From NCBI GenBank assembly GCA_002796345.1, contig PCXC01000060.1, positions 1 through 43,482 of the forward strand: a stretch of DNA of 43,482 bases. Reading direction: 5' to 3'. The position numbers were made by a program, and so were the translations under genes. This stretch comes from Deltaproteobacteria bacterium CG11_big_fil_rev_8_21_14_0_20_42_23. GTDB taxonomy: Bacteria > UBA10199 > 2-02-FULL-44-16. Numbering within the stretch: position 1 is the first letter of the stretch; each line of letters begins with the position of its first letter. Shown here in pieces: positions 1-43,482 of the stretch. The notes beneath the pieces are model-generated. The model saw nothing but the letters and a program-made list of their open reading frames with translations. It had not been told where the DNA came from and made no database searches.

Positions 1-89
1 CATTTTTTGAGGTTGATTTTTGTTGAGCCTCCGAAAAAACACACCGCTCAAGGTCCGCTATCTTGAAAAAATGGGTTTTTCAGGGGGAA

Positions 90-1430
90 CTAGTTATCAG
101 TGATAATGCCATCTGCCTTGAAAAAATCGATTTGTCCTTTCAATGCCGAGGCAATAACTGTTCCTGCAGCTGGTTTTGAAGGATCGATTTGAAAACAGGC
201 AGCATCTTGAATGGCAATTGATTCTGGAGAACGCACTGGATGTGAAACAGCGCTTCCATCTTGAAACGATTTCCACTTTGCTTCAAAGGGAACACGCACT
301 CCATTGCTGTTTTGATAATAGCCTCTCTCTCCAACTCCCAAAAACTGCATCACATTTCCTTGCACCTCTCGAAAAGTACTTCCACCGGGAATCGTGTCGT
401 AATATGAAAGAGAAAGATTTGGGTCTAACTGGGGTAACTGCAAACTTCCTGCTGTTGCATAAGCTTCTGGCGCTGTTGGATCGCGCTTTACACAGTAGCG
501 ATCGAATTGAAATTGTTTTTGTCCTGGAAACACTTCAGAAAAAGTATAAAAACGAATGGGATAATTAAAAGGAACATCTCTTCCAGATCTTCCCGCACCT
601 CGCACCAACTGATCTTGCGTTACTGCGGTGCCCACTCTTCCCAGTTGTTCTTCCACCTCAAGCGCCCACTGATCAGGAGCTGCAAAGGTGCGGATACTTG
701 TTGTTGCTCGTTTTCGAGGATCATACTCATTGAGCATTTGGTCCCCATAAATAAGGGGAAGCACATATCCCTGAGCCAACAACGGAAGTTGCGGATAGAA
801 ATTGTTGATCATTTGAAGTGAGCTTACATCTTCCTCGCGAGGAAAATTTGCATATGAAAAAGAAATGCTATCTGCATAGCGTGAAATTTTTAGCCAATAC
901 GAAAACGGCAAATGCTGATGACAATAGTCACTGCCGTCAAAACACATATTTTTTAAAGAGAGGCGAAGAGTATATTCTGAAACGGGTCTTGCTGCGGCAT
1001 GATATATATTTGCGGCTGGTGGTAAAACCTCTGGGGCTTCTTCATTGAAGTTATAGCTGCTAAAGTTTCCGGGGGAGATTTCTCCATTGTTACTATAATT
1101 TTCAAACAAAGAAGAAATCGAAACTTTTGGCCTTCCTCCAGAAAAATCTCCTCCAAGTGCAGGTGGCGCAACAGGAACTAGCGCGGGCGGAAAAACTTCT
1201 CCCTCATTTTCATCGAGACCAAGATCCGCAGAAGAAGGCTCAACCCCACCACCATCAACGCGCCTCTCGTCTTCTGCAGGAGCAAGTGACGCTCCATTTT
1301 CAGGCTCAAGAGTTCCAAAAAGAGGATTGATGACATTCAGCTGAAACCAAGTGGGTTCTTGTGTGCCAACTTGCTGACTATGGCAGGCGCTGAGTAAAAA
1401 GATCGATAAAATGAGAAGGTTTTTTTTCAT
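90..1430 (-). CDS. Lipoprotein of unknown function (446 aa)
   Basis: The N-terminus has a short basic start, a hydrophobic stretch and the lipobox LLSAC with Cys16, so the product is very probably a lipoprotein exported by Sec and cut by signal peptidase II. Residues about 20-100 are Pro/Gly/Asp/Glu-rich and look like a flexible linker. The remainder is a mixed alpha/beta region with paired Cys residues (CFDGSDYCHQH, a later CVKRD and a CFQID) that could form disulfides in the periplasm. I recognise no family. It is a single gene facing left, with a well-formed promoter just upstream at 1454-1482. No stable terminator is obvious in the 89 bases downstream. Real gene: high confidence. Function: unknown. 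Confidence 0.8.
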   Translation of the reverse strand: MKKNLLILSIFLLSACHSQQVGTQEPTWFQLNVINPLFGTLEPENGASLAPAEDERRVDGGGVEPSSADLGLDENEGEVFPPALVPVAPPALGGDFSGGRPKVSISSLFENYSNNGEISPGNFSSYNFNEEAPEVLPPAANIYHAAARPVSEYTLRLSLKNMCFDGSDYCHQHLPFSYWLKISRYADSISFSYANFPREEDVSSLQMINNFYPQLPLLAQGYVLPLIYGDQMLNEYDPRKRATTSIRTFAAPDQWALEVEEQLGRVGTAVTQDQLVRGAGRSGRDVPFNYPIRFYTFSEVFPGQKQFQFDRYCVKRDPTAPEAYATAGSLQLPQLDPNLSLSYYDTIPGGSTFREVQGNVMQFLGVGERGYYQNSNGVRVPFEAKWKSFQDGSAVSHPVRSPESIAIQDAACFQIDPSKPAAGTVIASALKGQIDFFKADGIITDN

Positions 1431-1453
1431 GACCAGACCTTATAAGAGCAAAG

Positions 1454-1482
1454 AGTATACCAAAAATTCTGTTCCTTAACAA
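1454..1482 (-). promoter_or_regulatory. Sigma70-type promoter of the lipoprotein gene
   Basis: Read on the minus strand there is TTGTTA, a 17-base spacer, then TATACT, ending 23 bases before the ATG at 1430. Spacing and both hexamers fit a housekeeping promoter. Confidence 0.6.
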
Positions 1483-1702
1483 CCTTTCTTTTTTGTGGGG
1501 CCTAAAAAAAACTTTTACTTTTCAGCTTGTTAGATGAATTTCCCACCAACCCTTTCTTTTCTCCCCTTCCTCTTAACTCAAGAATAGGGCCAAAACACCC
1601 CATTTTCTTGACGTCATCCCTCCCGGGAACAGCCTAAGGCAACGCCCATATCCACAGCTTTTCCACAGATTATTCAACGCTTCTTTCCTTTGCCCTCAAA
1701 AA

Positions 1703-1730
1703 CAAAAAAGCCTGAATATGCATCAGGCTT
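1703..1730 (-). terminator. Rho-independent terminator of the small Cys-rich gene
   Basis: AAGCCTGA and TCAGGCTT form an 8-bp stem. On the minus strand the stem is followed by a T-rich run (TTTTTTGTTTTT), about 24 bases after the stop codon of the 48-aa gene. Confidence 0.75.
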
Positions 1731-1753
1731 TCTCGTTTCATTTTTGGTGTTTC

Positions 1754-1900
1754 TTATTCTTCGTCACACGGAAGACAAACGCCTTCTTCATCTACACCAC
1801 AAGCACAATCGTCACCTTGGTCTTCTGCTTTTACCTGTGATGCGACTACGCTCATTGCGAGAACGAAAAACAAAAACATCCCCAACATTTTCTTTGCCAT
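1754..1900 (-). CDS. Small secreted Cys-rich acidic peptide (48 aa)
   Basis: Translation begins MAKKMLGMFLFFVLAMSVVA and is followed by SQVKA, a convincing Sec signal peptide with probable cleavage after VKA. The mature part is only about 23 residues, strongly acidic, with four cysteines in a C-x-C...C-x2-C pattern (CAC, then CLPC). A GAGAGGGGG ribosome-binding site sits just before the ATG and a terminator follows, so it is an independent small transcription unit. The CxC/CxxC layout could bind a metal or form two disulfides; this is inference. I recognise no family. Confidence 0.7.
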   Translation of the reverse strand: MAKKMLGMFLFFVLAMSVVASQVKAEDQGDDCACGVDEEGVCLPCDEE

Positions 1901-2156
1901 ACTACACCCCCTCTCGTAGAAAACGTTCCCTTGGGAAACGCTTCAAAAACTGCAGCTGGCGAGCGGCAAGCTAGCGCAGAACAAAAAATCTTCCCACAAA
2001 AAAGTGTGAGCTAAAAAATTATTTTTCTTCTTCAGTTTTCCTCTTGACCAAATAAAGAAGAGGCGTAAGCTGACGCACAACTTGAAGCTACATTCTGTGG
2101 CTTCATATGCGAAGGCTTTCATGCTCTTCCCCTTCTCTTCTTAAACCTTTTACGAA

Positions 2157-3830
2157 ATGAGCAAGCTCATGCGCACGCGTCTTATTCCAAAACTTTTTAG
2201 CGTTTTTAAAGAAGGATATTCTTCTCAGCTTTTTTTTAAAGATCTTCTTGCCGGCGTTATTGTTGCTATCATTGCACTTCCGCTTTCCATTGCACTGGCC
2301 ATTGCTTCTGGTGCCAGACCCGAGCAAGGGCTTTACACCGCTATCATTGGCGGATTTTTGATTGCGTTTTTTGGCGGAAGCCGTGTGCAAATTGGCGGAC
2401 CCACCGGCGCCTTCATTGTTATTATCTACGGGATCATCACCAAATATGGTTATGATGGTTTAGCTGTCGCAACTCTTTTGTCTGGCGCCATGCTCATCTG
2501 CATGGGAGTGATTCGGCTTGGAAACGTAATTAAGTTTATTCCCTATCCTGTCACAATTGGTTTTACTTCGGGTATTGCGCTCATTATTTTTACTTCTCAA
2601 ATTAAAGATCTTTTCGGTTTGCAGGTTGCTGGAAATCTTCCTTCAGAATTTTGGCCAAAATGCGTAACTCTTTTTCAGCATTTTCAGACTCTTGATTTTT
2701 CTTCGGCTTTCATCGGCATCATGAGTTTAGTTATCTTGATTTTTTTTCCAAAAATCACAAAAAAAATTCCGGCTTCTCTCGTGGCTGTGTTCTTGGCACC
2801 GCTTGTTGTTCATTTTGCACACTTAGATATTGCAAGCATCACGTCTCGATTTGGAGAAATTCCAACTCACCTTCCCATGCCACATTTTCCTCACGTCACA
2901 TGGGAATTATGCAAGCAGCTTTTTCAACCTGCACTCAGCATTGCCCTTTTGGCCGGCATTGAATCTCTGCTTTCGGCGGTGATTGCCGATGGGATGACTG
3001 GCGGGAAACACAGGTCAAACATGGAGCTGGTGGCACAGGGCTTGGCAAATATCGGTTCAATTTTTTTCCAAGGTCTTCCAGCAACGGGTGCAATTGCACG
3101 AACGGCAACCAATATAAAAAATGGAGGGAAAACTCCTATTGCGGGCATTGTTCATTCCGTCACGCTTCTGGTCATCATGATGTGTTTTGGAAAATGGGCC
3201 GGGCTTATTCCCATGCCAGTTCTTGCCGCTATTTTGATGTTGGTGGCTTATCACATGAGTGAGTGGAGACTTTTTGTTAGCATTTTGAAAGCGCCAAAGT
3301 CTGATGTGCTTGTGCTGCTCAGCACTTTTTTCCTCACGGTTTTCGTGGACATCATCGTGGCTATTCAAGTGGGCGTAGTGCTTGCGGCGCTTCTCTTTAT
3401 GAAACATATGTCTGAAAATACAAAGGCAACTCATCTTACTGACGATGCAAACATAAATGAAAAAGAAAACTTCAAACAACTTCACAATATTCCGCAAGAG
3501 ATTGAAGTGTTCGAAGTGTATGGCCCTATGTTTTTTGGTGCGGTTTACCAGTTTAAAGAAACGCTAGATCGTATTCAGAAAAAACCAAAAGTATTGATTT
3601 TGCGCATGCGTCACATCATGACGTTAGATGCTAGTGCGCTTAAAGCCTTAGAGGACGTGACTCACAAAGCGAAGATAGATCAAACCACTTTTTTCCTCTC
3701 GGGAATTCACGGAAGAGTTCTTCACACTTTAAGAAAAAGTGGCATCGCGCAAAAAATTGGGGAGAAAAATATTTTCGATCATTTCGAAGATGCACTTTCA
3801 GCAGCTAAAGATTTAGTAACAAAAAAATAA
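2157..3830 (+). CDS. SulP family anion transporter with STAS domain (557 aa)
   Basis: This is an inner-membrane transporter of the SulP/SLC26 family, which moves sulfate, bicarbonate or other anions. Residues about 25-415 form the multi-helix core. The start of the core shows the family pattern DLLAGVIVAIIALPLSIALA, then GLYTAIIGGF and VQIGGPTGAF. Residues about 440-550 are a cytoplasmic STAS domain; its TLDASALKAL stretch lies where anti-sigma-factor antagonists carry the regulatory Ser. The length is normal for the family. The substrate cannot be read from sequence, and no carbonic anhydrase or sulfate-assimilation gene adjoins it. The downstream methyltransferase fragment begins in the same frame 25 bases after the stop, so the two may have been co-transcribed. 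Confidence 0.92.
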   Translation: MSKLMRTRLIPKLFSVFKEGYSSQLFFKDLLAGVIVAIIALPLSIALAIASGARPEQGLYTAIIGGFLIAFFGGSRVQIGGPTGAFIVIIYGIITKYGYDGLAVATLLSGAMLICMGVIRLGNVIKFIPYPVTIGFTSGIALIIFTSQIKDLFGLQVAGNLPSEFWPKCVTLFQHFQTLDFSSAFIGIMSLVILIFFPKITKKIPASLVAVFLAPLVVHFAHLDIASITSRFGEIPTHLPMPHFPHVTWELCKQLFQPALSIALLAGIESLLSAVIADGMTGGKHRSNMELVAQGLANIGSIFFQGLPATGAIARTATNIKNGGKTPIAGIVHSVTLLVIMMCFGKWAGLIPMPVLAAILMLVAYHMSEWRLFVSILKAPKSDVLVLLSTFFLTVFVDIIVAIQVGVVLAALLFMKHMSENTKATHLTDDANINEKENFKQLHNIPQEIEVFEVYGPMFFGAVYQFKETLDRIQKKPKVLILRMRHIMTLDASALKALEDVTHKAKIDQTTFFLSGIHGRVLHTLRKSGIAQKIGEKNIFDHFEDALSAAKDLVTKK

Positions 3831-3854
3831 CCCCCCGCTCACAAAGGAGCACAT

Positions 3855-3983
3855 ATACTTTTAGAAAAAATACCTGCTGCTAAAAAAACTGCTACGCCAC
3901 TTCAAAAACCTCAACGAACTTTGGGGCCTATTTCAGATTTAGAACGTCATCTTCCAAGAGAGTGGTGGAATAACTCTTTTTAA
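3855..3983 (+). pseudogene. Frameshifted 5' end of the methyltransferase/ATP-grasp gene
   Basis: An open stretch in frame with the sulP stop codon encodes a Lys/Pro-rich tail, then DLERHLPREWWNNSF and a stop. Continuing from 3974 in the frame of the downstream gene gives LFLIHLYLKTDGDVVENK. Together these look like one continuous N-terminus (W-W...L-Y-L-K-T-D-G-D) of a small class I methyltransferase, so one base seems lost near 3972-3974. A good ribosome-binding site (AAAGGAG, 3843-3849) is followed 5 bases later by ATA at 3855 rather than ATG. The start codon may therefore also be mutated, or the gene may start on ATA. Either real decay or sequencing error would explain it. Confidence 0.55.
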
Positions 3984-4054
3984 TTCACCTCTATCTCAAA
4001 ACCGATGGTGATGTAGTTGAGAATAAAGCAAATACCGTAAAAGAAGTTGATCTC

Positions 4055-5770
4055 TTGCTTCGGCATACAGGCATGGGGAAAGAAAATAAATTTCTCGATC
4101 TCTGCTGTGGCCAAGAAAGGCACTCGCTAGAGCTTACCAGCCGTGGGTTTAAGCACGTCACTGGAATTGATCGCTCAAAATATCTCATTAGACTTGCTCG
4201 AAAAAGGGCAAAGCAATGTGAAATCCGGCCAAGTTTTTCTGAGGGAGATGCAAGAAACATAAAACTTAAATCAGATACCATGGATTGTATTTATCTCATG
4301 GGAAATTCATTTGGATATTTTGAGCGTGAAGAAGATGATCTTGCAGTGCTGGGCGAAATTAAACGAGTTTTAAAAACCGAAGGAAAAATTTTTCTCGATC
4401 TTGTTGATGGAAAATGGATGCAAAATCATTTCGAACCTCGTTCTTGGGAATGGCTAGATCAAAATTATTTTGTCTGCAGAGAGCGTTCGCTCACAAGTGA
4501 CAAGCAACGTATCATTTCGCGGGAAATCATTACCCACGCTGAACTTGGCGTGATTGCTGATCAGTTTTATGCCGAACGACTTTATGATTTCGAACACATT
4601 AAAAAAACATTGGAGCACGTTGGATTTCAAAATGTGCAATATCACGGAAACATCTCAGCAGAATCTAGCAGAGGGCAAGATTTGGACATGATGGCAAACC
4701 GCCTTCACATTTCGGCGCATGTCATCAAGCAAAACATCCCCAAAAAAGCTCCGGATGCTCTGCAAAAAATCACGGTCTTGCTTGGTGATCCTCAACTTTC
4801 TGATAGCGTAAAACGTGATGGAAAGTTCAACGAAGAAGATCTTGCTACCATCGAAAGTTTAAAGGAACATTTAGAACAGCTCGAATCTTTTTCATTTGAG
4901 TATTTAAGCTCGCACAAACATTTCATTTCCGAACTCAGCAAAAATCCTCCATCGTTTGTCCTCAATCTTTGCGATGAAGGCTATCAAAACAAAGCCACTT
5001 CGGAACTTCACATTCCTGCACTGCTGGAAATGCTTGATATACCTTACACAGGCGCTGGCCCTGCTTGTTTGGGACTTTGTTACAACAAGGCTCTCATTCG
5101 GCATATTGCAAACGGGCTTGAAATTCCGGTGCCTCAAGAAACGTATTTTGATCCCAACGATCAAGCCGCAAACTTGCCTTCAATTTTTCCGGCGTTGCTC
5201 AAACCAAATTTGGGCGACTCTTCACTTGGCATCACCAAAGATGCCGTTGTGCACAATGCCATCGAGCTCATGAGTTATCTTGATTACTTGCGACAAACAT
5301 TTCCCGGAGTTCCGCTTCTCATTCAAGAATTTTTGGAGGGAACCGAATACAGTGTTGCCCTCATTGGAAACCCAGGAAAACTTGAAGCACTTCCTTTACT
5401 AGAAGTTGACTACAGCAAACTTCCTGCAAACCTTCCGAAAATTCTTTCGTATGAATCGAAGTGGCTCCCCGATTCTCCTTATTGGACCAACATTAGCCAC
5501 CACCAAGCAAAACTAGATGAAGAAACCGAGCGGCGTCTTATTGATGCCTCAGCTTTGCTCTTCGAACGACTTGAATGCAGAGATTACGCACGCTTCGATT
5601 TTAGAGCTGACAAAAACGGCGTGATTAAATTGCTAGAAGTAAATCCAAATCCAGGTTGGTGTTGGGACGGAAAACTCAATATCATGGCAGGTTTCAAAGG
5701 ATTGAAGTACAACGATTTACTCAACATGATTTTAAACGCAGCAAGAGAACGAATCAAAACTAAATCTTAA
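4055..5770 (+). CDS. Fused SAM methyltransferase / ATP-grasp D-Ala-D-Ala ligase-like protein
   Basis: Two domains are visible. Residues about 1-215 are a class I SAM-dependent methyltransferase: motif I FLDLCCGQERHSL, then the acidic residue in TGIDRS that would hold the SAM ribose, then GDARNI and FLDLVDG. Residues about 235-571 are an ATP-grasp ligase of the D-Ala-D-Ala ligase type: NLCDEGYQNKA, the substrate loop PYTGAG, ATP-binding LLKPNLGDSSLGI, and the Mg-binding end LLEVNPNPGWCWDGKLN. The open frame starts at TTG 4055, which cuts off the normal N-terminus; coding sequence in this frame extends back to about 3974, where a frameshift separates it from the fragment at 3855-3983. Tandem methyltransferase-ATP-grasp proteins suggest a modified peptide or dipeptide product, but the substrate is unknown. 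Whether this copy is functional depends on the 5' lesion. Confidence 0.75.
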   Translation: MLRHTGMGKENKFLDLCCGQERHSLELTSRGFKHVTGIDRSKYLIRLARKRAKQCEIRPSFSEGDARNIKLKSDTMDCIYLMGNSFGYFEREEDDLAVLGEIKRVLKTEGKIFLDLVDGKWMQNHFEPRSWEWLDQNYFVCRERSLTSDKQRIISREIITHAELGVIADQFYAERLYDFEHIKKTLEHVGFQNVQYHGNISAESSRGQDLDMMANRLHISAHVIKQNIPKKAPDALQKITVLLGDPQLSDSVKRDGKFNEEDLATIESLKEHLEQLESFSFEYLSSHKHFISELSKNPPSFVLNLCDEGYQNKATSELHIPALLEMLDIPYTGAGPACLGLCYNKALIRHIANGLEIPVPQETYFDPNDQAANLPSIFPALLKPNLGDSSLGITKDAVVHNAIELMSYLDYLRQTFPGVPLLIQEFLEGTEYSVALIGNPGKLEALPLLEVDYSKLPANLPKILSYESKWLPDSPYWTNISHHQAKLDEETERRLIDASALLFERLECRDYARFDFRADKNGVIKLLEVNPNPGWCWDGKLNIMAGFKGLKYNDLLNMILNAARERIKTKS

Positions 5771-5781
5771 CGAAGCGGTAC

Positions 5782-5963
5782 TGATTTTCAACTCGGGCGA
5801 AAAATTATCTTTTCCTTTGCGGAGCGGCCATTTGCAGCCTTCATATCTGCTACAGCCAGAAAAAAATATGGAGGCTGCAACGGCAGCATCTTCTGCGGCG
5901 CTTGAGCAGAAGATGCGAAGCGAGCAAAGGAAAAGATAATTTTTCGCCCTCAATTCAAAATCA
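5782..5963. repeat. Nested palindromic element between convergent genes
   Basis: Arms 5795-5820 and 5924-5949 are perfectly complementary over 26 bases. With a few mismatches they extend to 5782 and 5963. Inside are two further hairpins: 5832-5846 with 5866-5880 (14 of 15 paired) and 5888-5897 with 5907-5916 (10 of 10). The whole folds as a three-way structure on either strand. It fills almost the entire gap between the convergent ATP-grasp gene and fumC, so it may act as a bidirectional terminator or be a MITE/REP-like insertion. Confidence 0.7.
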
Positions 5964-5973
5964 ATTCCCAGAG

Positions 5974-7368
5974 TTACTCTTGAGGGGTCGTCATCCCACT
6001 CACATCAAGTAAGTGTTTCAACTCTGTTGCAGGTAAAACTTTTTCCGCAGTGGCAACTTGCCGAATTGTTTTTCCTTCTTTGTGCGCTTTTTTTGCAAGA
6101 GCAGCGGCTTTGTCGTAGCCAATGTGCGGCGCAAGTGGCGTTGCCAGCATCAAACTTTGCTCCACCAATTCTTCGCAACGCTTTCTATTTGCTTCTAAAC
6201 CAGCAATGCACTTTTTATCAAAAGCCTTCGCGGCATTGGCAAGCAACTGAATGCTTTCAAGAAGATTGCAGGCAATAAGAGGCATAAACACATTCAAGTC
6301 TAAACGACCAAGCGCAGAACCGTAAGTAATGGCAAGATCGTTGGCGATCACTTGCACGGCAACTTGCGTAACCACTTCAGGAATAACTGGGTTTACTTTT
6401 CCGGGCATAATGGAAGAACCAGGCTGTAAAGCTGGAAGCACAAGCTCGGCAAACCCTGCTCTGGGGCCACTTGCGAGCAGGCGGATATCATCTGCAATTT
6501 TGAGCAAGGCCGAAGCAACAAGTTTTAGCGCTCCACTTACTTCAACACAGGCATCTTTTGCACCTTGCGCTGCAAAATGATTTTCAGCTTCGCGCACTTC
6601 CAAACCAGTACGCTCTGCCAACACTTTGCACACTTTTTTCGAAAATTGCGGATGCGTATTAATACCGGTACCAACGGCAGTTCCACCAAGTGCAAGTTCA
6701 TACAAAGAAGGAAGTGCTTTTTCCAAGGCAAGTCTTCCATGTTTTACTTGAGCCGCAAACCCGCCTATTTCCTGGCCAAGCCGGATGGGGGTTGCATCCA
6801 TCAAATGCGTTCGACCTATTTTAATAATGTCATCAAACTCTTTTGCCTTTTTCTCTAAAGCTTTTTGCAAACCAGACAGAGCAGGAAGTAATTCAGATTT
6901 AATTTGTTTTGCTGCGGCTAAATGAATCACCGTTGGCATCGTGTCATTTGAAGACTGGCCCATGTTCACATGATCGTTTGGGTGTACAGGTTTTTTACTG
7001 CCTATTGCATTTCCACATTTCAGATTTGCAATATTCGCAATCACTTCATTCACATTCATGTTGGTTGAAGTTCCAGAGCCAGTTTGAAAAACATCGATTG
7101 GAAAATGTTCGTAATATTTTCCTTCGGCAACTTGCTTTGCTGCTTCTTGAATTTCGTGTGAAAGTTTTTTATCTAGTTTTCCCAATTGCTCATTTGCTTT
7201 TGCGCATGCAAATTTTAATTCAGCAAACATTTGAATGAATGTTTTTGGAAATGGTTTTTCACTTATCTGAAAATTTTCAACCGCCCGCGCTGTAGTAGCC
7301 CCATAGAGCGCATCAGCGGGGACTTTAAATTCGCCCATAGAATCAGCTTCAATACGTGTTTTTGTCAT
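5974..7368 (-). CDS. fumC: Class II fumarate hydratase
   Basis: This enzyme converts fumarate and L-malate in the TCA cycle, as an iron-independent cytoplasmic homotetramer. Fumarase/aspartase superfamily signatures are all present: TGSGTSTNMNVNEV (97-110), HPNDHVNMGQSSND (129-142), GRTHLMDATP with the catalytic His188, and the flexible active-site loop GSSIMPGKVNP (317-327). HPNDHVN and the C-terminal HIGYDKAAALAKKAHKEG favour fumarase over aspartase. The length of 464 aa is typical. A clear ribosome-binding site (AAGAGGAA) precedes the ATG. It is the last gene of a leftward run and lies 31 bases after the Spondin_N lipoprotein gene, so co-transcription is plausible though no functional link is evident. 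Confidence 0.95.
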   Translation of the reverse strand: MTKTRIEADSMGEFKVPADALYGATTARAVENFQISEKPFPKTFIQMFAELKFACAKANEQLGKLDKKLSHEIQEAAKQVAEGKYYEHFPIDVFQTGSGTSTNMNVNEVIANIANLKCGNAIGSKKPVHPNDHVNMGQSSNDTMPTVIHLAAAKQIKSELLPALSGLQKALEKKAKEFDDIIKIGRTHLMDATPIRLGQEIGGFAAQVKHGRLALEKALPSLYELALGGTAVGTGINTHPQFSKKVCKVLAERTGLEVREAENHFAAQGAKDACVEVSGALKLVASALLKIADDIRLLASGPRAGFAELVLPALQPGSSIMPGKVNPVIPEVVTQVAVQVIANDLAITYGSALGRLDLNVFMPLIACNLLESIQLLANAAKAFDKKCIAGLEANRKRCEELVEQSLMLATPLAPHIGYDKAAALAKKAHKEGKTIRQVATAEKVLPATELKHLLDVSGMTTPQE

Positions 7369-7399
7369 ATGTTCCTCTTTAAATTTTTCGACTTAGAAC

Positions 7400-8107
7400 C
7401 TACTGTTTTACAAATGTAAACGTCCCGAGTGGAGCAACGCTTCCTTCATTCAAAAATGGATCTCCCGTAATTTCTGCAATCTCCTCTGCTGGGGAAGTAT
7501 CATCATCTGCAGAAAGAAACGTAACACCGCTGTCTGTTCCAGAATCATAAGGTTCAAGTGAAACAGTTTTGCTTGCAACCCAACTATCATTCTCGCAAAG
7601 ATCGAGAGATTCTACACCAACGAACCAATCAGGACTTGGAGCAACCATCGAAACAAGAGTCACCAAATGATAGTCGCTTGTAATAGGAAAAGTGAAACTC
7701 GTTGAACCTGGAGACAGTGCTATAGCAGATCCCAAAAGAACACTTTCTGCGGTGCCCGCAGCTATAGCTGCGTTTATTTCGGCGGTTAAATCTGTAACAG
7801 AGCCTCTTTCGGCCATCGCTTCAATACCTTCCGAAGCAAGCTCTCCCTCTTTCCAAAAAGTCACGTCACTTTTGTGCGTGCCACCTATCAATCTCGAAAA
7901 ATGAGCATTGGCAGGAAAGTCAGTTGGGTGTGTATCTGCAGACCAGGTTGCATTGAAAGTTACTTCATATGTCGCAGTCGCTTCTGATGGAGTGCAAGAA
8001 ACAGTTGAATTCATACTCTCCGTTTCGGTTGAAACAGTGGAAGATGTTCCGCAAGAAAACAAAGTGGTGAGAAAAGCTAAAAAGAAAATGTATTTTATTT
8101 TTTTCAT
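7400..8107 (-). CDS. Spondin_N domain lipoprotein (235 aa)
   Basis: The N-terminus is a lipoprotein signal with LFSC, Cys19. From about residue 40 to the end the protein matches the layout of the F-spondin N-terminal domain: ATYEVTFNATWSADTHPTDF, AHFSRLIGGTHKSDVTFW, SEGIEAMAERG, then LVTLVSMVAPSPDWFVGVES, and near the end a PYDSGTDSG segment and a final APLGTFTF. In animals this fold is extracellular and binds lipid or glycosaminoglycan; bacterial versions are known but uncharacterised. The conserved SMVAPSPDWFVG and DSGTD stretches are the family's likely metal/ligand region. It sits between fumC and the homocysteine methyltransferase gene with short gaps. The role is unknown, probably at the outer membrane or cell surface. 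Confidence 0.85.
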   Translation of the reverse strand: MKKIKYIFFLAFLTTLFSCGTSSTVSTETESMNSTVSCTPSEATATYEVTFNATWSADTHPTDFPANAHFSRLIGGTHKSDVTFWKEGELASEGIEAMAERGSVTDLTAEINAAIAAGTAESVLLGSAIALSPGSTSFTFPITSDYHLVTLVSMVAPSPDWFVGVESLDLCENDSWVASKTVSLEPYDSGTDSGVTFLSADDDTSPAEEIAEITGDPFLNEGSVAPLGTFTFVKQ

Positions 8108-8122
8108 TTTGTTTTCCTCTTT

Positions 8123-9970
8123 TTACCGAATCACTTCAATTAATTTTTCAACTGCCTGATAACTGCGAAACGGTGGAAAAACATAAGCTCCACGTACAAA
8201 GGAAATTGACTTTGCTGCAACAAGCGCATCTCGCGCAATTTCAAGCCCCACTTCACGTTGCGCTTCTTTAGTGCTTGCTGCCTGCATGGCCTTCATAATC
8301 TCATTTGGAATTTGCATGCCAGGAACTTCGTTGTGCAAAAATTCTGCATTTCGAAGAGATGCAAGTGGAAGCACTCCCACAAAAAATGGAATGGGTTTTA
8401 CATTTTTAATTTTTCCCAAAAACGTTTCTAATAATTTGATGTCGTACACTGGTTGAGAAAACACAAACTCGGCACCAGCTTCCACTTTTCTGCGATACCG
8501 TTCAGCTTCAAGATCCAGATCAACCGCACCAGGGTTCACTCCGCAGCCGATGAGAAAACTGGTTTGATCTTTCATAGGCCTACCTGAAAAATCTAAACCT
8601 TGATTCAAATGGGAAACGCCTCGAATCAAACCAATGGCATCCAAATCAAAAACCGGAGTTGCATCTGGGTAATGCCCCATCTTTGGAGGATCTCCCGTAA
8701 TCAACATCAAATTTTTCAAGCCAAGCGCAGCTTGGCCCATCAAGTCCATTTGCATGCCAAGCAAGTTTCGATCGCGGCAGCAATAATGTGTAATGGTTTC
8801 AATGCCAACTTGCTCTTTCAAAATCATAGAAAGCGAAACCGCACTCATGCGCGCCATTGCACGAGGACCATCAGAAATATTTACCGCATTCACACCCATC
8901 TCTTTCAAAATACGCGCTCCCTCTACGGCTTTGTCTGGGTGGATACTTGCGGGCGGTTCGATTTCAACTGAAATCAAAAATTCCTTTCCGATTTTCGCAC
9001 CGAAAGGACTTTTTTCTGCGGTGGCAATTGCTGGTCTTGCTTCATTTTTTTCGGAAACAATACTTTTTGATTCTTTTTGGGACGAAGGAATTTCTCTGGC
9101 ACTTTCTGTCCAAACACCTTTTAAAAATCTGGCCATTTCACGAATATGCTCTGGCGTTGTTCCGCAACATCCACCGATGAGCTTTACCCCAAGCTGCGCA
9201 TAGCGCCTTGCATACTCTGCAATATATTCCGGCGTCACCATGTACAACATGCGGCCTTGTACCATCTTTGGCATTCCCGCATTGGGCATGGCCGAGAGCG
9301 GAGTGTTGCTCACAGCGCTCATGCGTTTAAGGGCTTCAAAAATTCCAATGGGACCGTCGGAACAGTTGACGCCGATAACATCTGCGCCGCGCTCTTCCAA
9401 AAAGCTCACCACTTTTTCCGGCTGCAAGCCTTCAAATTCTTCGTCGCTCGTAAACTTCAGCGAAACCTGACACATCACCGGAAGTGAAGTGACAGACTTA
9501 GTCGCTTCAAGTGCAAGCGCAAGTTCATCAAGGCTTAAAAATGTTTCCAGCAAAATGACATCGGCACCTGCTTTGGATAACGCACTTACTTGCTCTACAA
9601 AAATAGCCTTGCTCGCGCGCGCGTCGCCACCCTGTTTTTGAAACCAAGAAATGGGACCCATGGCACCAGCTACAAAGCCTTGCTCACCCACAACTTCTTT
9701 GGCAAGCCGCACACCAGCAGCATTGATAGCTTCAAGATCATCTTCTAAACCGTGCTCTGCAAGGGCTAGCCGATTTGCAGTGAACGTGTTTGTTTCAATT
9801 AATCTTGCGCCAGCATCAAAATAAACTTGATGAATAGCTTTGATTCTTGCTGGCTCTTGCAGATTTAAGCTGTCGTAACAACGGTTCACAAACACTCCAC
9901 TTTTGTAGAGCTCGGTTCCAATTGCACCATCAGCTAAAATGCCATGTTGAAGTTTTTCTAAAAAGTTCAT
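8123..9970 (-). CDS. Bifunctional homocysteine S-methyltransferase / methylenetetrahydrofolate reductase
   Basis: The protein joins two steps of methionine and one-carbon metabolism. Residues about 1-285 are a zinc-dependent homocysteine methyltransferase with GAIGTELYKSG, ETNTFTAN and the zinc ligands Cys203 (VNCSDGP) and Cys268/Cys269 (GGCCGTTPEH). Residues about 320-615 are an FAD-dependent MTHFR barrel, with SVEIEPPASIHPDKA, LMLITGDPPKMGHYPDATPV and FVFSQPVYD. This arrangement is known from Bacillus YitJ. The ATG at 9970 (MNFLEKLQHG) is chosen because the fold begins there; a longer frame to 10048 would overlap the upstream MBL gene by 70 bases and adds no conserved sequence. Only 8 bases separate it from that gene, so the two are probably one operon. 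Confidence 0.92.
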   Translation of the reverse strand: MNFLEKLQHGILADGAIGTELYKSGVFVNRCYDSLNLQEPARIKAIHQVYFDAGARLIETNTFTANRLALAEHGLEDDLEAINAAGVRLAKEVVGEQGFVAGAMGPISWFQKQGGDARASKAIFVEQVSALSKAGADVILLETFLSLDELALALEATKSVTSLPVMCQVSLKFTSDEEFEGLQPEKVVSFLEERGADVIGVNCSDGPIGIFEALKRMSAVSNTPLSAMPNAGMPKMVQGRMLYMVTPEYIAEYARRYAQLGVKLIGGCCGTTPEHIREMARFLKGVWTESAREIPSSQKESKSIVSEKNEARPAIATAEKSPFGAKIGKEFLISVEIEPPASIHPDKAVEGARILKEMGVNAVNISDGPRAMARMSAVSLSMILKEQVGIETITHYCCRDRNLLGMQMDLMGQAALGLKNLMLITGDPPKMGHYPDATPVFDLDAIGLIRGVSHLNQGLDFSGRPMKDQTSFLIGCGVNPGAVDLDLEAERYRRKVEAGAEFVFSQPVYDIKLLETFLGKIKNVKPIPFFVGVLPLASLRNAEFLHNEVPGMQIPNEIMKAMQAASTKEAQREVGLEIARDALVAAKSISFVRGAYVFPPFRSYQAVEKLIEVIR

Positions 9971-9978
9971 CGTTGAAC

Positions 9979-10596
9979 TTAGCCTTTCATTCTCACGTTG
10001 TGTTGTAAGAAAGGATTTGTTTTTTTCTGTTCCCCCAAACGTGCACATGAAGTTTCTCCATAGTCGTGACCCGGATAAACTATGAGCTCGTCTGAAAGTG
10101 TTCGTAGTTTTTCAAGTGATCTTTGCATGTCTTCTGGATTTGAATCTGGAAGATCAACTCGCCCGCAAGCATCGATGAACAGCATGTCTCCGGTGATGAG
10201 AAAATCTTCACCTTCGAAGCAAATCATGCCAGGTGAATGCCCTGGCGTGTGATGACATGTCACTTGAGCTTCACCAAGTTGCAGATGCAAACCATCCGAA
10301 AGATCTTGCACATCAGCATTTTCTAGCTTCAGCATTTCTCTTTCAAGAGGGTGCACATACACAGGAACTTTTTTGTAGGCTAAAATTCCGGGCAAAGCTT
10401 TTACGTGATCAAAGTGTGTATGGGTAAGCCATACAGCGGAAAGATCTGCGCCGCCCTCTTCCAAAACTGAAATAATTTTTTCGGCATCCCATCCCGGATC
10501 AACAACAGCTGCTTTTTTCGAAGCAGCATCAACAAGCACATACGCAAAGTTTTGCATGTGACCAACAGGAATTTGTGTGAGGATTATTTTCTTCAT
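9979..10596 (-). CDS. MBL-fold metallohydrolase (hydroxyacylglutathione hydrolase-like)
   Basis: This is a 205-aa metallo-beta-lactamase-fold protein with a complete dinuclear metal site: THTHFDH (58-64), HTPGH (116-120), Asp137 in ITGDMLF, and a late His177 in YPGHDYG. The GRVDLPDSNPEDMQRSL stretch and the NPFL end are typical of the GloB/YcbL branch, which hydrolyses thioesters such as S-lactoylglutathione; the real substrate is not determined by sequence. It lies immediately upstream of the homocysteine methyltransferase/MTHFR gene and 14 bases downstream of the DUF2203-like gene, forming a compact leftward operon. Confidence 0.9.
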   Translation of the reverse strand: MKKIILTQIPVGHMQNFAYVLVDAASKKAAVVDPGWDAEKIISVLEEGGADLSAVWLTHTHFDHVKALPGILAYKKVPVYVHPLEREMLKLENADVQDLSDGLHLQLGEAQVTCHHTPGHSPGMICFEGEDFLITGDMLFIDACGRVDLPDSNPEDMQRSLEKLRTLSDELIVYPGHDYGETSCARLGEQKKTNPFLQHNVRMKG

Positions 10597-10610
10597 AGAA
10601 CAATCTCAAT

Positions 10611-11012
10611 CTAAAAAAATGGCGGTGGAGGAAACGATGAAGAAAGGGTGTCTGCAATATGTTCAAGCGAGGGATCAAGATCATCTTGTTGATGAGGAAT
10701 AAACAACGCTGATATATTTCCTTTTTTCCAAGAGTAGCGCCCATCTTTAGCATCGAAATCTACTTGCCACAAACCTCGCGGTGAACATCCAAGCTTCACC
10801 ATTTTGAGCGCCCACGCTTCAACCAAATCTTCAAGCTCGTCGCTGATCTGCGCATACAAAGGCTCGCCCTTGGGAATCCATCTCAACTCTTCTTTCAACT
10901 GTCCAAATTTGGAGAAAGTTTGTTTTGTAATGCGTTCCAAAATAGGAACAAGCTCCATAACGCTTTGCTTATCAAAAATTCGCTTCGAAAAAATGGGAAT
11001 GACCTTGGACAT
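10611..11012 (-). CDS. DUF2203-like small protein (133 aa)
   Basis: This is a cytoplasmic protein without a signal peptide. After MSKVIPIFSKRIFDKQ a helical region (VMELVPILERITKQTF) is followed by a long helix with ISDELEDLVEAWALKMVKLG, then a compact GLWQVDFDAKDGRYSWKKG strand region and a Pro-rich tail (PPPPFF). The helix pair followed by G-L-x-x-V-D-F and a W resembles DUF2203, found next to varied genes in many bacteria; the match is by eye. I start at ATG 11012; the frame stays open to a TTG at 11048, but that extension has no supporting feature. It is probably the first gene of the operon with the MBL hydrolase. Confidence 0.55.
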   Translation of the reverse strand: MSKVIPIFSKRIFDKQSVMELVPILERITKQTFSKFGQLKEELRWIPKGEPLYAQISDELEDLVEAWALKMVKLGCSPRGLWQVDFDAKDGRYSWKKGNISALFIPHQQDDLDPSLEHIADTLSSSFPPPPFF

Positions 11013-11336
11013 AAGCCGGCACTTTATTCCACTAGCCGCTTTTGTCAAAGCGTTAGTGAAAATGATCTGTTTTTTTCGGAAAACTGCACACCAGCAAAAG
11101 AAGCCCCTTTTTCTTTACGGCCCCAAAAAGTACAAAATGGTTTACAAGTCTTTAACCCGTTGATTTCAAATAATATTTTTTATGTATACAAAGGCCGTCG
11201 CCTGAAAACACCGATGGAGCCTGATTTTGCCAAATTGTTGCTTGTCAGACAAAAAAAGTTCGAATAAACACGCAACTAATTTTGAGAGTAGCCGATAGCT
11301 TGAGCGTTAAGCAAGAAACCAGGTACATGAGGACAA

Positions 11337-13166
11337 ATGCCAAGTAGCATCTCCAAAGCAGACTCACCCCTCCCAGCAGGCCATTTGTATGGTTTTGCCC
11401 GCGTTTTGGAGGAGCCAATAGCAGCTTTGGTTGATGGAGCTAGAGAAGTCCGCAGGGCACCTACTGACTACAGCACAAGTAGACTCTTAACCACTCTAAA
11501 TACTTTAGCAACCGGAAATCCCCCTACAGCGGAAGAAGCCACTAATTTGAGAGCTGTTATTCACACAGTTGAAGCAAGCACCAACGACCACGCAAAAGCG
11601 GCTCTGGCACTTCTTCGACATCGCTTTTCCCCTCACCTTCTTTCCTCTCAACTAGTTCCTGATGGAGTTAGTGCCCAGGCATTAACGTTCGATTCTCCAG
11701 CTGCCAGTAATTTTCTTACTCCAGAAAATTATAGAAATGCCCTTTGGGAGATGAGAGGTCGTTTCACTACTACCGATCTCATCGCAGAAGCAAAAGGGGT
11801 AAGTGATCGCTTTGAAATGCCTTGGAGTGCAAAAGTTCTCTTGCAGCGTTTTGAGCTTCCAGGTTCGCTAGAGGAAGTAAATTGCTTTAAGGCAAACGGC
11901 TTAAACTGGTGTCTGTTTCCGCGAAAACTTTCTATTCCCTGGCTAGGAGCAATGTATGGATTGCTTTATGCTTTAAAGATACCATGCATGCAACCCGAAT
12001 TTTTTGTTCCCAACATCCACACAAACAGAACGGAATATGGTACAGAGAATGATGTTTTCAGAACCGGAGTTGCTCTAGACGTCCCAGGAGGATGGCTACG
12101 CTTAGAAAAGCTAAACTCGCTTCTTGAAAAGAATAGGATTAATATTGATCCCACAAGGGCTGCCAACATAGTACTTGCCCTTAAACATGTAGCATACATG
12201 CTTCGCAAAAATGGTCTTTGCGCAACGGGATGGGACTTGGCGGTGAACATTGGAGACCAGACCGATAATACACTTGTAAGAATAATTGATCCAAGCAAAA
12301 TTGAAATTATGAATGCCCGGTCTGCATTTCGCTGTTTCAATCACCCCGATGGCTACAACCCCGAGCCCGACCTCTCAAAATACAGCGCACGCGGTCCGTA
12401 TATTCCAGATCCGTCTCTGATGCGTTGGGGATTGCTTGCCAGCAAATCCTACCGAAGAGCAGGGGGGCTCATGCAAGAAGTTGTTTCTCATCTTTTAGAC
12501 AAAGCATATCTTCCTTCTGTTCATAGTGAACAGTATGCAGAGGCACTCGCTTACCATTTTATTATTATGTTAAGCAATTATGAAAACTACGTTTCTTCCC
12601 TTGCTGCATATACAAGCGGAGATGAACAAGCGTATTGGCAAAGACACACTGACACCAACGTTGCTATTGAAGTAGAGCATTCTGCAGTGGTTTCCATTTT
12701 TGCTGACTATCTTGACCAATTCGGAACGGATGGTCTTGTTGTGTTCGCAGCACTTGTACTTCCTTCTCTTTTAAGAGACTTGCAGAGTGATATCACTAAA
12801 ACTCGTGAGGTGCTTGCTTCCTTGTATGCTGAATTAAACGAAAAGGAAGGTGATTTTGCTTCTAGCCCCGGAGGCAAAAGCGATTATTGGGAACAATGGT
12901 GGACAAACTCAAGAAAAATACCAGGAAGTTCAAATGAGAGTGGCGGTGGAAGTAGCGCTCCACCAGGACCTGGTTTTGGGCTGGGATGTGGTTTTTCAAC
13001 TCCAAGTTCTGGAAACGTAGCTTCACCTGTCATCTCTGTAGGTGGCGCAGCGAAATTTAGCGGAGCTCTTCCTGTTGGTGGAGCTAATATACTAGGGGCT
13101 TCAGCAATGTCTACACGCGTTACCCTTCCTCCTCCCGTGCTAACTCCCCCTATCATTCTCTTATAA
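11337..13166 (+). CDS. Unrecognised 609-aa protein with Gly/Ser/Pro-rich tail
   Basis: No signal peptide or membrane segment is evident. Residues about 1-140 are helical and Ala/Leu-rich. The middle (about 150-420) is a compact globular region. Residues about 290-325 read LCATGWDLAVNIGDQ then LVRIIDPSKIEI, which recalls the catalytic-loop and metal-binding strands of protein-kinase/aminoglycoside-kinase folds (D..N....IID) but with the usual motifs altered; this is only a suggestion. Residues from about 535 are low-complexity Gly/Ser/Pro/Ala, ending in LPPPVLTPPIILL. It faces right after a 290-base gap and stands upstream of greA, with no operon partner. GAGG precedes the ATG by 4 bases. The function is unknown. 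Confidence 0.75.
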   Translation: MPSSISKADSPLPAGHLYGFARVLEEPIAALVDGAREVRRAPTDYSTSRLLTTLNTLATGNPPTAEEATNLRAVIHTVEASTNDHAKAALALLRHRFSPHLLSSQLVPDGVSAQALTFDSPAASNFLTPENYRNALWEMRGRFTTTDLIAEAKGVSDRFEMPWSAKVLLQRFELPGSLEEVNCFKANGLNWCLFPRKLSIPWLGAMYGLLYALKIPCMQPEFFVPNIHTNRTEYGTENDVFRTGVALDVPGGWLRLEKLNSLLEKNRINIDPTRAANIVLALKHVAYMLRKNGLCATGWDLAVNIGDQTDNTLVRIIDPSKIEIMNARSAFRCFNHPDGYNPEPDLSKYSARGPYIPDPSLMRWGLLASKSYRRAGGLMQEVVSHLLDKAYLPSVHSEQYAEALAYHFIIMLSNYENYVSSLAAYTSGDEQAYWQRHTDTNVAIEVEHSAVVSIFADYLDQFGTDGLVVFAALVLPSLLRDLQSDITKTREVLASLYAELNEKEGDFASSPGGKSDYWEQWWTNSRKIPGSSNESGGGSSAPPGPGFGLGCGFSTPSSGNVASPVISVGGAAKFSGALPVGGANILGASAMSTRVTLPPPVLTPPIILL

Positions 13167-13243
13167 GCCCACAAAAATGGGGTTTACTTTCCCATAGAGA
13201 AATGGAATGTTTCCGCCTTCATTCTTCATGTTTGGAGTGTTTT

Positions 13244-13720
13244 ATGACAGATCGAGTTCCACTTACACCACAGGGCTACAAAACCTTGCAAGAGCGACTG
13301 AAGCATCTTAAGGGCGTTGAACGTCCGCGAAACATTGCTGCTATTGAAGAAGCCAGAAGTCATGGTGATTTGTCCGAAAATGCGGAATATGATGCGGCCA
13401 AAGAAGAGCAAGGCATGATCAACTCTCAAATTGTTGATTTAGAAGCCAAAATTGCGCTTGCTGAAATCATCGACCCTTCAAAAATTGATTCGGACAAAAT
13501 TGTTTTCGGCGCAACGGTTAAGCTTATTGACCTCGATACCGATGAAGAATCTACCTACCAAATTGTGGGTACCCCAGAAGCAGACTTAAACCATGGAAAA
13601 ATTTCCATCGAATCCCCCATGGCACGCGCACTTATAGGCAAAAGCGAAGGTGACGAAGCCAGAGTAAAAACCCCAAAAGGCATTCGCGAAGTAGAAATTT
13701 TGAAAGTGGAATTTAAATAA
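13244..13720 (+). CDS. greA: Transcription elongation factor GreA
   Basis: GreA enters the secondary channel of RNA polymerase and stimulates cleavage of backtracked transcripts. The 158-aa product has the N-terminal coiled coil with the acidic tip signature DLSENAEYDAAKEEQ, then the FKBP-like C-terminal domain with GKISIESPMARALIGKSEGDEARVKTP-type sequence. The ATG at 13244 (MTDRVPLTPQGY) is preceded by GGAG at a 7-base distance. A longer open frame to 13202 lacks a good ribosome-binding site and adds non-conserved residues. It ends 20 bases from the convergent dctM gene. Confidence 0.95.
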   Translation: MTDRVPLTPQGYKTLQERLKHLKGVERPRNIAAIEEARSHGDLSENAEYDAAKEEQGMINSQIVDLEAKIALAEIIDPSKIDSDKIVFGATVKLIDLDTDEESTYQIVGTPEADLNHGKISIESPMARALIGKSEGDEARVKTPKGIREVEILKVEFK

Positions 13721-13740
13721 GGACCGGTGCGAAGTGGTGA

Positions 13741-15225
13741 TTATTTCAAGCCGAAGTAATCCACCAATCCAAGTGACAGTTCTGGCACATACGTAATCAC
13801 CAACAGGGCGAAAAACAGAACTATCAAAAATGGAAGTGATGCGCGGTACAGTTCTGGAATTTTTTTCTTGAAACGATAGCTGGAAATAAACAGGTTCAGT
13901 CCAACGGGTGGAGTTGAGTAACCAATTTCCAAATTGGTGAGAAAAATAATGCCCAAGTGAACAGGATGAACGCCAAATTCTTGTGCAATGGGCAAAATAA
14001 GCGGCACCACAATGATAATGGCCGAAAAAATATCCATTAAACATCCCACCACCAGCAAAAAGATATTCAGCACCATCAAGAACATTAGCTTCGACGAAAT
14101 ATATTCTCGCATCAACGCTACAGCCTTCATGGGGATTTGTTCATCCACCAAATAATTGGTAAGGCCAAGAGCGCAACCCAAAATAAGCAAAATACCACCA
14201 ACAAGCACCATCGATTCAGAAGCGATGCGCGGGAAATCGTAAACAAAACTCAAATCTCTATATGCCAGCAATTCCACCAGCATCACATATACCACGGTAA
14301 CCGAGGCCGCTTCAAAAGGAGTGAAAACTCCGCCGTAAATACCACCCAACACAATCGCAGGCAGCGGCAACAGCCAAAAAGCCTCTTTTAAGGCTGGCTT
14401 CACTTCATCCCACAACGTAGCGGTGAGCAACGTGAGAAGCGTTGGAATAATGGCAATCAAGTCTTGAACAAAAAAGGCGCGAAACGCTGAAAAGCTATCT
14501 GCAATGCCATGAAGTGGAAAAAAGTACGCCGCTTTTCCCATGCCTTGCACGAGGCCAAAAAGATTAAGCGGCAAAAGCCACCACCACGATTTTTTCACGA
14601 TCAGAAAAAAGCGCTCCCACGGAAAAGCCACTCGTTCCACTTTATTTTTTTTGCCCATATAGATTGCATAAAAGGAAAGCAGCAAAATGAAAAAACTTCC
14701 CGGCAAAATCCCAGCCAAGAAAAGCGAATCAACATTCACTTTTGCCACAATGGCATACAGAATCAGCGGCAAAGAGGGAGGAAACAGCAAACCCAGACTA
14801 CCACTGCTTGTGAGAAGACCTAAAGAAAATTTTTCGGAATAGCGATCCTTCATCAACAAGGGATGCAGAATGCCACCAAGTGCAATGATGGTCACGCCAG
14901 ATGCTCCGGTGAAGGCGGTGAAGAAGGCGCAAGCAATCAGCGAAACAATGGCAAGTCCGCCTGGCATCCATGCAAAATAGGCGCGATACAAACGCACAAA
15001 GCGTTCGGGAGATTTTGATTCTGAAAGCAAATAGCCAGCAAAAGTAAAAAGTGGAATTGCCACCAAGGTAGAAGATGAAGTCATGCGATACATCTCACCA
15101 ATAATAACCGTGAGATTTGTATCAATCGCGGTAAAAAATAAAAGCGCCAAGCCGCCAATGATGATGAACAGCGGAGCTCCGCAGATTGCAGCAAGTAAAA
15201 GTCCTATTCCAAGAAGTATCGTCAT
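13741..15225 (-). CDS. dctM: TRAP transporter large permease (DctM)
   Basis: This is the large membrane subunit of a tripartite ATP-independent periplasmic transporter, driving Na+- or H+-coupled uptake of an organic acid. Multiple hydrophobic segments are present, together with the family stretches IPLFTFAGYLLSESKSPERF, GASGVTIIALGGILHPLLM, LLTSSGSLGLLFPPSLPLIL and, near the end, GIIFLTNLEIGYSTPPVGLN. At 494 aa it is some 60-70 residues longer than a usual DctM, because of an extra segment near residues 195-265 rich in Trp and aromatic residues. It is the last gene of the TatT-DctP-DctQ-DctM cassette, starting 20 bases after dctQ. Confidence 0.92.
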   Translation of the reverse strand: MTILLGIGLLLAAICGAPLFIIIGGLALLFFTAIDTNLTVIIGEMYRMTSSSTLVAIPLFTFAGYLLSESKSPERFVRLYRAYFAWMPGGLAIVSLIACAFFTAFTGASGVTIIALGGILHPLLMKDRYSEKFSLGLLTSSGSLGLLFPPSLPLILYAIVAKVNVDSLFLAGILPGSFFILLLSFYAIYMGKKNKVERVAFPWERFFLIVKKSWWWLLPLNLFGLVQGMGKAAYFFPLHGIADSFSAFRAFFVQDLIAIIPTLLTLLTATLWDEVKPALKEAFWLLPLPAIVLGGIYGGVFTPFEAASVTVVYVMLVELLAYRDLSFVYDFPRIASESMVLVGGILLILGCALGLTNYLVDEQIPMKAVALMREYISSKLMFLMVLNIFLLVVGCLMDIFSAIIIVVPLILPIAQEFGVHPVHLGIIFLTNLEIGYSTPPVGLNLFISSYRFKKKIPELYRASLPFLIVLFFALLVITYVPELSLGLVDYFGLK

Positions 15226-15245
15226 CGTTTTTTCGCCGTAAAAAG

Positions 15246-15788
15246 TTAACTGCTAATATACTTTCGCCAATCTCCGGCATAGTGGTGATCACCCACTTTC
15301 CAAAGACGGAAAACATCAAGAAGCACTCCAATTGCATATTCCAAAGAAATCATTCCAAAGCCAAAGGGAATGATGGTCTGGATCCACCATAAAGGAAACA
15401 TTCCAAAAAATTGTTCTCCCATAAAACTTTCATCTATCACAAAAGTATATGCAGCCTTTGCCAGCATGAAAGTAACGAAGCAAGAAAGGCTATCGATAAG
15501 AATGCGAAGTACATTTCGAGGCCTATGTGAAAGAGCGCGAGCAAGCACATCAATGGAAATATGTTGTCGATTTCGGGTTCCTAGCATTGCTCCTAAAAAA
15601 GCAAGCCAAAGTACGGTGTGACGGGAAACTGTTTCCAAACCTACAATTCCCGAATTGAAGAGATCACGTGAAATAACTTGAACAAGAACCAAACCTCCAA
15701 GCGCAAGCAACAAAACAAAAAGCAAGAAAGCTACAAGCTGTGAAAAAACACCATCTACAATACGAAAAAAGGTGAAGAGAAATTTCAT
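15246..15788 (-). CDS. dctQ: TRAP transporter small permease (DctQ)
   Basis: This 180-aa protein has four hydrophobic segments and the DctQ hallmarks VVQVISRDLFNSGI-like (here LVQVISRDLFNSGIVGLETV) and LGAMLGTRNRQHISIDVL. It pairs with DctM to form the membrane part of the transporter. It lies 5 bases after dctP and 20 bases before dctM, so it is certainly in the same transcript. Confidence 0.9.
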   Translation of the reverse strand: MKFLFTFFRIVDGVFSQLVAFLLFVLLLALGGLVLVQVISRDLFNSGIVGLETVSRHTVLWLAFLGAMLGTRNRQHISIDVLARALSHRPRNVLRILIDSLSCFVTFMLAKAAYTFVIDESFMGEQFFGMFPLWWIQTIIPFGFGMISLEYAIGVLLDVFRLWKVGDHHYAGDWRKYISS

Positions 15789-15793
15789 ACATC

Positions 15794-16804
15794 CTACTTT
15801 CGTAAGGTTTGAAGAAACGCTTTTAACTCCGCAAGCATTTCTTTTGAGTATAATTTCCCAGCTAATTCATCCCAAACATGAATGCATTTTTCTTGAATGC
15901 GTTTTAGTTCGACTGGAGAAATAGAAACAAACTTCAACCCTTGTTCCTTCAGAACGTCATAAGATTTTTCGTTATCATTTCGAATGCGGGTGAGTAAAAT
16001 GTGTGAATATTTTTGTGCTGTTTTTTCTAAAATACTTCTATCGGCCGAGCTCAACATTTTGTAAGCATCGTTCGCAATAAGAATTCCACCACTTGCGTGC
16101 GTGAGCTTTACATCAGAAACATATTTCACCCGCGAAGACCACTGCAAGGCAAGCACTGCAAGCGGCGTGGAGTAAACCGCATCAACCAAATTTGTTTGGA
16201 GGGAAGTGTACACATCGGGAAGAGCAAGAGGAATAGGAGTAATACCAACTTCTTTGTAAAGCGCTTCTACCAAAGGATCGCCGTCCCACGCCCACCACTT
16301 CATCCCCTTCATATCTTCAAGCGAGTTGACGGGTTTGTTTGAAAAGACATGCACAAAACCAGTTTCGTTCCATGCCAAAAGCGTGAAACCTCTTTTTTTA
16401 AATCCAGCTTCTAACTTTGGCTGAAATGCTGTGCTTATTTTATCTATTTCTTCATACGTTTGAGCCAAGAAAGGAAGTTCCAATATTCTCATTTCAGGAT
16501 TCACGACACCAAGACCAAGACCTGTAAATGCAGACAAGTGCACTTGACCATAGCGCATTTTGCGAATCACATCTCGCTCATCGCCCATCACACCGCCAAA
16601 ATAAAATTTAAATTTTACTCTGCCTTGTGTAAGTTGAGTAAGTTCTTTATCCCAATCATGCATCACCTTCGCCCAAGTGGATCCTTCGGGAGCCAAAAGA
16701 GCTAGCTTCAATTCTGTAGCAGCTTGAAGTGAAGGCGCAGAAAAACTCGAAGCGAAGATTATAAGAAGGAAAAGAAAAAAACTTTTTTTGAAAAATGTTT
16801 TCAT
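15794..16804 (-). CDS. dctP: TRAP transporter substrate-binding protein (DctP)
   Basis: This is the periplasmic solute-binding subunit. The signal peptide runs MKTFFKKSFFLFLLIIFASS to about SLQAA. The mature part starts TELKLALLAPEGSTWAKVMH and contains FYFGGVMGDERDVIRKMRYG and the family core NKPVNSLEDMKGMKWWAWDG with the equivalent of the carboxylate-binding region, then LPDVYTSLQTNLVDAVYSTP. The ATG at 16804 has TTGGAG 6 bases upstream; an open extension to 16822 is unlikely. Because a TatT-type lipoprotein precedes it, this DctP is expected to be of the TatP type, binding a ligand other than simple C4-dicarboxylates. The ligand is not readable from sequence. Confidence 0.92.
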   Translation of the reverse strand: MKTFFKKSFFLFLLIIFASSFSAPSLQAATELKLALLAPEGSTWAKVMHDWDKELTQLTQGRVKFKFYFGGVMGDERDVIRKMRYGQVHLSAFTGLGLGVVNPEMRILELPFLAQTYEEIDKISTAFQPKLEAGFKKRGFTLLAWNETGFVHVFSNKPVNSLEDMKGMKWWAWDGDPLVEALYKEVGITPIPLALPDVYTSLQTNLVDAVYSTPLAVLALQWSSRVKYVSDVKLTHASGGILIANDAYKMLSSADRSILEKTAQKYSHILLTRIRNDNEKSYDVLKEQGLKFVSISPVELKRIQEKCIHVWDELAGKLYSKEMLAELKAFLQTLRK

Positions 16805-16830
16805 AAAAACTCCAAGGTTCAATCATGTTA

Positions 16831-17733
16831 CTAAAAAAACTGATCCACTTTTTGCAGTAAAATAGCTGCTCTTCTTTTTGCTAATTTATTTGCCAAAACT
16901 TGAGATGCCAAAGCTTGATCATCCGCAAACACAACCTCATTAAGGATTTGCTGATACAGCGCTTTATCTTGTATTTGAACAGCATAGTATTGTGCATATA
17001 AAACTTTATGCATTAAATAATAGGGTTCTTGCTTAAAAGTTGTCTCAAATATTTTTTTTGCTTCTTCTGCATTTCCGCCAAGCAATTGTGGTTTTGAAGC
17101 ATGAAGCACAGCTCTGAAAGCAAGCGCAGAAGAAAAATAGTAATTGGCATCGAGTTGCAACACACGATCCAACATAGCTGTCACTTTGGGAAGAGCTGCA
17201 ATTGCAAAGGGATCGTCACGATTTAAATTTACATTGCTAGCCCAACAAAAACTGGTCCAAAAAAGAAGCGGCACATCTTTTTTTCCAAAGCTCTGCAATG
17301 CATGTTCAAAATCTGAAAGAGGAAGCTTGAGCGCTTTTCGAAAAGATTTTTTTTGAGAAAGAGTTGCCAAACCATATTGCTTTCCTTTTTCGTAAAAGCG
17401 TTTTGCTCGCTCTTGTGAAAGTTCATAAGCAGCAGATTCTTTTTTTAACTGAAGCAAATCTTCTTCAAAAAAACCAAACGCATATTGGCCATACGATTTT
17501 GCAAGTAAGGTCGCTGTGGTTTTATGGGTTGGATTTTCATGCGCAAACACTTCAAGCATGGTGAGCATGGGCAAAATATTTTTGCGCGAAAGTTCTGGAT
17601 CTTGCGATTGCTCCAGCACCGGCTGGCCATCCCATGCAATACTGCTCATGGTAGACGTTGCAGCATTTTTCAAACTGCACGCTGAGGCCATGCACACGAG
17701 AAGACAAAGCAAAAGTGGAGATTTTTTTTTCAT
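16831..17733 (-). CDS. TatT-type TPR lipoprotein of a TRAP transporter
   Basis: The 300-aa protein begins with a lipoprotein signal ending MASAC (Cys19), and the rest is all-helical with TPR-like repeats. Features shared with TatT proteins (first described from Treponema pallidum as the partner of a TRAP binding protein) include the TLLAKSYGQYAFGFFEED segment, FWTSFCWASNVNLNRDDP and LLGGNAEEAKKIFETTF. TatT trimers are thought to hold the DctP/TatP protein and to help hand over hydrophobic ligand. It is the first gene of the cassette and dctP follows 26 bases later. The ATG at 17733 is chosen because the signal peptide begins there; a frame open to 17898 is not supported. Confidence 0.88.
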   Translation of the reverse strand: MKKKSPLLLCLLVCMASACSLKNAATSTMSSIAWDGQPVLEQSQDPELSRKNILPMLTMLEVFAHENPTHKTTATLLAKSYGQYAFGFFEEDLLQLKKESAAYELSQERAKRFYEKGKQYGLATLSQKKSFRKALKLPLSDFEHALQSFGKKDVPLLFWTSFCWASNVNLNRDDPFAIAALPKVTAMLDRVLQLDANYYFSSALAFRAVLHASKPQLLGGNAEEAKKIFETTFKQEPYYLMHKVLYAQYYAVQIQDKALYQQILNEVVFADDQALASQVLANKLAKRRAAILLQKVDQFF

Positions 17734-17779
17734 ATACACAACGTCCAAAACAACGTTCAAAAAAAAGAAAGAGACTTTT

Positions 17780-17803
17780 AAAAATGATCGAAAAGAACGA
17801 TCA
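17780..17803 (-). terminator. Probable terminator after the trkH-trkA-HAMP/PAS operon
   Basis: TGATCG and CGATCA form a 6-bp stem with a 7-base loop, followed on the minus strand by TTTTT. It lies about 107 bases after the HAMP/PAS gene stop and before the TatT gene, so it may separate the two operons. Confidence 0.45.
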
Positions 17804-17909
17804 CCCAAGGCCTCTTTTAAAGGGAACCCCCTAGCAACAAAACCAACAAAGCGCAAGCAATCCCCTTGACGCACTGCGTTTTGGAAAATGTCTCTCAAGA
17901 AGGAAAATG

Positions 17910-19079
17910 TTAGTCGAGATGTCTTCTGAACACTCTCTGTTCGTTCGGCGTAGTTCTCTCTTCAAACACAACCAACATATTTACCACTTCACCTGTGTAT
18001 CGACTGATTGGAAATGCATCTAAATGCACACAACATTTTTTTACCCCTGCGCCATCTTCGTCGGGAAGCATGAAGCACCATTCTCTGTCTTCGATGCGCG
18101 CTTTATGGTCAATCACTTCTCCCAATAAACTTTTTACTTCTTCTGGAATTTTGAGATCCCTCACATCTTTTCCTGCTACTTGCTGAGAAGTAAGTCCAAA
18201 CACGCGATAAGAAGCTGCGTTTAAAAAGAGAATTTCTCCTTCAACATTGATAAGCACGACCGCCGCATCCACAATGTTGGCAAGGGTTTCAAAGCGACGA
18301 TGCATGAATTGAATTTTTTTCGTTTTCATGTCGTCCAGCTCTTCAATTTGAAACATCAAGCTGTTAAAAGATCGGACCATTTCATTTATTTCACCTTCAC
18401 CCGTTACCGGCAAACGAACTGAAAGGTTTCCCGCTTGCGCTTCATTAAAAGCTGCAAACATTTTTCGAAATGGCCACACCACACGAATGGGAGTTAAAAA
18501 CGCAAGCGCAATTCCACCACCCGCAACTAAAATAAGAATGAGAATAAGATTTCGTTGTGTTCGTTCTAAAAGAAGTTGAATTTCGCCACGATAAGCTTGC
18601 AATTCGTGATAACGGCTATTGATGATGGCACCTATGTTTCCGCGGATGCTATCAACTAACTTTATTCCATTTTCTTCAAAATATCGATCGGACTCTTCTG
18701 GTTTTTGCTGTAACGAACGAATGGCACCAAGGTAAGCTTCGGCTTCTTCAATAGATTTTTTATATCGCTCTATATTTTTTTCTGAAATGGCTGCTTGCTT
18801 TGCATCGGTAACGGTCTCTTTTAAAAAAGCGAGTTTTTCTGTGAACTGCTCATTCATTTTGTGGAGCGAAAGATTTTTATCATTTAGTGCTTTGGCTAAA
18901 TCTTCGAAGCCATCGCGAGAAACTTCACTTGCTTGCAACGCATTAAAATGTTGTGAAAGCGTAAAACGCAATTCTTTGTCGAGACGTTGAAGATAATAAA
19001 GTGACACACCACCAATGATAAGCACCAAAGCAAGGGCTTGAACAAACGCAATGTGCAAGCGTTTCTGAAGGCCTATCAT
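17910..19079 (-). CDS. Membrane HAMP-PAS sensor protein without output domain (389 aa)
   Basis: One transmembrane helix at about 7-29, a periplasmic coiled-coil region of some 145 residues, and a second transmembrane helix at 177-197 frame a typical sensor topology. A HAMP domain follows (197-250), then a PAS domain (262-385) with IVDAAVVLINVEGEILFLNAAS and FGLTSQQVAGKDVRDL. The protein ends after the PAS fold: there is no histidine kinase, GGDEF, or methyl-accepting domain. Its start overlaps the trkA stop by 4 bases, so the two are translationally coupled. That suggests it works with the potassium system or signals through another protein by direct contact. The role is inferred only from position. 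Confidence 0.8.
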   Translation of the reverse strand: MIGLQKRLHIAFVQALALVLIIGGVSLYYLQRLDKELRFTLSQHFNALQASEVSRDGFEDLAKALNDKNLSLHKMNEQFTEKLAFLKETVTDAKQAAISEKNIERYKKSIEEAEAYLGAIRSLQQKPEESDRYFEENGIKLVDSIRGNIGAIINSRYHELQAYRGEIQLLLERTQRNLILILILVAGGGIALAFLTPIRVVWPFRKMFAAFNEAQAGNLSVRLPVTGEGEINEMVRSFNSLMFQIEELDDMKTKKIQFMHRRFETLANIVDAAVVLINVEGEILFLNAASYRVFGLTSQQVAGKDVRDLKIPEEVKSLLGEVIDHKARIEDREWCFMLPDEDGAGVKKCCVHLDAFPISRYTGEVVNMLVVFEERTTPNEQRVFRRHLD

Positions 19080-19765
19080 TCTGCACCTCCTTCAAGAAAG
19101 ACGTCGATGTCGTGATCGGAGCCCGCAAGAATAAGGATATGCCCTTCTTCCATTTTTTCATCTGCTTGTGGCACACTATTAATTACTGTTTTAATCACGC
19201 TTTTTCCTTCTTCGTTTACTTCGGTAACACGTCGTTGAAGAGCCACTAAATTAAGTTGATGTCGTTCGCGCAATTTTGCCTCTTTGATGGTCAGTCCAAC
19301 CAAAGAATGTGGCGTTCGAATTTCTACAAGTGAAAATCCTTCGGCAAATTGTTTTCTGTCCATAATATGCGGCGCAATAAGAGTACGCGCAATCTGTTGC
19401 CCCATTTGTTTTTCCACGGGAATAACACGACTAGCGCCCACCTCTTCCAAAACAATGGAGTGATTGTCATCAAGAGAGCGAACAATAATGCGAGACAAAC
19501 CCAGGCGACGTAAAAGCAAGGTGGCAAGGATACTTGCCGACATCTCACCAATGGCAACAACAGCTGCATCCACTTCTGGAATTCCAATTGAGCGCAACGT
19601 TAATTCGTCTGTAGCATCTGCGATGATAGCTTGAGCCACTTTATCTTTTATGGTTTCTACCAATGTTTCATCGCGATCAATTGCAATAACTTCGGCTCCT
19701 AGCTGCGTGAGTGAAATTGCAACAGAACGACCAAACGTTCCAAGACCAATTACTGCTACTTGCAT
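19076..19765 (-). CDS. trkA: Trk/Ktr potassium uptake regulatory subunit (RCK domain)
   Basis: This is a cytoplasmic ring-forming subunit that gates a TrkH/KtrB channel in response to nucleotide. Residues 1-120 are an RCK_N Rossmann domain with VIGLGTFGRSVAISL and the acidic residue in VIAIDRD that selects the nucleotide ribose. Residues about 140-229 are a TrkA_C domain (LVGLTIKEAKLRERH, HILILAGSDHDIDVFL). The 229-aa length with a single RCK unit is the KtrA/KtrC type, not the double E. coli TrkA. It follows trkH by 71 bases and overlaps the HAMP-PAS gene. Confidence 0.9.
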   Translation of the reverse strand: MQVAVIGLGTFGRSVAISLTQLGAEVIAIDRDETLVETIKDKVAQAIIADATDELTLRSIGIPEVDAAVVAIGEMSASILATLLLRRLGLSRIIVRSLDDNHSIVLEEVGASRVIPVEKQMGQQIARTLIAPHIMDRKQFAEGFSLVEIRTPHSLVGLTIKEAKLRERHQLNLVALQRRVTEVNEEGKSVIKTVINSVPQADEKMEEGHILILAGSDHDIDVFLEGGAE

Positions 19766-19836
19766 AAGAACCTCGTATCAGAAAAACAAAACGTACTTCG
19801 CGAGTGTTCGCTTCACGCTCTGGAATGATGAGTTGC

Positions 19837-21171
19837 TTATCCAATCATCACTTTACCTTCGGGATATTTGTATCGCACAAGCTTTGGTGTTCCACTTAAC
19901 ACAAGTGCCAAGGTGACGGGACCAATTCTTCCCAAATACATGAGAATGGTTATAAAAAATTTCCCAAGCCCCGTCAAATGAGGAGTGAGTCCCAAGCTAA
20001 GCCCTACCGTGCCAAACGCAGAGAAAACTTCAAAGAGCACAACTCGAAAACTTGCCTCTTCAGTAATGAAGAGGATGATGCAAAAAACAAAAACAAGCGC
20101 GAGTGAAAGCATCGTGATACTTACTGCTTTCAAAATGAGTTCTTGCGGAATTGTTCTTCCGGCATACTCAACGTTTTCTCTTCCCTTCATCAGCGCCTTC
20201 AACGATTGAAACAAAATACCAAACGTACTTGTTTTTACTCCACCACCTGTCGAACCTGGCGACGCACCCACAAACATCAAAAAATAAAGCACTATGATGG
20301 AAGCACTTCCAAATGTGGAAAGATCAATGGCGTTAAAACCAGCAGTTCTTGCCATCGCCGAATGAAAAAAGGACTGAAGAAAACGCTGTGGTATTGTTGA
20401 TCCATGAAAAGCGTGGCTGAATTCCGTAAAAAAGAAAAAGAAAGTACCCCCGGCAAGCAGTGCAAGTGTGGTTGAAACTACAAGGCGTGCATGCAAACCT
20501 CTTGGAAGTCTAAACGCAAGCAACGGACCAAGGATAGTGAAGCCCAAACCTCCAAGAATAACCAACGATGATACTGTACCCAAAACCAAAAAATTGTGAT
20601 CGTAACTCATCAAGCTGTCGCTAAATAACGAAAATCCCGCATTGCAAAATGCTGAAACAGAATGAAAAAATCCATACAATAACGCTTCTCTCCATGTTTC
20701 CATATTTGGCTTCAACGCCATAGCAATCAAGACGCCACCAATGAGTTCGATAAGAAATGTTCCGCGAATAATACGTCGCATCAAATGTGAAAGCTCCTCA
20801 AATGATCGCTGGTCTAAGGCTTCACGCATGGTGCTTTTGGAAACGATGCTGATATCTTGCCGGACAATAAGTGCTATCGCGGTTGAGATGGTCATAATGC
20901 CAAGGCCACCCACCTGAATCAGCGCAAGAATCACTGCTTTTCCGAAGGGCGAAAAAAAAGTTGCCGTATCTTGAACAATAAGACCCGTAACACATACAGC
21001 TGAAGTCGCTGTGAACAGTGCATCTAAAATGGAAAGGGGTTCACCGGTAGCTGATGCAAGGGGAAGAAGCAACAAAAGCGTTCCAACAAGAATAGCCAGA
21101 AAAAAACTTACCGCCAAAATTCTTGCCGGTTCGTTTGTAATTTTTTTTGCAAAACTTCGGGATAATTTCAT
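19837..21171 (-). CDS. trkH: TrkH/KtrB family potassium transporter
   Basis: This is an integral inner-membrane K+ uptake channel. Four pore-loop repeats are readable: SAVCVTGL, SAFCNAGFS, ARTAGFNAIDL and SAFGTVGLSLG; the Gly in each forms the selectivity filter. A segment GASPGSTGGGVKTSTFGIL matches the family's conserved intramembrane region. The 444-aa length is typical of KtrB. It heads a leftward operon with trkA and the HAMP-PAS gene. Confidence 0.93.
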   Translation of the reverse strand: MKLSRSFAKKITNEPARILAVSFFLAILVGTLLLLLPLASATGEPLSILDALFTATSAVCVTGLIVQDTATFFSPFGKAVILALIQVGGLGIMTISTAIALIVRQDISIVSKSTMREALDQRSFEELSHLMRRIIRGTFLIELIGGVLIAMALKPNMETWREALLYGFFHSVSAFCNAGFSLFSDSLMSYDHNFLVLGTVSSLVILGGLGFTILGPLLAFRLPRGLHARLVVSTTLALLAGGTFFFFFTEFSHAFHGSTIPQRFLQSFFHSAMARTAGFNAIDLSTFGSASIIVLYFLMFVGASPGSTGGGVKTSTFGILFQSLKALMKGRENVEYAGRTIPQELILKAVSITMLSLALVFVFCIILFITEEASFRVVLFEVFSAFGTVGLSLGLTPHLTGLGKFFITILMYLGRIGPVTLALVLSGTPKLVRYKYPEGKVMIG

Positions 21172-21242
21172 ATTCGTTTTACGTTCTTGGTGAATTTCTT
21201 ACGTAATAACAAATCGCGTGAGAGAAAAACATCAAATCACCA

Positions 21243-22925
21243 CTAAAATTCCAACATCGTGGTAAGCCTTGCCATCCACGCAATATTTGCTTTGTCTGCT
21301 GGGATAGCACTTACAATTGCACCGGGATCAGTTAAGTTTACTTCGATATCGTAGGCTTTTCCTGGCAACAACACTCCAAGGTCCAGAGCTGTGTAAAGGT
21401 TTTCTAAAAATTGTGCTTCAAGTGAAATATCAGCTTCAACTCCGTACCAACGTCTCCACATGCTCGAAGTTTTTTCACTGATGACTGGTAAGTTTGCCGT
21501 TCCCGTTAAGGCGGCGAAGTCGACATTCACATTCTTTTTGTGAGCCCAAGCTGTTGTGACTTTTCCTCCAATTTTCCACCAACGTTTTTTGGGCAATGTG
21601 AACTTGTGTTTGTAGCCCGCTGACAGATAAAGCGCGTTATTGATGTAGTTGCCGGTGATGGGTTTTCCGCCAACAAGATTTGCACCTGTTGTGACATCAT
21701 ACAGTGTTGGGCTTGTTCCCAGAGGAATATTGAACATCAAGTTTGCAATTTGATAGTCTGGACGAAATCCAAGTTGCGTAATTTTTGAAGAAAGAATGCG
21801 TTGATCACCTTGAGCAAAACCTGTTTTCACATTCCACTCGCCACCAAATTTATATTCGGCACCAGCTTCCAATGCTGCCATCACCACTTGAATATCTTGA
21901 CCTGCGGGAAGACAGATAATGCCACCACTTCCGCAAGTGTTGCCGGCAGCTGCAGCTCCGATACCCTCAAAAGCAATCCCATCAACAGCAAGCCCAGTTG
22001 TCACTTTTCCACCAACAAAAATACCTTCGGCTTTTACATAAACATTTCCGTATTTGTATTTTCCGTACAGATCTCCGAAGTAAAGATTGGTATTACCATC
22101 AATGCCCGATGCTACCGAGTTTCCCGCTGCATCGGTAACTGTTATCGTAGTTGCACCACTGTTTCCAGTTCTGCGACGATATCCACCAAGTACGCCTAGT
22201 TGCATATTGTCTTGCTCATACAAAACAAAGGCGCCCCACTGGTTGGCGTCTTCTGAATTGCTTTTTACTTGGCCATCTAGACCATCGGTGCGCGGATCGA
22301 ACTGCGCTTCGAAAGGAATATCCCACGCAAGGCCTGTGCTGATGGAACCTGGGCCGCCAAGATCGTATTGAACAAGCCAAGCGATGCGATCTTGCATATC
22401 GCCAAAATCACTTTGACGTTCTTTTCCATCATTTTGAAAAATACCAAGCCCCCAATGCGAAGGCTGACGACCAATGCGAAACAAACCAATGGGCGAAAGA
22501 ATATCAGCCCATACAGCGCGCACATTGATAGAGCCATTTTGTCCAGCTGTTCCACCCGTTACATAAAACGAACCAGCACCCGGCGGAAACGTAAGCGTAC
22601 CAATAGCTGGAGCCAGCACGTTGAGTTCTTGTGTGTTGCTACTGCCAAAGGTAACGTTATCGAGCACATCAAAAATACTGTGCAAGGCCACATGATCATT
22701 TAATTTAAAGTGTGGCTCGAGGCGAAGGCGCATTTGATTGTACGAAATATAACCAAAGCGATCATTCGAATTTGGAATAGCTGAATTCGGCGACTGCAAA
22801 TCAAAATCGTGGCCATTAACAACACGATTTCGATAATATCCATGAATGGAAAAATCTGAAGCAACTGCCGTGGAAGAAAAAAGAAGCAAAGAGAGAAAAG
22901 AAAAAAGAAGTATGTTTTTTTTCAT
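21243..22925 (-). CDS. Outer-membrane beta-barrel (porin-like) protein
   Basis: The 560-aa product starts with a clear Sec signal (MKKNILLFSFLSLLLFSSTA, cut about VAS-DF) and ends in LEF, the terminal-Phe signature recognised by the BAM machinery. In between are many alternating amphipathic strands with aromatic girdles (GYYRNRVVNG, YNQMRLRLEPHFKL, GGYRRRTG, YKYGNVYVKAEGIF). Ligand specificity cannot be read. The ATG at 22925 is used because the signal peptide begins there. A promoter-like pair of hexamers lies at 22974-23002. It is a single-gene unit. Confidence 0.8.
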   Translation of the reverse strand: MKKNILLFSFLSLLLFSSTAVASDFSIHGYYRNRVVNGHDFDLQSPNSAIPNSNDRFGYISYNQMRLRLEPHFKLNDHVALHSIFDVLDNVTFGSSNTQELNVLAPAIGTLTFPPGAGSFYVTGGTAGQNGSINVRAVWADILSPIGLFRIGRQPSHWGLGIFQNDGKERQSDFGDMQDRIAWLVQYDLGGPGSISTGLAWDIPFEAQFDPRTDGLDGQVKSNSEDANQWGAFVLYEQDNMQLGVLGGYRRRTGNSGATTITVTDAAGNSVASGIDGNTNLYFGDLYGKYKYGNVYVKAEGIFVGGKVTTGLAVDGIAFEGIGAAAAGNTCGSGGIICLPAGQDIQVVMAALEAGAEYKFGGEWNVKTGFAQGDQRILSSKITQLGFRPDYQIANLMFNIPLGTSPTLYDVTTGANLVGGKPITGNYINNALYLSAGYKHKFTLPKKRWWKIGGKVTTAWAHKKNVNVDFAALTGTANLPVISEKTSSMWRRWYGVEADISLEAQFLENLYTALDLGVLLPGKAYDIEVNLTDPGAIVSAIPADKANIAWMARLTTMLEF

Positions 22926-22973
22926 GCGATCAATCTTGTGTGAAGTGAAAATTAAGTTTAGCAACGGTGCGAT

Positions 22974-23002
22974 TTTGTATCACGCAGATAAAAACCCTGC
23001 AA
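22974..23002 (-). promoter_or_regulatory. Possible promoter of the porin-like gene
   Basis: Minus strand: TTGCAG, 17-base spacer, TACAAA, about 49 bases before the ATG. Matches to consensus are moderate. Confidence 0.4.
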
Positions 23003-23046
23003 CTTTAATTCTGTAAGAGAGGCTTTATTCATCCTCTTTTGAAATT

Positions 23047-23074
23047 AAAAAGCGGCGTTAGAAAGCCGCTTTTT
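23047..23074 (-). terminator. Rho-independent terminator of the 75-aa gene
   Basis: AAAAAGCGGC pairs with GCCGCTTTTT around an 8-base loop. On the minus strand the stem is followed by T-rich sequence. It lies 50 bases after the stop of the small ORF and is symmetrical enough to act both ways. Confidence 0.7.
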
Positions 23075-23123
23075 TTTCTCCTTCAACATGAGATTTGCTT
23101 TGAGAGAAAACAAAAAAAAGAAA

Positions 23124-23351
23124 TCAAGAAGCTTTCGTGTGCAAAGCGCCTGAATATAACTGTTGGCGAAGTTCTTTCAACACATCCTGTTCGCTCAGTT
23201 GAGGGTTGCGCGATCTAATACCAGCCAGGATGAGTGCACGACTCAGCTTGACGAGTTGTAAACCTTTTACAAAACGCTCTTCCATCGTAAGCTTTCTCCA
23301 CAGTTCATCATAACGCTTCTGCACTTCAGGATTCGTATCTGATTTCTTCAT
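23124..23351 (-). CDS. Small hypothetical protein (75 aa)
   Basis: The product is basic and helical, with MTMEERF-like TMEERFVKGLQLVKLSRALI, then AGIRSRNPQLSEQDVLKELRQQLY. The layout of a helix, then A-G-I-R-x-R-x-P and a charged helix, is a pattern often seen in short uncharacterised proteobacterial proteins. No known function is recognised. The ATG at 23351 (MKKSDTNPE) is chosen. The frame is open to a TTG at 23438, but that would run into the groEL terminator. It is followed by its own terminator. Confidence 0.55.
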   Translation of the reverse strand: MKKSDTNPEVQKRYDELWRKLTMEERFVKGLQLVKLSRALILAGIRSRNPQLSEQDVLKELRQQLYSGALHTKAS

Positions 23352-23432
23352 AGAGTTTTTCCAGTCTTGCTTCGAAACCTTTTTGCTTTGCCCACTTTCA
23401 AGATACACTTTGTCTATAGCATACCCCAAAGC

Positions 23433-23470
23433 AAACAAAAAAAAGGCAGCTCGGAGTGAGCTGCCTTTTT
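23433..23470 (-). terminator. Rho-independent terminator of groES-groEL
   Basis: A 12-bp stem (AAAAGGCAGCTC with GAGCTGCCTTTT, loop GGAGT) is followed on the minus strand by a run of T. It lies about 40 bases after the groEL stop codon. Confidence 0.85.
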
Positions 23471-23509
23471 GAATTGTGTATCTACTGCAAAAAGCGTGGG
23501 AGCAACTGC

Positions 23510-25503
<1,994 letters not shown>

Positions 25504-25566
25504 GAAACCCTCCTTGTTAAAACAGCTTGTGGTTAAAAAAATGTTATTTTTTAGAAGTTTAGACAT

Positions 25567-25593
25567 TTGGCACTCATCGAATGAGAGTGCTAA
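25567..25593 (-). promoter_or_regulatory. CIRCE operator (HrcA site) of groESL
   Basis: TTGGCACTC, a 9-base spacer and GAGTGCTAA differ from the consensus TTAGCACTC-N9-GAGTGCTAA by one base. The site lies between the promoter and groES, so the operon is almost certainly repressed by HrcA and induced by heat. hrcA itself is not in the window. Confidence 0.93.
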
Positions 25594-25611
25594 CAGCTCA
25601 AACCAGGCTCA

Positions 25612-25639
25612 CATATAATGCCATTCCTTCACTTGTCAA
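25612..25639 (-). promoter_or_regulatory. Sigma70-type promoter of groESL
   Basis: On the minus strand a perfect TTGACA (25634-25639) is followed after 16 bases by TATATG. The CIRCE element lies just downstream of the expected start of transcription. Confidence 0.75.
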
Positions 25640-25872
25640 GAGATGGATGTTCATTTTTTGAATTCTCTCACAAAATTCTCCCGAACCAGGCCTGCGTTAT
25701 GAGGAAGCAACCTTTTTCGAAACCTGCCGAAGAGTGATTGCGTGCGTCATAACGGCAGCGCAGTGCATCTTGCACTCTGGTGGGCTTTCGCTAGAAGAGC
25801 ACGCTGCAAAAACTTCCTTATCTGGTGAAGGAGAAATGTAGGATCATCAGGAGGGACATCAAAGGATACTGT

Positions 25873-26883
25873 TTGAAGAATTTTACCATCACCAGCAAAT
25901 CAGCCATAGTTGGCATTTTCCTGTTCACCACTCTTTTCTGCATCGCTTGCAGCCAAAGTGCGCAGCAGCACATTCCATTCATCCCCGAGTCTGAAACAGC
26001 GCCGCAAAGCGAGAGCCCACAAGCGCCGAGCTCAGACTTGGTAGCTACACTTTCCGATCAAGTAGGCGTTGAACGCATCACCTACCATATTGGGCCCATC
26101 AACCTCACCAGCAAAGAAAAATCTTACGAACAGGCTGAAGCCTTCAGCCAAATGAACTTCAAGCTCGATCATCCCATGTGGGTCTTGGGATTCGAACCAA
26201 AAGTGGTCACGGGCACTGGCGAAGAACTGCCAGCCCAACTGCTAAAACGCGTGAGCCTCATCAACAAACATGAAGACAACATTCTGTGTAAGGGGAAAAA
26301 TGAAGGGAATACCTTTGCTGTTGCCAACAGTTTGCTCACCAAGGTCAACTTCCCCAAAGGCTACGGCTACCCACTTTTGCCGTCGGACCCCATTGAAGTG
26401 AATGCACATATGGAAAATAATTTGGATCAAGATTTTTATGATGTTTATGTTGAAATCACCCTCGTCACAAAACCGCTAAGCGAGTTTGGCACAGTAAAAG
26501 ACCTCACCCCTCTTTTTCTCAACTTCGACCCTTGCAACGACGGCACACTGGATATCACGCCCGAAAGCTTGGATGAAAAAACGGCAAGCTATGAACTTCC
26601 GCTGAAGGCCAAGTTGGTGTTTGCGCATGCAGTGATTGACGATTACGGCGTCTCGTTAGAACTGCTGAAAAATCAAAGCAATGATGCTGTGTGGGAAGCC
26701 GATGCCGATTTGGATGCAGACTCGCACATCATCAACATCGAAAACAATCCCTTCGAAGATCCACAAGGCACAAACTTCAAAAGCGGTGACGAAATCACCT
26801 TGGGCGTCACCTACAACAACTCATCAGACCAATGGCTCTACGACAGCAACGCCGCAGCCATGCTGTATTTCTCGGTGGAATAG
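25873..26883 (+). CDS. Lipoprotein with PHM-like beta-sandwich features (336 aa)
   Basis: I start at TTG 25873 because AAAGGA lies 6 bases upstream and the predicted product then begins with a clean lipoprotein signal (MKNFTITSKSAIVGIFLFTT... FCIAC, Cys26). A GTG at 25825 in the same frame would add 16 basic residues before the signal. The mature protein opens with a Ser/Pro/Glu-rich linker, then a beta-rich region: ITYHIGPINLTSKEK, WVLGFEPKVVTGTGEELPAQL, then PKGYGYPLLPSDPIEVNAHM. This spacing of strands recalls copper-dependent monooxygenase (PHM/DBH-type) beta-sandwiches, but the usual His pairs are absent, so the resemblance is weak. Function unknown; it is a single gene. Confidence 0.7.
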   Translation: MKNFTITSKSAIVGIFLFTTLFCIACSQSAQQHIPFIPESETAPQSESPQAPSSDLVATLSDQVGVERITYHIGPINLTSKEKSYEQAEAFSQMNFKLDHPMWVLGFEPKVVTGTGEELPAQLLKRVSLINKHEDNILCKGKNEGNTFAVANSLLTKVNFPKGYGYPLLPSDPIEVNAHMENNLDQDFYDVYVEITLVTKPLSEFGTVKDLTPLFLNFDPCNDGTLDITPESLDEKTASYELPLKAKLVFAHAVIDDYGVSLELLKNQSNDAVWEADADLDADSHIINIENNPFEDPQGTNFKSGDEITLGVTYNNSSDQWLYDSNAAAMLYFSVE

Positions 26884-26905
26884 TTTTTTGGTGCAATGAC
26901 TTTAT

Positions 26906-26942
26906 CTCCTCTCCCTGAGGGAGAGGATTAAGGTGAGGGTGA
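26906..26942 (-). repeat. Hairpin repeat, copy 1 (inverted relative to copy 2)
   Basis: CCTCTCCC and GGGAGAGG form a perfect 8-bp hairpin with loop TGA (26908-26926), with a G/A-rich flank TTAAGGTGAGGGT. A related sequence lies in inverted orientation at 28214-28253, so the two bracket the gene at 27091-28152. Confidence 0.55.
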
Positions 26943-27090
26943 CAATTCACGTTGTCCTCTTTCCTCCAGAGGCGGAAAGAGCCAGCAAATCTCCTTCAGC
27001 CTTTCTGTATTTTCTCTTGAAGTAAGCTTCATTTTACTGAAAAAAGGAATAAGCAACTTTTTCATACATCCGTCGATAAACAATCTAGAA

Positions 27091-28152
27091 ATGGCAACAC
27101 TTCCCATACAACTTCGCCTCCCTTTTTCAGGGCAAATAACAGGAAGCAGCGCTGCACCGCACACAGCACTTGCCACTCCTCAAACTCCAACAATCCAAAA
27201 AAAGATTGGACACTGGCTCGTTCCAACTGGAAACGATGAATTTCTCTTGCCAAACGAGCTCCATCCTCTTCAAGCTCGTCCCATTTTATCTCAAGCACCT
27301 CATGGTGCCATCGTGTCTGTAGGAAGTGAACGTTTACTTTTTCATGCACTCCAAATGCCTTCTGTAACACATATTCTTGGAGTTGATTATTCACCTTCAA
27401 TTGTTCGCTTTCACCGTATTAACAATGCTCTCCTACGAACTTATGATAGTTGCGACAACTATATGCAGGCCAGAACATGCGATAACTACGAAGTTTGGAG
27501 AAATCATTTCACCTCAGGAAATCTCACTCATGATGAGTATCTCGCAGTAAGTGATAAAGAGACATTTAAATGGTGGTCTCAAGTTATAGGACCAAACAAA
27601 GCTTGGAATTATGTTTATGAAAAAGCTGAAGAAGCCAACTCACCTTTTTACGGTGTACAGTACATGGGGGACGCTAAGCTCTTTTCGCAAGTAGCATCGC
27701 TCGCACAAAGAGGTGCTTACACTGCCATGTGCATTGATCTTGGAGAAGCTGCTGCGCTTGAACAATTAGCCACAAATGTTCAGCAAAACTTTGAGCCGAT
27801 TAGTGTGTTTGATTTAAGCAATGCTTGGCAAGATGAGTTTCCAAACAGTTACCTTGGCGTCTTAAAAACTGCCACTCTTCTGGAAAGCATTATCCCACTT
27901 ATGCATGTTCACGGCTTAATACTGTTCACAATGGGAACACGCTTATCTTTCAACATTACCAGAATGGTCTATGTTGGTTTTCGGGTACAAGCACTTCATC
28001 AAATGCTGGGGAAGAGTGACACTTGGACCGGGAAAAAATATACAATGCAGCATGTCGTTATTCGCATGGCTGATATAATCAAAAGACAACTCACATTGGC
28101 AAACCAAAATAAACTCTGTTGCATGGATGGTATTGTAGTCGATGAAATGTAA
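27091..28152 (+). CDS. Rossmann/methyltransferase-like protein of unknown function (353 aa)
   Basis: No signal peptide is present. After a Pro/Thr-rich N-terminus there is FLLPNELHPLQ, then GAIVSVGSERLLFHAL (a glycine-poor motif-I-like loop) and HILGVDYSPSIVRFHRINNALLRT, where the Asp would sit at the second strand of a class I SAM-dependent fold. Later YLGVLKTATLLESIIPLMH follows. This order recalls the LIC_10091-type family of methyltransferase-like proteins, judged by eye. No catalytic function can be named. The start has no clear ribosome-binding site. The gene stands alone, flanked by inverted hairpin repeats, which suggests a cassette. Confidence 0.65.
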   Translation: MATLPIQLRLPFSGQITGSSAAPHTALATPQTPTIQKKIGHWLVPTGNDEFLLPNELHPLQARPILSQAPHGAIVSVGSERLLFHALQMPSVTHILGVDYSPSIVRFHRINNALLRTYDSCDNYMQARTCDNYEVWRNHFTSGNLTHDEYLAVSDKETFKWWSQVIGPNKAWNYVYEKAEEANSPFYGVQYMGDAKLFSQVASLAQRGAYTAMCIDLGEAAALEQLATNVQQNFEPISVFDLSNAWQDEFPNSYLGVLKTATLLESIIPLMHVHGLILFTMGTRLSFNITRMVYVGFRVQALHQMLGKSDTWTGKKYTMQHVVIRMADIIKRQLTLANQNKLCCMDGIVVDEM

Positions 28153-28213
28153 GCAAGGTGTGAGGCAAAATAAATTTCACAAATATGTTTAGCCACGAAA
28201 TGACAAAAAAACA

Positions 28214-28253
28214 CTCCCCCTCGCCTCACTCCTCTACCCTCTAGGAGAGGAAG
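28214..28253 (+). repeat. Hairpin repeat, copy 2
   Basis: CTCCCCCTCGCCTCACTCCTC leads into CCTCTACCCTCTAGGAGAGG, with CCTCT/AGAGG ends pairing. It resembles the reverse complement of the repeat at 26906-26942. Confidence 0.45.
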
Positions 28254-28284
28254 AAAATCAAAGGCATCATTACACCAAACAAAC

Positions 28285-28336
28285 TGAATCTCAGCCTCAG
28301 CAACACCTTTTGCTACTAGGGTCAATGTTGAGTTTT
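28285..28336. repeat. Diverged copy of the thiI 3' end (distal repeat)
   Basis: These 52 bases match 31261-31314, the last codons of thiI, with about 3 to 5 substitutions and a 2-base gap; the shared part includes CAACACCTTTTGCTAC or TAACACCTTTTGCTAC. In the thiI frame it reads LVAKGVAEAEIQF, compared with LVAKGVTEAEIQVV in the intact gene. The copy overlaps the last codons of the MFS gene. It looks like one border of an insertion at the 3' end of thiI. Confidence 0.75.
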
Positions 28337-29548
28337 AATACCGCCGCACACATCACGTCGCCACCGCATCACGCACATGACGAGTATTGCAAGACCACCA
28401 ATTGTCGACATAATCCACCACCAACCAACAACTGGCCAACCGTACTGCACAACACCACCCAAGTAGTGAATCCCACCGTATGCGGCACCGGCACGCGCAA
28501 CAGCAGCCATGGTGTGATTGATACTCTGCAAATATGCATGAAGTGTTTCGTGTGTATCAGTACTAATGAGATAATCGATGTAAGGAAAGATGAACATCTC
28601 TCCCAAGGTAACACATAACAACGCCGGTAAGAGCGTATAAACATTCCAATAGACGGCAAAACACATCATACCCAATGTCATACAGATAAGTCCGAACAAC
28701 AAACCACTATCACGCCATCGTGAATGCAGTATGGTAAAAAGTATGCGTACACGCTGTTGACCAAGAACGATGATCAATGCATTCAACGAAAGAACAATGC
28801 CTACATACGATGGAAGCACTAATGTCTGCTCAAAATAGAGTGGGACGAGTTCAAAAATTTGTAAAAAAAGAAAGACTGCAATACACGATATCCCAATTAA
28901 ACCAAATCCTCTTCGCACTCCATAGCTATCACCATCATCCCAGATATTGCGAAAACACTCTCTCCACGTAATACCAGAGGCAACTCCTGGCGTTCGCTCT
29001 AGCATCCACTTAGCCATGCCAGCGGCAATAACAATACAAGCAGCTGTACCCAACACCACCCACCGCGGAGCATATTCATACGGCAGATAAAATGCCACAG
29101 CAGTGCCGATGGCAGTGCCAGCATTAATCCCAATATACATAGCGGTAAATCCCGACATACGGAATTCTACCGGCAAGCGATTCACATAGCCACGACTGGC
29201 AACACCAGTAATGGAAAACCCAATCCCAGCAAAAGCCAAAGCTCCCACCACACCAAAAAATGCCGTACTCCATGCAACAATGAACAAACCAATCGCACCC
29301 ATTATATAACCAATAACTTGGCTTCGCTGATAACCGATTCGTTCCACCCACGGTGTCACGACAATAGATAGACCACGCTCAGAAAATCCGTAGACAGCTA
29401 CAGCTAATGCCACTTCGGACAATGAATAGGCATATGGTGCGCGCTGTAGTAAAATCGCCAAGATCGGCATCAAAAGATAATAGCCAACGTAATAAATAAA
29501 ACGTGAAATGTAGACGCCGCGAATGTGTTGAGTTGATGTCGCTGTCAT
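28322..29548 (-). CDS. MFS exporter (408 aa)
   Basis: This is a twelve-segment major facilitator superfamily protein. Segment 1 (GVYISRFIYYVGYYLLMPILAILL) is followed by the cytoplasmic loop region around ERIGYQRSQVIGYIMGAIG, which carries the MFS loop 2-3 pattern, then GIGFSITGVASRGYVNRLP. The closest general type is the MdtH-like or drug:H+ antiporter branch. Its ATG overlaps the stop of the TPR gene by 4 bases, so the two are made together. As the last gene of a peptide-TPR-MFS operon it may export the peptide product or a derivative; this is inference. Its 3' end lies inside the diverged thiI repeat. Confidence 0.85.
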   Translation of the reverse strand: MTATSTQHIRGVYISRFIYYVGYYLLMPILAILLQRAPYAYSLSEVALAVAVYGFSERGLSIVVTPWVERIGYQRSQVIGYIMGAIGLFIVAWSTAFFGVVGALAFAGIGFSITGVASRGYVNRLPVEFRMSGFTAMYIGINAGTAIGTAVAFYLPYEYAPRWVVLGTAACIVIAAGMAKWMLERTPGVASGITWRECFRNIWDDGDSYGVRRGFGLIGISCIAVFLFLQIFELVPLYFEQTLVLPSYVGIVLSLNALIIVLGQQRVRILFTILHSRWRDSGLLFGLICMTLGMMCFAVYWNVYTLLPALLCVTLGEMFIFPYIDYLISTDTHETLHAYLQSINHTMAAVARAGAAYGGIHYLGGVVQYGWPVVGWWWIMSTIGGLAILVMCVMRWRRDVCGGIKTQH

Positions 29549-30885
29549 TTATGACATTCATCTTTCTGTGCCGTCGTATTCAATTGTCGATGCTGATACT
29601 GCTGCACCGCGTTCCCACATTGTACATTTCGATTGGCTGTGTTGTATTCGTCAATGTACTCAGAAAATTGCGGAACGATCTGTGCGCCGATATCGATATG
29701 CGCGCGCAATTTTTCCACAGTGCTTAATCCTTGTGGATCGCTCCGTAATGCCAACATATAAAATACCACCGCATCCTGCGATCTCCCCAAATGTTCTAAA
29801 CATTGGGCATGCATAAATGCCGCTACCGCTTGGCCCGGTTGCCCAATTGCAAAGGCGCGCAGATATGATGCCGCCGCAGCTTCGATCTCACGCCGCTCTA
29901 TCTGTACCTGCCCAAGATGCAAGTGCAAACGCGGATCATTCGGACAAAGAGCAACGAGTTCCATGGATTTTGCTAATGCCATATCGAGATCACCAAGCCA
30001 TAAAGCCTCTTTGGTACGACTTTCCAAAACCGGATGCAACATCTCCTTCGCAGCAATGTGATAGAAATCAAAATCAGGATCGTCGGCGAACTCATGTTCA
30101 ACATGCACAATCAACTCACGGGCGTAATGTTCAGCCTGCTCCATGACCGCATGAACTGCATCACGATCGTTACGCATTTGGGGAATAAAGCCATAGACGC
30201 GATAGTAGCGACTCAAAAAACGGAGACGATCCACAGAGTTGATCTGCAATCTATCCGTATCTAAAATCTCCCAGTGGCGTTTACACCACTGATCAGCAAC
30301 CTCCACATTATGAGCATGTTTGATATTCGCGATGATCATTTGATAGGATGCGTGCAAGGCAATCAAGCTATCACGTGGTGCACGCTCATAAATTTGCATA
30401 AACGGATCAAACGAAAAGTCTTCGATAGCATTGGCACCCCAAAGACTGTGCTGCGCCATGGAAGTCCAATACATAATCTCATATGACGCCACAATAGGCT
30501 GCGCATGGTCCGTTGCGCTTCCCAGTTGGTAGGCCACATCGTACAAACACAACTTACTCAAAAGCTGCAGTAGCAACGATTGTTGTGGCCGCTCTAATAT
30601 TGAGTAACTGCTGACGGCATTTTGTAACGCTTCCCATTGCAGTGTATGCCAAGTTTTCGGTATGCGTAACGGATCATCGCTGATATATTCGCCAAATCCT
30701 GCAGCTACAAATAAATCACGGCGAAATGTTTGCGGCAACACTGACTGGATTAATGGCAGTGTTTTTTCAGCAAACAAATTGTCATACGCTATCAAAGGTG
30801 CAAAGGCATGAAATGGCGCGTTGGCTGGCACCTGACTTAAATTGAGATACGACTGACAAAGCCAGCCGGTATAATTGCATAACAT
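29545..30885 (-). CDS. TPR-like protein in the peptide/MFS operon (446 aa)
   Basis: This is a cytoplasmic, helical protein without signal or membrane segments. The C-terminal third (about 300-400) contains TPR-type repeats: ALWLGDLDMALAKSMELVALCPNDPRLHLHLGQ, then ERREIEAAAASYLRAFAIG and HLGRSQDAVVFYMLALRSDP. The N-terminal 280 residues are helical, rich in Trp/Tyr/Leu, and match no family I know. The ATG at 30885 has AAAAGGAG 6 bases upstream; an upstream start at 30921 would fall in the hairpin and is rejected. It sits 61 bases after an 18-codon peptide gene and overlaps the MFS gene. It could bind, modify or sense the peptide; nothing in it looks like a known modifying enzyme. Confidence 0.75.
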   Translation of the reverse strand: MLCNYTGWLCQSYLNLSQVPANAPFHAFAPLIAYDNLFAEKTLPLIQSVLPQTFRRDLFVAAGFGEYISDDPLRIPKTWHTLQWEALQNAVSSYSILERPQQSLLLQLLSKLCLYDVAYQLGSATDHAQPIVASYEIMYWTSMAQHSLWGANAIEDFSFDPFMQIYERAPRDSLIALHASYQMIIANIKHAHNVEVADQWCKRHWEILDTDRLQINSVDRLRFLSRYYRVYGFIPQMRNDRDAVHAVMEQAEHYARELIVHVEHEFADDPDFDFYHIAAKEMLHPVLESRTKEALWLGDLDMALAKSMELVALCPNDPRLHLHLGQVQIERREIEAAAASYLRAFAIGQPGQAVAAFMHAQCLEHLGRSQDAVVFYMLALRSDPQGLSTVEKLRAHIDIGAQIVPQFSEYIDEYNTANRNVQCGNAVQQYQHRQLNTTAQKDECHK

Positions 30886-30904
30886 AACATTCTCCTTTTC
30901 ATGA

Positions 30905-30939
30905 CAAAGTAAAAGGGGCAACCACCCAGCAGTCGCCCC
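30905..30939 (-). terminator. Hairpin between the peptide gene and the TPR gene
   Basis: On the minus-strand RNA, GGGGCGAC pairs with GUUGCCCC (eight pairs including one G-U), then UUUUACUUU follows. The G-U pair would be a mismatch on the other strand, so the structure is selected on this one. It could be a leaky terminator or an mRNA-stabilising hairpin, as found after the tiny precursor genes of several peptide operons. Confidence 0.6.
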
Positions 30940-30946
30940 CTCACCG

Positions 30947-31003
30947 TTAGAAACGGATCGTAATATGATCTCGCGTATCTGCCGTTATGTAGCGTGTAAA
31001 CAT
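30947..31003 (-). CDS. Short peptide gene (18 aa) heading the TPR-MFS operon
   Basis: The product is MFTRYITADTRDHITIRF. The sequence AAAGGGGGTGAT, almost the full anti-Shine-Dalgarno complement, lies with the GGGGG block 7 bases before the ATG at 31003. An in-frame ATG at 31021 would add MKGGDV but has no ribosome-binding site. The peptide has two arginine-aspartate/threonine clusters and a C-terminal Phe; it has no signal peptide, no cysteine and no double-glycine. It may be a leader peptide controlling the hairpin downstream, or a small precursor/signal peptide for the TPR and MFS products. I recognise no family. That it is translated is supported only by the ribosome-binding site and context. 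Confidence 0.5.
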   Translation of the reverse strand: MFTRYITADTRDHITIRF

Positions 31004-31250
31004 AACATCACCCCCTTTCATGTGATAATCAGTGTTACAACCATCATGCCAACACATACAATCGTCTAAGATATTGAAATCATGTCAGCCACAATAGGAG
31101 TGATCCGCATTTCTGTAGTAAAGCTGTTCTGTTTTACGAATTTCAGAACGTCGATATTGGAGGAGGGATGACAAAAAGAATGAAGCAAAGAGATCGACAC
31201 TTCATTTCACTCATTCACAATGGGCATAGTGACAAACAAGCATTGCCTTC

Positions 31251-32414
31251 TTACACCACTTGAATCTCAGCCTCGGTAACACCTTTTGCTACGAGGGCTT
31301 CAATATTGAGTTTTGCTTCTGCCCGCTGAAGTTCACCTGGCCTGGTTTTGGTGGCGGGTTTGTCTGGCATGAGGTAGCTGCAGCAGTCGTCGTGCGGTTC
31401 GCATGAGGTGTCGTAGGTGCCTATTTTTTTGGCTTCATCGATAATTTCTTGTTTGTCCATTCCAATCAGCGGACGAAGCATGGGCATGCTAATCACTTCT
31501 TCGATGTGTGCCAAGTTGCTTAAGGTTTGCGACGCCACTTGCGAAAGCACTTCGCCCGAAACAAGGGCAAGCGCCCTCTTCTGCTGCGCCAGCTTTTCTG
31601 CAATGCGCAACATAAAACGCCGATACAACAGCACGCGATATTCTTCGGCCGAAGCCTTGATGATGGCTTGCTGAATTTCGCCAAAAGGAACAATGGCAAT
31701 TTCTGCTTTGCAACGATCGCGACAAACGATTTCGGCAAGGTCTAACACTTTTTCCACCGAAGCGCGGCTAGTAAATGGTGCAGAATGAAAGTGAATAAAA
31801 AACGGTTCACATCCGCGGCGCATCATTCTAAAACTTGCAAGTGGCGAATCAATTCCGCCCGAAAGCAAACAGGCAAGTTTCCCCGCAGAAGCAAGTGGCA
31901 AGCCACCTGCAGCCTGAAGCCTTTCGGTTGAAACATAAGCTTCGCCATTTTGCAGTTCGATGGAAAGTTCCAAAGCTGGATGTTTCAAATCTACTTTCCA
32001 TCCTTTTGTTTCCACCACGCGCGCGCCAATTTCGCGGCTAAGCTCTTCCGACTTCATCGGGAAACGTTTGTCCGCCCTTTTCGTTCGCACACAAAAACTT
32101 GTTGGTGATTCGCTTGGCAATAAGCTTTCGCATGTTTTCCAAATGGCTTCCAAGGTGAATTCTGTTTTTACGGCAAGCGCCATGTTGGAAAGTCCAAAGA
32201 CGCGCTGCAGTTTTTGCATCGCAAACTGCGCATCAAACCCTTGCGGCAGATCCACACACAACCTGCCAAACAATTTGCGCAGCTTCAGCACTTCGGCATC
32301 GCGACCAAGCGCAAAACGAATGTTGCGCGCAACCTGATCTTCAAACATGCCACGGTTTTTCCCCTTCAAGCATAACTCGCCGTAGTGCAAAACAATGGTG
32401 CGATGATTCTCCAT
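31251..32414 (-). CDS. thiI: tRNA 4-thiouridine synthase ThiI
   Basis: This enzyme adenylates U8 of tRNA for sulfur transfer and may also serve thiazole synthesis. The 387-aa protein has an N-terminal ferredoxin-like/THUMP region (to about residue 165), the PP-loop ATP site SGGIDSP (185-191), and the SYLMPDKPATK stretch with paired Cys near 345. It stops there: the C-terminal rhodanese domain of E. coli ThiI is absent, as in many bacteria that use a separate sulfur carrier. The start is MENHRTIVLHYGELCLKGKNRG with GAGGA 7 bases upstream. Its 3' end coincides with the border of the peptide/TPR/MFS insertion. Confidence 0.95.
   Translation of the reverse strand: MENHRTIVLHYGELCLKGKNRGMFEDQVARNIRFALGRDAEVLKLRKLFGRLCVDLPQGFDAQFAMQKLQRVFGLSNMALAVKTEFTLEAIWKTCESLLPSESPTSFCVRTKRADKRFPMKSEELSREIGARVVETKGWKVDLKHPALELSIELQNGEAYVSTERLQAAGGLPLASAGKLACLLSGGIDSPLASFRMMRRGCEPFFIHFHSAPFTSRASVEKVLDLAEIVCRDRCKAEIAIVPFGEIQQAIIKASAEEYRVLLYRRFMLRIAEKLAQQKRALALVSGEVLSQVASQTLSNLAHIEEVISMPMLRPLIGMDKQEIIDEAKKIGTYDTSCEPHDDCCSYLMPDKPATKTRPGELQRAEAKLNIEALVAKGVTEAEIQVV
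31261..31314. repeat. thiI 3'-end repeat (proximal copy)
   Basis: This is the intact 3' coding end of thiI, matched by the diverged copy at 28285-28336 in the same orientation. The pair forms a direct repeat around a segment of about 3 kb. Confidence 0.75.
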
Positions 32415-32628
32415 AAATGCTTCCTCTCAAAAATGAAGCTGTCGTGTGCTGCGTTCACCCCAAGTTGTCAAGCCAACTTGTGAAGAAGCTCGCCCAAATT
32501 TACCAGAAAGTGCCTGGCACTTTTTGGTGAATGAAAAAAAATTCTAACGCTGCAAAGTGCTAAACTTGAGAAACAAAAGCCTTTTTTTTCAGCTGTACAC
32601 AAGACGGAACACGGACGCAAAAAATCCT

Positions 32629-32657
32629 TTGACACCACTATATATAGTGGTAATAGT
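32629..32657 (+). promoter_or_regulatory. Promoter of nrdJ
   Basis: A perfect TTGACA at 32629-32634 is followed after 16-17 bases by TAATAG/AATAGT. The spacer is occupied by an NrdR box, which would place repression directly on the promoter. The distance to the ATG at 32902 leaves an untranslated leader of about 240 bases. Confidence 0.55.
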
Positions 32658-32683
32658 CCGTAGATAGGCACAATATGTTGTGG
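32635..32683 (+). promoter_or_regulatory. Tandem NrdR boxes upstream of nrdJ
   Basis: Box 1 (32635-32650) lies inside the perfect palindrome ACCACTATATATAGTGGT and matches 14 of 16 positions of ACACWATATATWGTGT. Box 2 (32668-32683), GCACAATATGTTGTGG, matches 13 of 16. The centres are 33 bases apart, close to three helical turns, as is usual for paired NrdR sites. NrdR is the dATP/ATP-sensing repressor of ribonucleotide reductase genes. Confidence 0.75.
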
Positions 32684-32760
32684 ATAAAACAGATGAAAAC
32701 TTGGGGATAAAGATGTAAGTAGCTAAAAACAAAATTGTTTTCACAGCTTCTTTATCCACA
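32679..32760. promoter_or_regulatory. Cluster of DnaA-box-like sites upstream of nrdJ
   Basis: TGTGGATAA at 32679-32687 and TTATCCACA at 32752-32760 are perfect DnaA boxes in opposite orientation; TGGGGATAA at 32702-32710 has one mismatch. They lie in the untranslated leader of nrdJ and overlap the end of the second NrdR box. DnaA control of ribonucleotide reductase is known in E. coli, so a link to replication is plausible. Confidence 0.5.
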
Positions 32761-32901
32761 AGCCTTAAAATACTGCTTCACTCACAAAAAAAAGACCTGT
32801 TATACGACTTTAAAACTACTCCGAAGCCTGCTGCTAAAATGCTTCTGCACGTGAAAAGCCTTTGAGCACACTGCTTCGGAATCACGAAAACTGGGGGAAT
32901 C

Positions 32902-35900
32902 ATGGCAACAAAAGAAAGCGCACTCAAAAAACCACGCGGCAAAAAAAAGGGGGAAGTACGAGCCGTAAAAAAGGGAATCAGTTTTTCTCGTTTTTTCACT
33001 CGTCCCGGCATCAATCCTCTTGAAGAATTAAAGTATTCCAAGCGCTCTTCTTTAATTACCAATCCCGACGGCTCGGTTGTGTTCAAAATGGACGACGCCG
33101 AAGTTCCCGAAACCTGGTCGCAACTTGCAACCGATATTTTAGTTTCGAAATATTTCCGCAAACGCGGCGTTCCTGGAAAAGGATATGAGTCCTCCGCAAA
33201 ACAAGTGGTGACACGCATTGCACGCTCCATCAGAAAAGCTGGTGAGGAACTGGAAAATTATTTCGCCACCAAAGAAGATGCCGATATTTTTGAAGCAGAA
33301 CTCACGCACATGCTCATCACGCAGAAGGGCGCCTTCAACTCGCCGGTGTGGTTTAACTGCGGACTCTCCCAAGAATATGGCATCGAAGGCAGCGGCGGCA
33401 ATTGGTTTTGGGATCAGCAAAGCAACGCCATGGCGCAAACAGCCGATGCCTACAGCCATCCACAATGCTCTGCTTGTTTTATTCAATCAGTCAACGATGA
33501 CCTCATGTCTATTTTTGATCTCGTGAAAAACGAAGCGCGTCTTTTCAAATTTGGATCAGGAACCGGAACAAACTTTTCGCGCATTAGATCTCGTCACGAA
33601 AAACTTTCTGGCGGTGGAACTTCATCTGGTTTGATGTCTTTCCTCGAAGTTCTAGATCGCGGAGCTGGCGCAACCAAATCTGGCGGAACCACGCGCCGTG
33701 CGGCCAAGATGGTATGCCTCGATATCGATCATCCAGAAATTTTTGATTTCATCACCTGGAAAGCGCGCGAAGAAAAGAAAGTAGCTGCGCTCATTAAAGC
33801 TGGCTATCCGTCAGACTTCAACGGCGAAGCCTACAAAACCGTTTCGGGCCAAAACTCAAACAACTCGGTTCGCGTCTCCGATGAATTTATGTACGCGTAC
33901 TTGAACGACGAAGAGTGGTCTACACGCGCACGCACAACGGGCGAAAAATTGGAAACCTTCAAGGCTCGCGAGCTCATGCACAAAATGGCAAACGCCGCAT
34001 GGAGTTGTGCTGACCCTGGCATTCAGTACGACAGCATCATCAACAAATGGCACACCTGCAAAAACACAGACCGCATCAATGCAAGTAATCCGTGCGTCAC
34101 CGGAGATACACTTGTAGCAACAACTGAAGGCTTGAAGCCTATTCAAGATCTGGTTGGAAAAACAACTGATCTTCTCACTTTTGATGGTCGCGTTGTTCAC
34201 GTGGGAAAAATTTTCCCAACAGGTTTCAAAGATACTTATGAACTTCGTACAAAAAGTGGATACACTTTAAAACTCACTGCCGATCATAAAGTATGGACAG
34301 AAAACAGAGGCGATGTTGCTGCGAAAGACTTAAGCTCTGAAGACAAACTCGTGCTTATTCCTGGGCATTTTGGCCAGGCTCATCTCGATCAGCAAATGGC
34401 CGAGTTTATTGGATTAGCGCTTGGCGATGGATGTAAAGCAACAGACGCTCAAGGCAGCATCACCATTACGATGGCAAACGAAGAAAGCGAAATTCTGGAA
34501 GAAGTCGTTGCTTATCTCAACACTGTAAAAGAAAACAGAAAAATTGCTGGCGTTCGCTACACTGAAACAGGCGCAAGAACTTCAACTTCTGCAGAAATGG
34601 TTACTTCAATTGTAGATAAATATGCCACTCTCAATGAGGGTTCACATAAAAAATCTCTTCTCACTTCAGCGTTCGAACTTGATAAACCAAGCGTAGCTGC
34701 GTTGTTAAGAGGTCTTTTCACTTCCGATGGAACAGTAGCCAACTATGGTGAAAAATCTCAGTATGTAGCACTCGATTCAAGCAGCCTCGAACTCCTTCAA
34801 CAAGTGCAAAAACTGCTTCTCAACTTTGGCATTAAAGCAAAGTTGTACATCAATAGACGAGCTGGAAAATTAGAATCACATCTTCCCGATGGAAATGGTG
34901 GTTTAAAAAAATATGCTGTAAAAGAAATGCACTCTCTTCGCATTAGCAGATCTTCTCGTGTTCTTTTCGAAGAATTCATTGGTTTTCATCCGAAAAGCAA
35001 AAAAGCGATTTCACTGAGACAGCTCAATGAAAGTGTTGGCACTTATCTAGACACCCTCACAGATTCTTTTGCTTCACTCGAATTTCTTGGAACAAAAAAA
35101 GTCTATGACCTTACAGAGCCCATCACACACCATTTTGCCGCTGATGGCATTTTAATTCATAACTGCTCAGAGTACATGTTCCTCGACAATTCGGCTTGTA
35201 ACTTGGCGTCACTTAACTTGATGAAGTTTTATGATGAAGCGAGCAACAGCTTCAACTTGGAAGGCTATCAACACGCTGCAAAAGTGTTCATCACGGCACA
35301 AGAAATTTTGGTCGATTTTTCTTCTTATCCAACAGAAGACATCGCAAAAAATTCTCACGATTACCGCCCACTTGGCTTAGGATATGCGAATTTAGGAACT
35401 TTGCTGATGGTGCAAGGTTTGTCTTACGATTCCAACGCCGCACGAAATTGGGCATCACTTTTCACCAGCATCATGCATGGTGTGGCGTACAAAACGTCAG
35501 CTGAAATTGCAGCGCAAAAGGGCGCGTTCCCTGGTTTTGCAAAAAATCGCGAGCCCATGCTTGAAGTCATCAACATGCACCGCGATGCAGCTTATGCCAT
35601 TCCAAGCAATGATCTTCCCGCTAGCTTTGTTTCCATCAACAAAAAGATTTGGGATGATTGTTTAACGCTTGGTTCAAAACATGGCTATCGCAATTCGCAA
35701 GTAACCGTGTTGGCACCAACGGGAACTATTGGCCTGCTCATGGATTGCGACACCACAGGTATTGAGCCAGACTTTGCACTTGTGAAATTTAAAAAGTTAG
35801 CGGGCGGCGGATATTTTAAAATTATCAATCGTTCGGTTCCACTTGCTTTGCAAAAACTTGGTTACGCTAAACATGAAATTGATGACATCATCAATTATAT

Positions 35901-37272
35901 TCAAGGAACATCATCGCTCGCAAACGCACCACACATCAATGTTGCAAGCTTGCGTAGCAAAGGGTTTAACGATCAAGACATCGCAACTATCGAATCACAA
36001 CTTCCTGGCGTATTTGAACTTGGATTTGCGTTCAACCCTTACAGCCTTGGCAAAGAAGCCATGGGTCGTTTTGGTTTCACCGAAGAGCAATACAACAAAC
36101 CTGGTTTTAATTTATTAAAAGAACTTGGCTTCAGCGATGCTCACATCAAAGAGGCAAACGTTCATATTTGTGGTTGCATGACCATTGAAGGTGCACCGCA
36201 TCTCAAAGATGAGCATCTTTCTATCTTTGACTGCGCAAACAAATGCGGCGAAAAAGGAAAACGTTTTCTCTCTCCTATTTCTCACATCAAAATGATGGCA
36301 GCTGCGCAACCGTTTTTATCCGGAGCCATTTCCAAAACGGTAAACGTTCCACACGAAACAACAGCGGAAGAAATTGAGCAGCTCTATGTAGAAGGTTGGA
36401 GATCAGGATTGAAAGCTGTTGCTATTTATCGTGATGGCTCAAAACTTTCTCAAGTTTTAACTTCAAGCAGCTCTGCTGAAAATGAAGATGAAAAAGCTGA
36501 AGCAAAAAAATCACCTGCACAAACAGAAGCGCCGCTCGCAGCGCAAGCAGCAAAGCCTATTCGCCGTCGATTGCCTAAAAAACGAAGAGGGCTCACACAC
36601 GAAGCAAGAGTGGGCGGACACAAAGTTTATCTTCGCACTGGTGAATATGAAGATGGTGGGCTTGGCGAAATTTTCATCGACATGCACAAAGAAGGCGCTG
36701 CTTTCAGAAGCATGATGAACTGCTTTGCCATCGCTATTTCACTTGGTTTGCAGCACGGCGTTCCACTTCAAGAATATGTCGACTGCTTCACCTTCACGCG
36801 CTTCGAACCAAACGGAACGGTGGATCATCCCAATATTAAAATGTCGACTTCGGTCATCGATTTTGTATTTCGCGTTTTAGGCATGGAATATTTAGGCCGC
36901 ACAGACTTCGTGCAAGTAAAGCCTACAAAAGATGATGATGTAAATATTGCGGTTCAAATGGATGAACTCGAACGTAAAGTTGCTCACAACAAAGTTCAAA
37001 AACAAATTGAAGAAACTGAAAAAGCAGAAGCAACAGTCGTAGCAACAAAAACAGAGAGCGTCATTGGAAGCGTTGGAAACATCCAAGCCACAAGCACTAG
37101 CTCTGGAGTAGTGGTTTCACTTTCAAGCAGCAAAACAACATCGGCAGCAAATAAACACTTGCAAAACATGATGGGCGACGCGCCATTTTGTGACGGATGC
37201 GGACACACCACCGTTCGCAACGGCTCATGCTACAAATGCTTGAACTGTGGAAATTCGATGGGCTGTAGTTAA
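32902..37272 (+). CDS. nrdJ: Class II (B12-dependent) ribonucleoside-diphosphate reductase with intein
   Basis: The enzyme makes deoxyribonucleotides with adenosylcobalamin, so it needs neither oxygen nor a second subunit. Of 1456 codons, 357 are an intein, leaving a host protein of 1099 aa. Seen are [12 protein letters not shown] (144-154), [25 protein letters not shown], then NP interrupted by the intein and resuming [19 protein letters not shown]. Joined, these give the N-P-C-x-E catalytic motif with the thiyl-radical Cys755. Further on are [22 protein letters not shown], a long Lys/Ala linker near 1200, a TSCPD-like domain (about 1215-1325, [14 protein letters not shown]), and a C-terminal zinc ribbon (FCDGCGH...[14 protein letters not shown]). 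A GGGGGA site precedes the ATG. It is a single-gene transcript with its own terminator. Confidence 0.96.
34093..35163 (+). other. Intein with LAGLIDADG homing endonuclease in NrdJ (357 aa)
   Basis: The inserted protein starts at Cys398 ([20 protein letters not shown]) and ends ILIHN (His753-Asn754) before the +1 Cys755: all residues of a standard splicing mechanism. The N-terminal block B region reads [13 protein letters not shown], with the T-x-x-H equivalent TADH, and the block F region reads [17 protein letters not shown]. Between them are two LAGLIDADG-type dodecapeptides, FIGLALGDG and [10 protein letters not shown], so the homing endonuclease appears complete. It should splice itself out after translation; the enzyme has no intact active site until then. 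Confidence 0.93.
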
Positions 37273-37295
37273 GAAGAAGGGCACATAAAAAAATA

Positions 37296-37330
37296 AAAAC
37301 CGGACAGTGGAAACACTGCCCGGTTTTTTT
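37296..37330 (+). terminator. Rho-independent terminator of nrdJ
   Basis: A 10-bp stem with one mismatch (CCGGACAGTG with CACTGCCCGG, loop GAAA) is flanked by A and followed by TTTTTTT. It lies 25 bases after the stop codon. Confidence 0.85.
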
Positions 37331-37344
37331 ATGTTTTGTTTTTT

Positions 37345-37480
37345 GTCATTGCGAGTTTTGCGAAGCAAGACGTGGCAATCTCCTCTGGCAATTGAATGAG
37401 GAGATTGCCACAGTCGCTATGACAGAGAATTGTAGATCCCCGCGTTCCTGCCAAAGGCAGGCAAGCGCGAGGATGACAGC
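37345..37480. repeat. REP-like palindromic mosaic
   Basis: GTCATTGCGA (37345) pairs with TCGCTATGAC, and inside it GTGGCAATCTCCTC (37372-37385) pairs perfectly with GAGGAGATTGCCAC (37398-37411). A second unit follows with CCCCGCG...CGCGAGGATGAC around GCCAAAGGC. Both are of the type dispersed through many bacterial chromosomes. It fills most of the gap between the nrdJ terminator and the convergent PAP2-like gene. Confidence 0.65.
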
Positions 37481-37510
37481 AAATTGTTTGAATTGCTGGA
37501 TTGTAAAAAC

Positions 37511-38158
37511 TCAAAAAAACTTTTTCCAATAACGCTCGGTGTTTGAAGTGAGAAAACAAATGAGGAGTGCGCTTAAGCAACCAACTACTGCATCAAGAAT
37601 GTAATGTTGCTTCACGAGCACTACCGACACCGCAACAATCAATGTCATCACGATGAACGGCAAACGCCACCTTGGCGCGCTTTTCCAGATAGCCCATGTT
37701 GCGGCAGTGGGATAAGCTACATGCAAAGAAGGAAAACAATTGGTAGGTTGATCGATTAAAAAATAAAGATGCGAAAGAAAATTCATCACTCCAGAACTAG
37801 CACTTAAATCTGGGCGCAACGTCATTCGCACTGGCATAAAATAGAAAAAGAGAAAATGAACGGTGGTCACAGCAAGAAAAGCAACCACTGCTCGTTGATA
37901 AGCATGCGCAGTTTTTATCAACACTTGCGTTAAGGCAAGGCTCACAAACACAAGGCAATACCCCAAAATAGCAGATGGAAAAAACGGAAGAGATTGCTCA
38001 AAAGCAAAACTCACATCAAAATAAGTTTCGCGATTCAAGTTATAAAAATTGAGCGTCATATAGCCAAAAAGAAAATAGCCAATCAAAAACAAAAACCAAT
38101 TGCGCTTTTCTTTCGCAGAAATAGCTATAGCTGAAGTTTCATTCATAAACGTGCTCAT
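37511..38158 (-). CDS. PAP2-like integral membrane protein
   Basis: This is a 215-aa protein with about six hydrophobic segments and the phosphatidic-acid-phosphatase-2 motifs: NCFPSLHVAYPTA (the catalytic PSLH) and KQHYILDAVVG (the HYxxD partner). The first PAP2 motif (KxxxxxxRP) seems to be represented by MTLRPDLSAS. It probably hydrolyses or transfers a lipid-linked phosphate in the inner membrane; bacterial PAP2 proteins of this shape include inositol-phosphoceramide-synthase-like enzymes, so a transferase is also possible. The start among ATG 38158, ATG 38146 and TTG 38182 is uncertain because none has a clear ribosome-binding site. It lies 39 bases after queD in the same direction. Confidence 0.8.
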   Translation of the reverse strand: MSTFMNETSAIAISAKEKRNWFLFLIGYFLFGYMTLNFYNLNRETYFDVSFAFEQSLPFFPSAILGYCLVFVSLALTQVLIKTAHAYQRAVVAFLAVTTVHFLFFYFMPVRMTLRPDLSASSGVMNFLSHLYFLIDQPTNCFPSLHVAYPTAATWAIWKSAPRWRLPFIVMTLIVAVSVVLVKQHYILDAVVGCLSALLICFLTSNTERYWKKFF

Positions 38159-38197
38159 AAAGGAGTGCGCAACTTGCGTCAAGACTTGTACTAAAAC

Positions 38198-38599
38198 CTA
38201 CTCAGCATAACTGGCAAGGGAACTTTCGGATTCCCAAATATCTAGTTGAACGATAGGAAGGCCAAAGTTTTTGGCTTGTTCGAAAAACCATTTGGCAATG
38301 TTTTCTGCGGTGGGATGGAAGGGAAGCAACTTGCATTTTTCGCCTTGAGCTTTCAGCACTGCAACCAGCGGATCTTTTTCGTTGAGCAGCATTACGTGAT
38401 CAACTTCTTCGTCAATCCACTTTCCAAAACTTTGTTTCAGCTCTGAAAAATGCATCACCATGCCGCGCTCATCAAGCTGATCACGTTTCAAGTGCAAAGC
38501 AGCCTTCGCCGTGTGACCGTGGAGGTGCTTGCATTTGCTGTGATCATCCATCAGGCGATGGCCATAACAAAAGTAGAATGTTTTGCTGATGCTGTACAT
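38198..38599 (-). CDS. queD: 6-carboxytetrahydropterin synthase (QueD)
   Basis: This enzyme makes 6-carboxy-5,6,7,8-tetrahydropterin in queuosine synthesis (6-pyruvoyl-tetrahydropterin synthase family). The 133-aa protein shows zinc ligands His14 (FCYGHRL), His27 and His29 in CKHLHGH, with Cys23 as the catalytic thiol in the QueD-type C-x3-H-G-H pattern. VDHVMLLNEKDP, then FHPTAENIAKWFFEQA and the final WESESSLASY (Glu for pterin binding) are also family stretches. The length is normal. No other que genes adjoin it. Confidence 0.92.
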   Translation of the reverse strand: MYSISKTFYFCYGHRLMDDHSKCKHLHGHTAKAALHLKRDQLDERGMVMHFSELKQSFGKWIDEEVDHVMLLNEKDPLVAVLKAQGEKCKLLPFHPTAENIAKWFFEQAKNFGLPIVQLDIWESESSLASYAE

Positions 38600-38643
38600 A
38601 TGCGGCAGGGCTTAACGCAGTTTTGGCAAAAGGCGCAAGCTTT

Positions 38644-39579
38644 TTATTCTTCCGCCCTTCGCACACCCACCAAAACAGCGAGAGCAAAAAAGAGGAGAAA
38701 AACAAGGCAAGATGAGCTTTTCTCGCTCGCTTGAACTAACGAACAGGCGCCGCCAGAAGCACCACCACCAGAAACTGACCCGCCTCCAGTTGGAGGTGTT
38801 TTCGTTGTGGAACAATCAGCCTCTCCCGCAGCACATTCTTCCGGTTGAGAATTTGGGCAACCATCGGGAATACCATCGGCCGGAACTCTTTCGCCTGTAT
38901 CAGCATCTAGAACAAACTCGCCATTATCCTTCAAAAAGAGTTCTGGATCATTTGGGCAAAGATCAAAACTTCCTACAAAGCCATCTGCGTCTGGATCTCG
39001 CGTTGAAGAAACATCAATAAAAGCTGTAGTGAAATTTTGTATCATCTTCTGAGTTGTGCCTCCGTTAAGAGTTACAACTTCTTTTAAACTTCGCATTTGC
39101 ATCCACTGCGCTTCTTGACCTTCTTCACTTTCAAACGTTCCCGCTGGCATAGTGACAGTACACATCACTTTCCCAAGTTCTAAATTTTTTGAAGTACACG
39201 TTGATGCAGAAGCAAAACTTCCAATGCGTGATTCTAATTTTTTTTCACGATAGAAATGCGCTTGAAGATCTGCTGCTTTCACCGCTCTGTCTAAATCTCC
39301 ACGAATACTTTTACCGTCAATCGTTTGAACCCTGTCTAACATTCTTAAAAAATTATATTCTTCTATTTCTGAAATACCATCTTTAGAATATACTTTCACC
39401 GGAGCAAGCTCGAAGGAAAGGGTGATGATGTCTGCATCCTCCGTCTGTTCTAAAGTCATCACATAGTCAGCTGGGTCTTGTGACAAAATATCTTGCGCAC
39501 AAGCAAATGAAGAAAGTGAAATGAGAACCAATAAAAACGATTTCCAAAACGAAGTATAGTGTAGTTTTCTTTTTTTCAT
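38644..39579 (-). CDS. Possible separate start of the second paralogue (311 aa)
   Basis: An ATG at 39579, inside the 830-aa frame, has GGGGGAAAA before it and begins a typical signal peptide (hydrophobic LLVLISLSSFACA, with either Cys27 as a lipid site or cleavage after ACA). Ribosomes could start here independently. It is listed separately because the larger frame has no stop before it. Confidence 0.45.
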   Translation of the reverse strand: MKKRKLHYTSFWKSFLLVLISLSSFACAQDILSQDPADYVMTLEQTEDADIITLSFELAPVKVYSKDGISEIEEYNFLRMLDRVQTIDGKSIRGDLDRAVKAADLQAHFYREKKLESRIGSFASASTCTSKNLELGKVMCTVTMPAGTFESEEGQEAQWMQMRSLKEVVTLNGGTTQKMIQNFTTAFIDVSSTRDPDADGFVGSFDLCPNDPELFLKDNGEFVLDADTGERVPADGIPDGCPNSQPEECAAGEADCSTTKTPPTGGGSVSGGGASGGACSLVQASEKSSSCLVFLLFFALAVLVGVRRAEE

Positions 39580-41136
39580 TTTTCCCCCAGACATTGCGAT
39601 GCGAACACCAAGTAAAAACAGTAAACCAATTACTGCAAGTGAACACATAAAGTCATCTTTTTCCGAAGCACTTGTAAGGCTGCAGCCACCTGCGCCTTTT
39701 GCAGGAATGTCATCAGTAACTACAGATTTTGCACCGGTATCACAATTTGTTTCGCCAAGCGAATCGGCATTTTCTAATCCAAATTCATAGTGAAGTCTTT
39801 GCTTCGTTGTATCCAAACATGAAACAGCTTTTGAAACTTCTTCATCATCACTTTCCAATGCACAACCATCTTCATCAACTGCAGTCCCTGTTTCAGTTTC
39901 TGGGCAGCTATCTTCATCGTCACTCACACCATCTGCATCGGTATCATTTGATTCATCATCAGAAATGAGATGTTGTGGCACTTCAAACTCAGTTGCTGTT
40001 GAAAGTGGTTTTTTCTCAGGAAAAATATCTTTTCCATTTTCAACGGCAAGCCTTTCTTCTTTGTTTAGTTCTGTTCTCGCATGCACGTTTATGAGTGAAG
40101 TCAAAAGAGAGCGCTCGGAAACAGATTCTTCATCATTATCTCGAATAAACCTCTGTTTTTTAGCAAAAACTTTTGCTTTGTTAAACTCTCCTGCTTGAAA
40201 CTTGTTCCACAGTTTGAAGTCACTTGTTTCGCCTTCACAGTCTAAACCTTTTTGATCTTCTGCAAGAGCACAGTGAAGATCACCAGACTTAACTCGAGTT
40301 TTTTTAGTACTCCTTTGAGATTTTTTCAGAAACGCAACTTTATACGGAAGCTTTGCAATGGCTTTTAACTCATCACCATTGGTCTCGATGTCTGTCTCGC
40401 CAATTTGTAAAAAATCAAAAGCATATTCAGAAAAGCTTATCGCACCGCCATCATTCAAACGGAAGGGAAGATAGGCCTTTAGCTTCGTTTTTCCTGCAGA
40501 TCGTGTAAGCTCAAAACGATACTGTTCAGAAAATTTACTGAAAATGTAATCTTCAAGGTGATCTAAAATCTGCTCGCGACTTCTTTCAGCGCGCACTTCA
40601 GATGCTTCTTGTGCCGATTTCAAATTGAGTTGAGGAGTGTGCACTTTTCTAGAAAAAAGTGAAATAAGAAACAAATCATCACGTTCAAACGATTCGTTAT
40701 ATCGTGTGGGCAAACGGAAAGCACAAATTACTTCTAAGATACTTGGATCACTTACACTACATACTATGTTGTAGAACGGATGTTCGGGTGGCGAAGAAGG
40801 ACAATCAAGAGAACCATGATCTGCTGTTCTTGCAACAGGAGTACAATCTATCGGAACTTGATTAATATAAAGAGGAGTACAATCATCTTGATTAGCTCCT
40901 TCGATGCACTTCTCCATATTTACGCGCAAAGGAGATCTCCCATTTAAAAAATTTGGGAGTGTGGAGTCATGCTCAGCAGCAATTCGCACACCCTCATCCA
41001 AATGGAACGAAATGGTAAAAGCGTGCTGATCTCCTATAAGTTGATGTACCACGGTATAAGCCTCTTTATCCTGGGGTAAGCAGGCTGAAAGCAGGCAAAC
41101 GGTACAAAGCAATAAAAATGAAAACCTCTTTCGCAT
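38644..41136 (-). CDS. In-frame fusion of two paralogous secreted proteins (830 aa)
   Basis: The first half (1-519) starts with a lipoprotein signal ending LLSAC (Cys19), has an extended beta-rich region, an acidic stretch with one thrombospondin type-3-like motif (DADGVSDDEDSCPE), and ends GGCSL (Cys485) followed by a hydrophobic helix and Arg. The second half starts at Met520 with a new signal peptide (MKKRKLHYTSFWKSFLLVLI), then a related beta region, another calcium motif (DPDADGFVGSFDLCPND), a Gly/Ser-rich linker and GGACSLVQASEK (Cys798) plus a hydrophobic helix and RRAEE. So two complete secreted paralogues are joined without a stop between them. The first may have lost its stop codon, or the two are made as one chain. 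The function is unknown; cell surface or periplasm is likely. Confidence 0.8.
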   Translation of the reverse strand: MRKRFSFLLLCTVCLLSACLPQDKEAYTVVHQLIGDQHAFTISFHLDEGVRIAAEHDSTLPNFLNGRSPLRVNMEKCIEGANQDDCTPLYINQVPIDCTPVARTADHGSLDCPSSPPEHPFYNIVCSVSDPSILEVICAFRLPTRYNESFERDDLFLISLFSRKVHTPQLNLKSAQEASEVRAERSREQILDHLEDYIFSKFSEQYRFELTRSAGKTKLKAYLPFRLNDGGAISFSEYAFDFLQIGETDIETNGDELKAIAKLPYKVAFLKKSQRSTKKTRVKSGDLHCALAEDQKGLDCEGETSDFKLWNKFQAGEFNKAKVFAKKQRFIRDNDEESVSERSLLTSLINVHARTELNKEERLAVENGKDIFPEKKPLSTATEFEVPQHLISDDESNDTDADGVSDDEDSCPETETGTAVDEDGCALESDDEEVSKAVSCLDTTKQRLHYEFGLENADSLGETNCDTGAKSVVTDDIPAKGAGGCSLTSASEKDDFMCSLAVIGLLFLLGVRIAMSGGKMKKRKLHYTSFWKSFLLVLISLSSFACAQDILSQDPADYVMTLEQTEDADIITLSFELAPVKVYSKDGISEIEEYNFLRMLDRVQTIDGKSIRGDLDRAVKAADLQAHFYREKKLESRIGSFASASTCTSKNLELGKVMCTVTMPAGTFESEEGQEAQWMQMRSLKEVVTLNGGTTQKMIQNFTTAFIDVSSTRDPDADGFVGSFDLCPNDPELFLKDNGEFVLDADTGERVPADGIPDGCPNSQPEECAAGEADCSTTKTPPTGGGSVSGGGASGGACSLVQASEKSSSCLVFLLFFALAVLVGVRRAEE

Positions 41137-41425
41137 AAGAAAATCCTTTCAAGGCTAAAAGAGCAAATTGAGTGCCAAGAAAAACACCTTTATTTTCAGT
41201 GATTTACTATATTATTTTTTCGAAAACTCCTGATTTGACAGATAAAGATGGGGTGTTAAGACTCCAAAATGAGCCAGGAAGATCGTCATTTTTTGATTGC
41301 GCCAAAAAAATAAAAAATCTACGCAACTTTTCAAAAACCCACCCGATAATGATGATGCAGGGGGAAAACTGCCCATTTTGCTGGAGATCTTGTTTTTTCG
41401 GCAAAAACACCCGTAAGGGGAGAAG

Positions 41426-42241
41426 ATGAACAGAAACACACTTTATACTTTAATGTTTTCGAGCTTTGTCACAGCGAGCATCTTTCTGCTTTCCACACCT
41501 GCGCAGGCCGCACCTGCCATTCCAAACATAAATGACGCCATAGCTTGCTACAGCAATCCCGCTAGAGATTGCGATGGAGATGGAATATCAAATGCGCGCG
41601 ATAATTGCCCAAGACAAGTAAACGCAGATCAAAAAGACACTGATGGCGATGGCGTTGGCGATGTCTGCGACAACTGCGATATGCATAATCCAAACCAAGC
41701 AGCTGACGATTGCAGCGACGATGATAATGACACCGTCAAAAACGCAATCGACAACTGCCCACTTACCCAAAACAGAAGACAGGCCGACCAAGATGCCGAT
41801 GGCCTTGGCGACTTGTGCGACAATTGCCAATACGTTCCAAACGGAAGCTGCGAGCTGAACGAACTTTTCTGCGATGTAGATGACGATGGCACCGTGACGG
41901 ATGAAGAACTTGCCCTTGGAGGCCAACTGGATGACGATAATGATGGCTTCGGAAACGCATGCATCTTAGACCTCGACGGCGATGGCGTAGCTGACAACAA
42001 AGACAATTGCCCCACTATCAGAAACCCAAATCAAGAAGACGAAAATAGAAACGGCCGCGGTGACGCTTGCGACACCGTGAGCCCAATCACTCCTATTGAC
42101 ACCGTTCCTCTTCCAGCACCCTTTGTGTTTGAAGACGAAGGATGCAGCCTTGTTTCAAATGCAGGCCAGTTTAATCCTTTAAGCCTTCTTCTCATGGCTT
42201 CCGGCATTGCGCTTTTGCTAGGGCGAAAGAAAAAAGTGTAG
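41426..42241 (+). CDS. Secreted thrombospondin type-3 repeat protein with GCSL/TM tail (271 aa)
   Basis: A Sec signal (MNRNTLYTLMFSSFVTASIF... cut after AQA) is followed by about five calcium-binding type-3 repeats of the form DxDGDGxxDxxDNCPxxxNxxQ, for example DCDGDGISNARDNCPRQVNA and LDLDGDGVADNKDNCPTIRN. Between repeats 3 and 4 is an insert with an EF-hand-like loop, CDVDDDGTVTDEELALGG. The C-terminus is EDEGCSLVSN (Cys240), a hydrophobic helix and GRKKKV, a tripartite anchor like MYXO-CTERM or Synerg-CTERM signals. It may be cut or lipidated at the Cys and fixed to the outer surface. A terminator follows 18 bases downstream. Confidence 0.85.
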   Translation: MNRNTLYTLMFSSFVTASIFLLSTPAQAAPAIPNINDAIACYSNPARDCDGDGISNARDNCPRQVNADQKDTDGDGVGDVCDNCDMHNPNQAADDCSDDDNDTVKNAIDNCPLTQNRRQADQDADGLGDLCDNCQYVPNGSCELNELFCDVDDDGTVTDEELALGGQLDDDNDGFGNACILDLDGDGVADNKDNCPTIRNPNQEDENRNGRGDACDTVSPITPIDTVPLPAPFVFEDEGCSLVSNAGQFNPLSLLLMASGIALLLGRKKKV

Positions 42242-42259
42242 GCTTCAAAGAATATTTTC

Positions 42260-42284
42260 AAAACCGCCGGAAGGCGGTTTTTTT
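42260..42284 (+). terminator. Rho-independent terminator after the first type-3 repeat gene
   Basis: AAAACCGCC and GGCGGTTTT form a 9-bp stem around GGAA, then TTTTTT. It lies 18 bases after the stop. Confidence 0.85.
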
Positions 42285-42433
42285 GCAAATCTTAAGCTAT
42301 TTCGGTCACTTAAGCTTTTTTCCTTTAGAACTTCGCCACTTCCTTAAAAAAAAATGAAATTTCCCTAGCACCCGCCGAAAGAAGCGCTATATAAGACTCT
42401 GCTGTCCGTCACCGAAGTAAAAGGAGTGCTGCC

Positions 42434-43381
42434 ATGCATTTACCTCGTCATCTTTTTCTTTCTCTCTTGCTTCTCAGCTCTGCACTCCTTTACACCTTGG
42501 AAGCTAAGGCTCAAGGCATAGGAGGGGTATGCAGCGTTGTAGATGTAAATCCCGAAAGCGGCATTGTACGCATCGATACCGATTGCGACCGCGTTGCAGA
42601 TGAATTTGATAATTGCCTCACCGTAAAAAACGGTGCCTGCCAGGAAAGCATGCACTACTGCGACATTGATGGCGATGAACTTTTATCAGAAGCAGAACTT
42701 CGCGCAGGAAATCAAGCCGACTCCAATCAAAATGGAGTTGGTGATGCATGCGAAGACAGTGACCGCGACGGCATTGTCGACAACAAAGACAATTGCATCG
42801 ACGTACCAAATCCTGACCAAGCTGATGGCAACAACAATGGCTTTGGCGATGCCTGCTCCGACAGCGACAACGATGGCAGAAGTGACCAGCGGGACAACTG
42901 CCCAAATGCACACAATCCGCTTCAAGAAGACATCGATGCTGATGGCTTTGGAAATGCCTGTGACAATTGTCCCTTCCAAGAAAATGCAGATCAAAGTGAC
43001 GATGATGGAAATGGCGTCGGAAATGCGTGTGAACTGGATGAAGACAGTGATGGCATTCAAGACATCACGGATAATTGCCCAAGATCTCCCAACAGTTCCC
43101 AACTGGATACCGACGGAGACAGGATTGGGAACGCGTGCGATAACTGCATCGCCATTGCAAATCCAGACCAAACAGATTCAAACGGCAACGGCATCGGCGA
43201 TGCGTGCCTCTTCACCAACCCCAGCAGCACACCAGCACAAAATGCCGGTTTCCTTTACAAACGAGGCACAGGAAGCTGCACCTTTAGGCTTGTTCCGGGC
43301 GGGAACATGCCAAATGGAACAGCTTTGCTGTTAATGCTCTTTTTCTCTTTCGGGATATTGAAATACGCACGAGGAAAATAA
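42434..43381 (+). CDS. Secreted thrombospondin type-3 repeat protein, second paralogue (315 aa)
   Basis: The signal peptide is [20 protein letters not shown] to about AKAQG. The middle repeats the same plan as the neighbour: type-3 calcium repeats such as [20 protein letters not shown], and the same EF-hand-like insert ([18 protein letters not shown]), so the two are clear paralogues. The tail, [11 protein letters not shown] followed by [18 protein letters not shown], is a shorter variant of the Cys/transmembrane/basic anchor with Cys-Thr-Phe in place of Cys-Ser-Leu. A strong AAAAGGAG precedes the ATG. A second open frame of similar length on the plus strand arises only because the repeats are regular. 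Confidence 0.85.
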
Positions 43382-43396
43382 TGCGAGCAAAATCTA

Positions 43397-43482
43397 GGGC
43401 GTGTTAACACTAATTGACAAAGAAGAGATAAAGTGAGATGTGGGAGGGATGGAACTTACAAAAGCTCAATATGAGCGTATTC
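43397..43482 (+). mobile_element. Left end of an insertion sequence (cut by window edge)
   Basis: From about 43397 the sequence GGGCGTGTTAACACTAATTG looks like the terminal inverted repeat of an IS5-type element. A gene starts 50 bases later. The other end is outside the window. Confidence 0.6.
43449..43482 (+). CDS. Transposase, N-terminal fragment (incomplete at window end)
   Basis: GGGAGGG is followed by an ATG and MELTKAQYERI, which is the characteristic opening of IS5-family transposases (M-x-L-T-x-x-Q-W/Y-x-x-I). Only 11 codons are in the window. Confidence 0.6.
   Translation, partial: MELTKAQYERI

What the first reader, a model, noticed from the sequence alone, without database searches (positions are those of the whole stretch)
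28285..31314. Accessory insertion at the thiI 3' end carrying a peptide-TPR-MFS operon
The three genes here (18-codon peptide, TPR-like protein, MFS exporter) form a tight leftward operon: strong ribosome-binding site, hairpin after the peptide, and a 4-base overlap between the last two. The segment is bracketed by two copies of the thiI 3' end. A tiny precursor followed by a hairpin, a partner protein and an MFS exporter is the layout of small peptide systems (microcin C is one example), but no ThiF-, radical-SAM- or YcaO-like enzyme is present. It could be a new peptide signal, toxin or RiPP-like system, or a leader-regulated efflux operon.
Basis: partly seen in the sequence, partly recalled or inferred. 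Interest (0 to 1): 0.8.

Follow-up and report, generated by a model that had tools for sequence, protein, structure and literature searches.

The report
Small-peptide export operon with TPR partner
A three-gene bacterial operon encodes a tiny peptide, a helical partner protein and an export pump; relatives of the partner protein in very different bacteria sit beside their own tiny-peptide genes and often beside peptide-modifying enzymes, so this is probably a new variant of the systems that make small secreted peptide products.

Summary
An 18-codon ORF with a strong Shine-Dalgarno, a 14-bp terminator-like hairpin, a 446-aa TPR protein and an MFS exporter form a leftward operon. It lies between thiI and a degenerate ~60-nt copy of the thiI 3' end. 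The TPR protein has no named family and is absent from the 45 other genomes searched in its phylum. Full-length homologues (16-31% identity; 164 bits with a profile built without it) occur in Streptomyces, a Pseudonocardiaceae-like genus, other actinomycetes, Rhizobium and Macrococcus. In 17 of 18 strong members, window included, I found a short ORF followed by a hairpin at the TPR operon. Two peptide families are conserved as protein: MAYETWESLADEVEISTGAADCWVCLVDA (pN 0.046, pS 0.316) and a PAFF...FF family. Homologous loci carry YcaO, arginase-family, oxygenase, peptidase and MFS/MATE genes, as RiPP clusters do. Best reading: a minimal RiPP-like operon. The TPR protein handles the peptide, the hairpin keeps peptide mRNA in excess (as in microcin C), and the MFS pump exports the product. 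In the window no modifying enzyme is linked and the peptide has no relative, so translation and product are unproven. Attenuated efflux is the main rival.

The parts
30947..31003 (-). 18-codon peptide ORF MFTRYITADTRDHITIRF, candidate precursor
   Evidence: SD match of 6 nt and hairpin -22.7 kcal/mol; no homologue of this peptide found
31007..31015 (-). Shine-Dalgarno GGGGGTGAT of the peptide ORF
   Evidence: sequence
30912..30942 (-). Hairpin with U-rich tail between peptide and TPR gene (terminator-like, 14 pairs)
29545..30885 (-). TPR-family partner protein, 446 aa, SD AAGGAG at 30897-30892
   Evidence: full-length relatives in Streptomyces, other actinomycetes, Rhizobium, Macrococcus
28322..29548 (-). 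MFS exporter, 408 aa, 4-nt overlap with the TPR gene
   Evidence: (PF07690, 1.6e-21)
28282..28345 (-). Degenerate second copy of the thiI 3' end, left border of the segment; contains the end of the MFS gene
31258..31323 (-). Genuine thiI 3' end, right border of the segment
31251..32414 (-). thiI (tRNA 4-thiouridine synthase), intact
   Evidence: TIGR00342, 370 bits

Best explanation
The segment is a compact, probably horizontally acquired operon for a small peptide-derived product (RiPP-like), inserted at the thiI 3' end. Proposed working: (1) the 18-codon ORF is translated from a strong Shine-Dalgarno; (2) the hairpin right after its stop codon ends most transcripts, so that peptide mRNA is made in excess over the TPR and MFS messages, as in microcin C; (3) the TPR protein binds the peptide in its helical groove and presents it for maturation, or matures it itself; (4) the MFS pump exports the product. 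Shown: the anatomy, the recurring short ORF/hairpin/TPR/exporter layout, protein-level conservation of the peptide in two homologous groups, and linkage of homologues to RiPP-type enzymes. Inferred: translation in the window, transcription ending at the hairpin, peptide binding, and export of the peptide.
For: A profile built without the window protein gives it 163.7 bits over profile 38-379 of 415; generic TPR proteins reach at most 49 bits and only in the C-terminal repeats. Short ORF plus hairpin at the TPR operon in 17 of 18 strong members. Peptide conservation: seven copies of M[AS]YE[ST]WES..., pN 0.046 against pS 0.316; the PAFF...FF family in four actinomycete genomes. RiPP-type neighbours of homologues: YcaO + JmjC-like + MFS, arginase-family + MATE + M3 peptidases + O-methyltransferase, M17 aminopeptidase + MFS, 2OG oxygenase + MFS. 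The window's MFS matches MFS proteins of its own class and not those of the actinomycete clusters compared, and one of its relatives adjoins a 23-codon ORF and a DUF4135 (LanM-like) gene. The terminator between mccA and mccB raises peptide mRNA in microcin C (PMC6495379).
Against: No modifying enzyme or peptidase is linked in the window, and the genome has no YcaO; other enzyme families were not searched genome-wide. The window peptide has no detectable homologue and no shared motif with the other precursors. One strong homologue (L083) has no short ORF that I could find, and the Streptomyces plasmid ORF has a weak SD and a more distant hairpin. The single-sequence structure model is poor (pLDDT 49.5), so a peptide groove is not shown.
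Confidence: 0.6

Rival explanations
1. Leader-peptide attenuation: the short ORF is a sensor, the hairpin an intrinsic terminator, and stalling on the ORF (by a drug or amino-acid shortage) lets transcription run into an efflux operon made of the TPR and MFS genes. The peptide has no function of its own.
For: Hairpin with U-rich tail 4 nt after the stop codon; the gene after it leads to an efflux-type pump; leader ORFs before resistance genes are common (own knowledge); one homologous locus carries a TetM-like ribosome protection gene.
Against: In homologues the ORF runs up to about 55 codons and is conserved as protein; the exporter is sometimes elsewhere in the cluster or replaced by MATE; the ORF can precede YcaO or an arginase-family gene rather than a pump.
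Confidence: 0.2
2. Peptide signalling: the peptide is exported unmodified, and the TPR protein is its receptor, in the manner of RRNPP/Rap proteins.
For: TPR proteins are the classic receptors of short peptides (own knowledge); no modifying enzyme is linked in the window.
Against: No HTH or other output domain in the TPR protein; homologues are linked to peptide-modifying enzymes, peptidases and O-methyltransferases; no secretion signal is apparent in the peptide.
Confidence: 0.12
3. The short ORF is a chance ORF; the operon is an ordinary TPR-MFS pair.
For: The window peptide has no homologue; 10 of 56 control gaps also hold a short ORF with a hairpin at the looser threshold.
Against: 7/8 against 10/56 (p=2e-4), or 7/8 against 2/56 with a strong hairpin (p=4e-7); conserved peptides in homologues.
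Confidence: 0.08

Closest known systems
Microcin C (mcc) operon
   Same: Tiny precursor gene, strong RBS, terminator hairpin between it and the next gene, MFS-type pump; in mcc the hairpin gives excess peptide mRNA (PMC6495379)
   Different: Peptide is 18, not 7 residues, and does not end in Asn; no MccB (ThiF-like) adenylyltransferase; a TPR protein stands in the enzyme's place
Actinomycete TPR loci found here, such as YcaO-TPR-JmjC-like-MFS (L048) and arginase-TPR-MATE-propeller-M3 peptidase (L046)
   Same: Same TPR family, short ORF plus hairpin at the operon, exporter
   Different: They carry recognisable tailoring enzymes and longer precursors; the window operon has none
Biphenomycin clusters (BipC/PbsE, PMC12707348, PMC12257519)
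   Same: RiPP operon with a short precursor, an MFS gene and a protein annotated as TPR
   Different: BipC/PbsE are arginases with Mn-binding motifs, which I do not see in the window TPR protein; also MNIO and B12-rSAM, not present here
PEARL clusters with TPR proteins (AmmC2, BhaC1; PMC12424672, PMC9850906)
   Same: Scaffold peptide plus TPR-containing protein in natural-product clusters
RRNPP peptide receptors (Rap, PlcR, Rgg)
   Same: TPR protein beside a short peptide gene
   Different: No HTH domain; homologues sit in biosynthetic, not regulatory, settings

Membership tests
RiPP biosynthetic cluster | Gene for a ribosomally made precursor peptide | tested here: inconclusive
   Conserved in homologues with pN well below pS and in two peptide families; the window peptide itself has no homologue
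RiPP biosynthetic cluster | Peptide-modifying enzyme encoded with it | tested here: not met
   Operon proteins match only TPR and MFS in Pfam; no YcaO in the genome; homologous loci do have YcaO, arginase-family, oxygenase genes. Other enzymes elsewhere in the genome not searched
RiPP biosynthetic cluster | Dedicated exporter | tested here: met
   MFS_1 PF07690 at 1.6e-21, 4-nt overlap with the TPR gene
RiPP biosynthetic cluster | Modified peptide product | not testable with these tools
   Needs mass spectrometry
Microcin C | Very short precursor gene followed by a terminator hairpin | tested here: met
Microcin C | MccB ThiF-like adenylyltransferase | tested here: not met
   Absent from the operon and from the flanking genes examined
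Microcin C | Precursor C-terminal Asn | tested here: not met
   Peptide ends in Phe
TPR family of this report | Full-length profile match, not only C-terminal TPR repeats | tested here: met
   163.7 bits, profile 38-379 of 415, window protein held out; controls at most 49 bits
RRNPP receptor | Output domain (HTH, or Rap N-terminal bundle) | tested here: not met
   No such domain in Pfam or NCBIfam
Leader-peptide attenuator | Alternative terminator/antiterminator folds controlled by ribosome stalling | tested here: inconclusive
   Terminator-like hairpin present; no alternative fold was tested across relatives
Pearlin (PEARL) cluster | PEARL gene (lantibiotic-dehydratase family) | tested here: not met
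   Absent from the operon; not searched genome-wide
Anti-phage defence system | Match to a PADLOC model | tested here: not met
   No hits for the TPR, MFS and two flanking proteins

The most novel reading that the evidence does not exclude
The TPR protein is a new kind of precursor-handling protein, in place of the usual RiPP recognition element or itself a maturase. It defines a widely scattered class of ribosomal peptide products, and the window shows the minimal three-gene form: peptide, TPR protein, exporter.
Probability: 0.3. Interest if true: 0.82.

Novelty: new variant of a known kind. Interest (0 to 1): 0.62.

Why it matters
RiPP clusters are usually found through their known enzymes. 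A TPR family that marks clusters with very different enzymes, or with none, gives a handle that such searches lack, and recovers precursors of 18-55 residues that gene callers often miss. If the TPR protein binds or modifies the peptide, it would be a new precursor-recognition fold. The three-gene operon is small enough to test directly.

Tried and rejected
The first profile over 385 genomes gave only generic TPR hits in the C-terminal repeats. The AlphaFold model from a single sequence was too poor to search with; homologues were not added because the tool admits only window sequences and loci of certain other tools. Defence system: no PADLOC hit. Phage origin: no hit in phages with the Rhizobium homologue. 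YcaO encoded elsewhere in the genome: absent. A Streptomyces tendae VOC hit lies in an unrelated setting. Weak TPR hits L085-L087 (51-67 bits, C-terminal part) showed no convincing short ORF and were left out of the family. BipC/PbsE were considered as the same family and set aside because they are arginases. A search of 136 more genomes of G947's family gave no further member.

Full report
What is there. On the minus strand, downstream of thiI (32414..31251), lie an 18-codon ORF (31003..30947, MFTRYITADTRDHITIRF), a hairpin (30942..30912), a 446-aa protein with C-terminal TPR repeats (30885..29545) and a 408-aa MFS protein (29548..28322). The peptide ORF is preceded by AAAGGGGGTGATGTT and the TPR gene by AAAAGGAGAATGTT. 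The hairpin has 14 pairs and a U-rich tail, and is by far the longest terminator-like site of the region. The left border is a degenerate copy of the thiI 3' end, and the last MFS codons lie in it. GC does not differ from the flanks.

Is it accessory. ThiI of the same-family genome G001 is followed by a glycerophosphodiesterase-like gene. The TPR family is absent from the other 45 genomes of the phylum, where the only other hit is a generic C-terminal TPR match. There is no integrase; the mechanism of insertion is open.

What the TPR protein is. Pfam and NCBIfam see only weak TPR repeats. A tblastn of plasmids found two Streptomyces plasmids with 30% identity over 89%. Stepwise searches then reached a Streptomyces genome, Rhizobium rhizogenes plasmids, Macrococcus armenti plasmids, three more actinomycetes and 13 genomes in a search of relatives of G846 (three of these have only weak, partial matches). 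With the window protein held out, a profile of seven homologues matches it over nearly the full length at 163.7 bits; generic TPR proteins match only the C-terminal repeats at 49 bits or less. Best conserved outside the repeats are L109, R229, P235, E288 and K292, which might line a binding groove (inference).

The short ORF recurs. Beside the homologues I read: Streptomyces MKRNTNNLFQTFNPKRPLTTLV; Rhizobium MVEFTSTKMEILSSLFII, at the start of the operon that follows the VOC-TPR-VOC operon; Macrococcus MKSFSTGKVRAALFPSPTT; L048 MEISWDLGQVDEEAQEFDVLGNKSY; L047 MSYESWESLADEVEISTGAADCWVCLVDA and six close relatives of it; L084 MDSIEQVAVEFAHETLSEMPHVL; and the PAFF group in L046, L049, L081 and L082. 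With the window that makes 17 of 18 strong members; L083 had none that I could find. In a mechanical scan, SD plus short ORF plus hairpin occurred in 7 of 8 TPR-operon gaps and 10 of 56 control gaps (Fisher 2e-4); with a strong hairpin 7/8 against 2/56 (4e-7). Caveats: the strict cut-off was set after seeing the data, several ORFs precede another gene of the operon rather than the TPR gene, the hairpin of L081 was not measured, and close relatives are not independent.

The peptides are under protein-level selection in relatives. Across seven copies of the 29-aa peptide, pN is 0.046 and pS 0.316. The PAFF family keeps PAFF and a second FF with an acidic tail. No such test is possible for the window peptide, which resembles none of them.

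Setting of the relatives. L048: YcaO (PF02624, 3e-27), TPR, a JmjC/cupin-like protein (my reading of the sequence; no NCBIfam hit), MFS. L046: arginase family, TPR, MATE-like, PQQ-like beta-propeller, M3-like peptidases, O-methyltransferase, SDR. L049: MATE, M3-like peptidase, O-methyltransferase, SDR. L075: M17 aminopeptidase and MFS. L047: a cysteine desulfurase-like PLP enzyme and MFS. L084: 2OG-Fe(II) oxygenase and MFS. Macrococcus: TPR, VOC, MATE, propeller, with ThiF, arginase and isochorismatase nearby. Rhizobium: VOC-TPR-VOC beside M28 peptidase, phosphonate genes and a TetM-like gene. This is what peptide natural-product clusters look like. The window's MFS is related to MFS proteins of its own class, not to those of the actinomycete clusters compared; one such relative adjoins a 23-codon ORF with AAAGGAGG and a DUF4135 gene.

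Mechanism. I take the operon as a minimal RiPP-like system. Ribosomes load on the peptide ORF, the hairpin ends most transcripts and leaves peptide mRNA in excess, as reported for mccA (PMC6495379); readthrough gives TPR protein and pump; the TPR protein binds and presents or matures the peptide; the pump exports it. The first step is supported by anatomy, the second by analogy, the third and fourth by linkage only. No tailoring enzyme is linked in the window and YcaO is absent from the genome, so either the TPR protein acts alone, an unlinked enzyme helps, or the peptide leaves unmodified.

Rivals. Attenuated efflux is the strongest rival for the window itself, since its ORF has no conserved relative and precedes a pump; it does not explain conserved 29-55-residue peptides or ORFs before YcaO and arginase genes. 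A peptide signal with a TPR receptor is possible but has no output domain.

Known or new. TPR proteins are mentioned in biphenomycin and PEARL clusters; the former are arginases and the latter could not be compared by sequence. No paper found in the library searched describes this family, but that library is incomplete. I rate it a new variant of a known kind.

Noticed in passing
window 32902-37272: Class II (B12-dependent) ribonucleotide reductase interrupted by an intein with a LAGLIDADG homing endonuclease domain.
   Followed up: no
window 27091-28152: Protein of family DUF7790 convergent with the operon; its neighbour 25825-26883 has no clear family and is not its paralogue.
   Followed up: partly
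L041:1-2260: Macrococcus armenti plasmid: ThiF-family gene, then a 25-codon ORF MKIEIVQLNEVELTKRGGRNEVGES with a 10-nt SD match and a hairpin, then an arginase-family gene; looks like a second peptide system beside the TPR one.
   Followed up: no
L041:8181-8183: The Macrococcus TPR gene is interrupted by an in-frame TAG, so that it is annotated as two proteins.
   Followed up: no
L088:1547-2700: Genome of the window's class: MFS relative, 23-codon ORF MDLEIIDLDQIEAEASIPETTSF with SD AAAGGAGG, and a DUF4135 (LanM-like) gene; a separate RiPP-like locus.
   Followed up: partly
L039:1-14847: Rhizobium rhizogenes plasmid cluster with phosphonate genes, cytidylyltransferase, LicD, phytanoyl-CoA dioxygenase and a TetM-like gene behind an 18-codon ORF with hairpin; the TetM-like gene suggests a ribosome-targeting product.
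   Followed up: no
L047:8110-10630: In seven related genomes the TPR protein is doubled, two copies of the family fused head to tail; the second copy matches the profile better.
   Followed up: partly
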